Part shown: positions 1 to 64,000 of the stretch, one piece after another
Position numbering within the stretch: position 1 is the first letter of the stretch
How the letters are laid out: the number at the start of each line of letters is the position of its first letter
Virus record (IMG/VR): IMGVR_UViG_3300046000_008568
Coordinates: 30,501 to 94,500 of that record
Source of the DNA: a virus
Strand: one strand, 5' to 3'
DNA length: 64,000 bases
The notes under the pieces: model-generated
The model's database searches: none
Told to the model about the DNA's origin: nothing
The model's input: the letters and a program-made list of their open reading frames with translations, nothing else
Position numbers and translations under genes: made by a program

Positions 1-3000
1 GGTTCTTTATTTGGTATTGATTGTACTTCAATCCTACCAGCGCCACCGGCAAATTGTGTTTCGTGTAATACAATTGCAATGCCTCCAACTGGAACAGGTA
101 CTATAACTAATGGAAATTTAACAGTTAGTACAACATATAGTGGCCCGGAATTAGTTCTTGGTCCGGCTAATGGTTCTCCTTTTGCTACTTGTACAAATGT
201 ATCTCTTCCATTACCCTTTGTAATTTTAGGAGCAACTCCTGGGGCTTTTATTTATACCTTAAACTTTAACCAACCTGTTAATAATATAAAATTTTTAATA
301 TCGGGAGCCGGAACAACTTACAATCCAACAGCACTTGAAACTTTTACATTTAATACAAGCGGAGGAACCCCTACACTCTCTACTTGTGGACCATCATGTG
401 GTACTACAATAAACAATAATGTCATAACATTAGAATATGTTTCACCTAACGGGGGTGGTGCTTTAACTCAAGTAAATGCAACTAATCCTTATACTCAAAT
501 AATAATAACAGGAAACGGTGGAGCAGATGGCTCCGGGTTTAGTTTATGTTTAGACACAGCAACACCATTACCATCACCATCTCCTTCTGCAACACCATCA
601 ATAACAGTATCACCAAGTAAAACACCATCAGTAACTGCTACACCTAGTATCTCTATTAGTGCTACACCAAGCGTAACACCATCGATAACTGTTACTCCTA
701 GTATAACAATTAGTCCGTCTCGTACGCCAAGTGTAACGCCGTCACCTTCTTTACCGTCGGATGTATGTCCTTTAATTTATACTACTGCTCTTCAATCATA
801 TAATGGAACTAGTTTAACTAATGGTTATTATACTAAAAATTATACTTGGAACCCTAATACTAATGTTCAACAAGAAATAATATTATCTAATGATGTTGTA
901 GGTAATGACATTGCCTCTACTGAAACTAAATTATGGAAAAGCTGGGGAGTATTTAATCCTATTGCTCAAACCTATAGCTATAATATCAATGAATGGAACC
1001 TTTCTGGAAACCCTCCATACACAGCAACTTTTAATAGAACACTTCTATACCCTTCAGGATACACTGCTAGTCCAGGACTAACAGCAAAAGATAATAATAC
1101 ACTTGTAGATGTTGCTTCTACTATTGTAAATGGGCAAACAGTATGGAAAGTTTATGAATTAAATATTCCTACCGCTCCGGCAACACAATTAACAACAACG
1201 TTTAAATTTAACTTAAATAGCAATTTTCAAGGTCAAGGAGATCTAATGTTAACCTCAGATGCAAATGGTAATCCTGATAAACTTTTATTAGCATGTGCTG
1301 TATCTAACCCAACCCCAGGTACTACAAATAGCATAATTGCTCTTCAACAATACGATTATAATACTGGAGCTTTTGAATATGAAATTACATTAATACCCCC
1401 AACAACCTCACCAACAGCCGGTCTTATAGCTGGTATTGCTCAATTTAATAATATAATATATGTTTTCTTTAAGGATGGTTATCCTAATTTACCTGCTTTA
1501 ACTGGGTGGGTTTATTCAATAAATCCAAATCCACCATATAACTGGACTTTAGTAAATAATATATTAGATTCGGGTGGATCAAATTCATTATTATCATGTT
1601 CTAAAGGTAAATTATTAGGGCCTAATGCTAGTGGGTGTGATACTATGTTGTATAGAACTCAAACCAAGGGATATGGTTCATATAACTTTACAACTAATAC
1701 ATCCGCAGTACTTAGTGTAACAGCAAACCCATACCCTGCTAATGATAATACAAATAATCTCCCTACAGTTATTGCTAATACAAGCAATAAAATGTGGGTA
1801 TATGCTACTGGAGCTGCTACTTCTGAAGTTAATTTAAGAGAAAGTAATATAGTATTATCTCCATTTTCTTCTACCTTTAATAGAAATATAGCTTTACCAA
1901 CTGGTCTTAAACCAAATAATGGATTATTTGCTCTAAATAATTCTACTTTAGTAGGTTCATACAAAATAACTAGTCCGGACAGTAGTGGAAATTTATATTC
2001 TCAACCTATAGTTGAAATAAATATACCGGCTGATGGCACCTCAAATCCTATAGCTACTTTTGTTACTAAATGTTTTTTACCAATACAAACAGAACCTGTT
2101 GGTGGGTTGGTAGTAACTAATGGTGTTAATCCAAAACTTATCATTTTAGTTAGAGATACAAATACTCCTACTATCATTATCCTCCTTCAGTACAATTATA
2201 CTACGGGGGATTTAGAGTTATATAAATCATTATCACCAACTATTACAACTCCTAGTGGATTAGTTGAATTAAATGGAAATATATACATTATCGGGTACAA
2301 CATGTATAAAATAGATACTGCTACACCGTATGCTCTAACGTTAGTCCAAAACCCAGGACTAGCCTTAATTAATGCTTCTCAACTATCCAATTGTATTAAT
2401 ACTAACTTTATAATACCTAATAATTGCGATACTTGTACCCCAGCGTTACTCCCTAAATTTAGTCCTGTTACGTATGGTGGAGTTACATTAACCCCATCAT
2501 TTACTGGGATTACTCCTAATTCAATGCCATATAGTGATATAGGATGTTCCGGGACTAACACAGTACTTAATGCTTCAAATACAGTCTGGTTAGGTTGGTA
2601 TCCTGGTGATTTTACTTATACTCTAACATTTAGCCAACCCGTTAATGACATAGTATTATTACTAACCGGTATGGGGGATAGTCCTATAGCTACTGGAGGT
2701 CATTATGAATCTTTTGCTTTTAATACTAATGGTGGGATTCCTTCTCTTACAGCATGTAAGGGATGTTTTGATAATATTAATGCAAATACGGTAACTGGAT
2801 CTGTTTTTGGGCTCAATAGTTTAAACCAAAATATTACAGGAGGTGGATTTCTTAAAGTACATGCAAGCAGTTTGTATACTACTTTAACTATTTCGGGTCC
2901 TGGTGGAATACAAGGTACAGTTTTTGGTATATGTGCCGCTTCTGTATTACCAGCACCAGCTGTTAGCCCATCACCAAGTCCAACACCATCTCCATCACCT

Positions 3001-4473
3001 CCATGTACACCATGTGCTTTACCTAATGTAATAATAGGAACACAAACATGGACAGCATGTAATTTAGATGTTACTACTTATAGAAATGGTGATGTCATAC
3101 CACAAGTTACAGATCCAACAGCTTGGAATACTCTAACTACAGGAGCTTGGTGTTACTACGACAACAACCCAACTAATGGTTGTACATATAATAAACTATA
3201 CAACTGGTATGCTGTAAATGATCCTCGTGGATTAGCTCCTGTCGGTTATCATGTACCAACAGAGGCTGAAATTGAAACATTGCGCCAGTATTTGGGGGGT
3301 ACAAATGTAGCCGGAGGTAAATTAAAACGAACAGGAACTACACTTTGGAATAGTCCTAATACAGGAGCAACAAATGAAACAGGTTGGACAGGACTACCAG
3401 GAGGAGGAAGAGAAAATGCCCAATTTGGGGGTATAAAATCATTTGGGCCTTTCTGGACTTCTACAGCTATCTCAACCCCTGGATATACTAATCTAGCAAT
3501 ATATGCTGATTTATATTATAATAATTCATTACTTGACCTTAAAGGATTCTCTAAAACTAGTGGATATTCCGTACGTTTAATTAAAGATATTAGTTCATTA
3601 GGATGTGTTTATTATAGCACAGGTGGTGCTTCTACATACAATTATAATATTACTACTAATACCTCAACACCAATTACGTTACCCGGAGATAATACAAGTA
3701 ATATGGTTGAAGCTCACACAACAACTAAATATTGGAAAGGAAACCAAACTAATTATATTAACGAATGGAATGTATCAAACAATCCAACAACATTAACATT
3801 TAACAGAACCATATCAATTTCTGGATATTCAGGACCCCAGTTTAATTATTTACAAGCAATAGATAATACTAATTTGCTTACTACGCTTGTTAATTATAGT
3901 TCAACATATAATCCTGCGGGACCATTTGTTAATCCTTTAGTTAAATTAAATATAACAAATAATACTGTTACGGCTACTCAAATGACAACTATGTTTAACA
4001 TATATGCTCCTTCGGGATTGGATGCCCTTATGTTAACAGCCACTAATAAAGTAATAACAGTTGGAAGACGAGCAACCTCATCAACCCAATACGTCTACTA
4101 CTTATCCCAATACTCATACCCAGATGGGGCTTTAGAATTAGATATTGATTTATCATCAACAATTCCTGCCGGGAATAGTACGTATTCCTTTAAATTATTC
4201 GAATCAAATGGAAATTTATATGTAGCTGTTAGTTCAACATACCCAAATGAAATTATATACAATATTAACTTAAACAGCCCTTATACATTTACACCGGTTC
4301 GGACTACTACTAACCCCAATCAATGGTTTGCATCATATAATTCATCAATTAATTGCAATACAGTTAACTTAAATGTAAATCCAAACCCATCACCATCGCC
4401 AACACCAACACCATCTCCATCAGCACCATCAACTGCTTTTAGAACAATATACAAATATTTAGATATTCAATAA
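1..4473 (+). CDS. Giant modular virion adhesin / tail-fibre protein (5' end outside window)
   Basis: The reading frame is open from base 1, so the first ATG (79) is internal and the gene starts upstream. Bases 1-60 encode the end of a beta-sandwich-like module (FGI-C, then LPAP) that recurs whole at about 80-570 and 2440-2950, giving at least three copies. A second module with NEWN and TFNRT motifs, perhaps propeller-like, occurs near 770-1620, 1640-2400 and 3600-4370. A FISUMP-type domain spans about 3020-3595 (IGTQTW, NWYAV, GYHVPT, FWTST, YSVRLI motifs). Pro/Ser/Thr linkers lie at about 570-765, 2950-3005 and 4385-4425. Likely a surface-exposed host-binding fibre; the overall family is not recognised. 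Confidence 0.75.
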   Translation, partial: GSLFGIDCTSILPAPPANCVSCNTIAMPPTGTGTITNGNLTVSTTYSGPELVLGPANGSPFATCTNVSLPLPFVILGATPGAFIYTLNFNQPVNNIKFLISGAGTTYNPTALETFTFNTSGGTPTLSTCGPSCGTTINNNVITLEYVSPNGGGALTQVNATNPYTQIIITGNGGADGSGFSLCLDTATPLPSPSPSATPSITVSPSKTPSVTATPSISISATPSVTPSITVTPSITISPSRTPSVTPSPSLPSDVCPLIYTTALQSYNGTSLTNGYYTKNYTWNPNTNVQQEIILSNDVVGNDIASTETKLWKSWGVFNPIAQTYSYNINEWNLSGNPPYTATFNRTLLYPSGYTASPGLTAKDNNTLVDVASTIVNGQTVWKVYELNIPTAPATQLTTTFKFNLNSNFQGQGDLMLTSDANGNPDKLLLACAVSNPTPGTTNSIIALQQYDYNTGAFEYEITLIPPTTSPTAGLIAGIAQFNNIIYVFFKDGYPNLPALTGWVYSINPNPPYNWTLVNNILDSGGSNSLLSCSKGKLLGPNASGCDTMLYRTQTKGYGSYNFTTNTSAVLSVTANPYPANDNTNNLPTVIANTSNKMWVYATGAATSEVNLRESNIVLSPFSSTFNRNIALPTGLKPNNGLFALNNSTLVGSYKITSPDSSGNLYSQPIVEINIPADGTSNPIATFVTKCFLPIQTEPVGGLVVTNGVNPKLIILVRDTNTPTIIILLQYNYTTGDLELYKSLSPTITTPSGLVELNGNIYIIGYNMYKIDTATPYALTLVQNPGLALINASQLSNCINTNFIIPNNCDTCTPALLPKFSPVTYGGVTLTPSFTGITPNSMPYSDIGCSGTNTVLNASNTVWLGWYPGDFTYTLTFSQPVNDIVLLLTGMGDSPIATGGHYESFAFNTNGGIPSLTACKGCFDNINANTVTGSVFGLNSLNQNITGGGFLKVHASSLYTTLTISGPGGIQGTVFGICAASVLPAPAVSPSPSPTPSPSPPCTPCALPNVIIGTQTWTACNLDVTTYRNGDVIPQVTDPTAWNTLTTGAWCYYDNNPTNGCTYNKLYNWYAVNDPRGLAPVGYHVPTEAEIETLRQYLGGTNVAGGKLKRTGTTLWNSPNTGATNETGWTGLPGGGRENAQFGGIKSFGPFWTSTAISTPGYTNLAIYADLYYNNSLLDLKGFSKTSGYSVRLIKDISSLGCVYYSTGGASTYNYNITTNTSTPITLPGDNTSNMVEAHTTTKYWKGNQTNYINEWNVSNNPTTLTFNRTISISGYSGPQFNYLQAIDNTNLLTTLVNYSSTYNPAGPFVNPLVKLNITNNTVTATQMTTMFNIYAPSGLDALMLTATNKVITVGRRATSSTQYVYYLSQYSYPDGALELDIDLSSTIPAGNSTYSFKLFESNGNLYVAVSSTYPNEIIYNINLNSPYTFTPVRTTTNPNQWFASYNSSINCNTVNLNVNPNPSPSPTPTPSPSAPSTAFRTIYKYLDIQ

Positions 4474-4474
4474 T

Positions 4475-5791
4475 ATGTTAACAGAACCAATTAAACAAAA
4501 AATAGAAGACTTATTTCAATCTACTCCCGATTATGTAGGAGTAGGATGGAGTCATAAAATTAGTAAAGATCAACCTATTGGAGAGCCTACTATAGTATTT
4601 AACGTACCTAAAAAACTACCATTAAGTGAAATACCTGAAGAAGAACATTTACCCTCAACAGTTGAAATTGATGGTGTTGCTTATAAAACAGATGTTATTG
4701 AAATTGGGCACGTTGTACCTTTATCATGTCCTCAAACTACATTAAATACTTGTTATACTTGGACTTGGTTTCAATTTCAATATCCCGCTGGAGGTCCTAT
4801 TTACCCTGCTGGAAATACACCCCCAGGAAATAGAGGTGTTATACGCCCTATGAAAGGTGGTATTTCAATAACATCTTTTAATAATGGAACTAAAGTAGGT
4901 ACTTTAGGATTTTTAGCTGTAGATAATGCAAAGAATGCATTAGTTGGAGTTACAAATAATCATGTTGTTGTAGATACTGCATTTTACACCAATTATAGAA
5001 ATGTAACTAATTCTAACGAATACCAAGATCAATACTACCAACCAGGAGAAGTAGGACCAAATTCAGATTATATGGTTGGTGAAGTAGTAAGATATGTTCC
5101 TATAGTTCCTCAACCTTCTGTAAATCAAGTAGATGGAGCTTTAGTTACAATTGATCCTAGTAAAGTAACAAACGCTGAATCATTTAAACAGTATGGAACA
5201 AGTATTTTAACTCCTATGCCGTTTGCTACAACAACAGAAATAAATGATCTTCCAATTGGAACTACTCTACTAGTTAGTTCTGGTAGATCATCGGGTGTTA
5301 AATCATCTACATCTTGTGGAATAAGACTTAAGGATACTAATGTTAGCGTACCATTATCAGTAGTAGTACCAGCACCACCCGCTGTACCATATGGAGGATA
5401 TAATCTAAATGGAACACCAACAGGAGCTAATTTTACCAACCAAATCCAATTCACCAGAACAGATCTTGAACCAAACGGAGATCCATCATGCCCTTTTCCA
5501 ATATATGGAGGGGACTCAGGATCAGCATTGTGTGCTTATATTGGAGGTGTTTGGAAAATTATAGGATTAGTATTTGCTGGATCTCAAATGTTTGGATTTG
5601 CTAATAGAATAGATAATGTAGCAGCTCAATTAAATATATCTGCTTGGGATGGTACAACTAAAAATTATTTTAATACTGGTTCAAGACAATACATAACTAC
5701 TATTGGAGGTAGCCCTGATAAAACATTACCTTGTGCTAGTAATATTTATTGGCAAGTAGGGACAACAAGTTTAATTAATCCTTGCCCTTAA
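4475..5791 (+). CDS. Trypsin-like (S1/PA-clan) serine protease in the virion-protein region
   Basis: 438 aa. The N-terminal ~85 residues form an acidic domain of the kind found before chymotrypsin-fold proteases in bacterial S1-like proteins. A candidate triad is visible: His163 in a TNNHVVVD motif, Asp220 in VDGALV and Ser348 in GGDSGSA. No signal peptide is seen. It starts two bases after the adhesin stop and precedes another linker protein by three bases, so it is co-expressed with fibre genes. It could mature fibres or cleave host surface proteins as a virion component; the target is unknown. The family call is firm, the role is inference. Confidence 0.8.
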   Translation: MLTEPIKQKIEDLFQSTPDYVGVGWSHKISKDQPIGEPTIVFNVPKKLPLSEIPEEEHLPSTVEIDGVAYKTDVIEIGHVVPLSCPQTTLNTCYTWTWFQFQYPAGGPIYPAGNTPPGNRGVIRPMKGGISITSFNNGTKVGTLGFLAVDNAKNALVGVTNNHVVVDTAFYTNYRNVTNSNEYQDQYYQPGEVGPNSDYMVGEVVRYVPIVPQPSVNQVDGALVTIDPSKVTNAESFKQYGTSILTPMPFATTTEINDLPIGTTLLVSSGRSSGVKSSTSCGIRLKDTNVSVPLSVVVPAPPAVPYGGYNLNGTPTGANFTNQIQFTRTDLEPNGDPSCPFPIYGGDSGSALCAYIGGVWKIIGLVFAGSQMFGFANRIDNVAAQLNISAWDGTTKNYFNTGSRQYITTIGGSPDKTLPCASNIYWQVGTTSLINPCP

Positions 5792-5794
5792 GAT

Positions 5795-7504
5795 ATGATA
5801 AATGTTACTTTTGTATATAATGGTACTATTAATGGGTATCCTTCTTGGATAGGATATGATGGAACAACTCTATTAACTATTCTTTGGACTGGGACTTATT
5901 GGGTAATGTATGGGTGGCCTTACGATGGAGAACCTAGAAATTATAACAATACCCTAAACCCAACAACGGGGTGGGCTTTATATGATAATACAACATTAAC
6001 AGCAACATTTAATGTAGTGTTAGGGGCCTGTCCTATACCAACACCAACACCAACACCAACTGGTGTAACCGGATGCACTACTTGGAATTTAACAGCACCT
6101 ACAGATCAACCATACGATATTTCATGGGTTGAATATTATGATTGTAGTTTAATTTTACAAACAAGAATAATTTTATATGGAGAAGATCCGATAGATTTCT
6201 GCGTAGACAACACACTTGGGATACTTAATAGTGTTATAAATAATGGGTCTGAGCTAACCAATACATTAGCACCATGCGGGTTAGTACCAACACCATCTCC
6301 AACTGTAACACCAGGTATAACTATAACTCCTACACCATCTATAACACCTTCTCAAATATGTAGTGCTCCGGTATTAAATAATGTTACTTTAGTTTCACGT
6401 CATTTAAGTGAATATACATTTGGTTTATTTTTTACTTCTTTACCTAATTGTAATGATGTTATTTATGAATATTCTTGCGACGGAATTAGTTGGACCTCAT
6501 GCGGTTATGATGAATGCGCTGATGGGTTTGGATGCATATCACCTGTTCAAGTAACTATAGCTGATGTGTATGGTTGTGTTATTTGTAGTGGGAATTGGTA
6601 TTTTAGAATTAAACAATGCTGTCCAAATAACTTACAAAGTAACTATTCAAATACAATAACATTTGTACCTGTATCAACATCACCATCTATAACACCTACA
6701 GTTACAAGAACTCCTAGCAGAACACCATCTGTTACGCCAACTATATCGATCACACCAACTAGAACTATTACTCCAACAACAACCCAAACCCCTACTCCAT
6801 CCGTTACTCCTGGTTTATGTCGATTTTTAGATTCACTTAGTTGTAATGTAGAAAGAGGTAATTATGTTAGAATTCAATACACAAATTGTGCTGGGGCCCT
6901 AAAGATATTTAATGTTTATTTACCTACAGGTATAAATGTTGTTGATGTTAGTTCTTTAAATATTTGTATGAAGGTTGGAACTCCTTTAACTATAATAACT
7001 GGTGCTGCTCTTAGTATACAACCAATATTTGGAGATAGTTGTACTGTAGTTGCTTCACCATCTCCAACTCCAACACCCACTGTAACACCATCTAAAACAC
7101 CATCAATAACACCATCAATAACACCAACACCTACTAGTCCATTAATACCTGTTAATTCTGTAGAGTGGTTTGGTGATGAATATGTTGCTTATAGCACAGG
7201 TGGTGGTGGTGGTGGTGAATATACAGTTGTATTAAATGGAACTGTTGAAATAATAGGAGATCCTGTTACTTTTAAAGCTTATGGATTTTGGTCGTTTTTA
7301 GGACCTAGTGACGGTTCTGTACTTACTAGTGTTTCTATAGGTGCACAAGGTAGATATGCTGAAGCAATCTTTCCAAATATACTTTCTGAATCTCCTCCAC
7401 CCGACCTAATACTTCCAGCAAATACATATGTTTGGCAAGTAATAGTTAGATTCTTTGATGATGCAACTGAAGCTGGAGAAGGTGGTATATTATGGACGCA
7501 ATAA
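5795..7504 (+). CDS. Multi-domain virion surface protein with Pro/Thr/Ser linkers
   Basis: 569 aa. Compact Cys- and aromatic-rich modules are separated by low-complexity linkers of the TPTPTP / SITPS type at about residues 80-90, 165-188, 295-350 and 425-455. The module at about residues 190-290 is Cys-rich and resembles a fibronectin- or Ig-like beta-sandwich by composition only. The C-terminal ~110 residues form a further beta-rich module after a Gly-rich stretch. The linkers match those of the upstream adhesin and of the gp15-like protein at 14137. No known family is recognised. It is probably exposed on the tail or baseplate. Confidence 0.6.
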   Translation: MINVTFVYNGTINGYPSWIGYDGTTLLTILWTGTYWVMYGWPYDGEPRNYNNTLNPTTGWALYDNTTLTATFNVVLGACPIPTPTPTPTGVTGCTTWNLTAPTDQPYDISWVEYYDCSLILQTRIILYGEDPIDFCVDNTLGILNSVINNGSELTNTLAPCGLVPTPSPTVTPGITITPTPSITPSQICSAPVLNNVTLVSRHLSEYTFGLFFTSLPNCNDVIYEYSCDGISWTSCGYDECADGFGCISPVQVTIADVYGCVICSGNWYFRIKQCCPNNLQSNYSNTITFVPVSTSPSITPTVTRTPSRTPSVTPTISITPTRTITPTTTQTPTPSVTPGLCRFLDSLSCNVERGNYVRIQYTNCAGALKIFNVYLPTGINVVDVSSLNICMKVGTPLTIITGAALSIQPIFGDSCTVVASPSPTPTPTVTPSKTPSITPSITPTPTSPLIPVNSVEWFGDEYVAYSTGGGGGGEYTVVLNGTVEIIGDPVTFKAYGFWSFLGPSDGSVLTSVSIGAQGRYAEAIFPNILSESPPPDLILPANTYVWQVIVRFFDDATEAGEGGILWTQ

Positions 7505-7519
7505 TCTGTAAAATTTAGC

Positions 7520-7549
7520 ATATAACGCGCAAATTAACGCGTATTATAT
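7520..7549 (+). other. Bulged hairpin in the intergenic spacer
   Basis: ATATAACGCG can pair with CGCGTATTATAT across an AT-rich 8-nt loop, with a 2-nt bulge. No T-run follows, so it may be a transcript-end stabiliser or weak terminator rather than a classical terminator. Confidence 0.35.
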
Positions 7550-7588
7550 ATAAAACAATACCCCATACACCTAATATTTTATCATTGT

Positions 7589-7628
7589 GTATTCCATGCG
7601 TCTTTCTTTAGAAATTTGCTTGGAATAC
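7589..7628 (+). other. Strong 40-nt hairpin upstream of the repeat-fibre gene
   Basis: GTATTCCATGC (7589-7599) pairs with GCTTGGAATAC (7618-7628), 10 of 11 positions, around an inner TTTC-TTTA-GAAA hairpin. The 3' arm contains the TTGG of the promoter that follows, so hairpin and promoter overlap. The 7505-7718 spacer holds this, the weaker hairpin before it and the promoter; no convincing gene is seen. Confidence 0.5.
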
Positions 7629-7649
7629 TCATTTATCCTCGTATATTTA
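7620..7649 (+). promoter_or_regulatory. Class I promoter: TTGG-N18-TATATTTA
   Basis: TTGG at 7620-7623 and TATATTTA at 7642-7649, about 70 bp before the repeat-fibre start. The spacer is 18 instead of the usual 19. It resembles the Bacteroidetes -33/-7 promoter. Confidence 0.5.
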
Positions 7650-7718
7650 TTGGTGTATTATAGACCCGTATGGGAAGTGGGCAAGCAATCTTGTAACCAA
7701 TCATAATAAATTTTATCT

Positions 7719-10700
7719 ATGCCAAGTTGGAAAAAAATCATAACGAGTGGCTCTGATGCCTCGTTAAATACTCTTACCGTTATAAACGGAATTACAGGTT
7801 CTTTATTTGGAACCGCTTCATGGGCTACAAATGCTTCAAAAGTAACAGTAAGTACCAATGCAGAAGCTGTTGCATTTAAAGTACCTTTCGCAGCTACAGC
7901 TGTTTCCACTACTGGAACTTATGACTTATATCAAGACTCTGAAACAACATTTACTTATAATCCAAGTACTAATACTTTAACTGTTCCAAATTTATCAGGT
8001 ACAGCATCATTTGTTGTCTCTGCTTCAAGAGCAATATCAAGCTCATTTGCAACAAGTGCCTCTCAAGCTATAACAGCATCTTATGCTTTAAATGCAAACA
8101 GTGCTTCATTTGCCATTAGTGCTTCATATGCTACAAATGCATCTTCTTCTTTAAATGCTCAAGACATTTTAATATATGTTAAAAATGTAACTGGAGCTCA
8201 AATCGATAAAGGAAAAGTAGTAAGAATATCAGGAGCAACAGGTGACAATGCTTTAATAGCAACAGCCTCGTATGAAAGTGATGAAGTATCAGCTAATACA
8301 TTAGGTATTACTAATCAAGATATTCCTAATGATAGTTTTGGATATATTATAACAGAAGGTACATTAATAGGAATAAACACAAATGCCTTTTCAGCGGGAC
8401 AATTACTTTATTTAGGAGCAACTGGATCTATAATAGGAACAGCACCAGTAGCACCATTACATGCTGTAAGATTAGGACAAGTATTAAGAGTACAACTTAA
8501 TAATGGTTCAATGTATGTTCGTATTGATAACGGATATGAATTAGGAGAGTTACATGATGTAGTGGATACTACTACGACTTCATCATATGGGGATTTACTT
8601 GTTAAAAGTGGTAGTGTTTGGATTAATTCTAAACAATTAACTGGATCTTATGGATTAACAGGTTCTCTAGCCCAAGGGCGTGATACAACAGCATCAGCAC
8701 CATATTCACATGCAGAAGGAAACCTTACAATAGCAATAGGAGATTACTCACATGCAGAAGGATATGCCACAACAACAATCCAGTCCTATTCACATGCAGA
8801 AGGAAGATACACAACATCATCAGGACTATTCTCACACGCTGAAGGAGAATTTGCAAACTCAATAGGAGAGTATTCTCACGCTGAAGGAGGAGGTACTCTA
8901 GCACAAGGAGATGGTTCACATGCAGAAGGAGGCTTTACAGTAGCAGGAGGAAACTACTCACATGCAGAAGGAAACCTTACAATAGCATCAGGAGAAGCTT
9001 CACATGCAGAAGGGCAATATACAACATCATCAGGATTTTGGTCACATGCAGAAGGTTATAACACATGGGCATCAGGAAGCTGGTCACATGCAGAAGGTTA
9101 TAACGCATGGGCATTAGGAGAATATTCACATGCAGAAGGAGTAGGTGCTGTAGCATCAGGAGAAACTTCACATGCCGAAGGTGATACTACTCAAGCATTA
9201 GGACAAGCTTCACATGCCGAAGGAGGAGGTACAGTAGCATTTGGACAAAAGTCACATACAGAAGGAGGTCTAACAAGAGCAATAGGAAACTACTCACATG
9301 CAGAAGGATACTATACAACATCATCAGGAGAGTTCTCACACGCTGAAGGCTCAGGCTCTATATCATCAGGAGATTATTCACATGCTGAAGGAGTCAATAC
9401 AATAGCAATAGGAGATTACTCACATGCAGAAGGACAGAATACACTAGCATCCGGTTCCTACTCCCATGCAGAAGGATACTATACAACATCATCAGGAGAT
9501 CATTCACACGCAGAAGGACAGAATACAATAGCATCGGGATTTTGGTCACATGCTGAAGGAACATTCACAATCTCACAAGGAACATATTCCCATGCCGAAG
9601 GAGAGAGCACAGTATCATCAGGAGTATCCTCACATGCAGAAGGCGTTGCTACACGTTCATCAGGAGATAATTCACATGCCGAAGGATACTACACAACAGC
9701 ATCAGGAGTAGGATCACATGCTGAAGGACGTAATACACTAGCATCAGGAGAATATTCACATGCAGAAGGAAACATTACAAGAGCAATAGGAGATTACTCA
9801 CATGCAGAAGGACAGAATACACATGCATTAGGATTAGCTTCACATGCTGAAGGATCATCTACATCGGCATCAGGAAACTGGTCACATGCCGAAGGAGGCT
9901 TTGCAATCTCATCAGGAGAGTTCTCACACGCAGAAGGCTCGACTACACTAGCATCAGGGCAGTATTCACATGCAGAAGGATACCTAACGATAGCATTAGG
10001 AAACTTCTCACATGCAGAAGGACGTAATACACGAGCAGTAGGACTGTACTCACATGCTGAAGGAAGATTCACAACAGCATCAGGAGATTTTTCACATGCA
10101 GAAGGCTATGATACAATAGCATCAGGAGATTATTCACACGCTGAAGGCTCAGGTTCTACAGCATCCGGAAACTTCTCACACGCAGAAGGTAGACTTACAA
10201 CAGCACAAGGATTACACTCACATTCTGAAGGTAATTCTTCTGTAGCACAAGGAAACTGGTCACATGCTGAAGGAGATACTACACGAGCAGTAGGACAGTA
10301 TTCACATGCCGAAGGTGATACCACAAGAGCGATAGGAACTAATTCACATGCCGAAGGATTTTTTACAACATCATCAGGAGAAGGTTCACATGCCGAAGGT
10401 GATACTACAGTAGCATTAGCAAACTACTCACATGCTGAAGGTAGACGAACATTAGCATCAAGAGTTTTTTCACATGCAGAGGGAGAGTTTACACTAACAT
10501 TAGGAACAGGCTCACATGCTGAAGGAAGACTTACAACAGCTTCAGGAAATTATTCACATACAGAAGGAGATAAGACATTTGCTGGAGGACTGTACTCACA
10601 TGCTGAAGGAAGACTTACAACAGCATCAGGAGACTATGCACACGCAGAGGGTGATAATACTCAAGCACAAGGAAACTATTCACATACAGAAGGGAGGAAC

Positions 10701-11771
10701 ACAATTGCATCAGGAGGTATTTCTCATGCTGAAGGACTTAACACCTTAGCATTAGGATTAGGATCACATGCTGAAGGATGGGAAACAGTAACATCAGGTA
10801 CATATCAACACGTACAGGGTCAATATAACCTATCTTCATCCATACAATCTGCATTTATTCATGGGAATGGAACCTCAGATGCAGCTAGAAGCAATTTAAT
10901 CTTTGCATCAGGAAATACGGTTCAAGTAACAGGATCATTAAGAGTAACTCAAGGTATAACAGGTTCTTTATTTGGAACTGCTTCATGGGCGGTAAGTGCT
11001 TCTTGGGCACCAGCCACAACAACTGCAGCTACAGCTTCTTTTGTAACAGCTTCAAATGTATATGGACCTAACGGTTCAAATAGTATATTATCTGCTTCAT
11101 TTGCAATAAGTGCTTCAAATGCAGTTAATGTTTCAAGTATTGCAAATAATGTTTCAAACAACACAGACAATTACATTCTTACAGCAACAGGCGGTGGTGA
11201 TATAAACGGTGAATCTAATTTAACGTTTGATGGTAGTAGTCTGTTAGCAGAGACAGTAAGTGTTGTTGCTGGGAAGTTAAGTAGTTTAACTGCTGATTAC
11301 CAAATAATAGATGGAGTTAGTTCAATACTTACTAATCTTAATGATTGGGATGCAAATTATGCTACTGGTGAAATTCTAAGCGAAGAAATCTCAAATGTAA
11401 CATTGGCTGCAGGAGAAATTGTAGCAATGCAATCAAACAGGAAATGGTCATTAGCTGATGCATCATCTGCAGATGCTAAATCAACACATTTACTGGGTAT
11501 TACACTAACCTCTACTAGTGGTGCAGATGAAGCAATAAACGTACTACTAAATGGTTTTGTTTCTTCAGCAAATGTAAGCGACCCTGCCAATGTAGCAGAA
11601 GGTGCGCCACTATATCTATCAGTAAATGCAGGAAAAATAACTGAGAACCCACCAACAGGTACAGGAGAAGTGGTAAGAGTAATAGGCCATACATTTTGGA
11701 ATGAAACAAATCAACCAAACGGAGTTGTCATAATAAGATTTAACCCAGACAATACTTGGATAGAACTATAA
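7719..11771 (+). CDS. Tail fibre with 51 tandem SHAEG (YadA-head-like) repeats
   Basis: 1350 aa. The N-terminus (SWKKIITSGS, then GITGSLFGTASWA) is of a type common in phage fibre proteins, and the GITGSLFGTASWA block recurs near residue 1085. Residues ~140-310 form a beta-rich domain. From Ser330 to about residue 1034 there are 51 repeats of 14 residues, pattern xxTxASGxYSHAEG, like the beta-roll head repeats of trimeric autotransporter adhesins (Hep/Hag type). The C-terminal domain (~1150-1350) resembles small capsid/fibre tip folds. Probably a long trimeric fibre for receptor binding. Trimerisation is inferred from the repeat family. Confidence 0.8.
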   Translation: MPSWKKIITSGSDASLNTLTVINGITGSLFGTASWATNASKVTVSTNAEAVAFKVPFAATAVSTTGTYDLYQDSETTFTYNPSTNTLTVPNLSGTASFVVSASRAISSSFATSASQAITASYALNANSASFAISASYATNASSSLNAQDILIYVKNVTGAQIDKGKVVRISGATGDNALIATASYESDEVSANTLGITNQDIPNDSFGYIITEGTLIGINTNAFSAGQLLYLGATGSIIGTAPVAPLHAVRLGQVLRVQLNNGSMYVRIDNGYELGELHDVVDTTTTSSYGDLLVKSGSVWINSKQLTGSYGLTGSLAQGRDTTASAPYSHAEGNLTIAIGDYSHAEGYATTTIQSYSHAEGRYTTSSGLFSHAEGEFANSIGEYSHAEGGGTLAQGDGSHAEGGFTVAGGNYSHAEGNLTIASGEASHAEGQYTTSSGFWSHAEGYNTWASGSWSHAEGYNAWALGEYSHAEGVGAVASGETSHAEGDTTQALGQASHAEGGGTVAFGQKSHTEGGLTRAIGNYSHAEGYYTTSSGEFSHAEGSGSISSGDYSHAEGVNTIAIGDYSHAEGQNTLASGSYSHAEGYYTTSSGDHSHAEGQNTIASGFWSHAEGTFTISQGTYSHAEGESTVSSGVSSHAEGVATRSSGDNSHAEGYYTTASGVGSHAEGRNTLASGEYSHAEGNITRAIGDYSHAEGQNTHALGLASHAEGSSTSASGNWSHAEGGFAISSGEFSHAEGSTTLASGQYSHAEGYLTIALGNFSHAEGRNTRAVGLYSHAEGRFTTASGDFSHAEGYDTIASGDYSHAEGSGSTASGNFSHAEGRLTTAQGLHSHSEGNSSVAQGNWSHAEGDTTRAVGQYSHAEGDTTRAIGTNSHAEGFFTTSSGEGSHAEGDTTVALANYSHAEGRRTLASRVFSHAEGEFTLTLGTGSHAEGRLTTASGNYSHTEGDKTFAGGLYSHAEGRLTTASGDYAHAEGDNTQAQGNYSHTEGRNTIASGGISHAEGLNTLALGLGSHAEGWETVTSGTYQHVQGQYNLSSSIQSAFIHGNGTSDAARSNLIFASGNTVQVTGSLRVTQGITGSLFGTASWAVSASWAPATTTAATASFVTASNVYGPNGSNSILSASFAISASNAVNVSSIANNVSNNTDNYILTATGGGDINGESNLTFDGSSLLAETVSVVAGKLSSLTADYQIIDGVSSILTNLNDWDANYATGEILSEEISNVTLAAGEIVAMQSNRKWSLADASSADAKSTHLLGITLTSTSGADEAINVLLNGFVSSANVSDPANVAEGAPLYLSVNAGKITENPPTGTGEVVRVIGHTFWNETNQPNGVVIIRFNPDNTWIEL
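8706..10820 (+). repeat. 51-copy, 42-bp in-frame tandem repeat array
   Basis: The codons for S-H-A-E-G recur at an exact 42-bp period: the first begins at 8706 and the last (degenerate, QHVQG) at 10806, a difference of exactly 50 x 42. Individual units vary (SHTEG, SHSEG, AHAEG), but no insertion or deletion breaks the phase. The array codes for the fibre shaft and is a likely site of copy-number change. Confidence 0.92.
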
Positions 11772-11782
11772 AATAAAAAAAA

Positions 11783-12106
11783 ATGACAACAACTTGGCAA
11801 ATCTTTGATACAACATATCAAACAGCAGATGGATTAATTATAGCAGTACACTACGGGTGCACAGTGCAATTGGAAAACTATATTGATAGGACAATTGGGT
11901 ATTTAGAATTAACAGGAGATCCTTCTGTAGAGGGATTTATACCTTATTCTGAATTAACACATGAAAATGTGTTAGGATGGATTAAATCTTCTTTAGGAGA
12001 AGAAGAAGTAACTACCATAGAAAATACTCTTCAAGATAATGTTGCCGCTCAAAAAGTAGCAAAAGACTCTCAAACAATAAAACAAGGTCTTCCCTGGAGA
12101 AAATAA
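11783..12106 (+). CDS. Small conserved-looking virion-region protein
   Basis: 107 aa, family not recognised. The N-terminal half looks like a small beta domain (TWQIFDTTYQTADG) followed by an acidic helical part, and the C-terminus ends in basic LPWRK. It sits 11 bp after the repeat-fibre stop and just before the neck genes, so it may be a fibre-attachment or tail accessory protein. That role rests on position only. Confidence 0.5.
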   Translation: MTTTWQIFDTTYQTADGLIIAVHYGCTVQLENYIDRTIGYLELTGDPSVEGFIPYSELTHENVLGWIKSSLGEEEVTTIENTLQDNVAAQKVAKDSQTIKQGLPWRK

Positions 12107-12114
12107 TATTTATA
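12105..12114 (+). promoter_or_regulatory. Class II (late-type) box AATATTTATA
   Basis: Lies 14 bp before the gp13-like start and overlaps the end of the previous gene. No TTGG is found 19 nt upstream, which separates it from class I promoters. Confidence 0.5.
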
Positions 12115-12127
12115 CTAAAACACAAAA

Positions 12128-13300
12128 ATGGCTGATATTCCTGTATATGATGGTACCTCTCAATTTTTCCCAGGCGATACGCCTTTTGGATTCTATGATT
12201 ACCAATATGATTTTCAAACCGATGCAGATAGCGTTGTAGTATTTGTTACTAGACGTTTAGGATGGCCTATTGAGGTGGTTGAACTTCAACCTATTCAAAT
12301 TTATACTGCTTTTGAAGAAGCTGTAACTGTATATGGAAATGAAGTATATCAATTCCAAGTACAGGAAAATATGCTTTCAATGGAAGGAAATTCAACAGGT
12401 TCGGGTCCATTTAATCAATTGTTAATGACACCTTCATTAGGAGGTGCTGTTAGAATAGCAGAAAACTATGGAACTGAAGCCGGAGTAGGAGGTAATGTCA
12501 CTTATTATAGTGGAGCCCTACAAACAATACCCTATATTCAATCATACGACATGAATTTATGGGCACAACAATCTGCTTCTATAGGACCAAATGATTATAT
12601 TGAAATTAAACGAGTATTTTTTGAAGCACCACCTGCTGCAGTAAGATATTTTGATCCTTACGTTGGTATTGGATATAGTTATGAAGGTTTATTAAACAGC
12701 TTTGGATTTGGAGCATATTCGCCTGCTATTACATTTTTATTAATGCCTTTATTCTTTGATTTACAAAGAATCCAAGCAATTAAATTAAATGACCAGATTA
12801 GAAGAGCACAATTTTCATTCGAAATACAAAACAATCAATTAAAACTCTTCCCAGTACCACCAGCAAAATATAATGTTTGGATAGAATACGTTAAAGGGTC
12901 TGAAAGAGATAGCGTAGTTGGTGGAAGAAATGCGAGTGGTTCTGCGGCAACTAATTTGATTACTAATCCTTCTAATGTACCTTACATTAATCCTAATTAC
13001 AATTACATTAATTCTATAGGTAGAATGTGGATTTACCAATATACTTTAGCATTATGTAGAGAAATTTTAGGATATGTTAGAGGAAAATATAGCACTGTGC
13101 CTATTCCTGGTTCAGAAGTAACATTAAATCAACAAGATTTATTAACTGATGCTAGGTCAACTAAAGAAGCACTATTAACTCAATTAAGAGATATGCTAGA
13201 AAAAACAGGACGTCAAGCTCAATTAGAAAAATTAGCAGCTAACTCTGACAACTTAAATAAAACATTAAACGACGTTCCAATGGGACTTTATATATTTTAA
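12128..13300 (+). CDS. Neck protein, T4 gp13-like
   Basis: 390 aa. The segment with VVELQPIQIYTAFEEAVTVY near residues 55-75 is reminiscent of T4-like gp13 neck proteins, which begin with a helix of this type. A tyrosine-rich central part and a helical C-terminus (TKEALLTQLRDML) follow. It stands two genes before a better-recognised gp14-like neck protein and upstream of a gp15-like tail terminator, the T4 gene order. T4 gp13 is 309 aa, so this one is longer. The assignment leans on gene order as much as on sequence. Confidence 0.5.
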   Translation: MADIPVYDGTSQFFPGDTPFGFYDYQYDFQTDADSVVVFVTRRLGWPIEVVELQPIQIYTAFEEAVTVYGNEVYQFQVQENMLSMEGNSTGSGPFNQLLMTPSLGGAVRIAENYGTEAGVGGNVTYYSGALQTIPYIQSYDMNLWAQQSASIGPNDYIEIKRVFFEAPPAAVRYFDPYVGIGYSYEGLLNSFGFGAYSPAITFLLMPLFFDLQRIQAIKLNDQIRRAQFSFEIQNNQLKLFPVPPAKYNVWIEYVKGSERDSVVGGRNASGSAATNLITNPSNVPYINPNYNYINSIGRMWIYQYTLALCREILGYVRGKYSTVPIPGSEVTLNQQDLLTDARSTKEALLTQLRDMLEKTGRQAQLEKLAANSDNLNKTLNDVPMGLYIF

Positions 13301-13301
13301 T

Positions 13302-13634
13302 ATGGGATACTTAGAACAATTATTAACCGAAGGAGCATTTGAAACCTATTTCGTTCAAATCATTTTAAAAATGAAGAATGAGGTTAACTTTACTGAAATA
13401 TATAACCAAATTCGTGGTATTAAGAATGTTATTGTTGTTAAAGTAATTGATAATGATCAACTCCAAGCAGCTTCATCTGATTTGTATAATTATTCTCTGT
13501 TAGAAATGAAATATATTTCTCAAGGAAATTCTATTGAAACCATAAAGGGTATCAAATCTGAAGCACTAAAAATCCCAGGATTAGTAAAATTTGAGGTTAG
13601 AACAAAAACAATATTAAAAATTAGAAATTACTAA
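13302..13634 (+). CDS. Small protein between the neck genes
   Basis: 110 aa, starting one base after the gp13-like stop. Alternating beta and helix (a VIVVKVID strand, then helices, then a FEVRTKTILKI strand) suggests a small ferredoxin-like alpha/beta fold. No catalytic motif is seen. T4 has no gene at this position, so it is an addition of this lineage. Likely structural or an assembly factor; function unknown. Confidence 0.55.
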   Translation: MGYLEQLLTEGAFETYFVQIILKMKNEVNFTEIYNQIRGIKNVIVVKVIDNDQLQAASSDLYNYSLLEMKYISQGNSIETIKGIKSEALKIPGLVKFEVRTKTILKIRNY

Positions 13635-13636
13635 TT

Positions 13637-14137
13637 ATGGCTTTATATGGTAGTTCTCGAGATATATCTTTTTTCCATGTTATCAATGCTGAGTTGTTAC
13701 ACAACATTATTGAACAAAACGTGGGATACTATCAAATATCCTTAGATGAAACAACAACTAACGTTTATGGTGAAGCTGAAGGTGGAACCAAAATGTATTT
13801 TCCTCCTGTATTAATAGTTTGTTTGATTGATAGAGGAGATTATGAAGGAGATTATGATAATCAAATAGGACCTGATTTTACTAGAAATTTTAAATTTAGA
13901 TTTTTACGTAAAGACTTAGTACTACAAAACATTATACCTCAAATCGGAGATATTGTATTATGGAATAATGATTATTACGAAATAAATTTAGTTAATGAAA
14001 ATCAAGATATAGTTGGTAAAGTACCTGAATATAATTACAATGGTGCTTATTTAGATAATTTTGGAGCAAGTTTTTCCATCATTGTTAATGCTCATTACGT
14101 ATCACCAGAATCATTAGGATTAACCCAATCTAGATAA
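13637..14137 (+). CDS. Neck protein, T4 gp14-like
   Basis: 166 aa. Recognisable features are FFHVINAELLHNI, a YYQISLDETTTNVYGE stretch, FKFRFLRKDL and QIGDIVLWNNDYYEI, in the order seen in gp14 neck proteins of T4-like and cyanophage genomes. Gp14 acts with gp13 to close the filled head and form the collar where the tail docks. T4 gp14 is longer (256 aa). The stop overlaps the start of the next gene by one base (TAATG), suggesting translational coupling. Confidence 0.7.
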   Translation: MALYGSSRDISFFHVINAELLHNIIEQNVGYYQISLDETTTNVYGEAEGGTKMYFPPVLIVCLIDRGDYEGDYDNQIGPDFTRNFKFRFLRKDLVLQNIIPQIGDIVLWNNDYYEINLVNENQDIVGKVPEYNYNGAYLDNFGASFSIIVNAHYVSPESLGLTQSR

Positions 14138-15915
14138 TGTCAAGACAACTCCCAATATTACCAAATACACCAGCTAGACGAGTAAATGAGCAGATTGAAC
14201 CTTATATTTCACCTGCTGATGTGCCTACTTTACCTGAAGATAGAATAACTCGTGCAAACCAAATATCTGTTGATATTGAAAATGACATCACACCACTTTC
14301 AATTGGTTTACAAGATATTGATGAGGCTGTATTTTTTTACTTTAACAATATTATTAAACCTGTAGTAGTACAAAATGGAAACCAAATATCTGTACCTGTT
14401 GCTTATGCGTCCGCTGAAAGATGGGTATCAGTCCAAAAAGATGGATATTTTAGAGATAAAAATGGGAAAGCAATGTACCCATATATTATTGTAAGAAGAA
14501 CAGGGTTTGAAAAAAATAGAACATTAGCAAATAAATTAGATGGTAATAATGTAAATAATTTTGCTGTTGCTCAAGGACGATATAATTCAAAAAATCAATA
14601 TACTAATTTTGATATTTTAAATAATTACTTACCATCCGAAAAATTCTACCTAACCCCTGTACCAGATTACATCAATGTAACGTATGATTGTGTTATTATT
14701 ACTAATTTTATACAGGAAAATAATAAAATAGTTGAAGCTATTGAATTTGCTTCAGATTCATATTGGGGTAATAAAAATCGTTATCAATTTAGAACATATA
14801 TTGATAGATTTGATTCTACTAATGAATATGGTATTAGTGATCAACGTGTAGCTAAAACAAATTTAAGTATAACATTGTACGGGTATATTATACCTGAAAC
14901 AATCAATAGGGATTTAGCCACTAATGGGCAACGCCAATTTTTTTCTAAATCAGTTGTTTCTATTACTGGAGAAACCGTAGTAAATGCTAATGGACCTGTA
15001 GGAGCATCGGCTAATCCGGGAACTGGTAGACCACTACCAAGCCCAACCCCTAGCCCATCAATTACCCCAAGCATATCAGCTACACCGGGCCTAACACCAA
15101 GTATATCAGCCACACCAAGTGTAACACCATCTATATCAGTTACACCAAGTATAACACCAAGCATAACAATTACACCAAGCATAAGCATAACACCATCTAT
15201 TACACCATCTATTACACCATCATCAGCACCAGTTTATGGAGGTAGTATAGATTTTGGTAATGAATATGGTAGATATGCTATTACTGATGTAGCTAGTACA
15301 GATTATTCATTAGGATATAATGATTTTACAATTGAGTGGTTTCAAAAATTAAGCACATTCAGTTCAGCTAACGGAGCAATAATTCCCTTCTCTATTTATA
15401 ATTCAAATACAGATTATTTACACTTTAGTATGGCTGATTATAACTCTAATATATTATTTAATTTAACATTAGTTGTAAGTTACTCTGGAATTGGTTATTC
15501 ATTTGTTACTTCTGTACCAACAACAACATTACTAGATTGGACTCATATAGCTATATCTAGAACATCAACAACATTTAATATATATGTTAATGGTGTTTTA
15601 TCAAATCCTGGAAATAGTATAGGAAGTGTAGATTTCGCTCCACTATTATCTAAATTATCTCTTGGAAATATCGGAGAATATTTCCCATTAAGCTATAGAT
15701 TCCCAGGAAAAATAACTAACTTTAATTTTGTTAATGGGACCGCATTATATACTGCTGACTTTACTCCACCAACATCACCAATAACACCATCAACTAATAC
15801 TAAATTATTATTATTAGCTACGGACAATGCTGGGTTATTGACGGATTCAAGTGGACTAAATATAACTGTAAATAATATTAGTGGATTAACTTGGAGTTCT
15901 GATAATCCTTTCTAA
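14137..15915 (+). CDS. Gp15-like tail-completion protein fused to a LamG lectin domain
   Basis: 592 aa. Residues 1-290 carry features expected of T4 gp15/gp3-type tail terminator or sheath-stabilising proteins (an N-terminal extended arm, IDEAVFFYFNNII, VPVAYASAERWVSV, ITLYGYIIPE). Residues ~298-362 are a Ser/Ile/Thr/Pro linker (repeats of SITPS). Residues ~365-592 look like a concanavalin/LamG domain (SIDFGNEYGRYA, FTIEWFQK, DWTHIAISR, FNIYVNG, GKITNFNFVNGTALY). T4 gp15 (272 aa) matches only the first part, so the lectin is an added displayed domain at the head-tail junction. Confidence 0.65.
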   Translation: MSRQLPILPNTPARRVNEQIEPYISPADVPTLPEDRITRANQISVDIENDITPLSIGLQDIDEAVFFYFNNIIKPVVVQNGNQISVPVAYASAERWVSVQKDGYFRDKNGKAMYPYIIVRRTGFEKNRTLANKLDGNNVNNFAVAQGRYNSKNQYTNFDILNNYLPSEKFYLTPVPDYINVTYDCVIITNFIQENNKIVEAIEFASDSYWGNKNRYQFRTYIDRFDSTNEYGISDQRVAKTNLSITLYGYIIPETINRDLATNGQRQFFSKSVVSITGETVVNANGPVGASANPGTGRPLPSPTPSPSITPSISATPGLTPSISATPSVTPSISVTPSITPSITITPSISITPSITPSITPSSAPVYGGSIDFGNEYGRYAITDVASTDYSLGYNDFTIEWFQKLSTFSSANGAIIPFSIYNSNTDYLHFSMADYNSNILFNLTLVVSYSGIGYSFVTSVPTTTLLDWTHIAISRTSTTFNIYVNGVLSNPGNSIGSVDFAPLLSKLSLGNIGEYFPLSYRFPGKITNFNFVNGTALYTADFTPPTSPITPSTNTKLLLLATDNAGLLTDSSGLNITVNNISGLTWSSDNPF

Positions 15916-15935
15916 AAACATTTGGATATCTCAAA

Positions 15936-15945
15936 TATATTTATT
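15936..15945 (+). promoter_or_regulatory. Class II box TATATTTATT
   Basis: Located 28 bp before the zinc-finger protein start, in the short spacer after the gp15-like gene. Confidence 0.45.
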
Positions 15946-15973
15946 ATAATGAAACATAACTAATAAATGAATA

Positions 15974-16216
15974 ATGTTTAAAAAATTTAAAGAAATATCA
16001 TCAGCTTGGATAACAGCAGCTAACCCAACACCAGAAGAAAAAAAATTAGCAGAAAATAGAGCTGCTATATGTAATGGGTGTGAGTTTCGTAAAAAAAATA
16101 CAGCAGTAATAGATTTTTACTACTGTAGTTTATGTGGGTGTCCACTAGACAAAAAAATATTCTCACCAATAGATTTAAAAACAAACCCTTGCCCAGAAAA
16201 CAAATGGGATAAATAA
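15974..16216 (+). CDS. Small zinc-ribbon protein
   Basis: 80 aa. An N-terminal helix is followed by C-x2-C (CNGCEFR) and C-x2-C-x-C (CSLCGCPL), then a NPCPENKW tail. This is a typical treble-clef/ribbon arrangement seen in small phage and bacterial proteins of unknown role. The Cys spacing supports one bound zinc. It sits alone between tail genes, with a class II box upstream, so it is probably made late. Function unknown; it could assist tail assembly or bind nucleic acid. Confidence 0.6.
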   Translation: MFKKFKEISSAWITAANPTPEEKKLAENRAAICNGCEFRKKNTAVIDFYYCSLCGCPLDKKIFSPIDLKTNPCPENKWDK

Positions 16217-16239
16217 ATAATTAATTAAAAACCAACGTT

Positions 16240-16533
16240 ATGTTAAAAGGAAACGCAGAAACACAAACACAATCATTAGATCAATTAACAGTAGAAGAAT
16301 TAGCAGAATTTAAAAGTGTCCATGAAGGATATCAAAAAGCATTATTTGATTTAGGAATAGTAGTTCTTAATCTTGAAGAAGCTAAGAAAAAAATAGACGA
16401 ATTAAATGGAAATAGAATCGATTTAATCAACTATATTCAAGAAATTAATGAAAAACGTCTAGTATTAACCGCTAAATTAGGCGAAAAATATGGAGATAGA
16501 CAAGTTGATCTAGAAACAGGTGAACTTAAATAA
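16240..16533 (+). CDS. Small coiled-coil protein upstream of the tail sheath
   Basis: 97 aa, rich in Glu, Lys, Leu and Ile with heptad-like spacing across residues ~15-85 (LNLEEAKKKIDELNG, YIQEINEKRLVLTAKL), so a helical hairpin or coiled coil is expected. The start is preceded by ACGTT-ATG, the start context used by many genes here. No family is recognised. The position suggests a late structural or assembly protein. Confidence 0.55.
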   Translation: MLKGNAETQTQSLDQLTVEELAEFKSVHEGYQKALFDLGIVVLNLEEAKKKIDELNGNRIDLINYIQEINEKRLVLTAKLGEKYGDRQVDLETGELK

Positions 16534-16561
16534 ACCTATTTTAGGTTTGTAAGGGTTTTAG

Positions 16562-16571
16562 AATATTTATC
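16562..16571 (+). promoter_or_regulatory. Class II box AATATTTATC
   Basis: Lies 40 bp before the tail sheath start; a run of T rather than TTGG occupies the position 19 nt upstream. Confidence 0.5.
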
Positions 16572-16611
16572 ATTAGAACAACCCTAATACAATTTAAAAT
16601 AACAACATAAA

Positions 16612-18750
16612 ATGGCAGAAGCAATTATCTCTCCTGGTGTATACACCAATGAAAACGACCAGAGCGCAGTAACACAAGGCCCTATTGAAGCTGGTGCAGC
16701 TATCATTGGACCAACGGTTAACGGTATTCCTTATGTTCCAACATTAGTCACTTCATATAGTGAGTATATTGCGAAATTTGGAACTACTTTTAGCAATGGA
16801 GCAAGTGGCTCTATGGAATATTTTACCTCATTAACAGCTAAAAATTATTTCGATAATGGAGGTACAACTCTATTAGTAACAAGAATCACACACCAAGGAA
16901 CAGGCTCAGCATTAGAATCATTCTCGTCTGCAAGTATTCCTTTAGTAGGATTAAATGCAACCTCTTCTATGAGTGTAGCAGGGCTTCACGTAAATGACCC
17001 AGGTAATAACACTATATTCTTCTTATTAACAGGTTCGGCTGCGGGTACATCAACAACTGCATCGTATGGTAAATTTGTTATGACAGGTAGTAGCACTTTA
17101 GTAGATGCTGCTCCAATATATTTTGTTACAACAGGATCAACAGCTACAGCTACAGCAACTAATATTACTGATAAAATTAATTCATTACAATCTACATTTA
17201 GAATTGCTGCAACGTCATCTATAACTGATTTAGCAGTAACAGCTAGTGTATATGAAAATGAATCATTAGGAAATTCATTTAGAATATTGTCATCAAGTAT
17301 TACTAACAACTTTGCTGGTGGTTTAACAGGAACCCAATGTTTTGAAGTTGAAACATTAGCTTGGGGTGCTCAAATGAACAACTCAGGTTCAATATTATCT
17401 TCAGGAGCTTTAGTAAGCGGTAGCGCTACTAATGTTCGTTGGCAGGTTCAAAACGTAAATACTACACAAGGTACATTTACCTTAGTTGTAAGAAGCGGTA
17501 ACGATAACGATGCTCAACCAAACGTTCTTGAAACATGGACTAACTTATCATTAGATGTTGACCAACCAAATTACATAGCTAGAGTAATAGGTAATACAAA
17601 ACCAGTTTATACTTATTCTGTAACAGACGGTCAAGGATACATTGATTATAGTGGAGATTTTCCAAATGCATCAAGATACATCAGAATTGCAACAGTAACA
17701 CAAGCTCAATTTGGTACATTCGATAATAACGGATTATACCAATCAGCACTATTTAGTGGAAGTCTACCAGCAAATGGAGATGGAGGCTTAGCAGGTGCAT
17801 TTAATGGTGGATTAATAGATACTACATTACCAAGATTCATGTATGAAAATATTATTTCAGGTGTAACAAATGCTCAAGGATTTACAACAGAAGATTACTT
17901 CCCAGCAATTAATTTACTAAATAACTCAGACGAATATATATTTAACATATTAATGACTCCTGGTTTATTCTTAGCCGGTGGAAATTCAAATATTAATATT
18001 GGTGCTAACGGCGCTGATCCAATAGCTTTATGTGAAGGAAGAGCAGATGCTTTAGCAGTAATTGACCCTGTTCCTTATGGTGGTACAGTTACAAGTGCTA
18101 AAACAGCAGCAAATGCTTCAAATTCTAGCTATGGTGCTACATACTGGCCATGGTGCCAAATATTCAGCTCCGCAATGGGTAGATTAGTATGGGTTCCAGC
18201 TTCAGTATTAATGGGTGGTGTATTTGCCTTTACAGATCAAGTAGCAGCTCCATGGTTTGCTCCAGCAGGTATTACTAGAGGTGGTATTCCAAATGTAGTA
18301 AAAGTTGAAAGAAAATTATCATTAAGCGATAGAAACAATTTATATTTAGATAATGTAAACCCATTAGCTACATTCCCTGGAAATGGTGTTGTAGTATTTG
18401 GACAGAAAACATTACAACAAAAAGCAACTGCTTTAGATAGAGTAAATGTTAGAAGATTATTAATTGCCTTAAAAGGATATATTAGTGGTGTATCTCGTTC
18501 ATTAGTATTTGAACAAAATACAGCGGTTACAAGAAACAAATTCTTAAACCAAGTAAACCCATACTTAGACTCAGTAGTACAAAGACAAGGTTTATACGCG
18601 TTTAAAGTAATTATGGATGAATCAAATAACACACCAAGTGTTGTAGATAGAAACCAATTAGTAGGTCAAATTTACATCCAACCAACTAAAACTGCTGAAT
18701 TCGTAATATTAGATTTCACAATTTTACCAACTGGTGTATCATTCCCATAA
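16612..18750 (+). CDS. Contractile tail sheath protein (gp18-like)
   Basis: 712 aa. It opens with AEAIISPGVYTNENDQS, the usual sheath N-terminus, has a long variable Thr/Ser/Ala-rich insertion domain, and ends with the conserved sheath C-terminal part (residues ~560-712: NVRRLLIALKGYI, SRSLVFEQNT, then VIMDESNNTP and EFVILDFTILPTG). Length is close to T4 gp18 (659 aa). It forms the contractile outer tube of the tail. The tail tube gene follows directly, as in T4. Confidence 0.95.
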   Translation: MAEAIISPGVYTNENDQSAVTQGPIEAGAAIIGPTVNGIPYVPTLVTSYSEYIAKFGTTFSNGASGSMEYFTSLTAKNYFDNGGTTLLVTRITHQGTGSALESFSSASIPLVGLNATSSMSVAGLHVNDPGNNTIFFLLTGSAAGTSTTASYGKFVMTGSSTLVDAAPIYFVTTGSTATATATNITDKINSLQSTFRIAATSSITDLAVTASVYENESLGNSFRILSSSITNNFAGGLTGTQCFEVETLAWGAQMNNSGSILSSGALVSGSATNVRWQVQNVNTTQGTFTLVVRSGNDNDAQPNVLETWTNLSLDVDQPNYIARVIGNTKPVYTYSVTDGQGYIDYSGDFPNASRYIRIATVTQAQFGTFDNNGLYQSALFSGSLPANGDGGLAGAFNGGLIDTTLPRFMYENIISGVTNAQGFTTEDYFPAINLLNNSDEYIFNILMTPGLFLAGGNSNINIGANGADPIALCEGRADALAVIDPVPYGGTVTSAKTAANASNSSYGATYWPWCQIFSSAMGRLVWVPASVLMGGVFAFTDQVAAPWFAPAGITRGGIPNVVKVERKLSLSDRNNLYLDNVNPLATFPGNGVVVFGQKTLQQKATALDRVNVRRLLIALKGYISGVSRSLVFEQNTAVTRNKFLNQVNPYLDSVVQRQGLYAFKVIMDESNNTPSVVDRNQLVGQIYIQPTKTAEFVILDFTILPTGVSFP

Positions 18751-18755
18751 GAAGT

Positions 18756-18765
18756 AATATTTATA
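18756..18765 (+). promoter_or_regulatory. Class II box AATATTTATA
   Basis: Lies 27 bp before the tail tube start, in the 42-bp sheath-tube spacer. Confidence 0.5.
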
Positions 18766-18792
18766 ATAAACAATTAATAAATACAACATAAC

Positions 18793-19284
18793 ATGCCTAT
18801 ATTAAACGCAAACGAAATTATGTTTACTCAATATGAACCTAAAGTACCAAATAGGTTTATAATGTATGTAAATGGTATTCCATCATATATCATTAAAGGT
18901 GTTAGTGCCGTAAATTTCGATGATGGAGAAATTATACTAGATCACATCAACACCTATAGAAAAATCCGTAGTGGAAAAAGACTATGGGGTGATATGACAT
19001 TCACATTATTTGATCCAATTGCTCCATCAGGTGCTCAAGTAGTAATGGAATGGGCTCGTTTAGCATATGAATCAATCACTGGTAGAGCTGGTTACTCAGA
19101 TTTCTATAAAAAAGACATTACATTTAATGTTTTAGGTCCAGTTGGTGATGTAGTATCAGAATGGGTTGTTAAAGGTGCTTTTATCAAAACAGCAAACTTT
19201 GACGATTACGATTGGTCGACATATACAGAAGCAGTTAATCTTACTATGACAATTGGTATGGATTATTGCATCTTAAATTACTAA
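18793..19284 (+). CDS. Tail tube protein (gp19-like)
   Basis: 163 aa, matching T4 gp19 (163 aa). It starts ILNANEIMFTQYEPKVPNRFIMYVNG and includes LDHINTYRKIRSGKRLWGDMTFTLFDP, typical of T4-like tail tube proteins (beta-sandwich ring subunit). It polymerises into the inner tube inside the sheath. Its own class II box upstream allows higher expression, as expected for an abundant structural protein. The next small gene follows after one base. Confidence 0.93.
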   Translation: MPILNANEIMFTQYEPKVPNRFIMYVNGIPSYIIKGVSAVNFDDGEIILDHINTYRKIRSGKRLWGDMTFTLFDPIAPSGAQVVMEWARLAYESITGRAGYSDFYKKDITFNVLGPVGDVVSEWVVKGAFIKTANFDDYDWSTYTEAVNLTMTIGMDYCILNY

Positions 19285-19285
19285 C

Positions 19286-19546
19286 ATGAATCAAATTCTT
19301 AAACAACTAATTCAAGAATGTATTTCTGAAGCACTTGACGGAAACGTAGGTTCTGACGGAAATGTAGATCAACATAGAAATAGTGTTGATAACATGCAAC
19401 GTGGTTTTGCCTATATGCTTGGTGAATTAGATGTATTAAAAGATTATAGTAAATTAACAGATAGAGAGAAATCTGAGTTTGTCTCAGGAATAAAAGGGTA
19501 TATAGATCGCTATTTCTCAGATAGAACAGATGCTCCTAGAAATTAA
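19286..19546 (+). CDS. Small helical protein downstream of the tail tube
   Basis: 86 aa, mostly helical and polar (ILKQLIQECISEAL, FAYMLGELDVLKDYSKLTDREKSEF). It begins one base after the tail tube stop and is followed by a strong terminator, so it closes the sheath-tube transcript. No family is recognised. It could be an assembly factor for the tube; that is inference from position. Confidence 0.5.
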   Translation: MNQILKQLIQECISEALDGNVGSDGNVDQHRNSVDNMQRGFAYMLGELDVLKDYSKLTDREKSEFVSGIKGYIDRYFSDRTDAPRN

Positions 19547-19551
19547 ATAAA

Positions 19552-19580
19552 AAACCCGATAGAAATATCGGGTTTCTTTT
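19552..19580 (+). terminator. Rho-independent terminator after the tail tube operon
   Basis: Perfect 10-bp stem AAACCCGATA / TATCGGGTTT with a GAAA tetraloop, followed by CTTTT. It lies five bases after the stop of the 86-aa gene. Confidence 0.9.
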
Positions 19581-19599
19581 ACAAAAAACATAGTTTCAT

Positions 19600-19609
19600 T
19601 ATATTTATA
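19600..19609 (+). promoter_or_regulatory. Class II box TATATTTATA
   Basis: Sits between the terminator and the gp26-like gene, 22 bp before the start. This is the expected place to restart transcription. Confidence 0.55.
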
Positions 19610-19631
19610 TATATAAAATTAAAATAAGTTT

Positions 19632-20387
19632 ATGACAGATTTAAAAATTCCAACGGAAACGGTTACATTACCATCAAAAGGTCTTGTTTACCCTGAAACA
19701 TCGTTGTTAGCTAAGGGAGAAATCGAAATGCGCTACATGAGTGCACGAGATGAAGATATCTTAACTAACATTAACTTCATTAAGCAGGGAACTGCTATTG
19801 ATAAATTACTAAAATCACTTATAGTAACACCAATTGATATTGATGAGTTGGTTACAGGTGATAAAAACGCAGTTTTATTTGCTGCTCGTATCTTGGGATA
19901 TGGTAAAGAATATTCATTCAAATTTAGAAACGAATCAACAGGTAACGATGATGAATATTCCTTAGATTTAACTACATTAGATGAAAAACCTTTAGACGAA
20001 AATATATTCGAAAAAGGTAAAAACGAATTTGAATTTCAATTACCTAAATCAAATAATACCGTAACATTTAAGTTACTAACAGGCAAAGACGATAAAGCAA
20101 TTGACGCAGAACTTAAAGGACTTCAAAAAATTGACCCAAATGGCTCATTCGAGAATACTACGCGTTTAAAGCGCATGATAATCGCAGTTAACGGCAAGAC
20201 TGACCTAGTATCGATTGTAGATTTCGTAGATAATTACTTACTAGCACCAGATTCACGAGCATTAAAAAAATATTATAACGAGATATCCCCAGATATTGAA
20301 ACTACAATAACTTTAAACAAAGATGGCTACGTTCAGGAGGGCGTAACTATCCCTATTGGGATTAGCTTTTTTTGGCCTGACGCCTAA
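19632..20387 (+). CDS. Baseplate hub assembly protein / tail chaperone, T4 gp26-like
   Basis: 251 aa. The N-terminus ETVTLPSKGLVYPE, followed by GEIEMRYMSARDEDILTN and IDKLLKSLIV, matches the T4-like baseplate hub assembly family (gp26 type). Family members help assemble the hub or tape measure and need not remain in the virion. The 3' end carries a run of seven T (20367-20373) inside an overlap with the next ORF, 15 bases before the stop. Position just before the tape measure gene is that of tail assembly chaperones in many phages. Confidence 0.75.
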   Translation: MTDLKIPTETVTLPSKGLVYPETSLLAKGEIEMRYMSARDEDILTNINFIKQGTAIDKLLKSLIVTPIDIDELVTGDKNAVLFAARILGYGKEYSFKFRNESTGNDDEYSLDLTTLDEKPLDENIFEKGKNEFEFQLPKSNNTVTFKLLTGKDDKAIDAELKGLQKIDPNGSFENTTRLKRMIIAVNGKTDLVSIVDFVDNYLLAPDSRALKKYYNEISPDIETTITLNKDGYVQEGVTIPIGISFFWPDA

Positions 20388-20634
20388 ATATCGAGAATAT
20401 CTATTTTCTAGAATACATGAAATTGTATTTTACGGAAATGGAGGATACGATTGGAATACAGTTTACAATTTGCCTATTTCGCATCGTGATTTTATATATC
20501 ATAAAATTAGAGAACATTTTGAAAAACAAAATGCTGATGCTGAAAAACAACAAAAATCTATGAAATCAGCTTCATCAACAACTGTCAAACCTCCAATGAA
20601 CCCAACCTACACAGCAAAAGCCCCACGAAAGTAG
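20356..20634 (+). CDS. Small overlapping tail-assembly partner (gp51-like position)
   Basis: 92 aa counted from a TTG at 20356; no ATG opens the frame. It overlaps the gp26-like gene by 32 bp in the +1 (equivalently -2) frame. The sequence LTPKYREYLFSRIHEIVFYGNGGYDWNTVYNLP is like the small proteins that follow gp26 in cyanophage-type genomes. With no normal start, it is either translated from TTG by coupling or made as a C-terminal extension by frameshifting at the T7 run, as for lambda gpG/gpGT. The stop lies inside a terminator stem. Confidence 0.6.
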   Translation: MGLAFFGLTPKYREYLFSRIHEIVFYGNGGYDWNTVYNLPISHRDFIYHKIREHFEKQNADAEKQQKSMKSASSTTVKPPMNPTYTAKAPRK

Positions 20635-20641
20635 GGCTTTT
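20616..20641 (+). terminator. Terminator overlapping the gp51-like stop
   Basis: AAAAGCCC (20616-20623) pairs with GGGCTTTT (20634-20641) around CACGAAAGTA. The TAG stop lies in the 3' part of the loop. Confidence 0.8.
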
Positions 20642-20651
20642 CATATTTATC
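20642..20651 (+). promoter_or_regulatory. Class II box CATATTTATC
   Basis: Immediately follows the terminator and lies 16 bp before the tape-measure start. Confidence 0.5.
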
Positions 20652-20667
20652 TATATAATACACTACT

Positions 20668-22980
20668 ATGGCTAACAATCCTAACGATCCAGATTTTCAA
20701 AAAAATAATGAAGAACTAAATAGATTTAATGATTCCTTAAAAGAATCTATAGATTTATCGAGATCTTTGTCTAGAAATATTAAATCTGTTACGGATGAGC
20801 TTAAACTTTCTAAAGGAGCTAATAGTGAACTTTATAATGATTTAGGTAGATATAATGATGCTTTATCTAAAACCATTGGTTTATCTAAAAAATTAACTGA
20901 TGGACGATTAAAAGTAAAAGATGTAGAAAAATCTATTGCTAATATTGGGCAGACTTATGCCGATTATATGGCTCGAAACAATAAGTCATTTGAAGCAAGA
21001 GGTAGATTTACTTTAAGACAAAAAGACCTTCAAGAAGAACTTCTTAAATTAGAAGATAAAGAAATTAATAGAAGACTTAGAATTGGAGAAGCTGATGCTA
21101 AAATTGATGATTTACGACAACAACTAGCTGCTACTGAAGTCGCCCGCAGAAACACTAGAGAAACTGCTGATAGAGCCCTACAAACTCAAGCGATTCGAGA
21201 TATTAAAGCAAAAATTAAATATCAAGAAGATAATATAAAGATTTTAGAAAAAGATCAAAATCAAGAAGCAAAAATTACTGCTCAAAAACAACAAACTTTA
21301 GATAAAGTTGAAGATATAATAAAATCTCATAAAGGACTCCAAAAACAATATGAAGATGAAATAAAAAAACATGAAATTCTTCTTAAACTAGCAAAAGAAC
21401 AAGATACAGTAACTAATAGAATAAGTAACACATATAAAGACATATCAAAATTACTTAGCCCATTTACTGCAATATTTGCGTTTATTAAACAAATGGCGTT
21501 TGCCATATCTGATCAAACAGTAAAAATACAAAGAGGTTTAGTTAAAACTTATGATGAAGCACTTGTTATAAGACAAGAATTTAATGCTATTGCTGTTGCT
21601 TCTGGAGATATAGCAGTTACTACTGGAAGAATGGTTGCTGCTAATGCTGAGTTAGGAAAGCAATTAGGATACAACACCCAGTTTAGTGAAGACATGAACA
21701 CTGAGTTCATTAAGTTAACTAAAACACTTGGAATTAGTAATGAATCTGCTGGAGGATTAGCAAAACTTACTAAGATATCTGGACAAGAATTTAAAGATGT
21801 TAAAAACATCATTTATCAAACTACCCAACAACTCTCAGTTCAAAATGGACTTCAACAAGATCAAGTAGAAGTTATGGATGAAGTTGGTAAAATATCTGGT
21901 CAAACATTAGCAATGTTTAAAGGTAATGTACCTGCCCTAACAGAAGCTGTTGTTCAAGCTAGATTATTAGGTACTACTTTAGAAAGCGCTAAAAAATCCG
22001 CATCTGCTTTACTTGATTTTGAATCATCTATTGAAAATGAATTACAAGCCGAATTAATTACAGGAAGACAATTTAATTTAGAACGTGCTCGTGCTGCTGC
22101 TTTAACTGGAGATTTAACAACAGAAATGAAAGAGTTAGCAAATCAAGGAATTGATTTTAATAACTACTCTAACATGAACGTTATTGCTCAACAGAAGATA
22201 GCGGATATGATGGGTAAAACTACAGATGAACTTACCGATCAGCTATTAAAACAACAATATTTGGGCATGTCACATGAACAAATTGTTTCTATGAGTGGTG
22301 AGGAAGTAGCTAAAAAAGTAGAAGCATTAAATGCTCAAGAACAATTTAATCTTGCTATGGAAAAAATGCAGGATATTGTTACAAGCTTAGTAGGAGGTCC
22401 TTTAGGACAGTTAGTTGAAGCAATGGCTAGTGCACTTTCAAGTGCTGGAGGTTTATATGGTATGATGTTAGCTATTGCTGGGGTATCACTAGGGAAAACA
22501 CTAGCAACTTTAGCAACCTTAGCAATTGAATTAGAATTATCAGCTGCTGGCGCTATTGCTACTGCTTCTGCTATATCTTTTGGTCTTGCTGCTGTTGGTA
22601 TAGTAGCGGGAATTGCTGCTATGATGGGGGCATTTGACGATGCTAAAACTGATGCCACTCAACCTACATCTGCTGGAGATATGTATTCTGCTAAAGGTAA
22701 AACTATAATATCACCTAAAGAAGGTGGTTTATTTTCATTAAGCGATAATGATGAATTTGCTGCTGCTCCAGGATTAGGAGATATGATTAATAGACCAAAA
22801 CAACAAACCGCGGTTGTTCAAGATAATTCTGCCTTATTAAATGAATTAAAAGATTTAAACAAAAACACATTAATTACTAATCAACTTGTACAGCAAAGCA
22901 ATAATAAAAAATCTGACATATATATGGGACCAGATAAAGTAGGGACCTCATTGCTTAAAAGTAATTATAGCTTAGCTTAA
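20668..22980 (+). CDS. Tape measure protein candidate
   Basis: 770 aa. Residues 1-270 are predicted coiled coil with alternating Lys and Glu. The middle is helical. Residues ~575-660 are strongly hydrophobic and Ala/Gly-rich (YGMMLAIAGVSLG, AISFGLAAVGIVAGIAAMMGAF), as in tape measure proteins that are ejected with the genome. The C-terminal 110 residues are polar. It follows the two chaperone-type genes and precedes baseplate genes, the standard tape-measure position. T4 gp29 (590 aa) is the functional analogue, but no clear sequence match is claimed. Confidence 0.7.
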   Translation: MANNPNDPDFQKNNEELNRFNDSLKESIDLSRSLSRNIKSVTDELKLSKGANSELYNDLGRYNDALSKTIGLSKKLTDGRLKVKDVEKSIANIGQTYADYMARNNKSFEARGRFTLRQKDLQEELLKLEDKEINRRLRIGEADAKIDDLRQQLAATEVARRNTRETADRALQTQAIRDIKAKIKYQEDNIKILEKDQNQEAKITAQKQQTLDKVEDIIKSHKGLQKQYEDEIKKHEILLKLAKEQDTVTNRISNTYKDISKLLSPFTAIFAFIKQMAFAISDQTVKIQRGLVKTYDEALVIRQEFNAIAVASGDIAVTTGRMVAANAELGKQLGYNTQFSEDMNTEFIKLTKTLGISNESAGGLAKLTKISGQEFKDVKNIIYQTTQQLSVQNGLQQDQVEVMDEVGKISGQTLAMFKGNVPALTEAVVQARLLGTTLESAKKSASALLDFESSIENELQAELITGRQFNLERARAAALTGDLTTEMKELANQGIDFNNYSNMNVIAQQKIADMMGKTTDELTDQLLKQQYLGMSHEQIVSMSGEEVAKKVEALNAQEQFNLAMEKMQDIVTSLVGGPLGQLVEAMASALSSAGGLYGMMLAIAGVSLGKTLATLATLAIELELSAAGAIATASAISFGLAAVGIVAGIAAMMGAFDDAKTDATQPTSAGDMYSAKGKTIISPKEGGLFSLSDNDEFAAAPGLGDMINRPKQQTAVVQDNSALLNELKDLNKNTLITNQLVQQSNNKKSDIYMGPDKVGTSLLKSNYSLA

Positions 22981-22983
22981 TTT

Positions 22984-22993
22984 AATATTTATA
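22984..22993 (+). promoter_or_regulatory. Class II box AATATTTATA
   Basis: Lies 23 bp before the 97-aa gene that opens the baseplate block. Confidence 0.5.
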
Positions 22994-23016
22994 ATAAACA
23001 TTAAAACATAAATAAT

Positions 23017-23310
23017 ATGCCAACATCATTAGTAACCTTACTACAAAATCCAACATCGTACACTAATGCAGTACCTAAATGGAATGGAGGGGCAGTACCA
23101 CCAACGTTTCAACCAAACGTTAACCCAAATCCTCCAGGGTCTCGCCATGATCAATATTCAGTAAATGGAAACCCACCTATTCAAGTAATAGCAGGTGGAT
23201 TTGTACCATTTATACCAACACCATCACGTTTAGAAGAAGCCGATCCGTTAAATACGGCACCCTACAGAAACGCACCTGGACTTAAATACGTAGATTTCCC
23301 ACACCCTTAA
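23017..23310 (+). CDS. Small Pro/Asn-rich baseplate-region protein
   Basis: 97 aa, rich in Pro and Asn with little predicted helix (NPTSYTNAVPKWNGG, PTFQPNVNPNPPG). The composition suggests an extended peptide that packs against a larger assembly. It is nine bases upstream of the baseplate tube gene and shares its class II box. Family not recognised. Confidence 0.5.
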   Translation: MPTSLVTLLQNPTSYTNAVPKWNGGAVPPTFQPNVNPNPPGSRHDQYSVNGNPPIQVIAGGFVPFIPTPSRLEEADPLNTAPYRNAPGLKYVDFPHP

Positions 23311-23319
23311 TACTTAATA

Positions 23320-25389
23320 ATGGGTATATTCCAACAGGCTTCATTAACAAATCTAAGGAATTTAAGATACGGACGTGATACAATAGGTGGTGGTGATAGT
23401 GGAGCTCCATATATTACTACTGCTATTCCACCTGCTTTAGACCAACAAGCCGATCCTAACGACGCTGTAGGAATTGACGGTGGTTTAATTAGAGGAGGTT
23501 TTACAGGAGCAACAAATGCTTCTCAAAAAGATTTCATTCGTATTGGTAAATTCTTAAAAGATGCACCACAAGGTCCATTGTTTGTAATCAAACAAGTTGG
23601 ACTACAGTTGTCTAATCCACAGTTGGAAGCACCTCTAGGCGCTGGAGCTATATTAAATAATGTATTACAAGGAAACTTTAGTACACTTTTTGGAGGTGGT
23701 GATAATTTTAACGCTAATATAGGGAATACTCGTATCTATAATGGTGGTATTAATACATTACTTCAAGTTCCACTTAATGCTTTTGGAGGTCATATAACAA
23801 GACATGGTTTGTTGCCGATTCAATCCGATGATGCCAAATATGAAAATGTTGCCTTTAATAACAATCAAGAAGATCAAGGAGCTAACAATAGATTAGTTAG
23901 ATTAAAAGCTAAATTAGTAAAAAACCCGGATGCCAATATAGCTTCATACATTAGTGGTCCTGGTTCTATTGATGGTATAGGAATTACTACTATCCCATAT
24001 ATTTACAAAACATTAAGTAATCCTCAATATCTACCTTTAACTAAACCTCTTGAAATTTCACAAGATGGTTTTACTAACAACGCTGTAGATGAGAATGAAG
24101 ATTATTTATATGTACGCCCTGCTTTAAATCCAAACTATTATAATGCTCAAGGAGTATCATTACAATACTTATACAATTCTGAAGCTTTAATAGAATATAG
24201 TAATAATATTCTTCCTCCTTCTGAAGATCTAACAAATACTCTAGCTCAAAGTAATCAAATTGATCAAAATGCTATTAATTACGGGGCTGCCAAAACATAC
24301 TCAATATTACAAAGTGCTATTGATAGACAGACAAATAAAAATCAAATAGGAACAACATATTTTGAAAAAAATATAGGTACCACAGTTGGAGTAAGTCAAA
24401 TTAATAAGGCTAATCAAGCTAGTACACCTATTCGCTTTAATATAACTGGGAGATCTAAATATAAAAATTTAGATTTAAAAACATTTAATATAGATTCTCG
24501 CTTGGGTTTAAGCCAAGCTGATGGTTATAAAGATGAGGTTAATTTAACCCCACTATACTATGCTTCAGACGCTCCGGGCTCATCATATATTAAAATACCA
24601 GGAAACGCAAGACCTACTAGAGTAAGAGATTTAATCAAATTTAGAATTGAAGCAGTCGATAACGACTCTCCAACAAATAGTGTCTGGATGATCTTTCGTT
24701 CGTACCTTAAGGATATTACAGATAGTCCAAATCCGTCTTGGGGTACAGTTAATTATATAGGACGTGGAGAACCTTTTTATATTTACAAAGGATTTGAACG
24801 AAATATTTCATTTACTCTTCAAGTAGCGGCAATGTCTGAGGAAGAATTAAGACCAATGTGGCAAAAATTAAATTATCTATATTCAAATACAATGCCTGAT
24901 TATAGTAATAATATAATGAGAGCCCCATATATGCGATTAACATTAGGTGATTATATGTTCAGACAACCAGGAATAATTAAAAATTTAACATATTCTATAG
25001 GTAACGATTCACCTTGGGAGATAGCAATTGATGAACCAGAAAGTGGTGGAGATTTATATGAATTACCACACGTAATGACTATAACAATGACATTTGCTCC
25101 GGTACATGACTTCGTTCCTCGCAAATTTCCAACAATTTTAAATACAGTACCAGGTTCAGACGGAAAACCAGTAGCAGATTGGAAAAATCTACCAGCATTT
25201 ATGGGTGATAGACAAAGTAATCAAAATAAATGGTTAACAGATATATTTGGAAGTGATAATAAAATACCAGTGGGAGAAAATTCACCAGGAGTCCGCCCTG
25301 TATCAGTATTACCTACGCCTCAATTAGCCCCCGTAACGGGAGGTGCAACTATAAACGATATTGTTGCTCCCCTTAATATACCACAATAA
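23320..25389 (+). CDS. Baseplate tail-tube initiator, gp48/gp54-like
   Basis: 689 aa. The C-terminal part has the signature of T4-like baseplate tube proteins: FIYKGFERNISFTLQVAA-type strand, MSEEELRPMWQKLNYLYS, APYMRLTLGDYMF, QPGIIKNLTY, DSPWEIAID and LPHVMTITMTFAPVHDF (residues ~490-610). The N-terminal ~480 residues are an extension with no clear match. T4 gp48 and gp54 are only 364 and 320 aa, so this may combine both roles. It would link the hub to the first tail tube ring. The stop and the next start overlap by one base. Confidence 0.55.
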   Translation: MGIFQQASLTNLRNLRYGRDTIGGGDSGAPYITTAIPPALDQQADPNDAVGIDGGLIRGGFTGATNASQKDFIRIGKFLKDAPQGPLFVIKQVGLQLSNPQLEAPLGAGAILNNVLQGNFSTLFGGGDNFNANIGNTRIYNGGINTLLQVPLNAFGGHITRHGLLPIQSDDAKYENVAFNNNQEDQGANNRLVRLKAKLVKNPDANIASYISGPGSIDGIGITTIPYIYKTLSNPQYLPLTKPLEISQDGFTNNAVDENEDYLYVRPALNPNYYNAQGVSLQYLYNSEALIEYSNNILPPSEDLTNTLAQSNQIDQNAINYGAAKTYSILQSAIDRQTNKNQIGTTYFEKNIGTTVGVSQINKANQASTPIRFNITGRSKYKNLDLKTFNIDSRLGLSQADGYKDEVNLTPLYYASDAPGSSYIKIPGNARPTRVRDLIKFRIEAVDNDSPTNSVWMIFRSYLKDITDSPNPSWGTVNYIGRGEPFYIYKGFERNISFTLQVAAMSEEELRPMWQKLNYLYSNTMPDYSNNIMRAPYMRLTLGDYMFRQPGIIKNLTYSIGNDSPWEIAIDEPESGGDLYELPHVMTITMTFAPVHDFVPRKFPTILNTVPGSDGKPVADWKNLPAFMGDRQSNQNKWLTDIFGSDNKIPVGENSPGVRPVSVLPTPQLAPVTGGATINDIVAPLNIPQ

Positions 25390-25700
25390 TGATATACAAT
25401 AACGCAGACATATTAACAACAACTATTGATTCCCCATTCGGTGCGGGAAAACAATACTATAAAGCTAAACAATTTCCTATCATACCACCAACGGCTAATG
25501 ATTTATATGTTGTTACTGTAGAAGGGGATAGATTAGATTTATTAGCTTATACTTACTATCAAGATGCTTCATTATGGTGGGTTATATCTGCTATAAATAA
25601 TAATTGCACATTAGGATCTATGTTTCCTGTGCCTGGAACACAATTACGCATACCTACGGATATAAATAATGTTTTAACTATATTCGGAAATATTAATTAA
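25389..25700 (+). CDS. LysM-type baseplate wedge protein (gp53-like)
   Basis: 103 aa. The C-terminal half reads VEGDRLDLLAYTYYQDASLWWVISAINN followed by PGTQLRIPTD, a LysM-like pattern as in T4 gp53 and Mu gpX-type tail proteins. Such proteins sit at the baseplate and may touch the cell wall. T4 gp53 is 196 aa, so this is a minimal version. It overlaps the upstream gene by one base (TAATG). Confidence 0.65.
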   Translation: MIYNNADILTTTIDSPFGAGKQYYKAKQFPIIPPTANDLYVVTVEGDRLDLLAYTYYQDASLWWVISAINNNCTLGSMFPVPGTQLRIPTDINNVLTIFGNIN

Positions 25701-25710
25701 ATAAAATGTT

Positions 25711-28700
25711 ATGTCAATATTTAGAGAAACCTTCCCTACATTTATTCAAAACGAATTAAAACGAAGACAAGATGGGATGGCTGCTAGAACTCCCGCTTTT
25801 CTCCACCAATTAAATTCTCGCTCAGCTTGGGTAAGAATGACTTCAGGAGTTAATACTAGAGATAGTAAAGGGGGTATAACCAATGAACTAGCAAAAAACT
25901 ATGTTTTACAAGGTGGAACCTTAAATCATTCTACAAAAGAAACTAAAGATGGTATTGTAGATGTTTTTACTCAAAAAAATGGTTTAGGAAATGCATCAAA
26001 TGCCTATAGTAACAGATCTCAAGGAGGCAATTTAAACAGAACTGGTATTAGACCTATGCCGGGTATTACTAATGTAGCTATACAATCAAAGGGAGCATAC
26101 GGTTCACTTCAAGAAGCAACAGTAACATTTAATTGTTGGGATATTAAACAATTAGAAGAATTAGAACTTCTTTATATGCGTCCGGGATATACTGTACTTT
26201 TAGAATTTGGTTGGGATTTTGCTAAAATAAATGGTTATACTCCTAGCTATGATATATTAAATAAAAGCGATCTAAAATTAAATGATGCTTTTGCTCAAAT
26301 TTATGAATTAATTGATCAAAGTGGAGGAACATACGATGCCTTATTAGGGTATGTTAAAAATTATAATTGGGCTGCTAGAGATGATGGTGGATACGATTGT
26401 ACTACTTCTATTATATCACTAGGTGAAGTATTAGAATCACTTAAATGTAATTGGGTACCTGGAGAAACAATAGCATTTGATAGCTCTAACAAAGGAATAC
26501 TTCAAATACCAGGAGCTCCTTCTAATATAAATGTTGTTCAATCTTATGAAAAAGGAATTATTCCCGGATTAATCCAAGAATTATGGAACTATGCTTATAG
26601 AAGATCAGACAGATTATCAACAACTATAACTGACAGATCAGGAGACTATTATTATCTTTATAGACAAGATATTAGAGAGAATAAGGGTGATAGAGGAGGA
26701 TTAGTTAAAAACCTAGGACAAAACGATCCTAAAGCAGAAATATATATAACATTAGGTAGTTTTTGTGATTTACTTAGTACGTATGTGTTTACTAAAGGAG
26801 CTAGTAATCAACCACTTTCTGAGTTAGTAACTTATGAAACTGACTATAAATCTAAAAATTATATAAAATACGATAAGAAAAATAGCACTAACTCTCCTGA
26901 ATCATTATTTAATCCTCAAAAACCAATTAATGCATATGCTAAATCTCTTAAATGTATAGCTAGTCCTTTAGCTCTATCAACTAATCTAGGAGTATGCTAT
27001 GTTAGAAATGACAATTGGAATAACCTCTCAATTCAAGCACCTACATCACCTACACCACCTGCAAGAATAACACCTTCTAGAGATATCCAGAATGCCGTTT
27101 TTAATACCAATTTTTCTACATTAAAAAATTCTGTGCTGCCTGCAGTAGTTGAACGAATTGGTTCTAAAATGACTAGAACAGGAGATACAACATTAGGTTC
27201 TACATTTGGAGGTGGATTTGACCTTACAAATACAAAACAATATAAATATGATGGTAATTTAAAAGATGACATAACAACACTAGCTACGGATTTAGGAAAT
27301 GCTTTAGTTGGATTTACATTTCCTAGTGGAGTTCCTGAACTTGAATTTTGGAATGGAACCCGATTTTCTTCCCCTAACACAAATCCTGGATCGGGTACTG
27401 TTAATCTTTTAGATTACTTTGGAAATGTTAATAAATTATATGATCAACTATTTCGCTATGATTATGATCCCGCCCCTCCAGGGAAACCAGATATATATGA
27501 ACAAAATATTGTAGGATTTAATGAAGACCCGTTTGAAGATGGAGCTGTTTCAACTACTGATAAAACTCAAAAACAATGGTCTAAACAAGAAGTAATTGAT
27601 CTTCTTAAAACATCTCTTTCTAGTATTCCTATACAAGGAGCATTACAACAAAGTCTTATAAATCAAATCCCTGTAGTAGCAGATCAAGTTGCTAACGCAG
27701 CTTCAAATGTATCATCTAAAAGTGCTTTACCTTTTTTAGAAGATAATAATGGTGATACAAAACAATTAGGATATATTTCAAATATATATGTTAATTTAAA
27801 CTACTTATATGAACATGCAATTTCTAAAAATGTTGCTTCTAGTGATCCTCAAAATAAAAATACTATATCTATAAGGGATTATATTCAAGGAGTTATGAGA
27901 GATGTTCAAAATAGTTTAGGAAATATAAATAATTTTGATATTCAAGTAGATAATCGAAATGCTATAGGTAGAATTATTGATATTAATTTTACTGGAAGTA
28001 CAAAAGAAAAATTATTTCTTCTTCAAATGCATAATCTTAATTCTGTAGTTAGAGATTATAAATTTTCATCTAAAATATTTCCTGAAATGGGTTCTATTAT
28101 AGCTATATCTGCTCAAGATCCTGAAGGTATAGGAAAATTAGGATACGATAATGCTACTTTAGTTGCATGGAATGAAGGGATATCAGATAGATTAATACCT
28201 AAAAAGAATTTTAATTCAACTATAGAGTTAAAAAAAGATCCTAATAAACCTGATAGTCCTGCTACATTTCTTTTACCTTTTTTAACTAAGATATATAATT
28301 ATTTTCAATATATAAATGGTTCTAGTACTTTAAATAGCACAAATGATAATTTTAATTATGCTTATGGTGGGTTAGATTTTGCTTATAGAGACTTTTTAGC
28401 TAGTTTAGATAGATTTGATCCACAAAACCGTTTTAGAACTATTATACCAACAGAATTAACTATTACTTTAGATGGTATTGGTGGTATAATTATAGGAAAT
28501 TTATTTAAAATTAATCAAGACATTATACCTAAAGGATACAAAAACATAGGTAACCGAGAAATTGCATATATTGTAACTAGACTAGGACACCAACTCTCAG
28601 GAAATGACTGGACCACAGAATTAAGTGCTTATCCTGTTGTATTTGAAAATGCCACAGGAATAAAGGTTTGGAAACAATGGGATAATAACCAATATCCAGG

Positions 28701-29241
28701 AACAATTATTAAAGTAGGTAAAAATCGAATAAGGATACCAAATACAGCAGCCGCGGCCGCCAATGAATTAATAGTTTTTAATACTTTAAAAGCTGCAGGA
28801 TGGAATAAGGTACAAGTAGCAGCTGCATTAGGTAATATATCAAAAGAAACAGGAGGTTCATTTGATCCAGGAGCAGTATGGGCTAAAGATCTTAATGGAT
28901 ATCCTTCTGTAGGCTTAATCCAATGGAATGGAAAAGGTGTAGGTAACACTACAGATCCAAATGGTGTTTTTGCTATAATTGGTACAACAGTAGAAGAACA
29001 AACAAATTATTTAATTAATAAATGGCCTAATACTGCTAGATTTTTAAAAGCAACTCCTAGTACGGTAACTCCTTATACAGCAGGATTTAATTTTGCTAAA
29101 ATAGTAGAAGTATGTGCAGATTGCGGAAATTTAACAGACTACCAAAATAGCACAAGATTCCAAGCATATGAAAGAAGCACATTTGCTGAAAACTATTATA
29201 ATAGATTTAATACATCTGGAGATTCTTTATACTGGCAATAA
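25711..29241 (+). CDS. Baseplate hub protein with C-terminal tail lysozyme
   Basis: 1176 aa. Residues ~100-200 contain IQSKGAYGSLQEATVTFNCWDIKQLEELELLY, LRPGYTVLLEFGW-type sequence, typical of hub proteins that thread onto the tail tube. Residues ~1015-1165 match phage tail lysozyme domains: VQVAAALGNISKETGG, PSVGLIQWNG, the end AYERSTFAENYYNRF, with Glu1046 the likely catalytic acid. The protein thus combines the hub and cell-wall-cutting roles that T4 splits between gp27 and gp5. The long middle part is not recognised. Confidence 0.75.
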   Translation: MSIFRETFPTFIQNELKRRQDGMAARTPAFLHQLNSRSAWVRMTSGVNTRDSKGGITNELAKNYVLQGGTLNHSTKETKDGIVDVFTQKNGLGNASNAYSNRSQGGNLNRTGIRPMPGITNVAIQSKGAYGSLQEATVTFNCWDIKQLEELELLYMRPGYTVLLEFGWDFAKINGYTPSYDILNKSDLKLNDAFAQIYELIDQSGGTYDALLGYVKNYNWAARDDGGYDCTTSIISLGEVLESLKCNWVPGETIAFDSSNKGILQIPGAPSNINVVQSYEKGIIPGLIQELWNYAYRRSDRLSTTITDRSGDYYYLYRQDIRENKGDRGGLVKNLGQNDPKAEIYITLGSFCDLLSTYVFTKGASNQPLSELVTYETDYKSKNYIKYDKKNSTNSPESLFNPQKPINAYAKSLKCIASPLALSTNLGVCYVRNDNWNNLSIQAPTSPTPPARITPSRDIQNAVFNTNFSTLKNSVLPAVVERIGSKMTRTGDTTLGSTFGGGFDLTNTKQYKYDGNLKDDITTLATDLGNALVGFTFPSGVPELEFWNGTRFSSPNTNPGSGTVNLLDYFGNVNKLYDQLFRYDYDPAPPGKPDIYEQNIVGFNEDPFEDGAVSTTDKTQKQWSKQEVIDLLKTSLSSIPIQGALQQSLINQIPVVADQVANAASNVSSKSALPFLEDNNGDTKQLGYISNIYVNLNYLYEHAISKNVASSDPQNKNTISIRDYIQGVMRDVQNSLGNINNFDIQVDNRNAIGRIIDINFTGSTKEKLFLLQMHNLNSVVRDYKFSSKIFPEMGSIIAISAQDPEGIGKLGYDNATLVAWNEGISDRLIPKKNFNSTIELKKDPNKPDSPATFLLPFLTKIYNYFQYINGSSTLNSTNDNFNYAYGGLDFAYRDFLASLDRFDPQNRFRTIIPTELTITLDGIGGIIIGNLFKINQDIIPKGYKNIGNREIAYIVTRLGHQLSGNDWTTELSAYPVVFENATGIKVWKQWDNNQYPGTIIKVGKNRIRIPNTAAAAANELIVFNTLKAAGWNKVQVAAALGNISKETGGSFDPGAVWAKDLNGYPSVGLIQWNGKGVGNTTDPNGVFAIIGTTVEEQTNYLINKWPNTARFLKATPSTVTPYTAGFNFAKIVEVCADCGNLTDYQNSTRFQAYERSTFAENYYNRFNTSGDSLYWQ

Positions 29242-29253
29242 TTTAATTAATTA

Positions 29254-29727
29254 ATGAGACCAATACCTAAAAGCCGAATTCAAGAAAGTTTATATACCAA
29301 TGGTACTGGTATAGGGCAAAATATTGCTTTACGTTACATAAGTGATAAAAAACCTTATCTAGGATCATATAACATAGTTAATGGTACTAAATATTCTACA
29401 GGAAAAACATTTGATAATAATTCTCAATCATTAGAAACTTATAATGTTTTATCAAAAAATACTGCTTCTATTTTATCTGCTGGGTCCGTTCCTACTTTAA
29501 AAGATTCATTATTAAATCCTAATGTTTCCTTGTCTTCTCCTCGTTATTTTTCTAAAGACTTAAGAACTTCAAATATTTTAATTAAAGAAATAGATAAAAA
29601 CGCTTATAATCAACTAGCTGACCAATCTTCATCAAATTATCAAGTAATAATTTACGATCAAAACACTCAAACTTTAGAAGAAGTTAATAGTCAAATGCCT
29701 GGATTGACATCTTTCTTGGTTTCCTAA
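29254..29727 (+). CDS. Small baseplate/virion-region protein
   Basis: 157 aa. The N-terminal half has ISDKKPYLGSYNIVNGTKYSTG, a Tyr/Gly pattern that I associate with small structural proteins of environmental phages, but no named family can be given. The C-terminus is helical and polar. It lies 12 bp after the hub gene and is the last gene before the replication module, whose promoter -33 element lies inside its 3' end. Confidence 0.5.
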   Translation: MRPIPKSRIQESLYTNGTGIGQNIALRYISDKKPYLGSYNIVNGTKYSTGKTFDNNSQSLETYNVLSKNTASILSAGSVPTLKDSLLNPNVSLSSPRYFSKDLRTSNILIKEIDKNAYNQLADQSSSNYQVIIYDQNTQTLEEVNSQMPGLTSFLVS

Positions 29728-29746
29728 AAATTTATTCGTACATTTA
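29716..29746 (+). promoter_or_regulatory. Class I promoter TTGG-N19-TACATTTA
   Basis: TTGG at 29716-29719 and TACATTTA at 29739-29746, 20 bp before the polymerase-like gene; it opens the replication block. Confidence 0.65.
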
Positions 29747-29766
29747 GCGAATAAATAAATAAGGTT

Positions 29767-31041
29767 ATGTTTTATATTATCGAGAAGGAATCTCAATTAC
29801 CGTTTTTACCGCCTTTTGATAAATGTTTTGTTCATGTAATATCGAACAATTACAATTATCACCCTGCTATATCTGAAGTATCATTAGTTTATGTTAAACC
29901 ATTTGATGATAAAGGATATATATTCTGTATTAAACATAACGAATCACTAAGTCTAAAATGGCAACCACTTAAAAAATTCCTGTCTGAAAAGGAATTATAT
30001 GCTATTGATGCAAAACACACTAAATATTTTTTAAGTGGTAAAATAAACGATATAACATTAAACAGTATTGCTAAAGGCGCTAAATTAGAGCTAAGCAAAT
30101 GTGAACCTGAAATTATGTTTGATTTTTATCGTAACCACGGTTCAATAAAGAATGTTAATGAATTAATTCCAATTTCTAAACATTATGAATATTGCGAATT
30201 ACTTTACGAGTTAGTAAAACCATATATTGATAAAAATACTGATTATACAAATAAACAAATTGATGTGTTCTTTAAAATTGAAAAAGAAGGCATTAAATTA
30301 GATCGCGAATGCTTTATTAAATACCATGAAAACCATCCTACGCCGCATTTTTCAATCAAACAAGGACGAGCTTATACTAATTATAATTTATATACTCTTA
30401 CTGGTCGCCCTTCTAATTCCTTCAATAATATAAATTATGCTGCTCTAAATAAAGAAAACGGGGAGAGAGAATGCTTTGTTCCTGGCAATGACTTATTTAT
30501 GGAGTTTGATTTTAATGGTTATCACCCTCGTTTATTAGGTGATATAGTAGGATACAAATTTGATTACGATACTAGTGTATATGTTCAAATTGCCCAAATA
30601 TTAAACGAATCCGATATATCTAAAGTAAAAGAAATTACATTTCAAAATTTATACGGAGGGATACGAAAAGAATTTAAAAACAAGCCATTCTTCAAGGAAG
30701 TAGACATGTTTACAGATAGTTTATGGGATGAAATCCAATATGGTGGTTCATTTAAAACACCATCAGGTAAAATATTTCATTTAAAAGATATTGAAAACCC
30801 AACACCACAAAAAATACTTAACTACTATATCCAGAATTTCGAAACATCGCAAAACGTAGAACAACTACATGCATTATTTGGCGAGTTTAGGCCGTTAAAA
30901 TCGCGTATAGTGCTCTATACATATGACTCCGTGCTTATAGATGTATCGCGCGAAGAAACGCAGAAAATTGGGGAGATCCTAGCTAAATTAAAATACCCAA
31001 CACGAGTAAAAACAGGAACACACTATAATAATTTAAAATAG
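29767..31041 (+). CDS. Stand-alone family-A-like DNA polymerase palm protein
   Basis: 424 aa, separate from the family B replicase at 56002. Visible motifs: TGRPSNSFNNINYAAL (~212-227, like TGRLSS-PNLQNIP), motif A with Asp248 (MEFDFNGYHPRLLG), a motif-B-like KEITFQNLYGG (~285-300) and motif C YTYDSVLID with Asp387. The usual HDE of motif C is YDS, so the second acid is missing. The first ~190 residues resemble an exonuclease-like fold (HVISNN, YAIDAKHTKYFL) without the acidic metal ligands, so proofreading is unlikely. E. coli Pol I is 928 aa. Activity is uncertain; it could be a repair or gap-filling enzyme. Confidence 0.7.
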   Translation: MFYIIEKESQLPFLPPFDKCFVHVISNNYNYHPAISEVSLVYVKPFDDKGYIFCIKHNESLSLKWQPLKKFLSEKELYAIDAKHTKYFLSGKINDITLNSIAKGAKLELSKCEPEIMFDFYRNHGSIKNVNELIPISKHYEYCELLYELVKPYIDKNTDYTNKQIDVFFKIEKEGIKLDRECFIKYHENHPTPHFSIKQGRAYTNYNLYTLTGRPSNSFNNINYAALNKENGERECFVPGNDLFMEFDFNGYHPRLLGDIVGYKFDYDTSVYVQIAQILNESDISKVKEITFQNLYGGIRKEFKNKPFFKEVDMFTDSLWDEIQYGGSFKTPSGKIFHLKDIENPTPQKILNYYIQNFETSQNVEQLHALFGEFRPLKSRIVLYTYDSVLIDVSREETQKIGEILAKLKYPTRVKTGTHYNNLK

Positions 31042-31055
31042 AAAAACAAACGGTT

Positions 31056-31511
31056 ATGACCCAAGAACACATATTTATGGCCAGTTATGAATTTAACGAC
31101 ATTGTTATTGATGACATGGTAGGAAATAAATTATTTTGCACCTTTATTGCTCAAGATAGATTAGATGAAGTGCTAGGTGCCCTTACAAATCGCTATTCTA
31201 TTTTATATAATAAAATATTCGTTTTATCCTCTCCGGATACTAACGAGTTGATTTTAACATATAACATTGATGTTATGAATACTACATCGAAAAATGCACT
31301 ACCTAGCACAATATTACTACATAGAAAAAAAGAATCTAATACTTTATACACAATTAATGCATTAAACGCTTTAATTCGTGAACTAAATCAAGGTGTACTT
31401 GATACTAACTACAAAGTAAACTGGCCTGACCACCGTAATGTTATATTACTTACTCAAGAAGGCGGCTTAAGAAAAGTACATACAAAAATCCACACTATTG
31501 TTGAAGTCTAA
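31056..31511 (+). CDS. Conserved-looking protein upstream of gp32
   Basis: 151 aa, not assigned to a named family. The central STILLHRKKESNTLYTINALNALIRELN and the following VNWPDHRNVILLTQEGGLRKVHTKI suggest a compact alpha/beta protein, and I recall similar sequences near replication genes of T4-like cyanophages. It sits between the polymerase-like gene and the single-strand binding protein, so a replication or recombination accessory role is plausible but unproven. Confidence 0.55.
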   Translation: MTQEHIFMASYEFNDIVIDDMVGNKLFCTFIAQDRLDEVLGALTNRYSILYNKIFVLSSPDTNELILTYNIDVMNTTSKNALPSTILLHRKKESNTLYTINALNALIRELNQGVLDTNYKVNWPDHRNVILLTQEGGLRKVHTKIHTIVEV

Positions 31512-31512
31512 T

Positions 31513-31543
31513 TTGGCTTCCTAATTTTCCTTTCGTACATTTA
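31513..31543 (+). promoter_or_regulatory. Class I promoter TTGG-N19-TACATTTA
   Basis: TTGG 31513-31516 (within TTTGG) and TACATTTA 31536-31543, 33 bp before gp32; matches the Bacteroidetes -33/-7 layout closely. Confidence 0.7.
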
Positions 31544-31576
31544 TCTTACTTATAATTATTAAAATTAAAAAATGTT

Positions 31577-32389
31577 ATGGATTTATCTTTAATCAAATCA
31601 AAATTGGACTCTTTCCAAAGCAAAGGGCAAACCAAAGACAAAATTGACTATTCCAAAATTTTTTGGAAACCGAAAGTGGGAAAACACCAAGTTCGTATTA
31701 TTCCGTCAAAATTTAACAAGTCAACACCATTCCGTGAAGTTTATTTTCACTATGGTTACACTAAAGGACCTATTTTGGCCTTAACAAATTGGGGTGAAGC
31801 TGACCCAATCTTAGAAGCAGCACAAAAACTTCGTAAATCTGACAATCCGGATCATTGGCAAATGGCTAAAAAGATTACTCCTAAAATGAGAGTATTCGCA
31901 CCTGTTATTGTTCGTGGTGAAGAAGCATCAGGAGTTCGTTTATGGGAATTTGGTAAAGAAATTTACACCCAATTAATGAATATTGCAATGAACGAAGATT
32001 ATGGTGATTTTACGGACATTCAAGATGGACGTGATTTTATTGTTGAAGGAGTTGATGATACTGTAGCAGGTCGTAAAGTAGTTAAATGTCTTCTTACACC
32101 AAGAGTAAAAACTACACCTATTACAGATGATGCTGAAGCATTACAACTGTATTTAGACGAACAACCAGATATCTTTGCAATTAATAGAAAACATACCTAT
32201 GAAAGCTTAAATGAAATCTTCCAAAAATGGGCTAATCCTGAAGAAGATGATACTGACGAACCTATTGTTGCTAAAGAAGAAGAAGGTCTTAATGATATGC
32301 CTTGGGATGCTAAAGCAGAAACACCAGCGCCTAATTATACTTTAAGCACAAAACAACCAAAAGCAGATAAATTTAACGACTTATTTTAA
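31577..32389 (+). CDS. Single-stranded DNA-binding protein (gp32-like)
   Basis: 270 aa (T4 gp32 301 aa). The N-terminus has YSKIFWKPKVGKHQVRIIPSKFN, followed by FREVYFHYGY and LWEFGKEIYTQLMNIAMNEDYGDFTD, typical of T4-like gp32 cores. The C-terminal ~50 residues are strongly acidic (PEEDDTDEPIVAKEEEG), the tail that recruits helicase, polymerase and UvsX in T4. It coats ssDNA at forks and during recombination. The next gene, uvsX, starts two bases after the stop. Confidence 0.9.
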   Translation: MDLSLIKSKLDSFQSKGQTKDKIDYSKIFWKPKVGKHQVRIIPSKFNKSTPFREVYFHYGYTKGPILALTNWGEADPILEAAQKLRKSDNPDHWQMAKKITPKMRVFAPVIVRGEEASGVRLWEFGKEIYTQLMNIAMNEDYGDFTDIQDGRDFIVEGVDDTVAGRKVVKCLLTPRVKTTPITDDAEALQLYLDEQPDIFAINRKHTYESLNEIFQKWANPEEDDTDEPIVAKEEEGLNDMPWDAKAETPAPNYTLSTKQPKADKFNDLF

Positions 32390-32391
32390 TC

Positions 32392-33492
32392 ATGGCTAAA
32401 AGAACCTTAAACGATATGGCTTCGGCCGCTATAAAATCGTCTCCTGGTAAGCCATTTGATTTAGATAGTTTTAAAAAATCAAAATTCCTATCGGAGTCAT
32501 CTAAGTTTAAAAAACAACGATGGATCCCATTTTCCCCAGCTGTACAAGATGCACTCTCTATTCCAGGAATACCCATGGGCCATGTAACAATTGCTCGTGG
32601 GGGTTCCGATACAGGGAAAACTACATTATTGATTGAGGCCGCAGTGTCCGCTCAACAAATGGAGGTATTACCTGTATTTATTATTACTGAGATGAAATGG
32701 GATTTTGCTCACGCTAAGAAAATGGGACTAGAAGTAGAAGCTATTCCTGACGGAATTACAGGTGATACTATGGATTATAAAGGATTTTTCCTATATGTTG
32801 ATAGATCATCGTTAAATACTATTGAAGATGTATCTGCATTTATTGCTGATATATTGGACGAACAAAAGAAAGGTAAATTACCTTATGATTTATTATTCTT
32901 ATGGGATTCAGTTGGATCTATTCCGTGTGATATGAGTGTTAAACAAGGAAATAATAATCCTATGTGGAATGCTGGTGCTATGGCTACTCAATTTGGTAAT
33001 TTTATCAACCAACAATTTCCATTATCACGTAAAGAAAAATATCCTTACACAAATACATTATTTGTAATCAATAAAACAGGAGTACAACCGGCTTTAACCC
33101 CGATGTCACAACCTAGAATGACAAATAAAGGTGGAAACGCAATGTATTGGGATGCTTCAATTGTAATTACATTTGGAAATGTAACCAATAGTGGTACTTC
33201 TAAAATTAATGTACAGCATAAAGGTAAAAAAGTTGAATTCGCTAAACGTACTAAAATAGCAATTGATAAAATTCATGCTGATTGTGGCATAGCAACATCT
33301 TCAACTATAATCGTAACACCTCATGGATTTATACCAGATGATAATGATGCCGTAAAAGATTATAAAAAAACATATGCTTACGAGTGGTTTACAGAAGGAA
33401 CAAATGTAGAAGAACTACAAATTGTTGAAGACGCTAGTGAATGGGATGAAAGTAGAAGTATATCTCCTATGATTGAAATAGATGATAACTAA
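32392..33492 (+). CDS. uvsX: RecA-like recombinase UvsX
   Basis: 366 aa (T4 UvsX 391 aa). Walker A is GGSDTGKTT at residues 70-78; Walker B lies in LLFLWDSVGSIP (~165-177). Further signatures are NNPMWNAGAMATQFGNF and TLFVINKTG. It catalyses strand invasion on gp32-coated ssDNA, driving recombination-dependent replication. The stop overlaps the next start by one base, so uvsX and the nuclease are translationally coupled. Confidence 0.93.
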   Translation: MAKRTLNDMASAAIKSSPGKPFDLDSFKKSKFLSESSKFKKQRWIPFSPAVQDALSIPGIPMGHVTIARGGSDTGKTTLLIEAAVSAQQMEVLPVFIITEMKWDFAHAKKMGLEVEAIPDGITGDTMDYKGFFLYVDRSSLNTIEDVSAFIADILDEQKKGKLPYDLLFLWDSVGSIPCDMSVKQGNNNPMWNAGAMATQFGNFINQQFPLSRKEKYPYTNTLFVINKTGVQPALTPMSQPRMTNKGGNAMYWDASIVITFGNVTNSGTSKINVQHKGKKVEFAKRTKIAIDKIHADCGIATSSTIIVTPHGFIPDDNDAVKDYKKTYAYEWFTEGTNVEELQIVEDASEWDESRSISPMIEIDDN

Positions 33493-34520
33493 TGTTTGAT
33501 AAAAAATTTCTAAGTCAACTCATAAGTACATTAGGAGAAGACAAACCAACTAGAAACAGCAGAATACTTGTTGTAGATTCCATGAATACTTTTATGAGAA
33601 ACTTCTCAACAATAAATGCAATTAACCCAGCAGGCCACCATATAGGTGGTCTGGTTGGTTATCTACGAAGTGTTGGTTACGCTATTAAAACATTCCGTCC
33701 TACTCGTGTAATACTTGTGTTTGATGGTACTGGTAGTACGCAAAATAAAAAGAATTTATACCCTGATTATAAAGGAAATAGAAATATTACCCGCATTATG
33801 AATTGGGATGTATTTGATGACAAAGAAGAAGAAAGTGATGCAATGTCTGGGCAAATGTCCCGTTTAATTCATTATTTAAAACAACTTCCTGTTAGTTTAA
33901 TATCAATTGATAAGATTGAAGCAGATGATAGTATTGGACTTATAGCAAAACATTATGAAAATGATGAAACATGCAATGAAGTTACCATTATGTCGGCTGA
34001 TCAAGATTTTTATCAATTAATTAGTGAAAAAGTACATGTGTATTCACCAACTAAACGCAAAACATACAAAGTTGATGACGTTGTAGCCGAATTTAATGTA
34101 CACCCAAATAACTTTCTATTATACAAGGCATTATTAGGTGACAATTCAGATAATCTACCAGGAATACGAGGATTAGGACCTAAAAAAATCCTTAAAATGT
34201 TTGATTTGTCTGGAGAAAGCGAATTAGATTTAAACGATATCTATGAGATAAGTGAAGATAATCAAGGAGCTAAAAATATGCATGGTGCTGTATTAGAATC
34301 TAAACAACAGTTGAGTATTAACTACCAATTAATGAATATTCGCACACCTAATATATCAGATGAAAGCAAAGAAGATATAATTAATTCATTAAATGAAGAA
34401 ATCACTCCATTAAATGTTGGAGGATTTGTAATGCTTTACGAAGCAGATGGTTTGCGAAATTCTATTGGAAATACGCATACTTGGCTTGCCGAAACCTTTG
34501 GATCCCTCATCCTAAGGTAG
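33492..34520 (+). CDS. rnh: 5'-3' exonuclease / RNase H (FEN family)
   Basis: 342 aa (T4 Rnh 305 aa). The PIN-like nuclease core shows VVDSMNTFMRNF (~27-38), FDGTGSTQNKK, EADDSIGLIAKH and SADQDFYQLI, giving the acidic metal ligands; the helix-3-turn-helix follows as GDNSDNLPGIRGLGPKK (~216-232). It removes RNA primers and 5' flaps from lagging-strand fragments. The gene is co-transcribed with gp32 and uvsX. The symbol is by family analogy with T4. Confidence 0.85.
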   Translation: MFDKKFLSQLISTLGEDKPTRNSRILVVDSMNTFMRNFSTINAINPAGHHIGGLVGYLRSVGYAIKTFRPTRVILVFDGTGSTQNKKNLYPDYKGNRNITRIMNWDVFDDKEEESDAMSGQMSRLIHYLKQLPVSLISIDKIEADDSIGLIAKHYENDETCNEVTIMSADQDFYQLISEKVHVYSPTKRKTYKVDDVVAEFNVHPNNFLLYKALLGDNSDNLPGIRGLGPKKILKMFDLSGESELDLNDIYEISEDNQGAKNMHGAVLESKQQLSINYQLMNIRTPNISDESKEDIINSLNEEITPLNVGGFVMLYEADGLRNSIGNTHTWLAETFGSLILR

Positions 34521-34528
34521 TATATTTA
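34498..34528 (+). promoter_or_regulatory. Class I promoter TTGG-N19-TATATTTA
   Basis: TTGG 34498-34501 lies inside the end of the nuclease gene; TATATTTA 34521-34528 is 23 bp before the helicase start. Confidence 0.65.
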
Positions 34529-34551
34529 ACAAAATAAAATAAATAAAAGTT

Positions 34552-35925
34552 ATGACAACATTGAGTAAATTATCTCAGTACGGACCTACTTTCCAAACAA
34601 AAGTAATTGGTGCTTTATTAACAGATCGAGATTTCCTTATTACAATTTCCGAATCATTAAGTGATGATTATTTTGAAAATACATCTCATCAATGGGTTAT
34701 AAAAGAAATCTTAAAATACTTTAGTAAGTATCATACTGTTCCCTCAATGGAAGCTCTTAAGGTTGAAGTTCAAAAAATAGAAAACGATGTACTAAAAATC
34801 GCTATTAAAGAACAATTAGTCCAAGCTTACAGAGAATCAGAACAAACAGATGTCCAATATGTTAAAGACGAATTTTTAGGTTTCTGTCGAAATCAACAAA
34901 TGAAAAAAGCTATTATTGCTTCTACTGATTTGTTGAGTATTAATGACTTCGATTCTATTAGACAATTAATTCTTAATGCACTTAAAGTAGGTGAAATAAG
35001 ATCTATTGGTCACGAATATGAAAAAGATATTGAAACTAGATATCGTGATGATAATAGATCACCAATTCCATTTCCTTGGGCTGTTATGAACAATATTACA
35101 CAAGGTGGTTATGGTAAAGGTGAATTAGTTATTATATTCGGTAATCCGGGTGGTGGTAAATCATGGGCTATTATTGATATGGCTACACATGCTGCTAAAT
35201 TAGGATTTAATGTATTGTATTATACTTTAGAATTAAGTGAAACTTATGTAGCAAGACGTATGGATGCTAATTTATTAAGTATTCCTGTAGACCAAATTAC
35301 AATGCATCGTGAAGAAGTAGAGAAAATGGCTAATGAAATACCTGGTAAAATCAAAATCAAAGAATTCCCAGCAGGTAAAACTACATTAGATAATATTGAA
35401 CAACACATTGAACAACTTAGAACTCAATATGAATTTGTTCCTGATGTAATTTACATTGATTATATTGACTTACTTAAAAATTCATCACGAGACAGATTAG
35501 AGGGTACTGAAGATATATACACCAGTATTCGAGGATTAGCTACTGAATTAGGTTTACCTATTGTAACACCATCACAAGCAAATAGAACAGGTGCTAAAAG
35601 TGATATTATTGAAGGAGATAACATAGCAGGGTCATATTCTAAATTAATGATTGGTGATATTGTATTATCTTTAGCTAGAAATAGAAAAGATAAATTAGAA
35701 GGTATTGGACGTTGGCATGTTATGAAAAATAGATTAGGTGGTGATGGTATGACATTTGCGTCAACTATAGATACATCAATGGGTAAAATTGAAATATTTG
35801 AAGATTTTCTTGAAATAGAAACCCCTGCTTTTAATAGTAAAGTCGGCGATTACAACGCAGTAGATAAAGATGAAAAAGATTTTTTAAGAAACTTCATCCT
35901 TAATACAGATCAAGCCCCATTTTAA
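34552..35925 (+). CDS. DnaB-type replicative helicase (gp41-like)
   Basis: 457 aa (T4 gp41 475 aa). The N-terminal ~150 residues are helical (primase-interaction domain). The RecA-like motor has Walker A GNPGGGKSW (~197-205), then VLYYTLELSETYVARR, Walker B VIYIDYIDLL (~300) and TPSQANRTG. It unwinds DNA on the lagging strand. No primase gene is recognised in this window. Start context is AAGTT-ATG with its own class I promoter. Confidence 0.92.
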   Translation: MTTLSKLSQYGPTFQTKVIGALLTDRDFLITISESLSDDYFENTSHQWVIKEILKYFSKYHTVPSMEALKVEVQKIENDVLKIAIKEQLVQAYRESEQTDVQYVKDEFLGFCRNQQMKKAIIASTDLLSINDFDSIRQLILNALKVGEIRSIGHEYEKDIETRYRDDNRSPIPFPWAVMNNITQGGYGKGELVIIFGNPGGGKSWAIIDMATHAAKLGFNVLYYTLELSETYVARRMDANLLSIPVDQITMHREEVEKMANEIPGKIKIKEFPAGKTTLDNIEQHIEQLRTQYEFVPDVIYIDYIDLLKNSSRDRLEGTEDIYTSIRGLATELGLPIVTPSQANRTGAKSDIIEGDNIAGSYSKLMIGDIVLSLARNRKDKLEGIGRWHVMKNRLGGDGMTFASTIDTSMGKIEIFEDFLEIETPAFNSKVGDYNAVDKDEKDFLRNFILNTDQAPF

Positions 35926-35926
35926 T

Positions 35927-35935
35927 GTATTTATA
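35927..35935 (+). promoter_or_regulatory. Class II box GTATTTATA
   Basis: Lies 27 bp before nrdB; no TTGG element is found at the -33 position. Confidence 0.4.
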
Positions 35936-35962
35936 ATCCCGATTTAAAATTTAAAAACGTAT

Positions 35963-36943
35963 ATGAGAAATATTACCCAAGAGCGAGTAGTTTATAAGCC
36001 CTTTGAATACCCAGAAGCATTTGATTTTTGGATGAAACAACAACAAGCTCATTGGTTACATACGGAAGTCCCTATGATGTCTGATGTAAATGATTGGAAA
36101 CAAAATTTAAGTGAATCCGAAAAAAATGTTATAGGTTCTATACTAAAAGGATTTGCCCAAACAGAAACAGTAGTAAACGATTATTGGTCTACATTAGTTA
36201 CTAAATGGTTTAGAAAACCTGAAGTTATAGCAATGGCTGTGTGTTTTGCAAATATGGAAACAGTTCACGCTGAAGCTTATTCATTATTGAACGAAGAATT
36301 AGGATTAGATAATTTTTCTGAATTTTTAGAAGATGAATCAACAATGGCTAAAATTCAAGCATTAATGAATGTAAGAGATAAAATCGAAGATGAACCAGAT
36401 TGGAGCGAACGAGCCAAATCGCTAGCCATATTCTCAGCATTTACTGAAGGTGTTAATTTATTTTCATCATTTGCTATTCTTCTTTCATTTAAACTAAGAA
36501 ATTTATTAAAAGGTGTAGGACAAATTGTTGAATGGTCAATTCGAGACGAATCTTTGCATTCGGAAGCAGGATGTTGGTTATTTAGACAATTATTAATTGA
36601 AAAACCTGAATTAAATACTCCCGAATTAAAAGAAGCTATTAAACAAGCTGCTTTATTATCATTAAAACTTGAATTAGACTTTATTGATAAAGTTTATGAA
36701 ATGGGTGATTTAGATGGTTGCTCAAAATACGATTTAGTTAGCTTTATTAAATATAGAGTTAATACAAAAATGCAAGATTTAGGTTATGAACCCGTTGTCA
36801 ATGGAATTGATGATGCTTCAATTAAGAGAATGAAATGGTTTGACAGCTTATCAGCAGGAAAACAACATACAGATTTCTTCGCTAACCGAGTAACTAATTA
36901 TTCAAAAGGAGTCCAAAACTGGGACGCAAACGATTTATTTTAA
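35963..36943 (+). CDS. nrdB: Ribonucleotide reductase class Ia small subunit
   Basis: 326 aa. The diiron ligand motifs are visible: an acid in LKGFAQTETVVNDYW, E-x2-H in NMETVHAEAYS (with Tyr placed like the radical Tyr122 of E. coli), and E-x2-H in RDESLHSEAG. It generates the tyrosyl radical used by the large subunit to make deoxynucleotides. It is followed six bases later by nrdA; thioredoxin at 39298 can recycle the complex. The order nrdB then nrdA is the reverse of T4. Confidence 0.93.
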   Translation: MRNITQERVVYKPFEYPEAFDFWMKQQQAHWLHTEVPMMSDVNDWKQNLSESEKNVIGSILKGFAQTETVVNDYWSTLVTKWFRKPEVIAMAVCFANMETVHAEAYSLLNEELGLDNFSEFLEDESTMAKIQALMNVRDKIEDEPDWSERAKSLAIFSAFTEGVNLFSSFAILLSFKLRNLLKGVGQIVEWSIRDESLHSEAGCWLFRQLLIEKPELNTPELKEAIKQAALLSLKLELDFIDKVYEMGDLDGCSKYDLVSFIKYRVNTKMQDLGYEPVVNGIDDASIKRMKWFDSLSAGKQHTDFFANRVTNYSKGVQNWDANDLF

Positions 36944-36949
36944 TTTTAT

Positions 36950-38662
36950 ATGGACAATAATTTAACTATCGACTACACACAGTGGGAGAGGGGTAAAGAC
37001 TACCCTGAGTATTTCGACGAAATCTCATTAGCTACAATTTCAAAAGGGTACTTGCTACCTGGAGAAACACCTAAGAAGGCTTATCGAAGAGTAGCTGTAG
37101 CGGCTTCAACTAGATTAAATAGACCTGATTTAGAAAATAAATTCTTTAAAATCCTTTGGAATGGATGGTTAGGACTTGCTTCTCCTGTATTATCAAATAT
37201 GGGTACTAGTAGAGGATTACCAATCTCATGCTTTGGAATCGACACTCCAGATTCAATTAGAGGTATTGGTTTAACTAATGCCGAATTAATGAAGCTAACC
37301 TCAGTAGGAGGTGGAGTTGGTATTAGTTTATCTAGAATTAGAGGTAGAGGAACTGAAATTAAAGGGAATGGTAAATCGGAAGGTGTAGTGCCGTGGGCTA
37401 AAATTTACGATTCAACTATTATCGCTACAAATCAAGGATCTGTACGTAGAGGTGCTGCTTCTGTTAATTTAGATATTAATCACTTTGATATTGATGAATT
37501 TTTAGAAATTCGTCGTGCTAAAGGTGATCCTAACAGACAGTGTTTAAATTTACATCAGTGTGTTGTTATAGATGATATTTTTATGAGAAAATTAGAAGCA
37601 AGAGACCAAGTAGCTATGGAGCGTTGGACTAAAATTCTAAAAGCAAGAATGGAAACGGGTGAACCTTACATCATGTTTAAAGACAATGTAAATAAACAAA
37701 ACCCAATTTCATATTTAATGAATAATCTTGATGTATCTATGACAAACATATGCACTGAGATTACTTTACATACTGATGAAGAACATTCATTTATATGTTG
37801 TTTATCTTCATTAAATTTAGCAAAATACGATGAGTGGAAAGACACAGATACTGTTCAACTATCTATTTACTTTTTAGATGGCGTGATGCAAGAGTTTATT
37901 GAAAAAACAAGTGGTAAAGAAAGTATGGTTAGAACTAATAACCATGCTAAAAAAGGTAGAGCATTAGGTTTAGGAGTAATGGGGTGGCATACGTTTCTAC
38001 AACAAAAACAAGTACCTTTCAACTCAATAGCGTCCACAGCATATACTCATAATGTATTTAGTAAAATTAAAGTTGAAGCTGAAGCTGCATCAAGACAATT
38101 AGCAGTAGAATACGGAGAGCCAGTATGGTGTCGTGGAACTGGTATGCGTAATACGCATTTACTTGCGATAGCTCCGACAGTCTCTAATAGTGTCATAACA
38201 GGCGGCATCTCTGCAGGAATTGAGCCGTTACCCGCAAATATTTACACATTTAACGGTGCTAAAGGTACATTTATTCGTAAAAATAAAGTATTAGAAGTTA
38301 TGTTAGATACTAAAGGCGAAAACAAAGATAAATGGTGGGATCAAATGCTAAGAGATAACGGCTCTGTATTAAATCTACCAGATACTGTATTAACTCCAGA
38401 TGAAAAAGAATTATTTTTAACATTCCCCGAGATTAATCAGCTAGAATTAGTTAGACAAGCCGCAATTAGACAAAGATATATAGATCAAACGCAATCTTTA
38501 AATTTATCGTTTGATCCTCAAGATTCTCCTAAATGGATTAATCAAGTTCACATAGAAGCTTGGAAATTGGGAATAAAAACATTATATTATTTAAGAACAG
38601 ATTCAGTAATTAAAGGTGATTTAGGATCACGCCAAGCAGATTGTGTATCTTGCGACGGATAA
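36950..38662 (+). CDS. nrdA: Ribonucleotide reductase class Ia large subunit, short form without ATP cone
   Basis: 570 aa against ~754-761 in T4 and E. coli. The N-terminus enters directly at the catalytic-domain helices (LPGETPKKAYRRVAVAAS), so the regulatory ATP-cone is absent. Active-site cysteines are seen at LPISCFGID and FICCLSSLNL, with NICTEI (N-x-C-x-E) between them. The C-terminal tail ends in CVSC, the pair that passes electrons from thioredoxin. Without the cone, dATP inhibition at the activity site should be lost, useful for unchecked dNTP synthesis in infected cells. Confidence 0.92.
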   Translation: MDNNLTIDYTQWERGKDYPEYFDEISLATISKGYLLPGETPKKAYRRVAVAASTRLNRPDLENKFFKILWNGWLGLASPVLSNMGTSRGLPISCFGIDTPDSIRGIGLTNAELMKLTSVGGGVGISLSRIRGRGTEIKGNGKSEGVVPWAKIYDSTIIATNQGSVRRGAASVNLDINHFDIDEFLEIRRAKGDPNRQCLNLHQCVVIDDIFMRKLEARDQVAMERWTKILKARMETGEPYIMFKDNVNKQNPISYLMNNLDVSMTNICTEITLHTDEEHSFICCLSSLNLAKYDEWKDTDTVQLSIYFLDGVMQEFIEKTSGKESMVRTNNHAKKGRALGLGVMGWHTFLQQKQVPFNSIASTAYTHNVFSKIKVEAEAASRQLAVEYGEPVWCRGTGMRNTHLLAIAPTVSNSVITGGISAGIEPLPANIYTFNGAKGTFIRKNKVLEVMLDTKGENKDKWWDQMLRDNGSVLNLPDTVLTPDEKELFLTFPEINQLELVRQAAIRQRYIDQTQSLNLSFDPQDSPKWINQVHIEAWKLGIKTLYYLRTDSVIKGDLGSRQADCVSCDG

Positions 38663-38674
38663 AAATAAGTTATT

Positions 38675-38830
38675 ATGGAAGAAATAGATGAATATCTTAA
38701 AACGGTTGAAAGCGAATTAAATGAAATTCAAGCTAAAGTAGAAGCGAACCCTGAAGTAGCTTCTCAATATGAATCTCGCTTAATTGAATTATTTGAAGAA
38801 TTAGTATCTCAATTAACAAAAATAGAATAA
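38675..38830 (+). CDS. 51-aa acidic helical microprotein
   Basis: Starts MEEIDEYLKTVESELNEIQ and ends LVSQLTKIE, with heptad-like Leu/Ile spacing and net negative charge. It lies between nrdA and queD with 12 and 4 bp spacers, and its stop is immediately followed by the GTT-ATG of queD. Compact packing and clean start and stop make it a credible gene. Function unknown; a small coiled-coil partner is possible. Confidence 0.6.
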   Translation: MEEIDEYLKTVESELNEIQAKVEANPEVASQYESRLIELFEELVSQLTKIE

Positions 38831-38834
38831 AGTT

Positions 38835-39296
38835 ATGAAATTTCAATCAACAAAAGTCTTTGATGGTTACTCAACAGTATTTCGTCAATGGAGAGCAGAA
38901 GGCACTCACTGTAGTTTTCTTCATGGTTATGGTATTTCTTTTAAAATTGTATTTGAAGGAGAACTTGATGAAAGAAACTGGGTGTGGGACTTTGGAGGAA
39001 TGAAAAGAGCCAAAAACACTATTGATGGTATGCCTCCTAAAGCATGGATGGACCATATGTTCGATCACACTTATATTATTGCCGAAGATGACCCATTTTT
39101 ATTAAAAGCATTAGAAATGCATGGTACAGGTATAGCACAAGTTAGAGTAGTACCAGCTACAGGAGCAGAACAATTTGCTAAATTTATCTATGATAAAACT
39201 TCTGAGTTTATTAGAATTGAAACAGATAACAGAGTACGAGTAGTAAGCGTAGAATTTAAAGAACACAGTAAAAACTCAGCAATATACACAGAATAA
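38835..39296 (+). CDS. queD: QueD-like 6-carboxytetrahydropterin synthase (variant zinc site)
   Basis: 153 aa. Aligns by eye to the PTPS/QueD family: catalytic Cys26 and His30 in THCSFLHGYG, WVWDFGGMKRAK and the Asp-His of MFDHTYI. It would convert dihydroneopterin triphosphate from FolE to 6-carboxytetrahydropterin for preQ0. Two of the three usual zinc histidines look replaced: the AAH region reads YSTVFRQW, and HGH reads HGY. This matches a variant subfamily I recall, so it may still be active. It lies between a microprotein and thioredoxin, apart from folE and queE. Confidence 0.8.
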   Translation: MKFQSTKVFDGYSTVFRQWRAEGTHCSFLHGYGISFKIVFEGELDERNWVWDFGGMKRAKNTIDGMPPKAWMDHMFDHTYIIAEDDPFLLKALEMHGTGIAQVRVVPATGAEQFAKFIYDKTSEFIRIETDNRVRVVSVEFKEHSKNSAIYTE

Positions 39297-39297
39297 T

Positions 39298-39549
39298 ATG
39301 AAAAAAGTAATTAGATACACGGCAGCATGGTGTGGACCGTGTAAAGTATTTGCTCCTACATTTAATAAAGTAGCAGCAGAAACACCAGGAGTACAATTTG
39401 AAACAGTTGATGTTGATTCAGGGCACCAATCAATTATGGAGAATGGGATTAGAAATGTTCCTACTACTGTAGTAATTGAGCCAAACGGAACTATTAGAAA
39501 ACAAAGTGGAAATATGAGCGCAGAAGCCTTAAAAACATTTATTGGATAA
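39298..39549 (+). CDS. Thioredoxin / glutaredoxin-like protein
   Basis: 83 aa minimal thioredoxin fold with the classical WCGPC at residues 11-15 and the cis-Pro loop VPTTVV. E. coli thioredoxin is 109 aa, so terminal elements are trimmed. It probably reduces the CVSC tail of the phage NrdA. The stop overlaps the next start by one base, coupling it to the TGT-like gene. Confidence 0.9.
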   Translation: MKKVIRYTAAWCGPCKVFAPTFNKVAAETPGVQFETVDVDSGHQSIMENGIRNVPTTVVIEPNGTIRKQSGNMSAEALKTFIG

Positions 39550-40337
39550 TGAAAATATCACACGAACTACCGTTATCGTTATTCCCTTATAGTTTTGGAT
39601 GGAATGATTATGAGTATTGTTTACCTCATTTATTAGATAAACATGCCGATTATAGACAATTTTTCTTAGATTCTAGAGAAAGAGACCGTTTCATTATAAT
39701 GGATAACGGTTTGTTTGAGGGTGTAACACACACCATTGAAGATTTAAGAGAAAAAATCAAGTTAATTGAACCTGATATCTTTATTGTTCCTGATGAGTGG
39801 AATAATAAAACAATAACAGCTAAAAATGCTAAACATTGGAGGCAATACGAGCTACCTGAACGCACCAATTTAATGGTAGTAATGCAAGGTACTACAATAA
39901 GTGAAATTCATCAACTATACCACCACTGTGTTGACCTGGGTTATACTCACTTTGCATTTAATCATTCATCAGTAGTATATCATGAATTATGTCCTACCGA
40001 AAATTTAATAGCTAATCAAGCTGTTGGTAGAGTATTACTTCTAGAGAATATGAAGCATGAAAATTTAATTAAACCACACCATTATATCCATTTATTAGGA
40101 TGTTCGGTACCTCAAGAATTTACTCACTATAGGGATAATTGGACACCTGGTATAATTAATTCAGTAGATACTTCAAATCCTATTATATGTGGTGCTTTAG
40201 GTATTAGATATAACGAAATTGGTTTATTAGAAAAACCAACAAATAAAATTGAAGAATTTATGGAATCTGATTTAGAAGATAAATTAGAAGATATTAAATA
40301 TAATGTTCAACGTTTTAGAAATTTATGCAATAAATAG
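39549..40337 (+). CDS. dpdA: TGT-like transglycosylase, candidate DpdA (7-deazaguanine insertion into DNA)
   Basis: 262 aa TIM-barrel-like protein. Motifs fit the tRNA-guanine transglycosylase superfamily: FIIMDNGLFEG (~50-60), a DIFIVPDEW strand, LMVVMQGTT (~112-120), YIHLLGCSVPQEF (~180) and INSVDTSNP, whose Asp is the candidate nucleophile. Bacterial TGT is ~375 aa with a zinc site; the zinc cysteines are not evident here, as in phage DpdA proteins. With folE, queD, queE and queC nearby, the likely role is exchange of guanine in DNA for preQ0 or a derivative, protecting against restriction. Action on tRNA is the alternative. Confidence 0.65.
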   Translation: MKISHELPLSLFPYSFGWNDYEYCLPHLLDKHADYRQFFLDSRERDRFIIMDNGLFEGVTHTIEDLREKIKLIEPDIFIVPDEWNNKTITAKNAKHWRQYELPERTNLMVVMQGTTISEIHQLYHHCVDLGYTHFAFNHSSVVYHELCPTENLIANQAVGRVLLLENMKHENLIKPHHYIHLLGCSVPQEFTHYRDNWTPGIINSVDTSNPIICGALGIRYNEIGLLEKPTNKIEEFMESDLEDKLEDIKYNVQRFRNLCNK

Positions 40338-40368
40338 TTGGATTTATAAAATAAAGTTCGTATATTTA
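40338..40368 (+). promoter_or_regulatory. Class I promoter TTGG-N19-TATATTTA
   Basis: TTGG 40338-40341 and TATATTTA 40361-40368, just after the transglycosylase stop and 25 bp before the 47-aa gene. Confidence 0.7.
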
Positions 40369-40393
40369 TAAAGTAAAACAAATATAAACAGTT

Positions 40394-40537
40394 ATGAGCA
40401 AAACTTCATCAAAAAACAAGTACGAGCAACTAATGGCTTGGTTACCGACTTTAGGACAATCTAAAAAGTCCGTAGTAGAAAAATCAACTACTAAATTTTC
40501 TAAAGGAGATTATTACAAACAACAAGGAGCCAGGTAA
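40394..40537 (+). CDS. 47-aa basic microprotein
   Basis: Begins MSKTSSKNKYEQLMAWLPTLG and continues Lys/Ser-rich to a QQGAR end. It has a class I promoter and the CAGTT-ATG start context, so expression is likely. The following ORF starts two bases after its stop. Small basic proteins placed behind early-type promoters in phages often bind host factors, but nothing in the sequence fixes a function. Confidence 0.55.
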   Translation: MSKTSSKNKYEQLMAWLPTLGQSKKSVVEKSTTKFSKGDYYKQQGAR

Positions 40538-40539
40538 TC

Positions 40540-40686
40540 ATGATTGAGATCATAAAACATAGTTTAGGATTATGTGGTGAAGGTCATGTTAGTCTTTTAA
40601 ATTGTTCTCCATTTATAGTTGGAGGAATTGGATATTTTACGTACATTAAATCAAAATTAAAATTAAAGTTATGGAAAAAGAATTAA
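40540..40686 (+). CDS. 48-aa putative membrane microprotein
   Basis: Starts MIEIIKHSLGLCGEG; a hydrophobic stretch SLLNCSPFIVGGIGYFTYI (~18-36) followed by a Lys-rich tail (KSKLKLKLWKK) suggests a single membrane segment with a basic cytoplasmic end. It starts two bases after the preceding stop and overlaps the next gene by 16 bp in another frame. The class I promoter of the next gene lies inside it. Real but uncertain. Confidence 0.4.
   Translation: MIEIIKHSLGLCGEGHVSLLNCSPFIVGGIGYFTYIKSKLKLKLWKKN
40619..40649 (+). promoter_or_regulatory. Class I promoter TTGG-N19-TACATTAA
   Basis: TTGG 40619-40622 and TACATTAA 40642-40649, 21 bp before the 75-aa gene; one base off TACATTTA. Confidence 0.5.
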
Positions 40687-40898
40687 AACCTTACATGATG
40701 TCTTTGTTTGAATATCTAGGTTATGCCGCTGGTACTGAAACAGGAAAAGAAGTGTATAGCACTGCAAATAAATTGCGCGAAACTATTAGCACTCACAACA
40801 TTTCTAATCCTAAATACACGGGAAAAGTAATGTTATATCGTAGAGAATTTCTAGATGAATATTTTGGAAATAAAGTATACGAAGGAGAGAAAAAATAA
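40671..40898 (+). CDS. 75-aa protein upstream of queC
   Basis: Helical, with a Tyr/Met-rich N-terminus (LKPYMMSLFEYLGYAAGTETG) and a charged C-terminal half. Start context AAAGTT-ATG, own class I promoter. It is 51 bp upstream of queC. I do not recognise the family; a nucleotide-metabolism accessory role is only a guess from position. Confidence 0.55.
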   Translation: MEKELKPYMMSLFEYLGYAAGTETGKEVYSTANKLRETISTHNISNPKYTGKVMLYRREFLDEYFGNKVYEGEKK

Positions 40899-40949
40899 TA
40901 ACGTTTGCCTATACGTTTCAAATACCTGGCACAAATTAAATTATAAATT

Positions 40950-41873
40950 ATGTCTAAAAATCATGTAGTGGTTTCACTTTCAGGTGGAATGGATAGTAGC
41001 ACATTGTTACTACGTTGTTTAAAAGAATACTCATCTGTTACGGCCATAAGCTTTGACTATGGTCAAAAACACAGAGTAGAGCTAGAGAGAGCTCAATCGT
41101 TGGTAGATTATTTAAACGGTGCTATTAATGTTTCAACATTTGAACCTATTAAAGTAAACTATCGTCAAATCAAACTAGACGGATTAGTTGATCTACTAGA
41201 TTCAGCATTAGTAACAGGAGGTAAAGATGTACCAGAAGGTCATTACGAGCAAGACAATATGAAAGAAACAGTTGTTCCTAACAGAAACAAAATGTTTGCT
41301 TCTATTGCTCAAGCAGTAGCTTTATCCATTGCAAACCGTACAGAAGAGACTTGTGACATTGCTTTAGGTATTCACGCAGGTGATCATGCAATTTATCCTG
41401 ATTGTAGACAAGAATTTAGAGATGCAGATGATGCAGCCTTTAGAATTGGAAACTGGGATGCAGAAAGAGTAAATTATTTCTCACCTTATCTTCAAGGAGA
41501 TAAATTTGATATCTTAAAAGATGGAGAAGTATTATGTAAAGAGTTGGGATTAAATTTTGATGAAGTTTATTCAAGAACTAATACTTCGTATAAGCCAATT
41601 AAAATAGTAACTAGTGGATTTATACAGACATCCCCAGAAAATACAAACTGGACTTCACCTGTAGTGACTTGGTACTCAGATTATAAATCAGCATCTTCAG
41701 TTGAAAGAATAGAAGCATTTATCAAACTAGGAAGAAAAGATCCAGTTGCTTATGCAGACGAAACAGGACCAGTAACATGGGAGACTGCAAGAGATGCAGT
41801 TCAAAAAGTATTAACAGAACATAACCAACCCCAAACTGATGGTGTTAAGTGGACTGAAACAAGAACTTACTAA
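40950..41873 (+). CDS. queC: QueC-like 7-cyano-7-deazaguanine (preQ0) synthase lacking zinc cysteines
   Basis: 307 aa. The ATP-pyrophosphatase loop SGGMDSS is at residues 11-17, then AISFDYGQKHRVELERA; further QueC signatures are VPNRNKMFASIAQAVAL and ALGIHAGDHAIYPDCR. It turns carboxy-deazaguanine into preQ0. The C-terminal part normally carries four zinc cysteines (SCYKG, then CGxCxxC before ExR). Here it reads TSYKP and YKSASSVERIEAF, followed by the conserved LGRKDPVAYAD, so the scaffold is retained but every zinc cysteine is replaced. It is longer than typical QueC (~230 aa). Confidence 0.85.
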   Translation: MSKNHVVVSLSGGMDSSTLLLRCLKEYSSVTAISFDYGQKHRVELERAQSLVDYLNGAINVSTFEPIKVNYRQIKLDGLVDLLDSALVTGGKDVPEGHYEQDNMKETVVPNRNKMFASIAQAVALSIANRTEETCDIALGIHAGDHAIYPDCRQEFRDADDAAFRIGNWDAERVNYFSPYLQGDKFDILKDGEVLCKELGLNFDEVYSRTNTSYKPIKIVTSGFIQTSPENTNWTSPVVTWYSDYKSASSVERIEAFIKLGRKDPVAYADETGPVTWETARDAVQKVLTEHNQPQTDGVKWTETRTY

Positions 41874-41879
41874 AAAAAG

Positions 41880-41910
41880 TAGGATATTAAAAAATAAGTT
41901 CGTATATTTA
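41880..41910 (+). promoter_or_regulatory. Class I promoter TAGG-N19-TATATTTA
   Basis: TAGG 41880-41883 (one mismatch to TTGG) and TATATTTA 41903-41910, 25 bp before the small lipoprotein gene. Confidence 0.55.
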
Positions 41911-41935
41911 AGTATAGAAATTAATAAAAACAAAA

Positions 41936-42097
41936 ATGAAAAAAGTATTTTTAACATTAGCCTTAGTGGCTTTAGTGGCAGTAAGTTGTAACAAGGTGAC
42001 TCCGTCATCTAAATTAACAACAGTAGATTCAACAAAAGTACAAGTCGATTCAGTAAGTATTGACTCAACTTCAATTGATACTACAGCTGTAAAATAA
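41936..42097 (+). CDS. Small secreted lipoprotein
   Basis: 53 aa. A textbook lipoprotein signal: MKKVFLTLALVALVAVSC, with the lipobox VAVS-Cys at residues 15-18. The mature ~35 residues are Ser/Thr/Asp/Val-rich and unstructured. It should be lipid-anchored in the outer or inner membrane. Small phage lipoproteins often block superinfection by masking a receptor (for example T5 Llp); a spanin part is less likely because it lies far from the lysis genes. It has its own class I promoter and precedes the RNA block. Confidence 0.7.
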   Translation: MKKVFLTLALVALVAVSCNKVTPSSKLTTVDSTKVQVDSVSIDSTSIDTTAVK

Positions 42098-42480
42098 AAC
42101 ACACCCCAGTAGATAGGTCCGCCAAGAAAGTCTTTAAACAACGTGGGAACTGCGGCTCTCCCAATGTGGCTGGAATGTTTTATAAAATAGTCACCCTACT
42201 CTTATAATAAGGGAATCAGTGTAGATAAACAATGCACGATTATAGGAAAGAGGGTGCTAAAAAATTACCAATGCTCGCTGTTAATTGAGAAGTAGAGTGT
42301 ATTAATTTCCGAACAAGGGTTTATAGTAGGAAGGCGTCACTTATTGCACTCAATCAGAAACCCTGAAAGACCAAGGTTGGTAAAAAAAGAATCGGTTAGT
42401 GTCAACGGGAAAGTTCCTGCTAGGGTTAACATGGACGATAAGTCTGGATGAGGGTTCGAATCCCTCACCGATTCCAAAAT
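42098..42480 (+). ncRNA. Structured non-coding segment upstream of the tmRNA
   Basis: About 380 bp with no ORF, and visibly less AT-rich than its flanks. Several stable helices can be drawn: ACGTGGGA with TCCCAATGT (42141-42167), CCCT with AGGG near 42193-42212, GCAC with GTGC near 42235-42258, and AGGGTTT (42316-42322) with AAACCCT (42358-42364). The 3' end is a tRNA-like element. It matches no RNA family I can name; large phage RNAs such as GOLLD and ROOL also lie beside tRNA genes, but similarity is not claimed. Confidence 0.4.
42389..42475 (+). tRNA. tRNA-like element with perfect acceptor and T arms but no normal D/anticodon arms
   Basis: GAATCGGT (42389-42396) pairs fully with ACCGATTC (42467-42474), and the T arm is perfect: GAGGG-TTCGAAT-CCCTC (42450-42466) placed directly against the acceptor strand. 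The 8-bp stem resembles the G-1:C73 pair of tRNA-His. The 51 nt between (42399-42449) fit a class II tRNA in length but give a CGGGA-AAGT-TCCTG hairpin and a GGAC-GATAA-GTCT hairpin, with no recognisable anticodon. It could be a degenerate tRNA or the closing domain of the larger RNA. Confidence 0.4.
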
Positions 42481-42487
42481 AAATTAT

Positions 42488-42495
42488 TATTTATT
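42488..42495 (+). promoter_or_regulatory. Class II box TATTTATT before the tmRNA
   Basis: Ends 8 nt before the mature tmRNA 5' end (42503), the spacing expected of a -10-type element; the same TATTTATTACAAA string recurs at 43409. Confidence 0.45.
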
Positions 42496-42502
42496 ACAAA
42501 AC

Positions 42503-42859
42503 GGGGGTGCCTGGTTTTGACAGATTACAACTAATTAATACAATCAGCCAGAGAGATAACTGTAAACTAAGGTGAATTTAATTAAATGGCAAAAACACAA
42601 ACGGTGTAGTATCTCAAGGAGACAACGCACAAATCGAAGCTAACATGAACACAGTATTCTCTTTATTGAGAAACGAAGTATTGGCAGCAGCCTAAATTAC
42701 CCAAGATTTCTCTATTAGATTAAATAGAGTGGTGGTTTCGCTAACTTAACAGTTGGCCCCAGTTGAATGATACTCCAACTTTAAAACCGTATCAAATAAG
42801 CTGTATAAATTGTATTGACTAACGCAGTCTGGACGGGAGTTCGAATCTCCCCACCTCCA
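42503..42859 (+). ncRNA. ssrA: tmRNA (one-piece), phage-encoded
   Basis: Begins GGGGGTGCCTGGTTTTGACA, whose GGGGGTG pairs with CACCTCC (42852-42858; one G-U). The T arm is GGGAG-TTCGAAT-CTCCC. Helix 2 forms between AATACAAT (about 42537-42544) and ATTGTATT (about 42806-42813). CCA is not encoded (ACTA follows). The tag frame ends GCA GCA GCC TAA at 42693-42695; the likely tag, from the GCT at 42639, is ANMNTVFSLLRNEVLAAA (18 residues), ending in the Ala-Ala degradation signal. It rescues stalled ribosomes with host SmpB. Confidence 0.93.
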
Positions 42860-42887
42860 CTAATTTTTTAACTCTAAATTAATCGTT

Positions 42888-43106
42888 ATGGCAAAAACCA
42901 AACTAAATCGCACGGCAAAGCTAGCATTTTACAATGCTCGCGAGCGTAAAGACGACACAAATCGTTTAGCAGAAACTACAGGTTTCACAACTCGTTTCAT
43001 CAATTATGTAAAAAAAGGTGAAAGAAAAGTAAATGATTCATTAGCTGATGCTATGTACACTCTTTCTCGAAGACGTGCAAAAAACAGCGCAGTATCTGCG
43101 AATTAA
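42888..43106 (+). CDS. Small HTH-like basic protein
   Basis: 72 aa, strongly basic. Helical pattern TAKLAFYNARERKDDTNRLAETTGFTTRFINYVKKGERKVNDSLADAMYTLSRRRA suggests a helix-turn-helix (the LAETTGFTTRFINYVKKG part looks like an HTH followed by a recognition wing). The start is TCGTT-ATG, 29 bp after the tmRNA end, so it may share its transcript. Could be a transcription factor or RNA-binding protein; no family named. Confidence 0.6.
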   Translation: MAKTKLNRTAKLAFYNARERKDDTNRLAETTGFTTRFINYVKKGERKVNDSLADAMYTLSRRRAKNSAVSAN

Positions 43107-43119
43107 TCAATCCAAATAT

Positions 43120-43137
43120 GCCCCTCACCAGAGGGGC
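43120..43137 (+). terminator. GC-rich hairpin after the HTH-like gene
   Basis: Perfect stem GCCCCTC-ACCA-GAGGGGC. It is followed by TATATTAATT rather than a true T-run, so termination may be partial. Confidence 0.55.
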
Positions 43138-43161
43138 TATATTAATTAAAACTATTAAAAT

Positions 43162-43398
43162 ATGGACGAATTTTTAGAGTTTCCAGAGTTAACAGATGAC
43201 GAAATAGATCAAGTAATGACTGAATTTTTTGAATGGGATAGGTTGCAAGATTATGATTTTGTAAATGAATTTGACGATTTTATTTATGTTTCATATGATG
43301 AAGTTTTAAATAATCCTAATGATACTGAATTAGGTGCCTTAATTAGGAAAAGATACGTAGAAGCTCAAAATAAATTAAAAGAAAGTCCCTCATTGTAG
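43162..43398 (+). CDS. Small very acidic protein
   Basis: 78 aa, with about one third Asp/Glu (MDEFLEFPELTDDEIDQ, FFEWDRLQDYDF). Probably helical. The strong negative charge is like DNA-mimic or anti-restriction proteins and sigma-binding factors, but no specific match is visible. The stop codon lies in the terminator that follows. Confidence 0.5.
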   Translation: MDEFLEFPELTDDEIDQVMTEFFEWDRLQDYDFVNEFDDFIYVSYDEVLNNPNDTELGALIRKRYVEAQNKLKESPSL

Positions 43399-43406
43399 GG
43401 ACTTTT
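43382..43406 (+). terminator. Rho-independent terminator overlapping the acidic-protein stop
   Basis: AAAGTCCCT (43382-43390) pairs with AGGGACTTT (43397-43405) around CATTGT and continues in T. A class II box starts two bases later. Confidence 0.85.
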
Positions 43407-43407
43407 G

Positions 43408-43416
43408 ATATTTATT
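43408..43416 (+). promoter_or_regulatory. Class II box ATATTTATT before the lysis cassette
   Basis: Directly after the terminator; opens transcription of the membrane/endolysin genes. Confidence 0.5.
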
Positions 43417-43486
43417 ACAAATAATGTCTATGAAAAATATGTTTTGCCAAGTAAGTTATATATTCATTAATTTAATAAAATATATT

Positions 43487-43732
43487 ATGGCATTTAAAGA
43501 CATTTTTAAAAAATCAAACGACTACAATGAAAAAACTGTAGTAGGCTTCATATCATTTGCAGTAATGACAATAGTGATGATTGTAGATCTTGTAACTGGG
43601 TTCATGGGTCAACACCTCCCACTAAATGAATATGTATTTAATGCATTTATGTATATTACATTAGGATCATTCGGTATTGCCGGATTAGAAAAATTTGCAT
43701 CAACAGATAAGCAAAAGGAGCAGGATGTTTAG
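43487..43732 (+). CDS. Small two-TM membrane protein (holin-like)
   Basis: 81 aa from the ATG at 43487; an in-frame ATG at 43424 would add 21 poorly supported residues. After a basic N-terminus (MAFKDIFKKSNDYNEK) come two hydrophobic segments, FISFAVMTIVMIVDLVTGFM and FNAFMYITLGSFGIAGL, joined by a short polar loop, then a charged tail. Being the first gene of an endolysin operon, it is likely a holin or antiholin. The 3' end overlaps the next gene by 8 bp. Confidence 0.55.
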   Translation: MAFKDIFKKSNDYNEKTVVGFISFAVMTIVMIVDLVTGFMGQHLPLNEYVFNAFMYITLGSFGIAGLEKFASTDKQKEQDV

Positions 43733-44045
43733 TGAAGGTGGAATAGTAATGATTGCAGGAATCCTATTAGGATTAGGTGTAATAGGTGGATCAGTTTATT
43801 ATGTTAATAAAATGTTTGCCACACATACTCAGGAAATCCTAGTTCGTTTTATTTTATTAATATTTACCTCATTAGTTGCATTATTTATTGTTGATAAAGT
43901 AATTGCTTGGCAGGTTAAATTATTAAGTGAGGAACAAAATTCTCAACTATTTGATTTAATTAAAACCTTGGTTCTTATGATTTTTTCTTATTACTTTGGA
44001 ACTAAAGAAGGTGTAGAAACTAATGGAGACCCTAATAAAAAATAA
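43725..44045 (+). CDS. Second two-TM membrane protein of the lysis cassette
   Basis: 106 aa from the ATG at 43725, chosen because a real Shine-Dalgarno-like AAAGGAG lies 5 bases upstream, rare in this genome. Hydrophobic segments IVMIAGILLGLGVIGGSVYYV (~7-27) and FILLIFTSLVALFIVDKVIAW (~44-64), with a third weaker one (TLVLMIFSYYFG), followed by a polar C-terminus. Probably a holin-type or lysis-timing protein; no family named. Confidence 0.5.
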   Translation: MFSEGGIVMIAGILLGLGVIGGSVYYVNKMFATHTQEILVRFILLIFTSLVALFIVDKVIAWQVKLLSEEQNSQLFDLIKTLVLMIFSYYFGTKEGVETNGDPNKK

Positions 44046-44058
44046 ATATAGATAAGCT

Positions 44059-44670
44059 ATGAGTTTAAAAAGTTTACAAGCTAAAATAGGAGTAACAGCA
44101 GATGGAGTATTCGGTCCTGGTACAATAAAAAAAGCAATGGAGTTTTATAAATTAACTCCGGTTAGAGCAGCACACTTCTTTGCTCAAACAGCTCATGAAA
44201 CAGGTGATTATAAATTATTTGCTGAAAATCTTAACTACTCTACTCAGGGGCTTCAAAACATATTTAAAAAATACTTTCCAGGTAATCTAAGTGACTTATA
44301 TGCTCGTAATCCTGAAAAAATAGCTAATAGAGTTTATGCTTCTAGAATGGGTAATGGGGATGAGAAATCAGGAGATGGGTGGAAATATAGAGGTAGAGGT
44401 GCTCTTCAATTAACTGGAAAAGATAATTATGCTGCCTTTGCTAAATATTTACAAAAACCAGAAATTATGACTACTCCTGATTTAGTAGCTACAGAATATT
44501 CATTTGAATCAGCAATGTTCTTCTTTGATAAAAACAAATTATGGTTAATATGTGATCAAGGAATTAACGATGCCGCTATATTAGCATTAACAAAAAGAAT
44601 TAATGGTGGTACTCATGGATTAGAAGACCGACAAGAAAAAACTAAAAAATATTACCAATACATTAAATAA
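44059..44670 (+). CDS. Endolysin, GH19 chitinase-like
   Basis: 203 aa. A short N-terminal peptidoglycan-binding-like stretch (LQAKIGVTADGVFGPGTIKKA) leads into a GH19 catalytic domain: HFFAQTAHETGDYKLFAENLNYS with Glu47 and Glu56 as likely acid/base, then GDGWKYRGRGALQLTGKDNY and RINGGTHGLEDR. It degrades peptidoglycan at lysis. No signal peptide, so release depends on the neighbouring holin-type proteins. Confidence 0.9.
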   Translation: MSLKSLQAKIGVTADGVFGPGTIKKAMEFYKLTPVRAAHFFAQTAHETGDYKLFAENLNYSTQGLQNIFKKYFPGNLSDLYARNPEKIANRVYASRMGNGDEKSGDGWKYRGRGALQLTGKDNYAAFAKYLQKPEIMTTPDLVATEYSFESAMFFFDKNKLWLICDQGINDAAILALTKRINGGTHGLEDRQEKTKKYYQYIK

Positions 44671-44681
44671 GTTGCTATAAG

Positions 44682-45107
44682 ATGAAAACATCACTATTAA
44701 TTACATTATCATTGACAACAGCATTAGCATTTATAGGTACATATTTTATGCATCTAACAGCAGATAATATAGATCAATTCCTAGCAGTAGGTTTAATTGT
44801 ATTTATTGATGGTTTTTTTGGAGTATGGGCAGGAGTAAAAAGAGAAGGTTTTCAAACTTGTAAAGCAATTAAAGTATTAAAAACATTTGGTTTTTGGATG
44901 GTAATGCTAGCAGCTATCTTATCAATAGAAAAAGGATTTACTGGGACTTCTTGGTTAAGTGAAACAATTATAGCCCCTTTTATGATATTCCAGCTAATTT
45001 CTATATTAAAAAATGCTTCTATGGTAGGTATAGTTAAAAATGAATTAGTTACACAAATATTAGATAGATTAGATAAACATAAAGGAGATAGAGAAATAAA
45101 TGGATAA
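44682..45107 (+). CDS. Phage holin, holin_4 / toxin-secretion family
   Basis: 141 aa with three or four hydrophobic segments (LLITLSLTTALAFIGTYFM, QFLAVGLIVFIDGFFGVWAGV, WMVMLAAILSI, APFMIFQLISILKNA). The DGFFGVWAGVKREGF and ISILKNASMVGI motifs fit the holin_4 family. It makes the membrane lesion that frees the endolysin. It overlaps the next gene by 8 bp. Confidence 0.75.
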   Translation: MKTSLLITLSLTTALAFIGTYFMHLTADNIDQFLAVGLIVFIDGFFGVWAGVKREGFQTCKAIKVLKTFGFWMVMLAAILSIEKGFTGTSWLSETIIAPFMIFQLISILKNASMVGIVKNELVTQILDRLDKHKGDREING

Positions 45108-45738
45108 AGTTAAAAATTTTATATTAGGATTAGATTTCAAATCAATTTTAATAATAGGGTTAATTATATTAATACTGCTAATGAGAATGTGTTCTGGAGG
45201 AGATCAAAGTTCTCACCCAATAATTAAAGTAGATGGAAAAAAATATGAACTGTTAAAACATACTATTGATACTGTTACAGTTATAAAAACTAAAGTAGAA
45301 TACCGTCCAGGAAAAACAATCTTTAAAGATCCCCCAATCTATATAACACCACCAACACAAATAGATTCATTAGCTGTAGTTAAAGAATACTACTCTAAAA
45401 TAGTATATAAAGATACTTTAAACTTAGATGAAGATGGAGGAACAATTGCTATAACTGATACAGTTTCTCAAAATAAAATTATAGGTAGATTATGGAGTGC
45501 TTCAATAAAGCAAAAAACAATTCATGATGTCACTATTGTAAAAGAATTACCTAAGACACAAGTATACATTGGTGGTACTGCTGGGTTTGATGAAGATAAC
45601 ATTGTAAATTTTGTAGGACCATCATTACTATTAAAAACAAAACAAGATCGTGTTTATTCTTTAGGAGTAGGATACGGAACAGATAAAAATGTTTCTATAC
45701 AAGCTGGTATTTATTGGAAAATAAAATTAGGAAAATAA
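45100..45738 (+). CDS. Membrane-anchored periplasmic lysis-region protein (spanin-like position)
   Basis: 212 aa. An N-terminal anchor (SILIIGLIILILLMRMC, ~15-31) ends in Cys, then a polar extracytoplasmic domain with extended strands (TIDTVTVIKTKVEYRPG, PPIYITPPTQIDSL) and a beta-rich C-terminus (TQVYIGGTAGFDEDN, SIQAGIYWKIK). Last gene of the lysis cassette, where Gram-negative phages carry spanins, so it may bridge inner and outer membranes. The family is not recognised and the spanin role is inference. Confidence 0.45.
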   Translation: MDKVKNFILGLDFKSILIIGLIILILLMRMCSGGDQSSHPIIKVDGKKYELLKHTIDTVTVIKTKVEYRPGKTIFKDPPIYITPPTQIDSLAVVKEYYSKIVYKDTLNLDEDGGTIAITDTVSQNKIIGRLWSASIKQKTIHDVTIVKELPKTQVYIGGTAGFDEDNIVNFVGPSLLLKTKQDRVYSLGVGYGTDKNVSIQAGIYWKIKLGK

Positions 45739-45760
45739 AATTAAAAAACTTTATTAATAT

Positions 45761-45787
45761 AGGTTGGATTTCGTCCAACCTTTTATT
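45761..45787 (+). terminator. Rho-independent terminator closing the lysis cassette
   Basis: AGGTTGGA (45761-45768) pairs with TCCAACCT (45774-45781) around TTTCG, followed by TTTATT. Its 5' arm also contains the TTGG of the next promoter. Confidence 0.85.
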
Positions 45788-45794
45788 ATCTTTA
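45764..45794 (+). promoter_or_regulatory. Class I promoter TTGG-N19-TATCTTTA inside the terminator
   Basis: TTGG 45764-45767 and TATCTTTA 45787-45794, 13 bp before queE. The -33 element overlaps the terminator stem. Confidence 0.55.
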
Positions 45795-45807
45795 TAAAAA
45801 ATAGTTT

Positions 45808-46581
45808 ATGAAAAGAATAGAAGATTATAACAAAACACTTCCCATTGTAGAGCTTTATACAGCGGTACAGTCAGAAGGAAGTAGAGCAGGTTATCCAACC
45901 GTAGTAATCAGAACAACAGGCTGTACTCACAGATGTTATTTTGGTGAAGGTGGATGGTGCGATTCTTGGTACACAAGTATACATCCTGAGAAAGGACACA
46001 TTACTTTCCAAGACATTATTAACATGTATGATGCAAATCCTCACATCACAGAGATGATGTTAACAGGAGGATCACCTACAATGCATCCAGCATTAGTAAA
46101 CGAATTAACACATTTTGCACATGAAAGAAATATTTTCATTACAATTGAGACCGAAGGAAGTCATTTTCTTGAAACGGATTACCCAATTAATCTATTATCA
46201 ATCTCCCCTAAGTTCAGTAATTCAGTCCCTAAGATTGGCGTACTTACACCTCAAGGAGTCGTTACAGATGAAAAAATGATTAAACAGCATAACAAGCTAA
46301 GACTTAATTATGATGCAATTTCTAAATCAATTGCTTACCATTCTGACTATCATTTAAAACCAGTATGGGATGGAGAGGATCAAGAAGCATTAAAAGAAAT
46401 AATGGGATGTATTAAGATACTAGACATACCACAAGACAAAGTTTGGTTTATGCCAGCAGGAGATTCAAGAGAAGCTTTATTCAAATCATATCCTAAAATG
46501 TTTGACTGGGTGAGAGATAATGGTTATAGATTGACCTGGAGACCTCACATTATTGCATTTGAAGATCAAAGAGAAGTATAA
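45808..46581 (+). CDS. queE: QueE-like 7-carboxy-7-deazaguanine synthase with expanded cluster motif
   Basis: 257 aa radical-SAM enzyme that makes 7-carboxy-7-deazaguanine from the QueD product. Shared features are VELYTAVQSEGSRAG, VVIRTTGC, LTGGSPTMHPAL, IETEGS and ISPKFSNS. Cluster cysteines are 39, 43 and 51, a CX3CX7C spacing with an inserted YFGEGG before WCD, instead of CX3CX2C. Family members with altered spacing exist (Burkholderia QueE is CX14CX2C), so activity is plausible. It is coupled by TAATG to the next small gene and lies just upstream of folE. Confidence 0.88.
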   Translation: MKRIEDYNKTLPIVELYTAVQSEGSRAGYPTVVIRTTGCTHRCYFGEGGWCDSWYTSIHPEKGHITFQDIINMYDANPHITEMMLTGGSPTMHPALVNELTHFAHERNIFITIETEGSHFLETDYPINLLSISPKFSNSVPKIGVLTPQGVVTDEKMIKQHNKLRLNYDAISKSIAYHSDYHLKPVWDGEDQEALKEIMGCIKILDIPQDKVWFMPAGDSREALFKSYPKMFDWVRDNGYRLTWRPHIIAFEDQREV

Positions 46582-46796
46582 TGATACTACAAGAAGCAAA
46601 AATTACTGAAGTGGATTTATTAAATTCACTTTGGTGGCTGTGGTGTAATAATAAGATAGGATCTACTAATATAGAACTTTGTATAGAAGACTTGGATCTT
46701 GAAATAGAATTTATTACATTTAGCGGGTACAAATTTACAAGTAAAGATAAAAAAACAACTTATTCTTATGACAGAAAACAGAAAGAAAATTCATAA
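46581..46796 (+). CDS. 71-aa protein between queE and folE
   Basis: Starts on the TAATG overlap with queE and runs 29 bp into folE. N-terminal helix with VDLLNSLWWLWCNNKIG, then an acidic beta-like part (IELCIEDLDLEIEFITF). Unknown family. Tight packing on both sides and sound start support a real gene; the close ties to queE and folE hint at the 7-deazaguanine pathway or a nearby step, without direct evidence. Confidence 0.5.
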   Translation: MILQEAKITEVDLLNSLWWLWCNNKIGSTNIELCIEDLDLEIEFITFSGYKFTSKDKKTTYSYDRKQKENS

Positions 46797-47463
46797 TGAT
46801 CTAGAAGTAGTTCAAGAAGGATTTGCCAATGGTGTTGCACCTGGTTTTCCTTTAGATGACAAAGCTAAAGCTAAAATGATTGAGAAAGCAGCTAAAGCTT
46901 ATGGTCAATTTTTAACAGCATTAGGTTGCGATTGGGAAAATGATCCCAATAGCGACAACACTCCAAACAGAGTAGCTAAAGCATATGTTAATGATTTATG
47001 GAAAGGTAGATATACAGCAATGTCTGAAATTACTTCATTCCCTTCTGATGGTTACGATGGTATTGTAATTGAAAGAAATATTCCATTAACTTCAATGTGT
47101 TCACATCATCACCAAACAATTGGAGGAGTAGTTCATATTGGTTATGTAGTAGGTGAAAATGGTAGAGTAATTGGTTTATCTAAACTAAATAGAATAGTTG
47201 AACTATTCGGTAGAAGAGGAGCAATACAAGAACAATTAACATCAGCTATTCACAATGCAGTAAATAAAATTTGTGAAAACAATAGAGGTGTAATTGTAAC
47301 TGTAGTAGGTACTCACAACTGTGTTTCTTGTAGAGGAGTTAGACATCAAGGTGCTTCAATGGTTACAACTAAAGCAACAGGTGTGTTTATGGAAAATGGG
47401 AATTTAGCTCGTGAAGAGTTCTTCGATTCAATCAAAATTAATAACGGTAATCACCCAGTATAA
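46768..47463 (+). CDS. folE: GTP cyclohydrolase I
   Basis: 231 aa (E. coli FolE 222 aa). Key motifs: NTPNRVAKAYVNDLW, MCSHHHQTIGG (Cys111, His112-114, zinc and catalysis), HIGYVVG, GLSKLNRIVELFGRR and HNCVSCRGVRH. It opens GTP to dihydroneopterin triphosphate, the first step towards preQ0 through QueD. The ATG at 46768 overlaps the preceding gene; a downstream ATG would cut the N-terminal helices. The stop overlaps the phosphoribosyltransferase start by one base. Confidence 0.95.
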   Translation: MTENRKKIHNDLEVVQEGFANGVAPGFPLDDKAKAKMIEKAAKAYGQFLTALGCDWENDPNSDNTPNRVAKAYVNDLWKGRYTAMSEITSFPSDGYDGIVIERNIPLTSMCSHHHQTIGGVVHIGYVVGENGRVIGLSKLNRIVELFGRRGAIQEQLTSAIHNAVNKICENNRGVIVTVVGTHNCVSCRGVRHQGASMVTTKATGVFMENGNLAREEFFDSIKINNGNHPV

Positions 47464-47858
47464 TGTTAAAAGTAGGAAACAAAATTTATTTAAGTTGGGA
47501 CGATGTTCAAGGACTAGTTGATAAACTATGTGAAAAAATTATTACTGAACTTCCTAATATTGATTCAATTTATGGTATTAGACGTGGCGGATTAATTCCC
47601 GCAGTAATGGTATCGCATAAACTAGATTTACCTTGGACATATGTAATGTTACCTAATACACTAGTTATAGATGATATTGCTGATACTGGGGAAACATTAA
47701 AAAATACAGTAGGTTGTCATACCGCCGTATTGCATTATAAACCTCACACTTCATGTCATATACCTAACTTATGGGCGTACGTACATGAAGGAGATGAATG
47801 GATTATTTATCCATGGGAAAGAAAAGATTCACAACCAATACAAGATTACAAAATTTAA
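47463..47858 (+). CDS. Phosphoribosyltransferase (type I PRTase)
   Basis: 131 aa. The PRPP-binding loop is LVIDDIADTGETL (~67-79), with the upstream IYGIRRGGLIPAVMVSHKL typical of hypoxanthine/xanthine PRTases. It joins a free base to PRPP. The short length, about 20-50 residues below common HPRT/XPRT enzymes, suggests a trimmed hood. In this context it could salvage guanine freed by base exchange in DNA, which is inference. It is translationally coupled to folE. Confidence 0.85.
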   Translation: MLKVGNKIYLSWDDVQGLVDKLCEKIITELPNIDSIYGIRRGGLIPAVMVSHKLDLPWTYVMLPNTLVIDDIADTGETLKNTVGCHTAVLHYKPHTSCHIPNLWAYVHEGDEWIIYPWERKDSQPIQDYKI

Positions 47859-47865
47859 TATAGTT

Positions 47866-48516
47866 ATGACCAAATTAGAACAAAAACAACAAGAATATAT
47901 TGATTTACTTAGAAATCAATTATTAGATATCTGTATGATGTCTAAAATTGAATTAGGAGATGATGTCATTAAAGAATTTCTCCTAATCCAAGCAGAAATT
48001 GAACACCTAAAACAACATTTAGTACCCTTCGTAGACGAAGTAGAAGAATTTAATGCCACAATGGGCAAACCAAACAATTATGAACCAATTATCCCCGAAA
48101 GAAAAGAATGGGAATTTGTATACAATTTCGTCCTTGAAGAACTTGAAGAATATAGAGAAGCTTGCGAAAGAGGAGACATCGTTGAGATTTTGGACGCTTT
48201 GTGTGATATTACTTATGTTTCCCTTGGGAACGGTGCTATGTTACATGGCCTTAAGGATAAGGTATGGCCGGCATATCAAGAGGTACAAGCATCAAATATG
48301 TCGAAAGCTTGTAAAACTGAAGACGAAGCCTTACAGACTGTCATTAAAAGAACAATCGAACAGGGCGAAGCATGTCATCACGAAAAAGTTGGAGAGTATT
48401 ATATCGTCTATAGAAGTAGAGATAGAAAAGTAATGAAAAATATAAATTACTTTAGACCCGATTTATCACAATTCTTCACTGAAGAACAACTAAGTAAATT
48501 TAACAGAATTAAATAA
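47866..48516 (+). CDS. MazG-like nucleotide pyrophosphohydrolase
   Basis: 216 aa from the ATG at 47866, preferred over an earlier in-frame ATG inside the PRTase gene because of its ATAGTT-ATG context. An N-terminal coiled coil is followed by the all-alpha NTP-PPase core: FVLEELEEYREACERGDIVEILDALCDITYVSLGNG (EExxE and ExxD metal sites) and VQASNMSKA. Such enzymes hydrolyse dNTPs or ppGpp-like nucleotides and occur in many T4-like phages. It probably shapes the nucleotide pool. Confidence 0.8.
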   Translation: MTKLEQKQQEYIDLLRNQLLDICMMSKIELGDDVIKEFLLIQAEIEHLKQHLVPFVDEVEEFNATMGKPNNYEPIIPERKEWEFVYNFVLEELEEYREACERGDIVEILDALCDITYVSLGNGAMLHGLKDKVWPAYQEVQASNMSKACKTEDEALQTVIKRTIEQGEACHHEKVGEYYIVYRSRDRKVMKNINYFRPDLSQFFTEEQLSKFNRIK

Positions 48517-48538
48517 TTATTAACCAAAACCAAAAACG

Positions 48539-48895
48539 ATGACAATTTTAACATCAATTATTTTAGTAGCAGCTATTGTACTAGTAGCAGCATTTATTGC
48601 ATACCAAATGCAAAAAGGAACAAAACCTATGTCCGAATTTAAAGCAGACTTTGACAACAATGCCGAAGTACAAGAATTAGCAGAATTAGCTAAAGAACTT
48701 TACAACAAAGACTTACGTCCTATTGTAGCTAAAAAAGCACCTAAAACTAAAAAACCAGAATTTCCTATCGATCAACCAGTTAAGGAGGAAAAAGTAACCG
48801 AAATATCTCAACCAGTTGTAACAGTAAATGTTGAGGTAGCAAAACCGAAGAAAAAAAGAAAATATTACCCTAAAAAGAAAAAGACTCAAGAGTAA
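48539..48895 (+). CDS. Single-TM protein with Lys/Pro-rich tail
   Basis: 118 aa. One N-terminal membrane span (TSIILVAAIVLVAAFIAYQM, ~4-23) then a charged domain: acidic centre (DNNAEVQELAELAKELYNKD) and a very basic C-terminus ending KKKRKYYPKKKKTQE. Likely anchored in the inner membrane with the tail in the cytoplasm. Family unknown; the basic tail could bind nucleic acid or the membrane face. Confidence 0.5.
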   Translation: MTILTSIILVAAIVLVAAFIAYQMQKGTKPMSEFKADFDNNAEVQELAELAKELYNKDLRPIVAKKAPKTKKPEFPIDQPVKEEKVTEISQPVVTVNVEVAKPKKKRKYYPKKKKTQE

Positions 48896-48905
48896 TATAT
48901 TTATC
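48896..48905 (+). promoter_or_regulatory. Class II box TATATTTATC before the glycosyltransferase block
   Basis: Lies 15 bp before the first glycosyltransferase gene; no TTGG 19 nt upstream. It suggests the block is made late, with virion proteins. Confidence 0.5.
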
Positions 48906-48920
48906 GGAAAATAAATCGTT

Positions 48921-50201
48921 ATGCCAAAACAAAAGGTTTCAAATGAAACAATATTTGTACAAATCGCTTCGTACAGAGACCCAGAATTATTATCTACTAT
49001 TAAAGATTGTTTAGCTAATGCTAAATATCCTGAAAATCTACGTATTTGTATTGCTTGGCAACACGCTGAAGAAGATGAATGGGATAATTTAGATGAGTAT
49101 AAAAACGATCCACGTTTTAAAATAATGGATATCCATTACAAAGACGCTAAAGGAGTATGCTGGGCTAGAAACAGATTACAAAGACATTATAACGGAGAAA
49201 AATATACATTACATTTAGATTCTCATCACCGGTTCTCTAAGAATTGGGATGAGACTCTAATTAATATGTTAAAAGGTCTTCAAAAGAAAGGTCATAAAAA
49301 ACCATTACTTACCGCCTATTTACCTGGATACTTCCCAAATAATGATCCTGAAGGGCGTAATAATGAAGTATGGTTTACTAATTGTGATAGATATATGCCT
49401 GAAGGTCCTATATTTATTGCTCCTGGTCACGTACCAAATTGGGAAACTATTAAAGAACCAATCCCCGCTAGATTTTATTCAGGACATTTTGGATTTACCT
49501 TAGGTGAATTTACTTATGATGTACCTCACGATCCTGAACTTTACTTCCATGGTGAAGAAACATCTATATCAGCTCGAGCATTTACTCACGGATATGATTT
49601 GTTTCACCCTCACATTCCTGTTATTTGGCATGAATATACTAGAGAAGGAAAGAAACGTCATTGGGACGATCATCAATTTTCCCCATTAGATAAAGCTTCA
49701 TTTAAAAAATATAGAGCATTATTTGGAATAGATGGTGAAAGCAGAGAAGACATGGATTTTGTCGGGCTTGACTTAGGAAAAGAACGTACATTGGCTGAAT
49801 TTGAACGTTATATTGGAGTAGATTTTAAAGGTAAACGAATTCAAAAACATACATCCGATCAAAAAATGCTTCCTATACCGGAAATGACAGAAGAAGAATG
49901 GGAATCAAATTTTGTAAACCGTTTCAAATACTGTATCGATCTTTATAAACCATCAGTACCTGATGAAGATTATGATTGTTGGGTAATAGCATTTAAAGAT
50001 AAAGACGGTGTTGAAATAGCTAGGATGGATGCCGATAAAGATGAAATTGCTAGAATTAAACAATCTAATCCTACTGGTCAATTTTATAATATATGGAGAG
50101 AATTTGACTGTTTAGAACACCCTAAAAGCTGGTTACTATGGCCACACAGTCCATCTAAAGAATGGGATCATGAAATTATAAAAAACGAAATACCTTACTA
50201 A
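48921..50201 (+). CDS. Glycosyltransferase (GT-A, GlcNAc-transferase-like), copy 1
   Basis: 426 aa. The GT-A fold shows IFVQIASYRDPELLSTIKDCLANAKYP (~11-38), WARNRLQRHYNG and a DSHH motif at Asp100 in LHLDSHHRFSKNW, the place of the DxD metal site. This pattern belongs to the GlcNAc-transferase (Skp1-type) family. The C-terminal ~110 residues form an added domain (YDCWVIAFKDKDGVEIAR, HSPSKEWD) shared with the next gene, its tandem paralogue. The acceptor is unknown: a virion protein, a host glycan or modified DNA. Confidence 0.8.
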   Translation: MPKQKVSNETIFVQIASYRDPELLSTIKDCLANAKYPENLRICIAWQHAEEDEWDNLDEYKNDPRFKIMDIHYKDAKGVCWARNRLQRHYNGEKYTLHLDSHHRFSKNWDETLINMLKGLQKKGHKKPLLTAYLPGYFPNNDPEGRNNEVWFTNCDRYMPEGPIFIAPGHVPNWETIKEPIPARFYSGHFGFTLGEFTYDVPHDPELYFHGEETSISARAFTHGYDLFHPHIPVIWHEYTREGKKRHWDDHQFSPLDKASFKKYRALFGIDGESREDMDFVGLDLGKERTLAEFERYIGVDFKGKRIQKHTSDQKMLPIPEMTEEEWESNFVNRFKYCIDLYKPSVPDEDYDCWVIAFKDKDGVEIARMDADKDEIARIKQSNPTGQFYNIWREFDCLEHPKSWLLWPHSPSKEWDHEIIKNEIPY

Positions 50202-51487
50202 TGAAAAAACCAAATAGTAGAAAAATATTCATCCACTTACCAGCATACAGAGAACCAGAATTAATTCCTACAATTAAATCTGCTTTAGAAAATGCTAAGT
50301 ATCCAAAACGTTTAGTATTTGGTATTTGTCGACAATTTAATCCTGAAGATGGATTTGATAATATTGATGAGTATAGAAACGATAAACGTTTTAAAATTAT
50401 AGATATACCTTACGAGCAAGCAAAGGGATTACCTTATGCTCGTTATCAAATTAACACATTGTTAACTGATGAAGAATATATATGTCAATTAGACTCACAT
50501 CATAGATTTGCACAAGATTGGGATGTTACCTTAATTGAAATGCACGACCAATTAAAAGCTAAGGGACATAAAAAACCTATATTAGCTGCTTATTTACCTT
50601 ATTATAATCCGTTTAATGATCCTGCTGAACGTACTATGGAACCATGGCAACAAACATTTGCTTGTTTTTATCCTCATGGAACAATTTTCATTAGACCGGG
50701 ACTATTACATGGTTGGCAGGACATGAAAGAACCACCCCCATCAAGATTTTTATCCGGGCATTTTTGCTTTGCTGATGGACATTGGGCTAAAACAGTTTTA
50801 CATGATGCTGATATCTTCTTTAGTGGTGAGGAATTAAATTTAACTGTACGTTCTTATACTCACGGTTATGATATGTTTCATCCTCATAAATTAGTAGTTT
50901 GGCATGCTACTATGAGAGAAGAACGTAGTGGTAAATTAGTATGGGACGATCAAAGTAAACGAGGTGAAGATTGGTGGTCTCAACAAGATAGTGCTAGAGC
51001 TAAAATTAGACAATTACTTCAAACCGAAGAGAATGGTTTTGATTTAACTGGGTATGATTTAGGAACAGAACGTACTTTAAAAGACTATGAAAAATATGCC
51101 GGTATTCACTTTAAAAAACGCTCAGTACAAAAATATACTTTAGATAATAATTATCCTCCTAACCCATATTATTTAGATGATCAAGAATGGGAAAATTCAT
51201 TTATGTTTTCATTCTATCATTTAATCCAATTTAGTAAAGCTACATTTAAACATGATGATTACGATTTCTGGGTTTGTGCTTTTGACGATGAAAATGGAAA
51301 AGAAGTATGGAGAGAAGATTATCAAGAACATCAAATTAAAGGAATACTTAATTCCCCTGGAGATTGGTATAATGAAGAAAAATTCTTCTTAACCGAAACT
51401 ATTCCTACTCGTTGGGTGATTTGGGCACATAGTAAATCTCAAGGATGGGTAGAGCGAATTGAAGAACAAATTAATTATAAAAAATAA
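50201..51487 (+). CDS. Glycosyltransferase (GT-A, GlcNAc-transferase-like), copy 2
   Basis: 428 aa. A diverged tandem paralogue of the preceding gene: IFIHLPAYREPELIPTIKSALENAKYP, the DSHHRF motif at Asp98, FYPHGTIFIRPG, SGHFCFADG and HGYDMFHPH align throughout, including the C-terminal domain. One base overlaps the upstream stop. Duplication followed by divergence suggests a different sugar or acceptor, or a heteromeric pair. Confidence 0.8.
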   Translation: MKKPNSRKIFIHLPAYREPELIPTIKSALENAKYPKRLVFGICRQFNPEDGFDNIDEYRNDKRFKIIDIPYEQAKGLPYARYQINTLLTDEEYICQLDSHHRFAQDWDVTLIEMHDQLKAKGHKKPILAAYLPYYNPFNDPAERTMEPWQQTFACFYPHGTIFIRPGLLHGWQDMKEPPPSRFLSGHFCFADGHWAKTVLHDADIFFSGEELNLTVRSYTHGYDMFHPHKLVVWHATMREERSGKLVWDDQSKRGEDWWSQQDSARAKIRQLLQTEENGFDLTGYDLGTERTLKDYEKYAGIHFKKRSVQKYTLDNNYPPNPYYLDDQEWENSFMFSFYHLIQFSKATFKHDDYDFWVCAFDDENGKEVWREDYQEHQIKGILNSPGDWYNEEKFFLTETIPTRWVIWAHSKSQGWVERIEEQINYKK

Positions 51488-52492
51488 ATGAAATTTATAG
51501 TTACAATAGCGGGCCCAACTATGATGTATCGATTAGATATTATAAAAAAATCTAGCCCGGATATTATTAAAGATTATGTAATTATTTTTACGGATAGGTA
51601 TTCTTATAATTTGTATAAGGAAAAAGGTTATCATAATGATTTTAATTTTGTTATAATAGATGATATTAGAAATAATTTTCCTATTAGTTTAGAATACGAA
51701 CAAATATTAGAATTACCTACGGAAGAAGAATACTTAAAAAATTTATATACTTTTTATAATGGTAGTAATAAAAAACTTTTTCCGTATGATATACATCGTT
51801 TCATATTACCTTATTTAGCAGAACAAAATATTTTAAATTTTGCTATTGTTGATTCTGATATGATTTTAAACAATGATAAAGATTTTTTAACCGAATATTT
51901 TAAATCGCTTCCACAATCTTACCTCTACATGCATATGCATGATTATGATCTAGAATTACAACCTAGATTATCCTTATTTCTAAAAAATCAACACCTCTAC
52001 CCAGAAATAAATTTCAACGTAGACCAAATGAATAAAGCTGATGGTTATGTTAGAGGATTTAATTTTAATTCTAAAGAAGATTTATTATTATTTTTTAATA
52101 TATGGAATAAAACAATTGAAGAATATTTTACTTCATCTGACCACGATCATAAAATTGGTGGGGGGAATCTTATTTTAGATTTAGCATTTATATGTCCTTA
52201 TGTAATGCAATTTTTTAAAAGTAAAGGATATACATTTGAAGATTGTCATATAAGCAGAGACATTCGTGGCCAAAGATGCTATCAACATTGCACCCGCCCA
52301 GAAGATACTTTTTACTTTGGAGCTAGATTTGGATGGGGTCATTATAATTTTAATTATTCTGATGTTAGTAATATTTCTAATTTTATAAAAAATAATAAAA
52401 ATCAATTAAGAGAATATTATAATAATCGTCTATCTGTAACCGGTATAACTGATACTCATGTTTATACCACAATTAATGAAAATATACAATGA
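51488..52492 (+). CDS. Putative glycosyltransferase with DSD motif
   Basis: 334 aa, starting immediately after the previous stop. Begins KFIVTIAGPTMMYRLDIIKKSS (a first beta-strand/loop as in GT-A enzymes) and has AIVDSDMILNN at Asp122, a DxD motif in the expected position, then YVRGFNFNSKEDLLLFFN. Very AT-rich with Asn- and Tyr-rich composition. Family less clear than its neighbours; the context of five other transferases supports the call. Confidence 0.6.
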   Translation: MKFIVTIAGPTMMYRLDIIKKSSPDIIKDYVIIFTDRYSYNLYKEKGYHNDFNFVIIDDIRNNFPISLEYEQILELPTEEEYLKNLYTFYNGSNKKLFPYDIHRFILPYLAEQNILNFAIVDSDMILNNDKDFLTEYFKSLPQSYLYMHMHDYDLELQPRLSLFLKNQHLYPEINFNVDQMNKADGYVRGFNFNSKEDLLLFFNIWNKTIEEYFTSSDHDHKIGGGNLILDLAFICPYVMQFFKSKGYTFEDCHISRDIRGQRCYQHCTRPEDTFYFGARFGWGHYNFNYSDVSNISNFIKNNKNQLREYYNNRLSVTGITDTHVYTTINENIQ

Positions 52493-53295
52493 TCATAAAT
52501 AGAAGTAATAATATATATGATGAATTACCTAAATTTAATGTAATTCATGGATGTGGGGTTAATAATTTTAGAAATGATGAATACATTGTACCTTTTGTAT
52601 CTAAAGATATAAAAGTGGTAATGATATCTAATTTTAGGCATCAAAGTTCTTTTCCTGAACAATATGAGAATTCTGATAGATTAGATTTTACTTTTATAGA
52701 ATTACCAACTTTTAAATGTTGGATTGATAAAATAGAACCTTTACTTAATTTAGCCAAATCTATAGATAATAAATACATAATGTATTTAGATACTAGTGAT
52801 ACTGTATTATTAACTAATCTTTTAGATCCTAAAAGTTTATTAGATAAATATAAGTGTAAAGTTTTATTTAATGCTGAAGATGATTATTCTAATCCTGGTC
52901 ACCCGTGTGATCCTAAACTTTGGTTAAATGATTATCCTACTTATTATAAAGATAAGGATGCGGTAATAATAAAAAATAAATCAAATTTAGCTAGTAAGAT
53001 GAATACTAATGGGTTTACTAGATCTTTAAATGCTGGGGTATTTTTAGGAGAAAGAGAATTTTTAATAGAGGTACTTCAAAAAATACTAGATTTAATGAAC
53101 GATGATCCCTCAAAAGGATACCCATACGGGGAATCAGACGATCAAGTCCTCTGGCAACATATGATGTCTCTTTATGAAAATAATGAAATAGAAATAGATT
53201 ATTATAATTTATTTTTTCTTTGGACTCATTCTAGAAAATTTGATTTCCCTCATGACCATTGGGAGCATTTTAACTATTTCAATAACATAAATTAA
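52489..53295 (+). CDS. Putative glycosyltransferase with DTSD motif
   Basis: 268 aa, overlapping the previous gene by four bases (ATGA). After an N-terminal VVMISNFRHQSSFPE strand comes KYIMYLDTSDTVLLTN at Asp101 (DxxD metal site) and later NAGVFLGEREFLIEVLQKIL and DDQVLWQHMM, the layout of small GT-A / procollagen galactosyl-transferase-like enzymes. Acceptor unknown. The low-GC codon use matches the gene before. Confidence 0.6.
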   Translation: MIINRSNNIYDELPKFNVIHGCGVNNFRNDEYIVPFVSKDIKVVMISNFRHQSSFPEQYENSDRLDFTFIELPTFKCWIDKIEPLLNLAKSIDNKYIMYLDTSDTVLLTNLLDPKSLLDKYKCKVLFNAEDDYSNPGHPCDPKLWLNDYPTYYKDKDAVIIKNKSNLASKMNTNGFTRSLNAGVFLGEREFLIEVLQKILDLMNDDPSKGYPYGESDDQVLWQHMMSLYENNEIEIDYYNLFFLWTHSRKFDFPHDHWEHFNYFNNIN

Positions 53296-53318
53296 TATTA
53301 ATAAACTAAAAACAAAAT

Positions 53319-54128
53319 ATGAACCAAGTTGTAATAACCCTTACCACAATCCCATCTAGACTAACCCCAGAAAATTTTGAAGAGGGAATTAAAAGTAATA
53401 TTGAATCTTTATTAAATCAAGACTATGAAGGAGAATATGAAATACATTTTAATGTACCTTCTATGTTAAAACAGACTAGTACTGAATATATCATACCTGA
53501 ATGGATAAGAGAAATAGCTAATACTAATCCTAAATTTAAAATATTTGATAACTTAGAAGATCTAGGCCCTGTTACTAAAATAGTACACACTTTAAAAAGA
53601 GTAACAGACCCTGAAGCAATCCTAATAGTATGTGATGATGATTTAGTATACCACCCAGGAATGGTAGCGGAACAAGTAAAAAATCAAAACAAACATCATA
53701 ATACCGCAGTAGGATATGATGGAATAGGAGCACTTGACCCTACAATATTTAATGATATACGATATCATTATGTAGTATCGGTACCTCAAGATATAGAGGT
53801 AAACATATTGCAACATTATAAAACGGTATCATATAGACGTAGATTTTTTGGAGATGACTTTTGGGCAGATTTTGCTTCCCATTCATGGAATGATGATATT
53901 TCTGTAGCCGCTCATATGGGTAAGCAAGGTATCAAAAAACTAGTTGCTTGTTATGAACATGAAGAACCACTACTTACTATTGAAGAATGGAGAGCAAAAG
54001 GTGGTGTTACTACATTTCCTGTATTAAGACACACATCTCACGAACGAGAAGAAGGATGTACTTTATATAGAGATAATCAAGTAAACGATAACCACATGTA
54101 TTTTCATAGAGCAGGATACATCAGATAA
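53319..54128 (+). CDS. Putative glycosyltransferase with DDD motif
   Basis: 269 aa. N-terminus VVITLTTIPSRLTPENFEEGIKSNIESLLNQDY is a typical nucleotide-sugar-binding beginning, and AILIVCDDDLVYHPGMV at Asp106 is the metal site. RRRFFGDDFWADFASHSWNDD follows. Similar proteins occur in environmental phages and algal viruses, where they are annotated as glycosyltransferases. Specificity not predictable. Confidence 0.65.
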   Translation: MNQVVITLTTIPSRLTPENFEEGIKSNIESLLNQDYEGEYEIHFNVPSMLKQTSTEYIIPEWIREIANTNPKFKIFDNLEDLGPVTKIVHTLKRVTDPEAILIVCDDDLVYHPGMVAEQVKNQNKHHNTAVGYDGIGALDPTIFNDIRYHYVVSVPQDIEVNILQHYKTVSYRRRFFGDDFWADFASHSWNDDISVAAHMGKQGIKKLVACYEHEEPLLTIEEWRAKGGVTTFPVLRHTSHEREEGCTLYRDNQVNDNHMYFHRAGYIR

Positions 54129-54144
54129 TACATAAAACTAAAAC

Positions 54145-55974
54145 ATGGGTATAGTTATAAAAACCGAAGATACTGCTTTTAATTTAGAAAACATTAAATC
54201 TCAATTAAGTACTTTAAGTCCTGATGAAAAAACTAAATTATTAGAATACTTATCTGCTACTCCACAACTAGATATAACAAATAATGATATAACATTAGTT
54301 ACTGGTTTATGGAATATAAGTCGAGTAGGTAGAGATTTTGATCATTACATTGAACATTTTAAAAACTTCTTAGATATTCCTATGAAGATGTTTATTTATG
54401 TTCCCCAAGAATTAGAATACTTAGTTTGGGAAAAACGTTCTAAAGAAAATACACATGTTAGAACATTTGAATTAAATAACATTAAAGATAATTTCTATGC
54501 TCCATTTTGGGATAAAACCCAAGAAATTAGAAATAATCCTGAATGGTTAAATCAAACTGGAGAACATGGATGGTTACCTAATAGCCCTCAAGCATCAAAT
54601 GAATGGTATAATCCAATTGTACAATCAAAAATGTTTATGCTTCACGACGCTAAAGTTATGAATGTATTTGATACAGATTATTTCCTTTGGTTAGATGCAG
54701 GTATCAGCAATACAGTATATGATAAACACTTTAGTTCAGATAAATGTTTAGACAAAATTACTCCATATCTAAGTACATTTTTATTTTTAAGTTATCCTTA
54801 TGAAGCAAAAGATGAAATTCATGGGTTTGATTTTAAAGCAATAAACAAATATGCTAGAGAAGAAGTAAAATATGTTTGTAGAGGCGGATTATTTGGAGGA
54901 CATAAAGACTTTCTCTCTCAAGCTAATGGAACTTATTATTCATTACTTCAAGATACATTAAATTCTGGATACATGGGTACTGAAGAGAGCATTTTTAGTA
55001 TAATGTCTCATTTAGAACCTCACATTTATAGACGTTACGCTTTAGATGGAAACGGATTAATTATAAAATTTACTCAAGCATTATTAGATGATCAAGTAGA
55101 ATTAGAAAATAATAGTACTCGTGCTCATGTTTTACCTAAAGGAATTTATACTCCACATAAAACTAAAACATCCCTCTACATGCTTACCTTTAACTTCCCA
55201 GAACAAATTAAGCATACCTTAGCTACTTGGGAAGAAAATTCATCTGATTGGCTTTCTAAACCTAGAAAAATATTATTAGACAATTCAACTGACTATGCAG
55301 CACAGGAAGATAATAAATTAGTTGCTCATCAATATGGGTTTGAATATATTTCATTAGAAGGAAACATAGGAATAAATGGTGGAAGATTATTTGCCGCTAA
55401 ACACTTTGATGAGTCTGATAGTGATTATTATTTCTTCTTTGAAGACGATATGGGGCTAAACCCAGCAAGTGATACTGGTTCATGTAGAAATGGATTTAAA
55501 AATCATATTCCTAATCTATATAAGCACGTTCACGAAATAATGGCTAGAGAAGAATTTGATTTCTTAAAACTATCATTTACAGAAGTATACATGGATAACA
55601 ATATCCAAGTATCATGGTATAATGTCCCTCAAGACTTCAGAAGTTTCCTATGGCCCGACTATGATCAACTCCCAGTTTCTGGTTTAGATCCGTATGCTCC
55701 AAGAACCAAATTTGATAAGGTAGAAGTCCACAATGAGGTATCGTATATTTCAGGAGAAATTTATTATTGCAACTGGCCTATGATTGTAAGTAGAGAGGGT
55801 AATAAGAAAATGTTTTTAGATGTAGAATGGGCTCACCCCTATGAACAAACTTGGATGAGTTATATGTTTCAAGAAACAGTTAAAGGAAATATTAAACCAG
55901 CAATATTATTAGCTTCCCCTGTATGGCATAATAGAATAGTCTATTATAAACCAGAAGAAAGACGTGAGAATTAA
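54145..55974 (+). CDS. Two-domain glycosyltransferase (HtrL/YibB-like + GT-A)
   Basis: 609 aa. After an N-terminal helical lead, residues ~48-340 resemble the HtrL/YibB family (ITLVTGLWNISR, MFIYVP, QSKMFMLHDA, YFLWLDAGI near 183, GLFGGHKDFL). Residues ~345-600 look like a second GT-A domain (LYMLTFNFPEQIKHTLATW, GINGGRLFAAKHF, FFFEDDMGL near 433). Two transferase domains in one chain suggest sequential addition of two sugars. Last gene of the block; the next gene is DNA polymerase. Confidence 0.65.
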   Translation: MGIVIKTEDTAFNLENIKSQLSTLSPDEKTKLLEYLSATPQLDITNNDITLVTGLWNISRVGRDFDHYIEHFKNFLDIPMKMFIYVPQELEYLVWEKRSKENTHVRTFELNNIKDNFYAPFWDKTQEIRNNPEWLNQTGEHGWLPNSPQASNEWYNPIVQSKMFMLHDAKVMNVFDTDYFLWLDAGISNTVYDKHFSSDKCLDKITPYLSTFLFLSYPYEAKDEIHGFDFKAINKYAREEVKYVCRGGLFGGHKDFLSQANGTYYSLLQDTLNSGYMGTEESIFSIMSHLEPHIYRRYALDGNGLIIKFTQALLDDQVELENNSTRAHVLPKGIYTPHKTKTSLYMLTFNFPEQIKHTLATWEENSSDWLSKPRKILLDNSTDYAAQEDNKLVAHQYGFEYISLEGNIGINGGRLFAAKHFDESDSDYYFFFEDDMGLNPASDTGSCRNGFKNHIPNLYKHVHEIMAREEFDFLKLSFTEVYMDNNIQVSWYNVPQDFRSFLWPDYDQLPVSGLDPYAPRTKFDKVEVHNEVSYISGEIYYCNWPMIVSREGNKKMFLDVEWAHPYEQTWMSYMFQETVKGNIKPAILLASPVWHNRIVYYKPEERREN

Positions 55975-55994
55975 AGAAAAAAATCGTATATTTA
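55964..55994 (+). promoter_or_regulatory. Weak class I-like promoter: GTGA-N19-TATATTTA
   Basis: CGTATATTTA at 55985-55994, 7 bp before the polymerase ATG, has the class I -7 form, but the -33 site reads GTGA. Low confidence. Confidence 0.35.
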
Positions 55995-56001
55995 AAAGGT
56001 T

Positions 56002-58587
56002 ATGTATCAAGCAATTTATTACAATAGAAGCGCAAAGCAATATCATTTAAGAGATGACAAAAAAGGATGGGTTGAGTTCCAATACCGTCCTACTTGTTAT
56101 GTTGCTAACGAAAGAGGAGAATACCAAACTTTAGAAGGCAATAGAGTAACTCCAACCAAACAATACACCTACAAAGACACTAGCGCTTATGAAAGCGATG
56201 TGGACAAATTTACTCGTATTCTAGTAGATACATACTATGAATCAGATGATGTATCATCATATCAAAATATAGTTTATTTAGATATTGAGTGTGAAATAGC
56301 AGGAGCACTTACTCAAGACAGTGTTCGAAATCCTCAAGGTAAAATAACTGCTATTGCATTGTACGATAATAATTCTACAACTTATTTCTGTTATATATTA
56401 GATGAAGCACAAGCTATGACTCCTTCTGAAACAGAAGGCAGAAGCATCATACCTTGCCCATCAGAGAAAGACTTATTAGCACGATTTCTTAATAAATGGG
56501 AAGAATTAGACCCAACCATTATATCAGGTTGGAACAGCGAATTCTTCGATATACCGTACTTATATCATCGAATGGCCAAGGTATTGGGAAAAGAAGAGGC
56601 CGTGCGTATATCGCCGTTAAATCAAGTAGATGACACTGAATTCTTGGGAGTTAAAACCACTACTATAGCAGGTTTAAACCATCTTGATTATATGTTATTG
56701 TTTAAAAAATATGTAACAACTCAAGAACCATCTTATGCTCTAGGAAATGTGGGTGAAAAATATGTTAACTTAGGCAAACTTGAATATTTAGGATCTTTAG
56801 ATAAATTATTTAAAGACGATATTCAAAAGTTTATAGATTATAATATTCGAGACGTTGAAATTATTATTGAATTAGAGAAAAAACTTAAATTCATTGATTT
56901 AACAGTTACAGTGTGTCATTTATGTCATGTACCATATAATCAAATTTATATGTCAACTATGTTAAATGAAGGCGCTATTTTAACTTATTTAAAACGTAAA
57001 GGTATAGTTTCACCAAACAAACCTACAACATATAATCCTTCATTACGAGATATTAAAGAAGAATATGCTGGTGGTTATTTAAAAGATCCAACACCGGGAT
57101 TATACGAATGGGTTATTGACTTAGATTTTACATCACTGTACCCATCAATTATTCGTTCCTTAAACATAGGCATTGAAACATTAGTAGGACGTATTGTAAA
57201 TAGAGATAAATACGATAACCAATGGTCCCTTAAAGAATTAAAATTGCTCAACCCAGAAACTGAAGTTACTATTGAACGAATTAACGCTAATCGAGGAGTA
57301 GTTCGTTCTACTGTAAAAGTAGGTAAAATGGTTGAATTAATTGAACAAGAAAACTGGATTATATCTGCTCCTGGTGTTATATTTAGTAAAACTAAGGAAA
57401 GTGTAGTTTGTGAAATATTAACAGATTGGTTTAATAAAAGAAGTGAATATAAAGCGTTAATGAAAGATGCTTTTAAAGTTAAAAAAGATCCAATATTAGG
57501 AGACTTTTACAATAGAAGACAACACGCTTATAAAATTAAATTAAATGATGTTTACGGATGTTATGCTATTAATGGTTGGAGATACACGGATGGACATAAA
57601 TTTATATCTAAAGCAATTACCTTAACAGGACAACGATTAATTCAAGAATCTATTAAACATGTAAACAACTGGATGAATACCCAGATTAATACAGAAGGTA
57701 TAGATTATATTGTAACATCCGATACCGATTCACTTTTTATTCAAGTTAAAGATTTACTTAGACAGAGATATCCTGATTTAGATTTAAACAATAGAGAAGA
57801 AACAGTTAAATACGTTTTGGAGATTGCTACTGAAGTACAACAAATTGCAAATGATAACTTACATGGTTTAGTAGTTGAATTGTTTAATCTTCATGATAGA
57901 GAGCATTACTTTGATTTAAAACAAGAGGTTGTACTCGAACGAGGTTATTTTGCAGGTAAAAGACGTTACGCTCAATTTATTGTAAATAAAGAAGGTGTTC
58001 CTGTTGAAGAGTTAGATATTAAAGGTTTAGACCTAATGAAATCAAATTTTCCACCATACTTTAGAAACTTTGCAAAACAGTTACTTCAAGATATTATGTT
58101 TGGTAAACCTAAACCTGATATAGATAAGCAAATCCTAGCATTTAGAGAAAGTATAGATACAGTAGATTGGAAATTATTATTAAAACCTACTGGATTAAAG
58201 AATGTAAGTGGGTACATCGCTTCATCTCCCAGATCCGGTGAGATATTTTCTAAACTCGAAACAAAATGCCCAATCAACACTAAATCAGCTATATATTATA
58301 ATGATTTGCTTAGATTTAAAAAATTAGATAAACAATTTAATACATTCCAAATTGGAGATAAAATGTTCATTGCTTATTTAAAAGATAACCCATATAAAAT
58401 AGAAGTAATAGGGTTTAACGGATATAATGACCCTCCATTTATTACAGAATTTATAGAAAAGTATTTAGACAAAACTAAAATTTTTGATTCTATTCTACGA
58501 AATAAATTAGAAACTATTTATGATGATTTAAAGTGGGGAAAACCTATATTCAATAATAACATAAATAAATTTTTTAAATTTGGATAA
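56002..58587 (+). CDS. Family B replicative DNA polymerase (gp43-like)
   Basis: 861 aa (T4 gp43 898 aa). Exonuclease motif I is YLDIECEIAG (~92-101); further motifs are ISGWNSEFFDIPYL (exo II), polymerase motif A DLDFTSLYPSIIRS (~373-386), motif B KLNDVYGCYAI (~513-523) and motif C TSDTDSLFI (~572-580). All acidic catalytic residues are present, so it should both polymerise and proofread. It is the main replicase, with the clamp gene 27 bp downstream. Confidence 0.96.
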   Translation: MYQAIYYNRSAKQYHLRDDKKGWVEFQYRPTCYVANERGEYQTLEGNRVTPTKQYTYKDTSAYESDVDKFTRILVDTYYESDDVSSYQNIVYLDIECEIAGALTQDSVRNPQGKITAIALYDNNSTTYFCYILDEAQAMTPSETEGRSIIPCPSEKDLLARFLNKWEELDPTIISGWNSEFFDIPYLYHRMAKVLGKEEAVRISPLNQVDDTEFLGVKTTTIAGLNHLDYMLLFKKYVTTQEPSYALGNVGEKYVNLGKLEYLGSLDKLFKDDIQKFIDYNIRDVEIIIELEKKLKFIDLTVTVCHLCHVPYNQIYMSTMLNEGAILTYLKRKGIVSPNKPTTYNPSLRDIKEEYAGGYLKDPTPGLYEWVIDLDFTSLYPSIIRSLNIGIETLVGRIVNRDKYDNQWSLKELKLLNPETEVTIERINANRGVVRSTVKVGKMVELIEQENWIISAPGVIFSKTKESVVCEILTDWFNKRSEYKALMKDAFKVKKDPILGDFYNRRQHAYKIKLNDVYGCYAINGWRYTDGHKFISKAITLTGQRLIQESIKHVNNWMNTQINTEGIDYIVTSDTDSLFIQVKDLLRQRYPDLDLNNREETVKYVLEIATEVQQIANDNLHGLVVELFNLHDREHYFDLKQEVVLERGYFAGKRRYAQFIVNKEGVPVEELDIKGLDLMKSNFPPYFRNFAKQLLQDIMFGKPKPDIDKQILAFRESIDTVDWKLLLKPTGLKNVSGYIASSPRSGEIFSKLETKCPINTKSAIYYNDLLRFKKLDKQFNTFQIGDKMFIAYLKDNPYKIEVIGFNGYNDPPFITEFIEKYLDKTKIFDSILRNKLETIYDDLKWGKPIFNNNINKFFKFG

Positions 58588-58610
58588 TCAAAAAATAATT
58601 ATTATATTTA
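58580..58610 (+). promoter_or_regulatory. Class I promoter TTGG-N19-TATATTTA
   Basis: TTGG 58580-58583 overlaps the polymerase stop region; TATATTTA 58603-58610, only 4 bp before the clamp ATG, which implies a very short leader. Confidence 0.6.
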
Positions 58611-58614
58611 CAAT

Positions 58615-59355
58615 ATGATTCAAAAATTAGACTTAGTAGAAAATATTGAAAAATACTACCTTGGTGGTATTGTTGAAAGTGTTAAATGGAAAGTATCCAA
58701 TAAAAAACTTCACATTGATTTCGTATCACCACATCAAGACTTAGTAGGTCATGTTGAATGTGATATTGAATTAACTGATGGTGTTTTAGGTATATTTAAC
58801 ACTAGTAGTTTATTAAAATTGTTAAGTATTTTAGATATGGATATTCTAATTACTATTGAACAACAGTTTAAAACACCTGTAAAATTATTAATTGAGGATT
58901 CTAATTTCTCACTTCAATACTCATTAGCCGATCCATATGTTATTGCTCCCTCACCTTCAATAGACGAACCAGAATATGAAACTACGTTTACTATTGATGC
59001 TGAATTTATAACTAGATTTTCTAAAGCAAAAAGCGCATTAGGTGCGAATACTAAAGACATATGTCGAGTATCTAATACGGTGCATGAAGATGGAAATAAG
59101 CAAGTAAAGTTTATATTAGGTGAACCAACATCTCATTCTAATAAAATAGAATTCACCTGCGATGCTTCATATGAATCTGATCAGTCCAATATCCTCCCAT
59201 TTAATTCAGCTCATATTAAAGAAATTCTTAATGCTAATAAAAATGACATTACAGAAGCTAAAGGATCAATTAGTATGAAAGGGTTACTTAAATTAGAATT
59301 TATTACTGAAACTGGAGTATCAACTTATTACTTACCTGAACTAAGAACTACGTAA
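58615..59355 (+). CDS. Sliding clamp (gp45-like)
   Basis: 246 aa (T4 gp45 228 aa). Two similar beta-alpha halves: residues ~10-115 with VKWKVSNKKLHIDFVSPHQDLVGHVE and ~125-245 with FTIDAEFITRFSKAKSALGAN and GSISMKGLLKLEFITETGVSTYYLPE, the clamp fold ending of T4-like proteins. It tethers polymerase and, in T4, also activates late transcription with gp33/gp55. The gene order polymerase, clamp, loader is shared with T4-like phages. One-base overlap with the next gene. Confidence 0.85.
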   Translation: MIQKLDLVENIEKYYLGGIVESVKWKVSNKKLHIDFVSPHQDLVGHVECDIELTDGVLGIFNTSSLLKLLSILDMDILITIEQQFKTPVKLLIEDSNFSLQYSLADPYVIAPSPSIDEPEYETTFTIDAEFITRFSKAKSALGANTKDICRVSNTVHEDGNKQVKFILGEPTSHSNKIEFTCDASYESDQSNILPFNSAHIKEILNANKNDITEAKGSISMKGLLKLEFITETGVSTYYLPELRTT

Positions 59356-59564
59356 TGGAACAAATGATTAAAGTAAACGATGACTTGTTCTTAATAAAAA
59401 GAACAACTAACGAATTATATGAACGTTTTGCAAGTTTATGGAATGAAACATCTATAAACCACAAAACATTTAAAAAAGATGGCCGAATGTACTTCTGTGA
59501 ACTTATAGAAGAGGCCCAAATTATAGAAGATAATATTAACCAAAAACAAGAAGAAAATGATTAA
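59355..59564 (+). CDS. Small helical protein between the clamp and GroES
   Basis: 69 aa, starting on the TAATG of the clamp stop and overlapping GroES by 8 bp. Sequence IKVNDDLFLIKRTTNELYERFASLWNETSINHKTF, then acidic EEAQIIEDNINQKQEEND. No family recognised. Tight coupling on both sides supports translation. Confidence 0.55.
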   Translation: MEQMIKVNDDLFLIKRTTNELYERFASLWNETSINHKTFKKDGRMYFCELIEEAQIIEDNINQKQEEND

Positions 59565-59853
59565 AGCAGTATGGGATGCCATAATTGTAAAGGCAGACGA
59601 GAAAAATGACCGTATGCATGGGAAATTTATTATTCCCGATTTAAGCCAAGAAAAAGCAATAATTGGAACAGTTACCGATGTAGGACCAGGAAAATGGAAT
59701 GCAGCTGGAACCGAAAGAGTTCCTATGTCCTTTAAAATAGGGGATAGAGTGTTATTACCTCAAGTAGGATTAACCAAACTAGAGTGGGATGGAATAGAAT
59801 ACTTAGCAACCTCAGAGGCTACAGTATTAGGATTAATTGAAGAACAAAACTAA
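59557..59853 (+). CDS. groES: Co-chaperonin GroES (gp31-like role)
   Basis: 98 aa. The beta-barrel pattern IIVKADEKNDRM, mobile-loop hydrophobics FIIPD, IIGTVTDVGPG, FKIGDRVLLPQVG and YLATSEATVLGLI match GroES (E. coli 97 aa). It caps the GroEL encoded two bases downstream. In T4 the phage GroES-like gp31 is needed to fold capsid protein gp23 in host GroEL; here the phage also carries the large ring. Confidence 0.93.
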   Translation: MIKAVWDAIIVKADEKNDRMHGKFIIPDLSQEKAIIGTVTDVGPGKWNAAGTERVPMSFKIGDRVLLPQVGLTKLEWDGIEYLATSEATVLGLIEEQN

Positions 59854-59855
59854 AT

Positions 59856-61487
59856 ATGAAAACAGCCTTTAATCAAGAAGCTAAAGAGAAATTAGCAAAG
59901 GGTATTAAAACCGTAGCAGATGCTGTTGGTTCTACCTTAGGTCCATACGGACGAAATGTATTATTCCTTGACGAATATGGAAGTGTACGTAGTACAAAAG
60001 ATGGTGTAACTGTAGCTAAAGAGCTTAAAAATCTTGAGGATCCTATTGAACATATGGGTGCTCAAATGATAAAAGAAGCATCTATTAAAACGGCTGATAA
60101 AGCCGGAGATGGAACTACTACATCAACTGTATTAGCTAATGAGTTAATTCAAAAAGCATTTAGCAGTATAAACACTAATACTAATGTAGTATCTGTAAAA
60201 AAAGGTATTGAAGCCGGAGCTGCTGAGGTGTTAGCAGGTTTAAAACAAATTAAACGTGAAATTACTTCTCCTGAACAAATTAAACAGGTAGCTACTATTT
60301 CTGCTAACAATGATGAAGAAATTGGAGCATTAGTTGCTGAAGCAATGGAATTAGTAGGACAAGATGGTGTGGTAACGGTTGAAGAATCTAAAACAGGAGA
60401 AACATCATTAGAAACAGTTGAAGGTATCCAATTCGATAGAGGATACAAATCAATGTATTTTGTAACTGATAATAACTCAATGTCAGCCACATTACAAAAC
60501 CCAGTAATCTTAATTTATAACGGACGTTTAGTATCAGTTAAAGAATTACTTCCAATTCTTGAAGGTGCTTCTCAAACAGATAGTTCATTATTAATCATTG
60601 CTGAAGATATTGATGGTGAAGCATTATCTACGTTGATCGTAAATAAAATGAGAGGTATGTTAAAAGTAGTAGCAGTTAAAGCTCCTGATTTTGGAGATAG
60701 ACGTGCTGCTGTTTTAGAAGATATTGCTACTGTAACTGGTGGAACTGTAGTAACACCTGAAAAAGGTATGAAATTAGACAGATTTAATTCTGAATGGTTT
60801 GGTACTTCTAGAGTTGTAACTGTAACTAAAGATACTACTACAATTGTAGATGGTAGAGGTGAAGAAACAGCTGTTCAAGAACGCGTATCTGAACTTAAAG
60901 AGCAAATCAACAAGGCAACCTCAGCGTTTGAAAAAGAACATTTACAAGAACGTTTAGGTAAATTAGTAGGTGGTGTAGCCGTAATCAACATTGGTGGTGC
61001 TACTGAAACCGAAATTAAAGAGAAAAAAGACCGTATCGATGATGCTTTACAAGCAACAAAAGCTGCTTTAGAAGAAGGTTTATTGCCTGGTGGTGGTATT
61101 GCTTTATTAGAAGCTAGAGAAGGAATTACTCAAAACAAAACAGACGGAGGTGATTTTAACTTAGGTAAAAGAATCGTTTACACTGCTTGTGGTGCTCCAT
61201 TCTTAAAAATCCTTACAAACGCTGGTATTGAAACTACAAATGAAATAGTTTTTGATCTTCGTAAAGCTAGAGAGGATAACCCAGAAACAGGTCGTACATT
61301 TGGGTATAATATAAAAACAGAAACAGTAACAGATATGTTTGAAGCTGGTATTATCGATCCGATGAAAGTAGTACGTACCGCGTTAGCAAATGCTGTATCT
61401 GTTGCCGGGACTGTATTAATAACAGAATGTGTACTTTATAACGAACCTAAAAAAGATAAAGATGATCAACAACACCCTATGGGTTGA
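59856..61487 (+). CDS. groEL: Chaperonin GroEL, phage-encoded
   Basis: 543 aa, the full length of bacterial GroEL (548). ATP-site motifs are intact: GSTLGPYGRNV, STKDGVTVAKEL and GDGTTTSTVLANEL, plus the hydrolytic Asp in RIDDALQATKAALEEG. Normal Gly-Gly-Met repeats at the C-terminus are missing; it ends DKDDQQHPMG. The full pair would give an independent folding chamber for virion proteins. The 3' end overlaps the clamp loader start by 26 bp. Confidence 0.96.
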   Translation: MKTAFNQEAKEKLAKGIKTVADAVGSTLGPYGRNVLFLDEYGSVRSTKDGVTVAKELKNLEDPIEHMGAQMIKEASIKTADKAGDGTTTSTVLANELIQKAFSSINTNTNVVSVKKGIEAGAAEVLAGLKQIKREITSPEQIKQVATISANNDEEIGALVAEAMELVGQDGVVTVEESKTGETSLETVEGIQFDRGYKSMYFVTDNNSMSATLQNPVILIYNGRLVSVKELLPILEGASQTDSSLLIIAEDIDGEALSTLIVNKMRGMLKVVAVKAPDFGDRRAAVLEDIATVTGGTVVTPEKGMKLDRFNSEWFGTSRVVTVTKDTTTIVDGRGEETAVQERVSELKEQINKATSAFEKEHLQERLGKLVGGVAVINIGGATETEIKEKKDRIDDALQATKAALEEGLLPGGGIALLEAREGITQNKTDGGDFNLGKRIVYTACGAPFLKILTNAGIETTNEIVFDLRKAREDNPETGRTFGYNIKTETVTDMFEAGIIDPMKVVRTALANAVSVAGTVLITECVLYNEPKKDKDDQQHPMG

Positions 61488-62373
61488 GAAATATAGGTCA
61501 CAAACTTTAGAACAATACGTTGGAAATGAGGGTATAAAAGCCTTCATTTCTAAATGTATTACTAATAATGATATTCCTCACCTATTATTCTATGGTAAAG
61601 CAGGTACAGGTAAAACTACCTTAGCTAAATTAATCACTAGAAATATTAAATGTGATTTGATGTACATAAATGCATCGGATGAAAGAGGTATAGATACTAT
61701 TAGAGAAAAGATTGTTGACTTTGCTTCTGTAAATAGTTTTAACCCTATAAAGGTTGTTATTTTAGATGAAGCAGATTACCTTACACCTCAAGCACAAGCA
61801 GCTTTGCGTAATGTTATGGAAACATATTCTGCTAAAACTAGATTTATATTAACAGCAAATTATGCTGAGCGTATAATTGATCCGTTAAAAAGCAGATGTC
61901 AAACATTTCATATTGAACCACCAACAAAAGGTGAAGTAGCCAAACATACTGCTGGTATCTTAGACCAAGAAGGAGTGTCATATAAATTACCAGCATTAGC
62001 TGGAATAATTAAAACCTATTACCCAGATATTAGAAAAATTATTAATGTTGCTCAACAGTCAATAGATGATAATAATACATTAAATCCTGGGGCATTAATC
62101 GCCAATGTTGAAGACGTATTAAACACCATTATACTGCTGTTAAAAGCACGACCTAAGAGTGTTTGGGCAGATATACGACAAGCAGTAGTCGATGAAGATA
62201 TCAACGATTTTATACCGTTATTTACGGGATTATATGAGCGAGCAACAGAATATACTTCATCTCCTCCTGATGTAGCAATACATGCCGCCCAATATATGTG
62301 GCAAAATAACACAATAGCTGATAAAGAATTAAACTTTATGGCTTTTACATCTCAACTATTAAAAATTAAATAA
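61462..62373 (+). CDS. Clamp loader large subunit (gp44-like AAA+ ATPase)
   Basis: 303 aa from the ATG at 61462, where the family N-terminus begins (NTLWVEKYRSQTLEQYVG); an earlier in-frame ATG at 61429 adds 11 non-conserved residues. Walker A FYGKAGTGKTTLAKL (~43-57), Walker B VVILDEADYLTPQAQAALR, sensor/arginine finger LTANYAERIIDPLKSRCQTF. It opens the clamp with gp62. It overlaps groEL by 26 bp. Confidence 0.93.
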   Translation: MINNTLWVEKYRSQTLEQYVGNEGIKAFISKCITNNDIPHLLFYGKAGTGKTTLAKLITRNIKCDLMYINASDERGIDTIREKIVDFASVNSFNPIKVVILDEADYLTPQAQAALRNVMETYSAKTRFILTANYAERIIDPLKSRCQTFHIEPPTKGEVAKHTAGILDQEGVSYKLPALAGIIKTYYPDIRKIINVAQQSIDDNNTLNPGALIANVEDVLNTIILLLKARPKSVWADIRQAVVDEDINDFIPLFTGLYERATEYTSSPPDVAIHAAQYMWQNNTIADKELNFMAFTSQLLKIK

Positions 62374-62374
62374 A

Positions 62375-62593
62375 ATGGATCAAAAAGAATTGAACATGAA
62401 TGTGGCTTTAAAAGACACAACAGCTATTACTTGTGAAGAATGCGGGCATAGTGTATTTCAAGAAGGAGTATTACTTCGTAAAATATCTCGATTTGTAACA
62501 GGAACTTCCCAAGATGCTCTTATGCCTATACCAGTATTTGCTTGTGCTAACTGTGGACACGTGAATGCTGAATTTATGCCTAAAGATAAATAA
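62375..62593 (+). CDS. Small double-CxxC zinc-ribbon protein
   Basis: 72 aa. CEECGHSVF (~19-27) and CANCGHVNAEF (~56-66) give a four-Cys zinc ribbon, with a basic beta hairpin between (LLRKISRFVTGTSQDALMPIPVF). It lies one base after gp44 and two bases before gp62, so it is made with the clamp loader. Role unknown; zinc-ribbon partners can bind DNA or RNA polymerase. Confidence 0.7.
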   Translation: MDQKELNMNVALKDTTAITCEECGHSVFQEGVLLRKISRFVTGTSQDALMPIPVFACANCGHVNAEFMPKDK

Positions 62594-62595
62594 AA

Positions 62596-63045
62596 ATGAC
62601 AGTATTTGATTGGATGAAACAGGTAACCTATATACGGGATCCTTGGCATACCTTTAGTGATGAAGACAAAGAAAGTTTTAATGTCTATATGCTTCACAAA
62701 GTTATATCAATGCATGAGCCCTATATTGAATTAGCTAACTATTTACAAACGTTATGGTTATTAACTCCTGAGCAAATCTATACTATATATTGTGGTTATT
62801 TACCTGAAAATAAAATATTTGCTAAATATATTAAATCAAGTAAAACCAAAGCAAATTATGATTTAGTTACTATATTAGCTAATCATTACCAATTATCAAC
62901 AAGGGAGATAAAATCTTATCTACATATATTAAGTGAAGATGAAATAAAAAATGTTTTAACTAGCAGAGGAATGAATGATGATGAAATACAAAAACTATTA
63001 AATGAAAAAAGTACCAAAGCATCTAAAGCCTCTACTGGAGCATAA
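62596..63045 (+). CDS. Clamp loader small subunit (gp62-like)
   Basis: 149 aa (T4 gp62 187 aa). FDWMKQVTYIRDPWHTFSDEDKESFNVYMLHKVISM fits the N-terminal helices of gp62, and the next part has VLPENK-like YLPENKIFAKYIKSSK. It joins four gp44 subunits to load the clamp. The C-terminal ~25 residues (NEKSTKASKASTG) are polar and lie in the 44-bp overlap with the nuclease gene. Call supported by sequence and by position. Confidence 0.75.
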   Translation: MTVFDWMKQVTYIRDPWHTFSDEDKESFNVYMLHKVISMHEPYIELANYLQTLWLLTPEQIYTIYCGYLPENKIFAKYIKSSKTKANYDLVTILANHYQLSTREIKSYLHILSEDEIKNVLTSRGMNDDEIQKLLNEKSTKASKASTGA

Positions 63046-63943
63046 AGCTGAAGAGATTAATTGGGAAGTGGATAAAATTGTATCTTATTCCCAATTTTCA
63101 ACTTGGAAACAATGCCCACATAAATGGAAACTTCAAAACGTAGATAAACTTAAAAATCCACCTAGTATTCATTTGATATTTGGGACGGCAATACATACCG
63201 CTTTACAACATTATTTAAAAATAATGTATGAGCAAAGTGGAGCTGCTGCTGATAGAGAAGATATAGTTCAATTATTTGAAGATAGTCTTAGAGCAGAATA
63301 TAAAAAAGGTTTTGAACAGAATAAACAAACCCATTTTTCAAATGCTGAAGAAATGGCTGAGTTTTTTGAAGATGGAAAAACAATATTAGAATACTTCAAA
63401 AGAAAAAAAGGAGGATACTTTTCAACTCGTAAAACACATCTTGTAGGAATAGAATTTCCATTATCATATGCACCACATGAAGATTATCCTAACGTTAAGT
63501 TTAAAGGATTTATTGATCTTATCTTCTATAATGAGAATTCAGAGAAGCTGTATATCTATGATATAAAAACCTCAACTCGTGGTTGGAAAGATAAAGATAA
63601 AAAAGATGAAACTAAAACATCTCAAATCTTACTTTATAAATCTTACTTTAGTAAAATATTTAATTGGGATATCGATAAGATAGAAGTTGAATTCTTTATT
63701 GTTAAAAGAAAAATTTGGGAAGAAAGTGATTTTCCCATTCCCCGAATTCAAGAATTCTTCCCACCATCAGGGACAAGAAAACGTTTGAATGCTACAGAAG
63801 CTTTTCGTACATTCATTGAAGATTGCTTCACTACAGAAGGTAAACCACAAGAAAAAGAATTTACAAAAATTGTAAGTCCGTTATGTGGGTGGTGTCAATT
63901 TAATGATAAACCTTCTCTCTGTAGTAAAGTTAATTCTTTATAA
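63002..63943 (+). CDS. PD-(D/E)XK (RecB/Cas4-like) nuclease
   Basis: 313 aa. SYSQFSTWKQCPHKWKLQ (~30-47) and FGTAIHTALQHYL are typical of the RecB-like family; catalytic residues lie in KFKGFIDLIFYN (Asp near 172) and YIYDIKTSTRGW (Asp187, Lys189). A C-terminal CGWCQF plus later Cys may bind an iron-sulfur cluster, as in Cas4. Likely a single-strand exonuclease in recombination or replication repair. It overlaps gp62 by 44 bp. Confidence 0.85.
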   Translation: MKKVPKHLKPLLEHKAEEINWEVDKIVSYSQFSTWKQCPHKWKLQNVDKLKNPPSIHLIFGTAIHTALQHYLKIMYEQSGAAADREDIVQLFEDSLRAEYKKGFEQNKQTHFSNAEEMAEFFEDGKTILEYFKRKKGGYFSTRKTHLVGIEFPLSYAPHEDYPNVKFKGFIDLIFYNENSEKLYIYDIKTSTRGWKDKDKKDETKTSQILLYKSYFSKIFNWDIDKIEVEFFIVKRKIWEESDFPIPRIQEFFPPSGTRKRLNATEAFRTFIEDCFTTEGKPQEKEFTKIVSPLCGWCQFNDKPSLCSKVNSL

Positions 63944-63950
63944 ATTCACA

Positions 63951-63960
63951 TATATTTATA
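63951..63960 (+). promoter_or_regulatory. Class II box TATATTTATA
   Basis: Lies 15 bp before the last, truncated gene. No TTGG at the expected -33 site. Confidence 0.45.
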
Positions 63961-63975
63961 TCCAAATATATAATT

Positions 63976-64000
63976 ATGGCAAGTAAAAATGACAAACTTA
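63976..64000 (+). CDS. Start of a gene cut by the window end
   Basis: ATG at 63976 in the frequent ATTATG context after a class II box; only MASKNDKL can be read. Nothing can be said about the product. Confidence 0.5.

What the first reader, a model, noticed from the sequence alone, without database searches (positions are those of the whole stretch)
42098..42480. Structured RNA block ending in a tRNA-like element with no anticodon arm
About 380 bp lacks any ORF, is less AT-rich than its flanks and holds several helices. Its 3' end has perfect acceptor and T arms, with a G-1:C73-like pair, but the middle 51 nt give two hairpins that are not D and anticodon arms. It could be a new large phage RNA with a tRNA-like tail processed by RNase P, or a decayed class II tRNA.
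Basis: partly seen in the sequence, partly recalled or inferred. Interest (0 to 1): 0.68.

Follow-up and report, generated by a model that had tools for sequence, protein, structure and literature searches.

The report
Phage pseudoknot RNA plus anticodon-less tRNA mimic
The block is a string of conserved noncoding phage RNA parts, including a tRNA look-alike that cannot read codons and a compact knotted RNA that turns up in the tRNA clusters of very different phages but is in no RNA family library, so it is probably a real, unclassified and widespread phage RNA.

Summary
Observation confirmed, interpretation partly. The window lies in a 166-kb phage related to Flavobacterium phage immuto. The block is four conserved modules upstream of a tmRNA: B (42098-42182), C (42188-42261), A (42265-42383) and a tRNA-like structure, TLS (42389-42474). 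The modules also occur apart or in other orders in other phages.

TLS has an 8-bp acceptor (G-1:C73 in 22 of 24 homologues), D and T arms, and a variable hairpin, mostly with 3-6-nt loops, in place of the anticodon arm. Acceptor and T stem covary, so it is maintained rather than decayed.

A is a P1 stem enclosing an H-type pseudoknot. It is single-copy in 20 of 20 phage genomes tested, with TLS directly 3' in 18. Homologues lie in or near tRNA clusters of T4-like, T5-like, Vequintavirinae and jumbo phages of Enterobacterales, Vibrio and Pseudomonas, and in Rhizobium, Bacillus and Cellulophaga phages. One sits in the P6 loop of a group I intron; one is circularly permuted. No Rfam match. It is nearly absent from the bacterial genomes searched.

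Best reading: A is a stable small RNA whose ends are set by tRNA processing; here TLS is the RNase P signal and possibly a histidine acceptor. Transcription, processing and function are untested.

The parts
41896..41917 (+). promoter-like sequence AAGTTCGTATATTTAAGTATAG upstream of the lipoprotein and RNA modules (inferred)
   Evidence: Sequence. A 35-nt stretch covering it recurs at G000:113646-113680. Near-identical sequence directly precedes module B, without the lipoprotein gene, in L006, L059 and L099. Not tested as a promoter.
41936..42097 (+). small lipoprotein-like ORF (53 aa) whose stop codon abuts the RNA modules
   Evidence: the relative in immuto is annotated YcfL
42098..42182 (+). 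module B, conserved noncoding element: outer stem CCAG/CTGG, hairpin GGGA/TCCC, loop pairing CCGC/GCGG
   Evidence: Core pattern in 71 IMG/VR contigs. By inspection the outer stem and the loop pairing change on both sides (CTAG/CTAG, TCGG/CCGA; CTGC/GCAG). Not scored statistically.
42188..42261 (+). module C, conserved noncoding element: ACCCTACTCTTAT ... AAAGAGGGTGCTAAA with a variable inner hairpin
   Evidence: pattern in 31 IMG/VR contigs, mostly without A nearby
42265..42383 (+). module A: P1 stem (TTACCAA/TTGGTAA) around an H-type pseudoknot (S1 ATTGAG/CTCAAT; S2 AGGGTTT/AAACCCT) with invariant unpaired nucleotides
   Evidence: covariation; single copy; homologues in distant phages
42384..42388 (+). 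A-rich linker between module A and the TLS; the predicted RNase P site is at its 3' end
   Evidence: sequence; cleavage inferred
42389..42474 (+). TLS, tRNA-like structure without an anticodon arm (G-1 to C73)
42389..42396 (+). TLS acceptor 5' strand GAATCGGT, paired with ACCGATTC at 42467-42474
   Evidence: 99% of cells paired in this helix, four pairs with changes on both sides
42399..42432 (+). TLS D-arm region: stem GTGT/ACAT with GG in the loop; optional inserted hairpin 42406-42419 (CGGGA AAGT TCCTG)
42432..42446 (+). hairpin in the anticodon-arm position (TGGAC GATAA GTCTG, 5-nt loop)
42450..42466 (+). TLS T arm GAGGG TTCGAAT CCCTC
42503..42862 (+). phage tmRNA, adjacent gene of the same RNA island
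   Evidence: RF00023, 77.9 bits, E 1.6e-28; missed by ARAGORN

Best explanation
The block is a transcribed array of separate noncoding RNA modules (B, C, A, TLS, then tmRNA) at the head of a phage RNA/tRNA region. Module A is a compact, single-copy phage small RNA with a conserved pseudoknot core. TLS is a tRNA-derived domain that keeps what tRNA-processing enzymes read (acceptor, elbow, T arm) but has given up decoding. Shown: the structures, their covariation, single copy, the tight A-TLS linkage and the wide spread of A in or near phage tRNA clusters. Inferred: RNase P cuts at G-1 of TLS (or of a neighbouring tRNA elsewhere) and so makes the 3' end of A, a tRNA-punctuation arrangement as in MALAT1/mascRNA; the freed TLS may be histidylated through G-1:C73; and A then acts in trans by binding a protein, RNA or ligand during takeover of translation. 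The last step is the least certain.
For: TLS: acceptor and T-stem covariation, 0 of 500 shuffles as high. The anticodon position holds hairpins of variable sequence, mostly with 3-6-nt loops, and ARAGORN assigns clashing anticodons to homologues (agg, cag, tag, tat, aaa, ctc, 'at'). These phages mostly carry full tRNA sets (G000: 21 RF00005 hits), so TLS is not needed for decoding. C73 is rare in their tRNAs: 12 of 207 scored calls, almost all TLS or His. Linkage: one A per genome in 20 of 20 genomes; TLS directly 3' of A in 18 of them and nowhere else at comparable score. Elsewhere A fits between tRNA genes: 3 nt after tRNA-Met and 6 nt before tRNA-Arg in mogra; 5 and 13 nt in Hena1; 4 nt before tRNA-Ile in two Proteus phages. 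Structure of A: P1 100% paired in nine Enterobacterales phages with different P1 sequences, S1 95.7% in fourteen phages, 0 of 5000 shuffles as high for either; circular permutation and insertion into a group I intron P6 loop indicate an autonomous fold. HisRS charges minihelices carrying G-1:C73 (PMC9976931).
Against: No transcript or processing data. 18 of 49 distinct A-downstream sequences have no tRNA-like element that my strict test accepts directly after A (several do carry divergent ones), so TLS is not always the 3' signal. Two TLS variants (L005, L060) have T-1/T73 and would not be histidylated by the usual rule. In vivo HisRS also uses the anticodon (PMC9976931). No target of A is known.
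Confidence: 0.55

Rival explanations
1. A and TLS act together as one RNA (5' pseudoknot domain plus 3' tRNA mimic), like the pseudoknot-plus-TLS 3' ends of plant tobamovirus RNAs, protecting or regulating the upstream transcript or docking on a synthetase or EF-Tu.
For: Immediate A-TLS adjacency in 18 of 20 genomes while other modules shuffle. A often abuts the lipoprotein stop codon. The histidine-type G-1:C73 pair is kept.
Against: In phages of other hosts A has no TLS1-type partner and is flanked by ordinary tRNAs. In the flavophage set A sometimes precedes other elements. In many loci the upstream gene is not the lipoprotein.
Confidence: 0.2
2. A is a self-cleaving ribozyme.
For: Pseudoknotted core with many invariant unpaired nucleotides and a natural circular permutation, as known for hammerhead and twister (PMC10085705).
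Against: No Rfam ribozyme match. One copy sits in the P6 loop of an otherwise complete-looking group I intron, where self-cleavage would cut the intron. Boundaries coincide with tRNA genes, so tRNA enzymes can already make the ends.
Confidence: 0.1
3. TLS is a decaying or misannotated tRNA and A is non-functional DNA carried along by mosaic recombination.
For: A minimal variant (L046) still scores 42.2 bits with the Rfam tRNA model, so TLS derives from a tRNA. Modules are clearly exchanged between phages.
Against: Compensatory changes throughout, invariant loops across phages of three host phyla, one copy per genome, and no array of broken variants.
Confidence: 0.05
4. TLS is an anti-defence decoy for nucleases or modifying toxins that target tRNA acceptor ends or elbows, and cannot be inactivated by anticodon nucleases because it has no anticodon loop.
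For: Phage tRNAs with altered anticodon loops evading host anticodon nucleases are proposed (PMC10264068, abstract seen); tRNA-tail-cutting defences exist (PMC12851939, abstract seen). TLS preserves exactly the acceptor and elbow.
Against: No defence partner identified; nothing here tests it.
Confidence: 0.1

Closest known systems
T4 RNA C (species 1 RNA) and RNA D (species 2 RNA)
   Same: Stable noncoding RNAs in a phage tRNA cluster. My fold of RNA C gives an 8-bp acceptor ACGGAACG/CGTTTCGT, a canonical T arm and a long hairpin with a 6-nt loop, i.e. a tRNA-like end without an anticodon arm.
   Different: No significant sequence match to the TLS model (14.2 bits, E 0.39); the 5' part is not module A; T4 lacks A.
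GOLLD and ROOL RNAs
   Same: Structured phage RNAs encoded near tRNA islands, function unknown; GOLLD may contain tRNAs (PMC12286853).
   Different: No Rfam hit; A is about 70-170 nt, not several hundred; the fold is a single P1-enclosed pseudoknot.
Tobamovirus-type histidine-accepting tRNA-like structures
   Same: tRNA mimic with a histidine-type -1:73 pair, next to a pseudoknot (identity from PMC9976931; neighbouring pseudoknots from my own knowledge).
   Different: A genuine cloverleaf-type acceptor and T arm, not a pseudoknotted acceptor; no anticodon mimic seen; DNA phage.
tmRNA tRNA-like domain
   Same: Acceptor, D and T arms without an anticodon arm; a tmRNA lies next door.
   Different: No reading frame or P2 helix inside TLS; no G3:U70; A lies outside the acceptor.
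MALAT1/mascRNA (own knowledge)
   Same: A tRNA-like element 3' of a noncoding RNA that sets its 3' end through RNase P.
   Different: Eukaryotic and unrelated; here processing is only inferred.

Membership tests
canonical elongator tRNA | 7-bp acceptor, D arm with GG, T arm with TTCRA loop | tested here: met
   an 8th G-1:C73 pair as in tRNA-His
canonical elongator tRNA | anticodon arm with 5-bp stem, 7-nt loop, U33 and a consistent anticodon | tested here: not met
   loops mostly 3-6 nt; clashing anticodons; no T33 in most TLS calls
canonical elongator tRNA | scores with Rfam tRNA or ARAGORN | tested here: not met
   window TLS: none; a minimal homologue in L046 does (42.2 bits)
tmRNA | Rfam RF00023 match including tag frame | tested here: not met
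   block: no; the next gene 42503-42862: yes
GOLLD / ROOL | match to the Rfam models | tested here: not met
   no match at E <= 10
any Rfam family (module A) | covariance match | tested here: not met
   only tRNA, tmRNA, group I intron, or weak sub-threshold hits at other places
histidine-accepting RNA | G-1:C73 pair | tested here: met
   22 of 24 TLS sequences
histidine-accepting RNA | aminoacylation by HisRS | not testable with these tools
   needs a charging assay
T4 RNA C-like tRNA mimics | 8-bp acceptor, T arm, no anticodon arm | tested here: met
   fold of T4 rnaC
T4 RNA C-like tRNA mimics | sequence homology | tested here: inconclusive
   E 0.39 with R2, aligned to the rnaC 3' end
self-cleaving ribozyme | cleavage in vitro | not testable with these tools
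   no experiment; no ribozyme family match

The most novel reading that the evidence does not exclude
Module A is a previously unclassified functional RNA class shared by phages of Bacteroidota, Pseudomonadota and Bacillota, encoded as a tRNA-sized gene in tRNA operons, with a circularly permuted form and a form built into a group I intron; coupled in flavophages to an anticodon-less, possibly histidylated tRNA mimic.
Probability: 0.5. Interest if true: 0.85.

Novelty: new variant of a known kind. Interest (0 to 1): 0.74.

Why it matters
Why phages carry tRNA clusters is a long-standing question. An unclassified, conserved RNA that sits inside these clusters in T4-like, T5-like, Vequintavirinae, jumbo and flavobacterial phages, including phages that grow on E. 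coli K-12, suggests that such clusters carry non-decoding RNA functions, and this can be tested directly. The anticodon-less TLS revives the old puzzle of T4 RNA C, for which no function is known to me. A natural circular permutation and an intron insertion make A attractive for structure determination.

Tried and rejected
Folding energy of the block: no signal (z 0.06). Single large RNA: rejected by modular recurrence. D-loop hairpin read as an anticodon arm of a class II tRNA: rejected because homologues lack it and keep a normal D loop. A as part of tmRNA: rejected, it lies outside the acceptor. A as a group I intron core: rejected, it is an insertion in P6 in one locus examined. A limited to flavophages: rejected. 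Two of the three genome contigs pattern hits are chance (L096, L097). Many pattern hits are coding-sequence chance matches; those were not all inspected. Some literature searches turned up no description of A; absence from this open library is weak evidence. One S1 shuffle used a wrong offset and was redone correctly. A first regular expression for A in the isolate phages was wrong and was corrected.

Full report
WHAT IS THERE. The window is bases 30501-94500 of a 165,861-bp virus record related to Flavobacterium phage immuto. The block lies between a 53-aa lipoprotein-like ORF (stop at 42097) and a tmRNA at 42503-42862 (RF00023, 77.9 bits) that ARAGORN misses. It has no credible ORF and is GC-rich for this genome (41% against 33%). 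Folding energy of the whole block equals that of shuffles, so structure has to be argued from comparison.

FOUR MODULES, NOT ONE RNA. Two 17-18-nt motifs from the block each recur in about 50 IMG/VR contigs, about 80-140 nt apart. Reading upstream and downstream of them shows that the block is B (42098-42182), C (42188-42261), A (42265-42383) and TLS (42389-42474). B occurs in 71 contigs and C in 31, often in loci without A nearby. The order varies: lipoprotein-A-TLS in immuto, B-A-TLS-tmRNA in L103, B-C-A-TLS-tmRNA here. Many identical copies inflate contig counts; the first A set held 38 distinct sequences from 61 places.

TLS. Twenty-four homologues share an 8-bp acceptor, a 4-bp D stem, a (mostly GG) D-loop motif before the 3' D strand and a standard T arm. 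Acceptor and T stem show double compensatory changes (8 pairs, 33 cells; 0 of 500 shuffles as high). The G-1:C73 pair is present in 22 of 24 while other acceptor pairs vary. The D loop is 7-9 nt in four sequences and 24-29 nt in the rest, the extra being a hairpin. The anticodon position holds a hairpin with a loop of usually 3-6 nt (GATAA, CTGGT, TTCTAT); some forms need a mismatch in the stem (GAAA, AATT and AATA loops, by eye), and one has a 7-nt loop lacking U33. ARAGORN, when it reports these, assigns seven clashing anticodons. The phages carry up to 31 tRNA hits (21 in G000), so decoding does not need TLS. C73 was found in 12 of 207 scored tRNA calls in these loci, almost only TLS and His. 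Bacterial HisRS charges minihelices with G-1:C73 (PMC9976931), so histidylation is a fair prediction, not a result.

MODULE A IN FLAVOPHAGES. In 38 sequences P1 (TTACCAA/TTGGTAA and variants), S1 (ATTGAG/CTCAAT, and by inspection GGTACG/CGTACC, GTGAC/GTCAC, GTTGAAC/GTTCAAC and others) and S2 (AGGGTTT/AAACCCT or AGGGTTA/TAACCCT) covary; ten of twenty pairs change on both sides, 0 of 500 shuffles as high. S1 and S2 interleave, so this is an H-type pseudoknot inside P1. Each of 20 phage genomes has exactly one copy, and in 18 of them a TLS follows at once and nowhere else at comparable score, although ordinary tRNA arrays can be about 40 kb away (G000).

MODULE A BEYOND FLAVOPHAGES. A short-form A found noncoding DNA in Klebsiella, Proteus, Pectobacterium, Erwinia, Escherichia, Providencia, Morganella, Vibrio, Pseudomonas, Rhizobium, Bacillus and Cellulophaga phages; weak hits there (E near 1 or above) were accepted only after a model match. 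The sequences line up column by column: GCTNTTA, GAANAAGGGTTNANAGT, AGNAACCCNGAAANAC. The model built from them, some of which it matches by construction, rings in 19 of the 20 isolate-phage loci among L176-L196 other than T4, and not in T4; L196 was not matched. P1 differs completely between phages (AAAGCAAC/GTTGCTTT, CTTGTC/GACAAG, TGTGCACC/GGTGCACA) but pairs 100% in nine phages against 57% in shuffles; S1 pairs 95.7% in fourteen against 56% (0 of 5000 each). The unit is often pinned between tRNA genes: 3 and 6 nt from its neighbours in phage mogra, 5 and 13 in Hena1, 4 nt before tRNA-Ile in two Proteus phages, 5 nt after a tRNA in RaK2 and KpGranit. In Klebsiella phage VLCpiM5b it replaces the P6 loop of a group I intron between two DNA-polymerase ORFs (RF00028, 69.8 bits). 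In Bacillus phage Eldridge it is circularly permuted: P1 is closed by an ATTA loop and the first core motif stands at the 3' end.

NOT BACTERIAL, NOT IN RFAM. The scan of 84,980 bacterial and archaeal species genomes with one exact pattern gave one true hit, in a short contig of a Sphingobacteriales MAG. The A model found that same MAG only among 396 Bacteroidota genomes and nothing in 399 genomes of the Nitrosospira phylum, with stricter filters and, in the second set, no positive control. No match in 20,395 E. coli records. No Rfam family matches A in any locus searched.

MECHANISM. Shown: conserved structures, single copy, A-TLS linkage, tRNA-defined boundaries in several other phages. Inferred: the array is transcribed from the upstream phage promoter-like sequence; RNase P cutting at TLS (or at a neighbouring tRNA elsewhere) makes the 3' end of A; the mature A acts in trans. 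Permutation and intron insertion argue for an autonomous fold; insertion in an apparently intact intron argues against self-cleavage. What A binds is unknown. TLS may be only a processing signal, a histidine acceptor, or a decoy for tRNA-targeting defences; these are not separated here.

CLOSEST KNOWN. T4 RNA C (species 1) and RNA D occupy a phage tRNA cluster. Folding RNA C shows an 8-bp acceptor, canonical T arm and a long 6-nt-loop hairpin; the TLS model aligns to its 3' end at a non-significant 14.2 bits. GOLLD and ROOL share the tRNA-island habitat (PMC12286853) but no sequence or size. I file A under none of them.

NOVELTY AND LIMITS. A phage structured RNA near tRNAs is a known kind; this fold, its span of hosts, the permuted and intron-borne forms, and an anticodon-less TLS with a histidine-type end are new to the sources I could search. 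There is no expression evidence, and absence from an open-access library does not prove that nobody has described A.

Noticed in passing
window 42503-42862: Phage tmRNA missed by ARAGORN. Read by eye, one frame runs to ...RNEVLAAA-stop and would give an unusually long tag of about 35 aa; a similar frame start is seen in L039.
   Followed up: partly
window 42098-42182; L112 3038-3165: Module B: a second unclassified conserved RNA with probable pseudoknot pairing (CCGC/GCGG, changing to CTGC/GCAG), 71 IMG/VR contigs including some over 300 kb.
   Followed up: partly
window 42188-42261; L161 1403-1480: Module C: conserved hairpin element CTACGTGACCCTACTCTTAT...ATAAGAAAGAGGGTGCTAAA, 31 IMG/VR contigs including 373-kb ones; a similar element in Cellulophaga phage phi14:2.
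   Followed up: partly
L178 2358-2662: Group I intron between DNA polymerase ORFs of Klebsiella phage VLCpiM5b carrying module A in its P6 loop: a possible natural allosteric or hitch-hiking arrangement.
   Followed up: partly
L181 1480-1620: Circularly permuted module A in Bacillus phage Eldridge.
   Followed up: partly
L054 6123-6387: Match to permuted tmRNA (RF04321, 57.8 bits) near module A and TLS in a presumed Bacteroidota phage.
   Followed up: no
L007, L033, L035, L013: Further noncanonical tRNA-like genes: 'tRNA-Pro' TCGTTCTTGGTAG... with 5-nt loops GTGGA or GCGGA and no U33, and AGTCAGG-type class II-like elements.
   Followed up: no
L001 6296-6496: Immuto annotation: 'tRNA-Cys' at 6411-6496 is the anticodon-less TLS, and the minus-strand CDS immuto26A_31 lies over module A and is probably not a gene.
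   Followed up: yes
L182 1409-1547: T4 RNA C folds with an 8-bp acceptor, canonical T arm and a 6-nt-loop hairpin, i.e. also a tRNA mimic without an anticodon arm.
   Followed up: partly
L007, L102, L046 tRNA-His calls: Phage tRNA-His (gtg) genes with A73 rather than C73 and mismatched acceptor pairs, beside others with normal G-1:C73.
   Followed up: no
L098 / L010 / L056 after module A: Another recurrent noncoding module (GGCTAAACATTGAACCTTTGTAAA ... TTGTTCCCTTGAGAAAGGAA ... CAACACAAATGAGTTCTCAGCAAGT).
   Followed up: no
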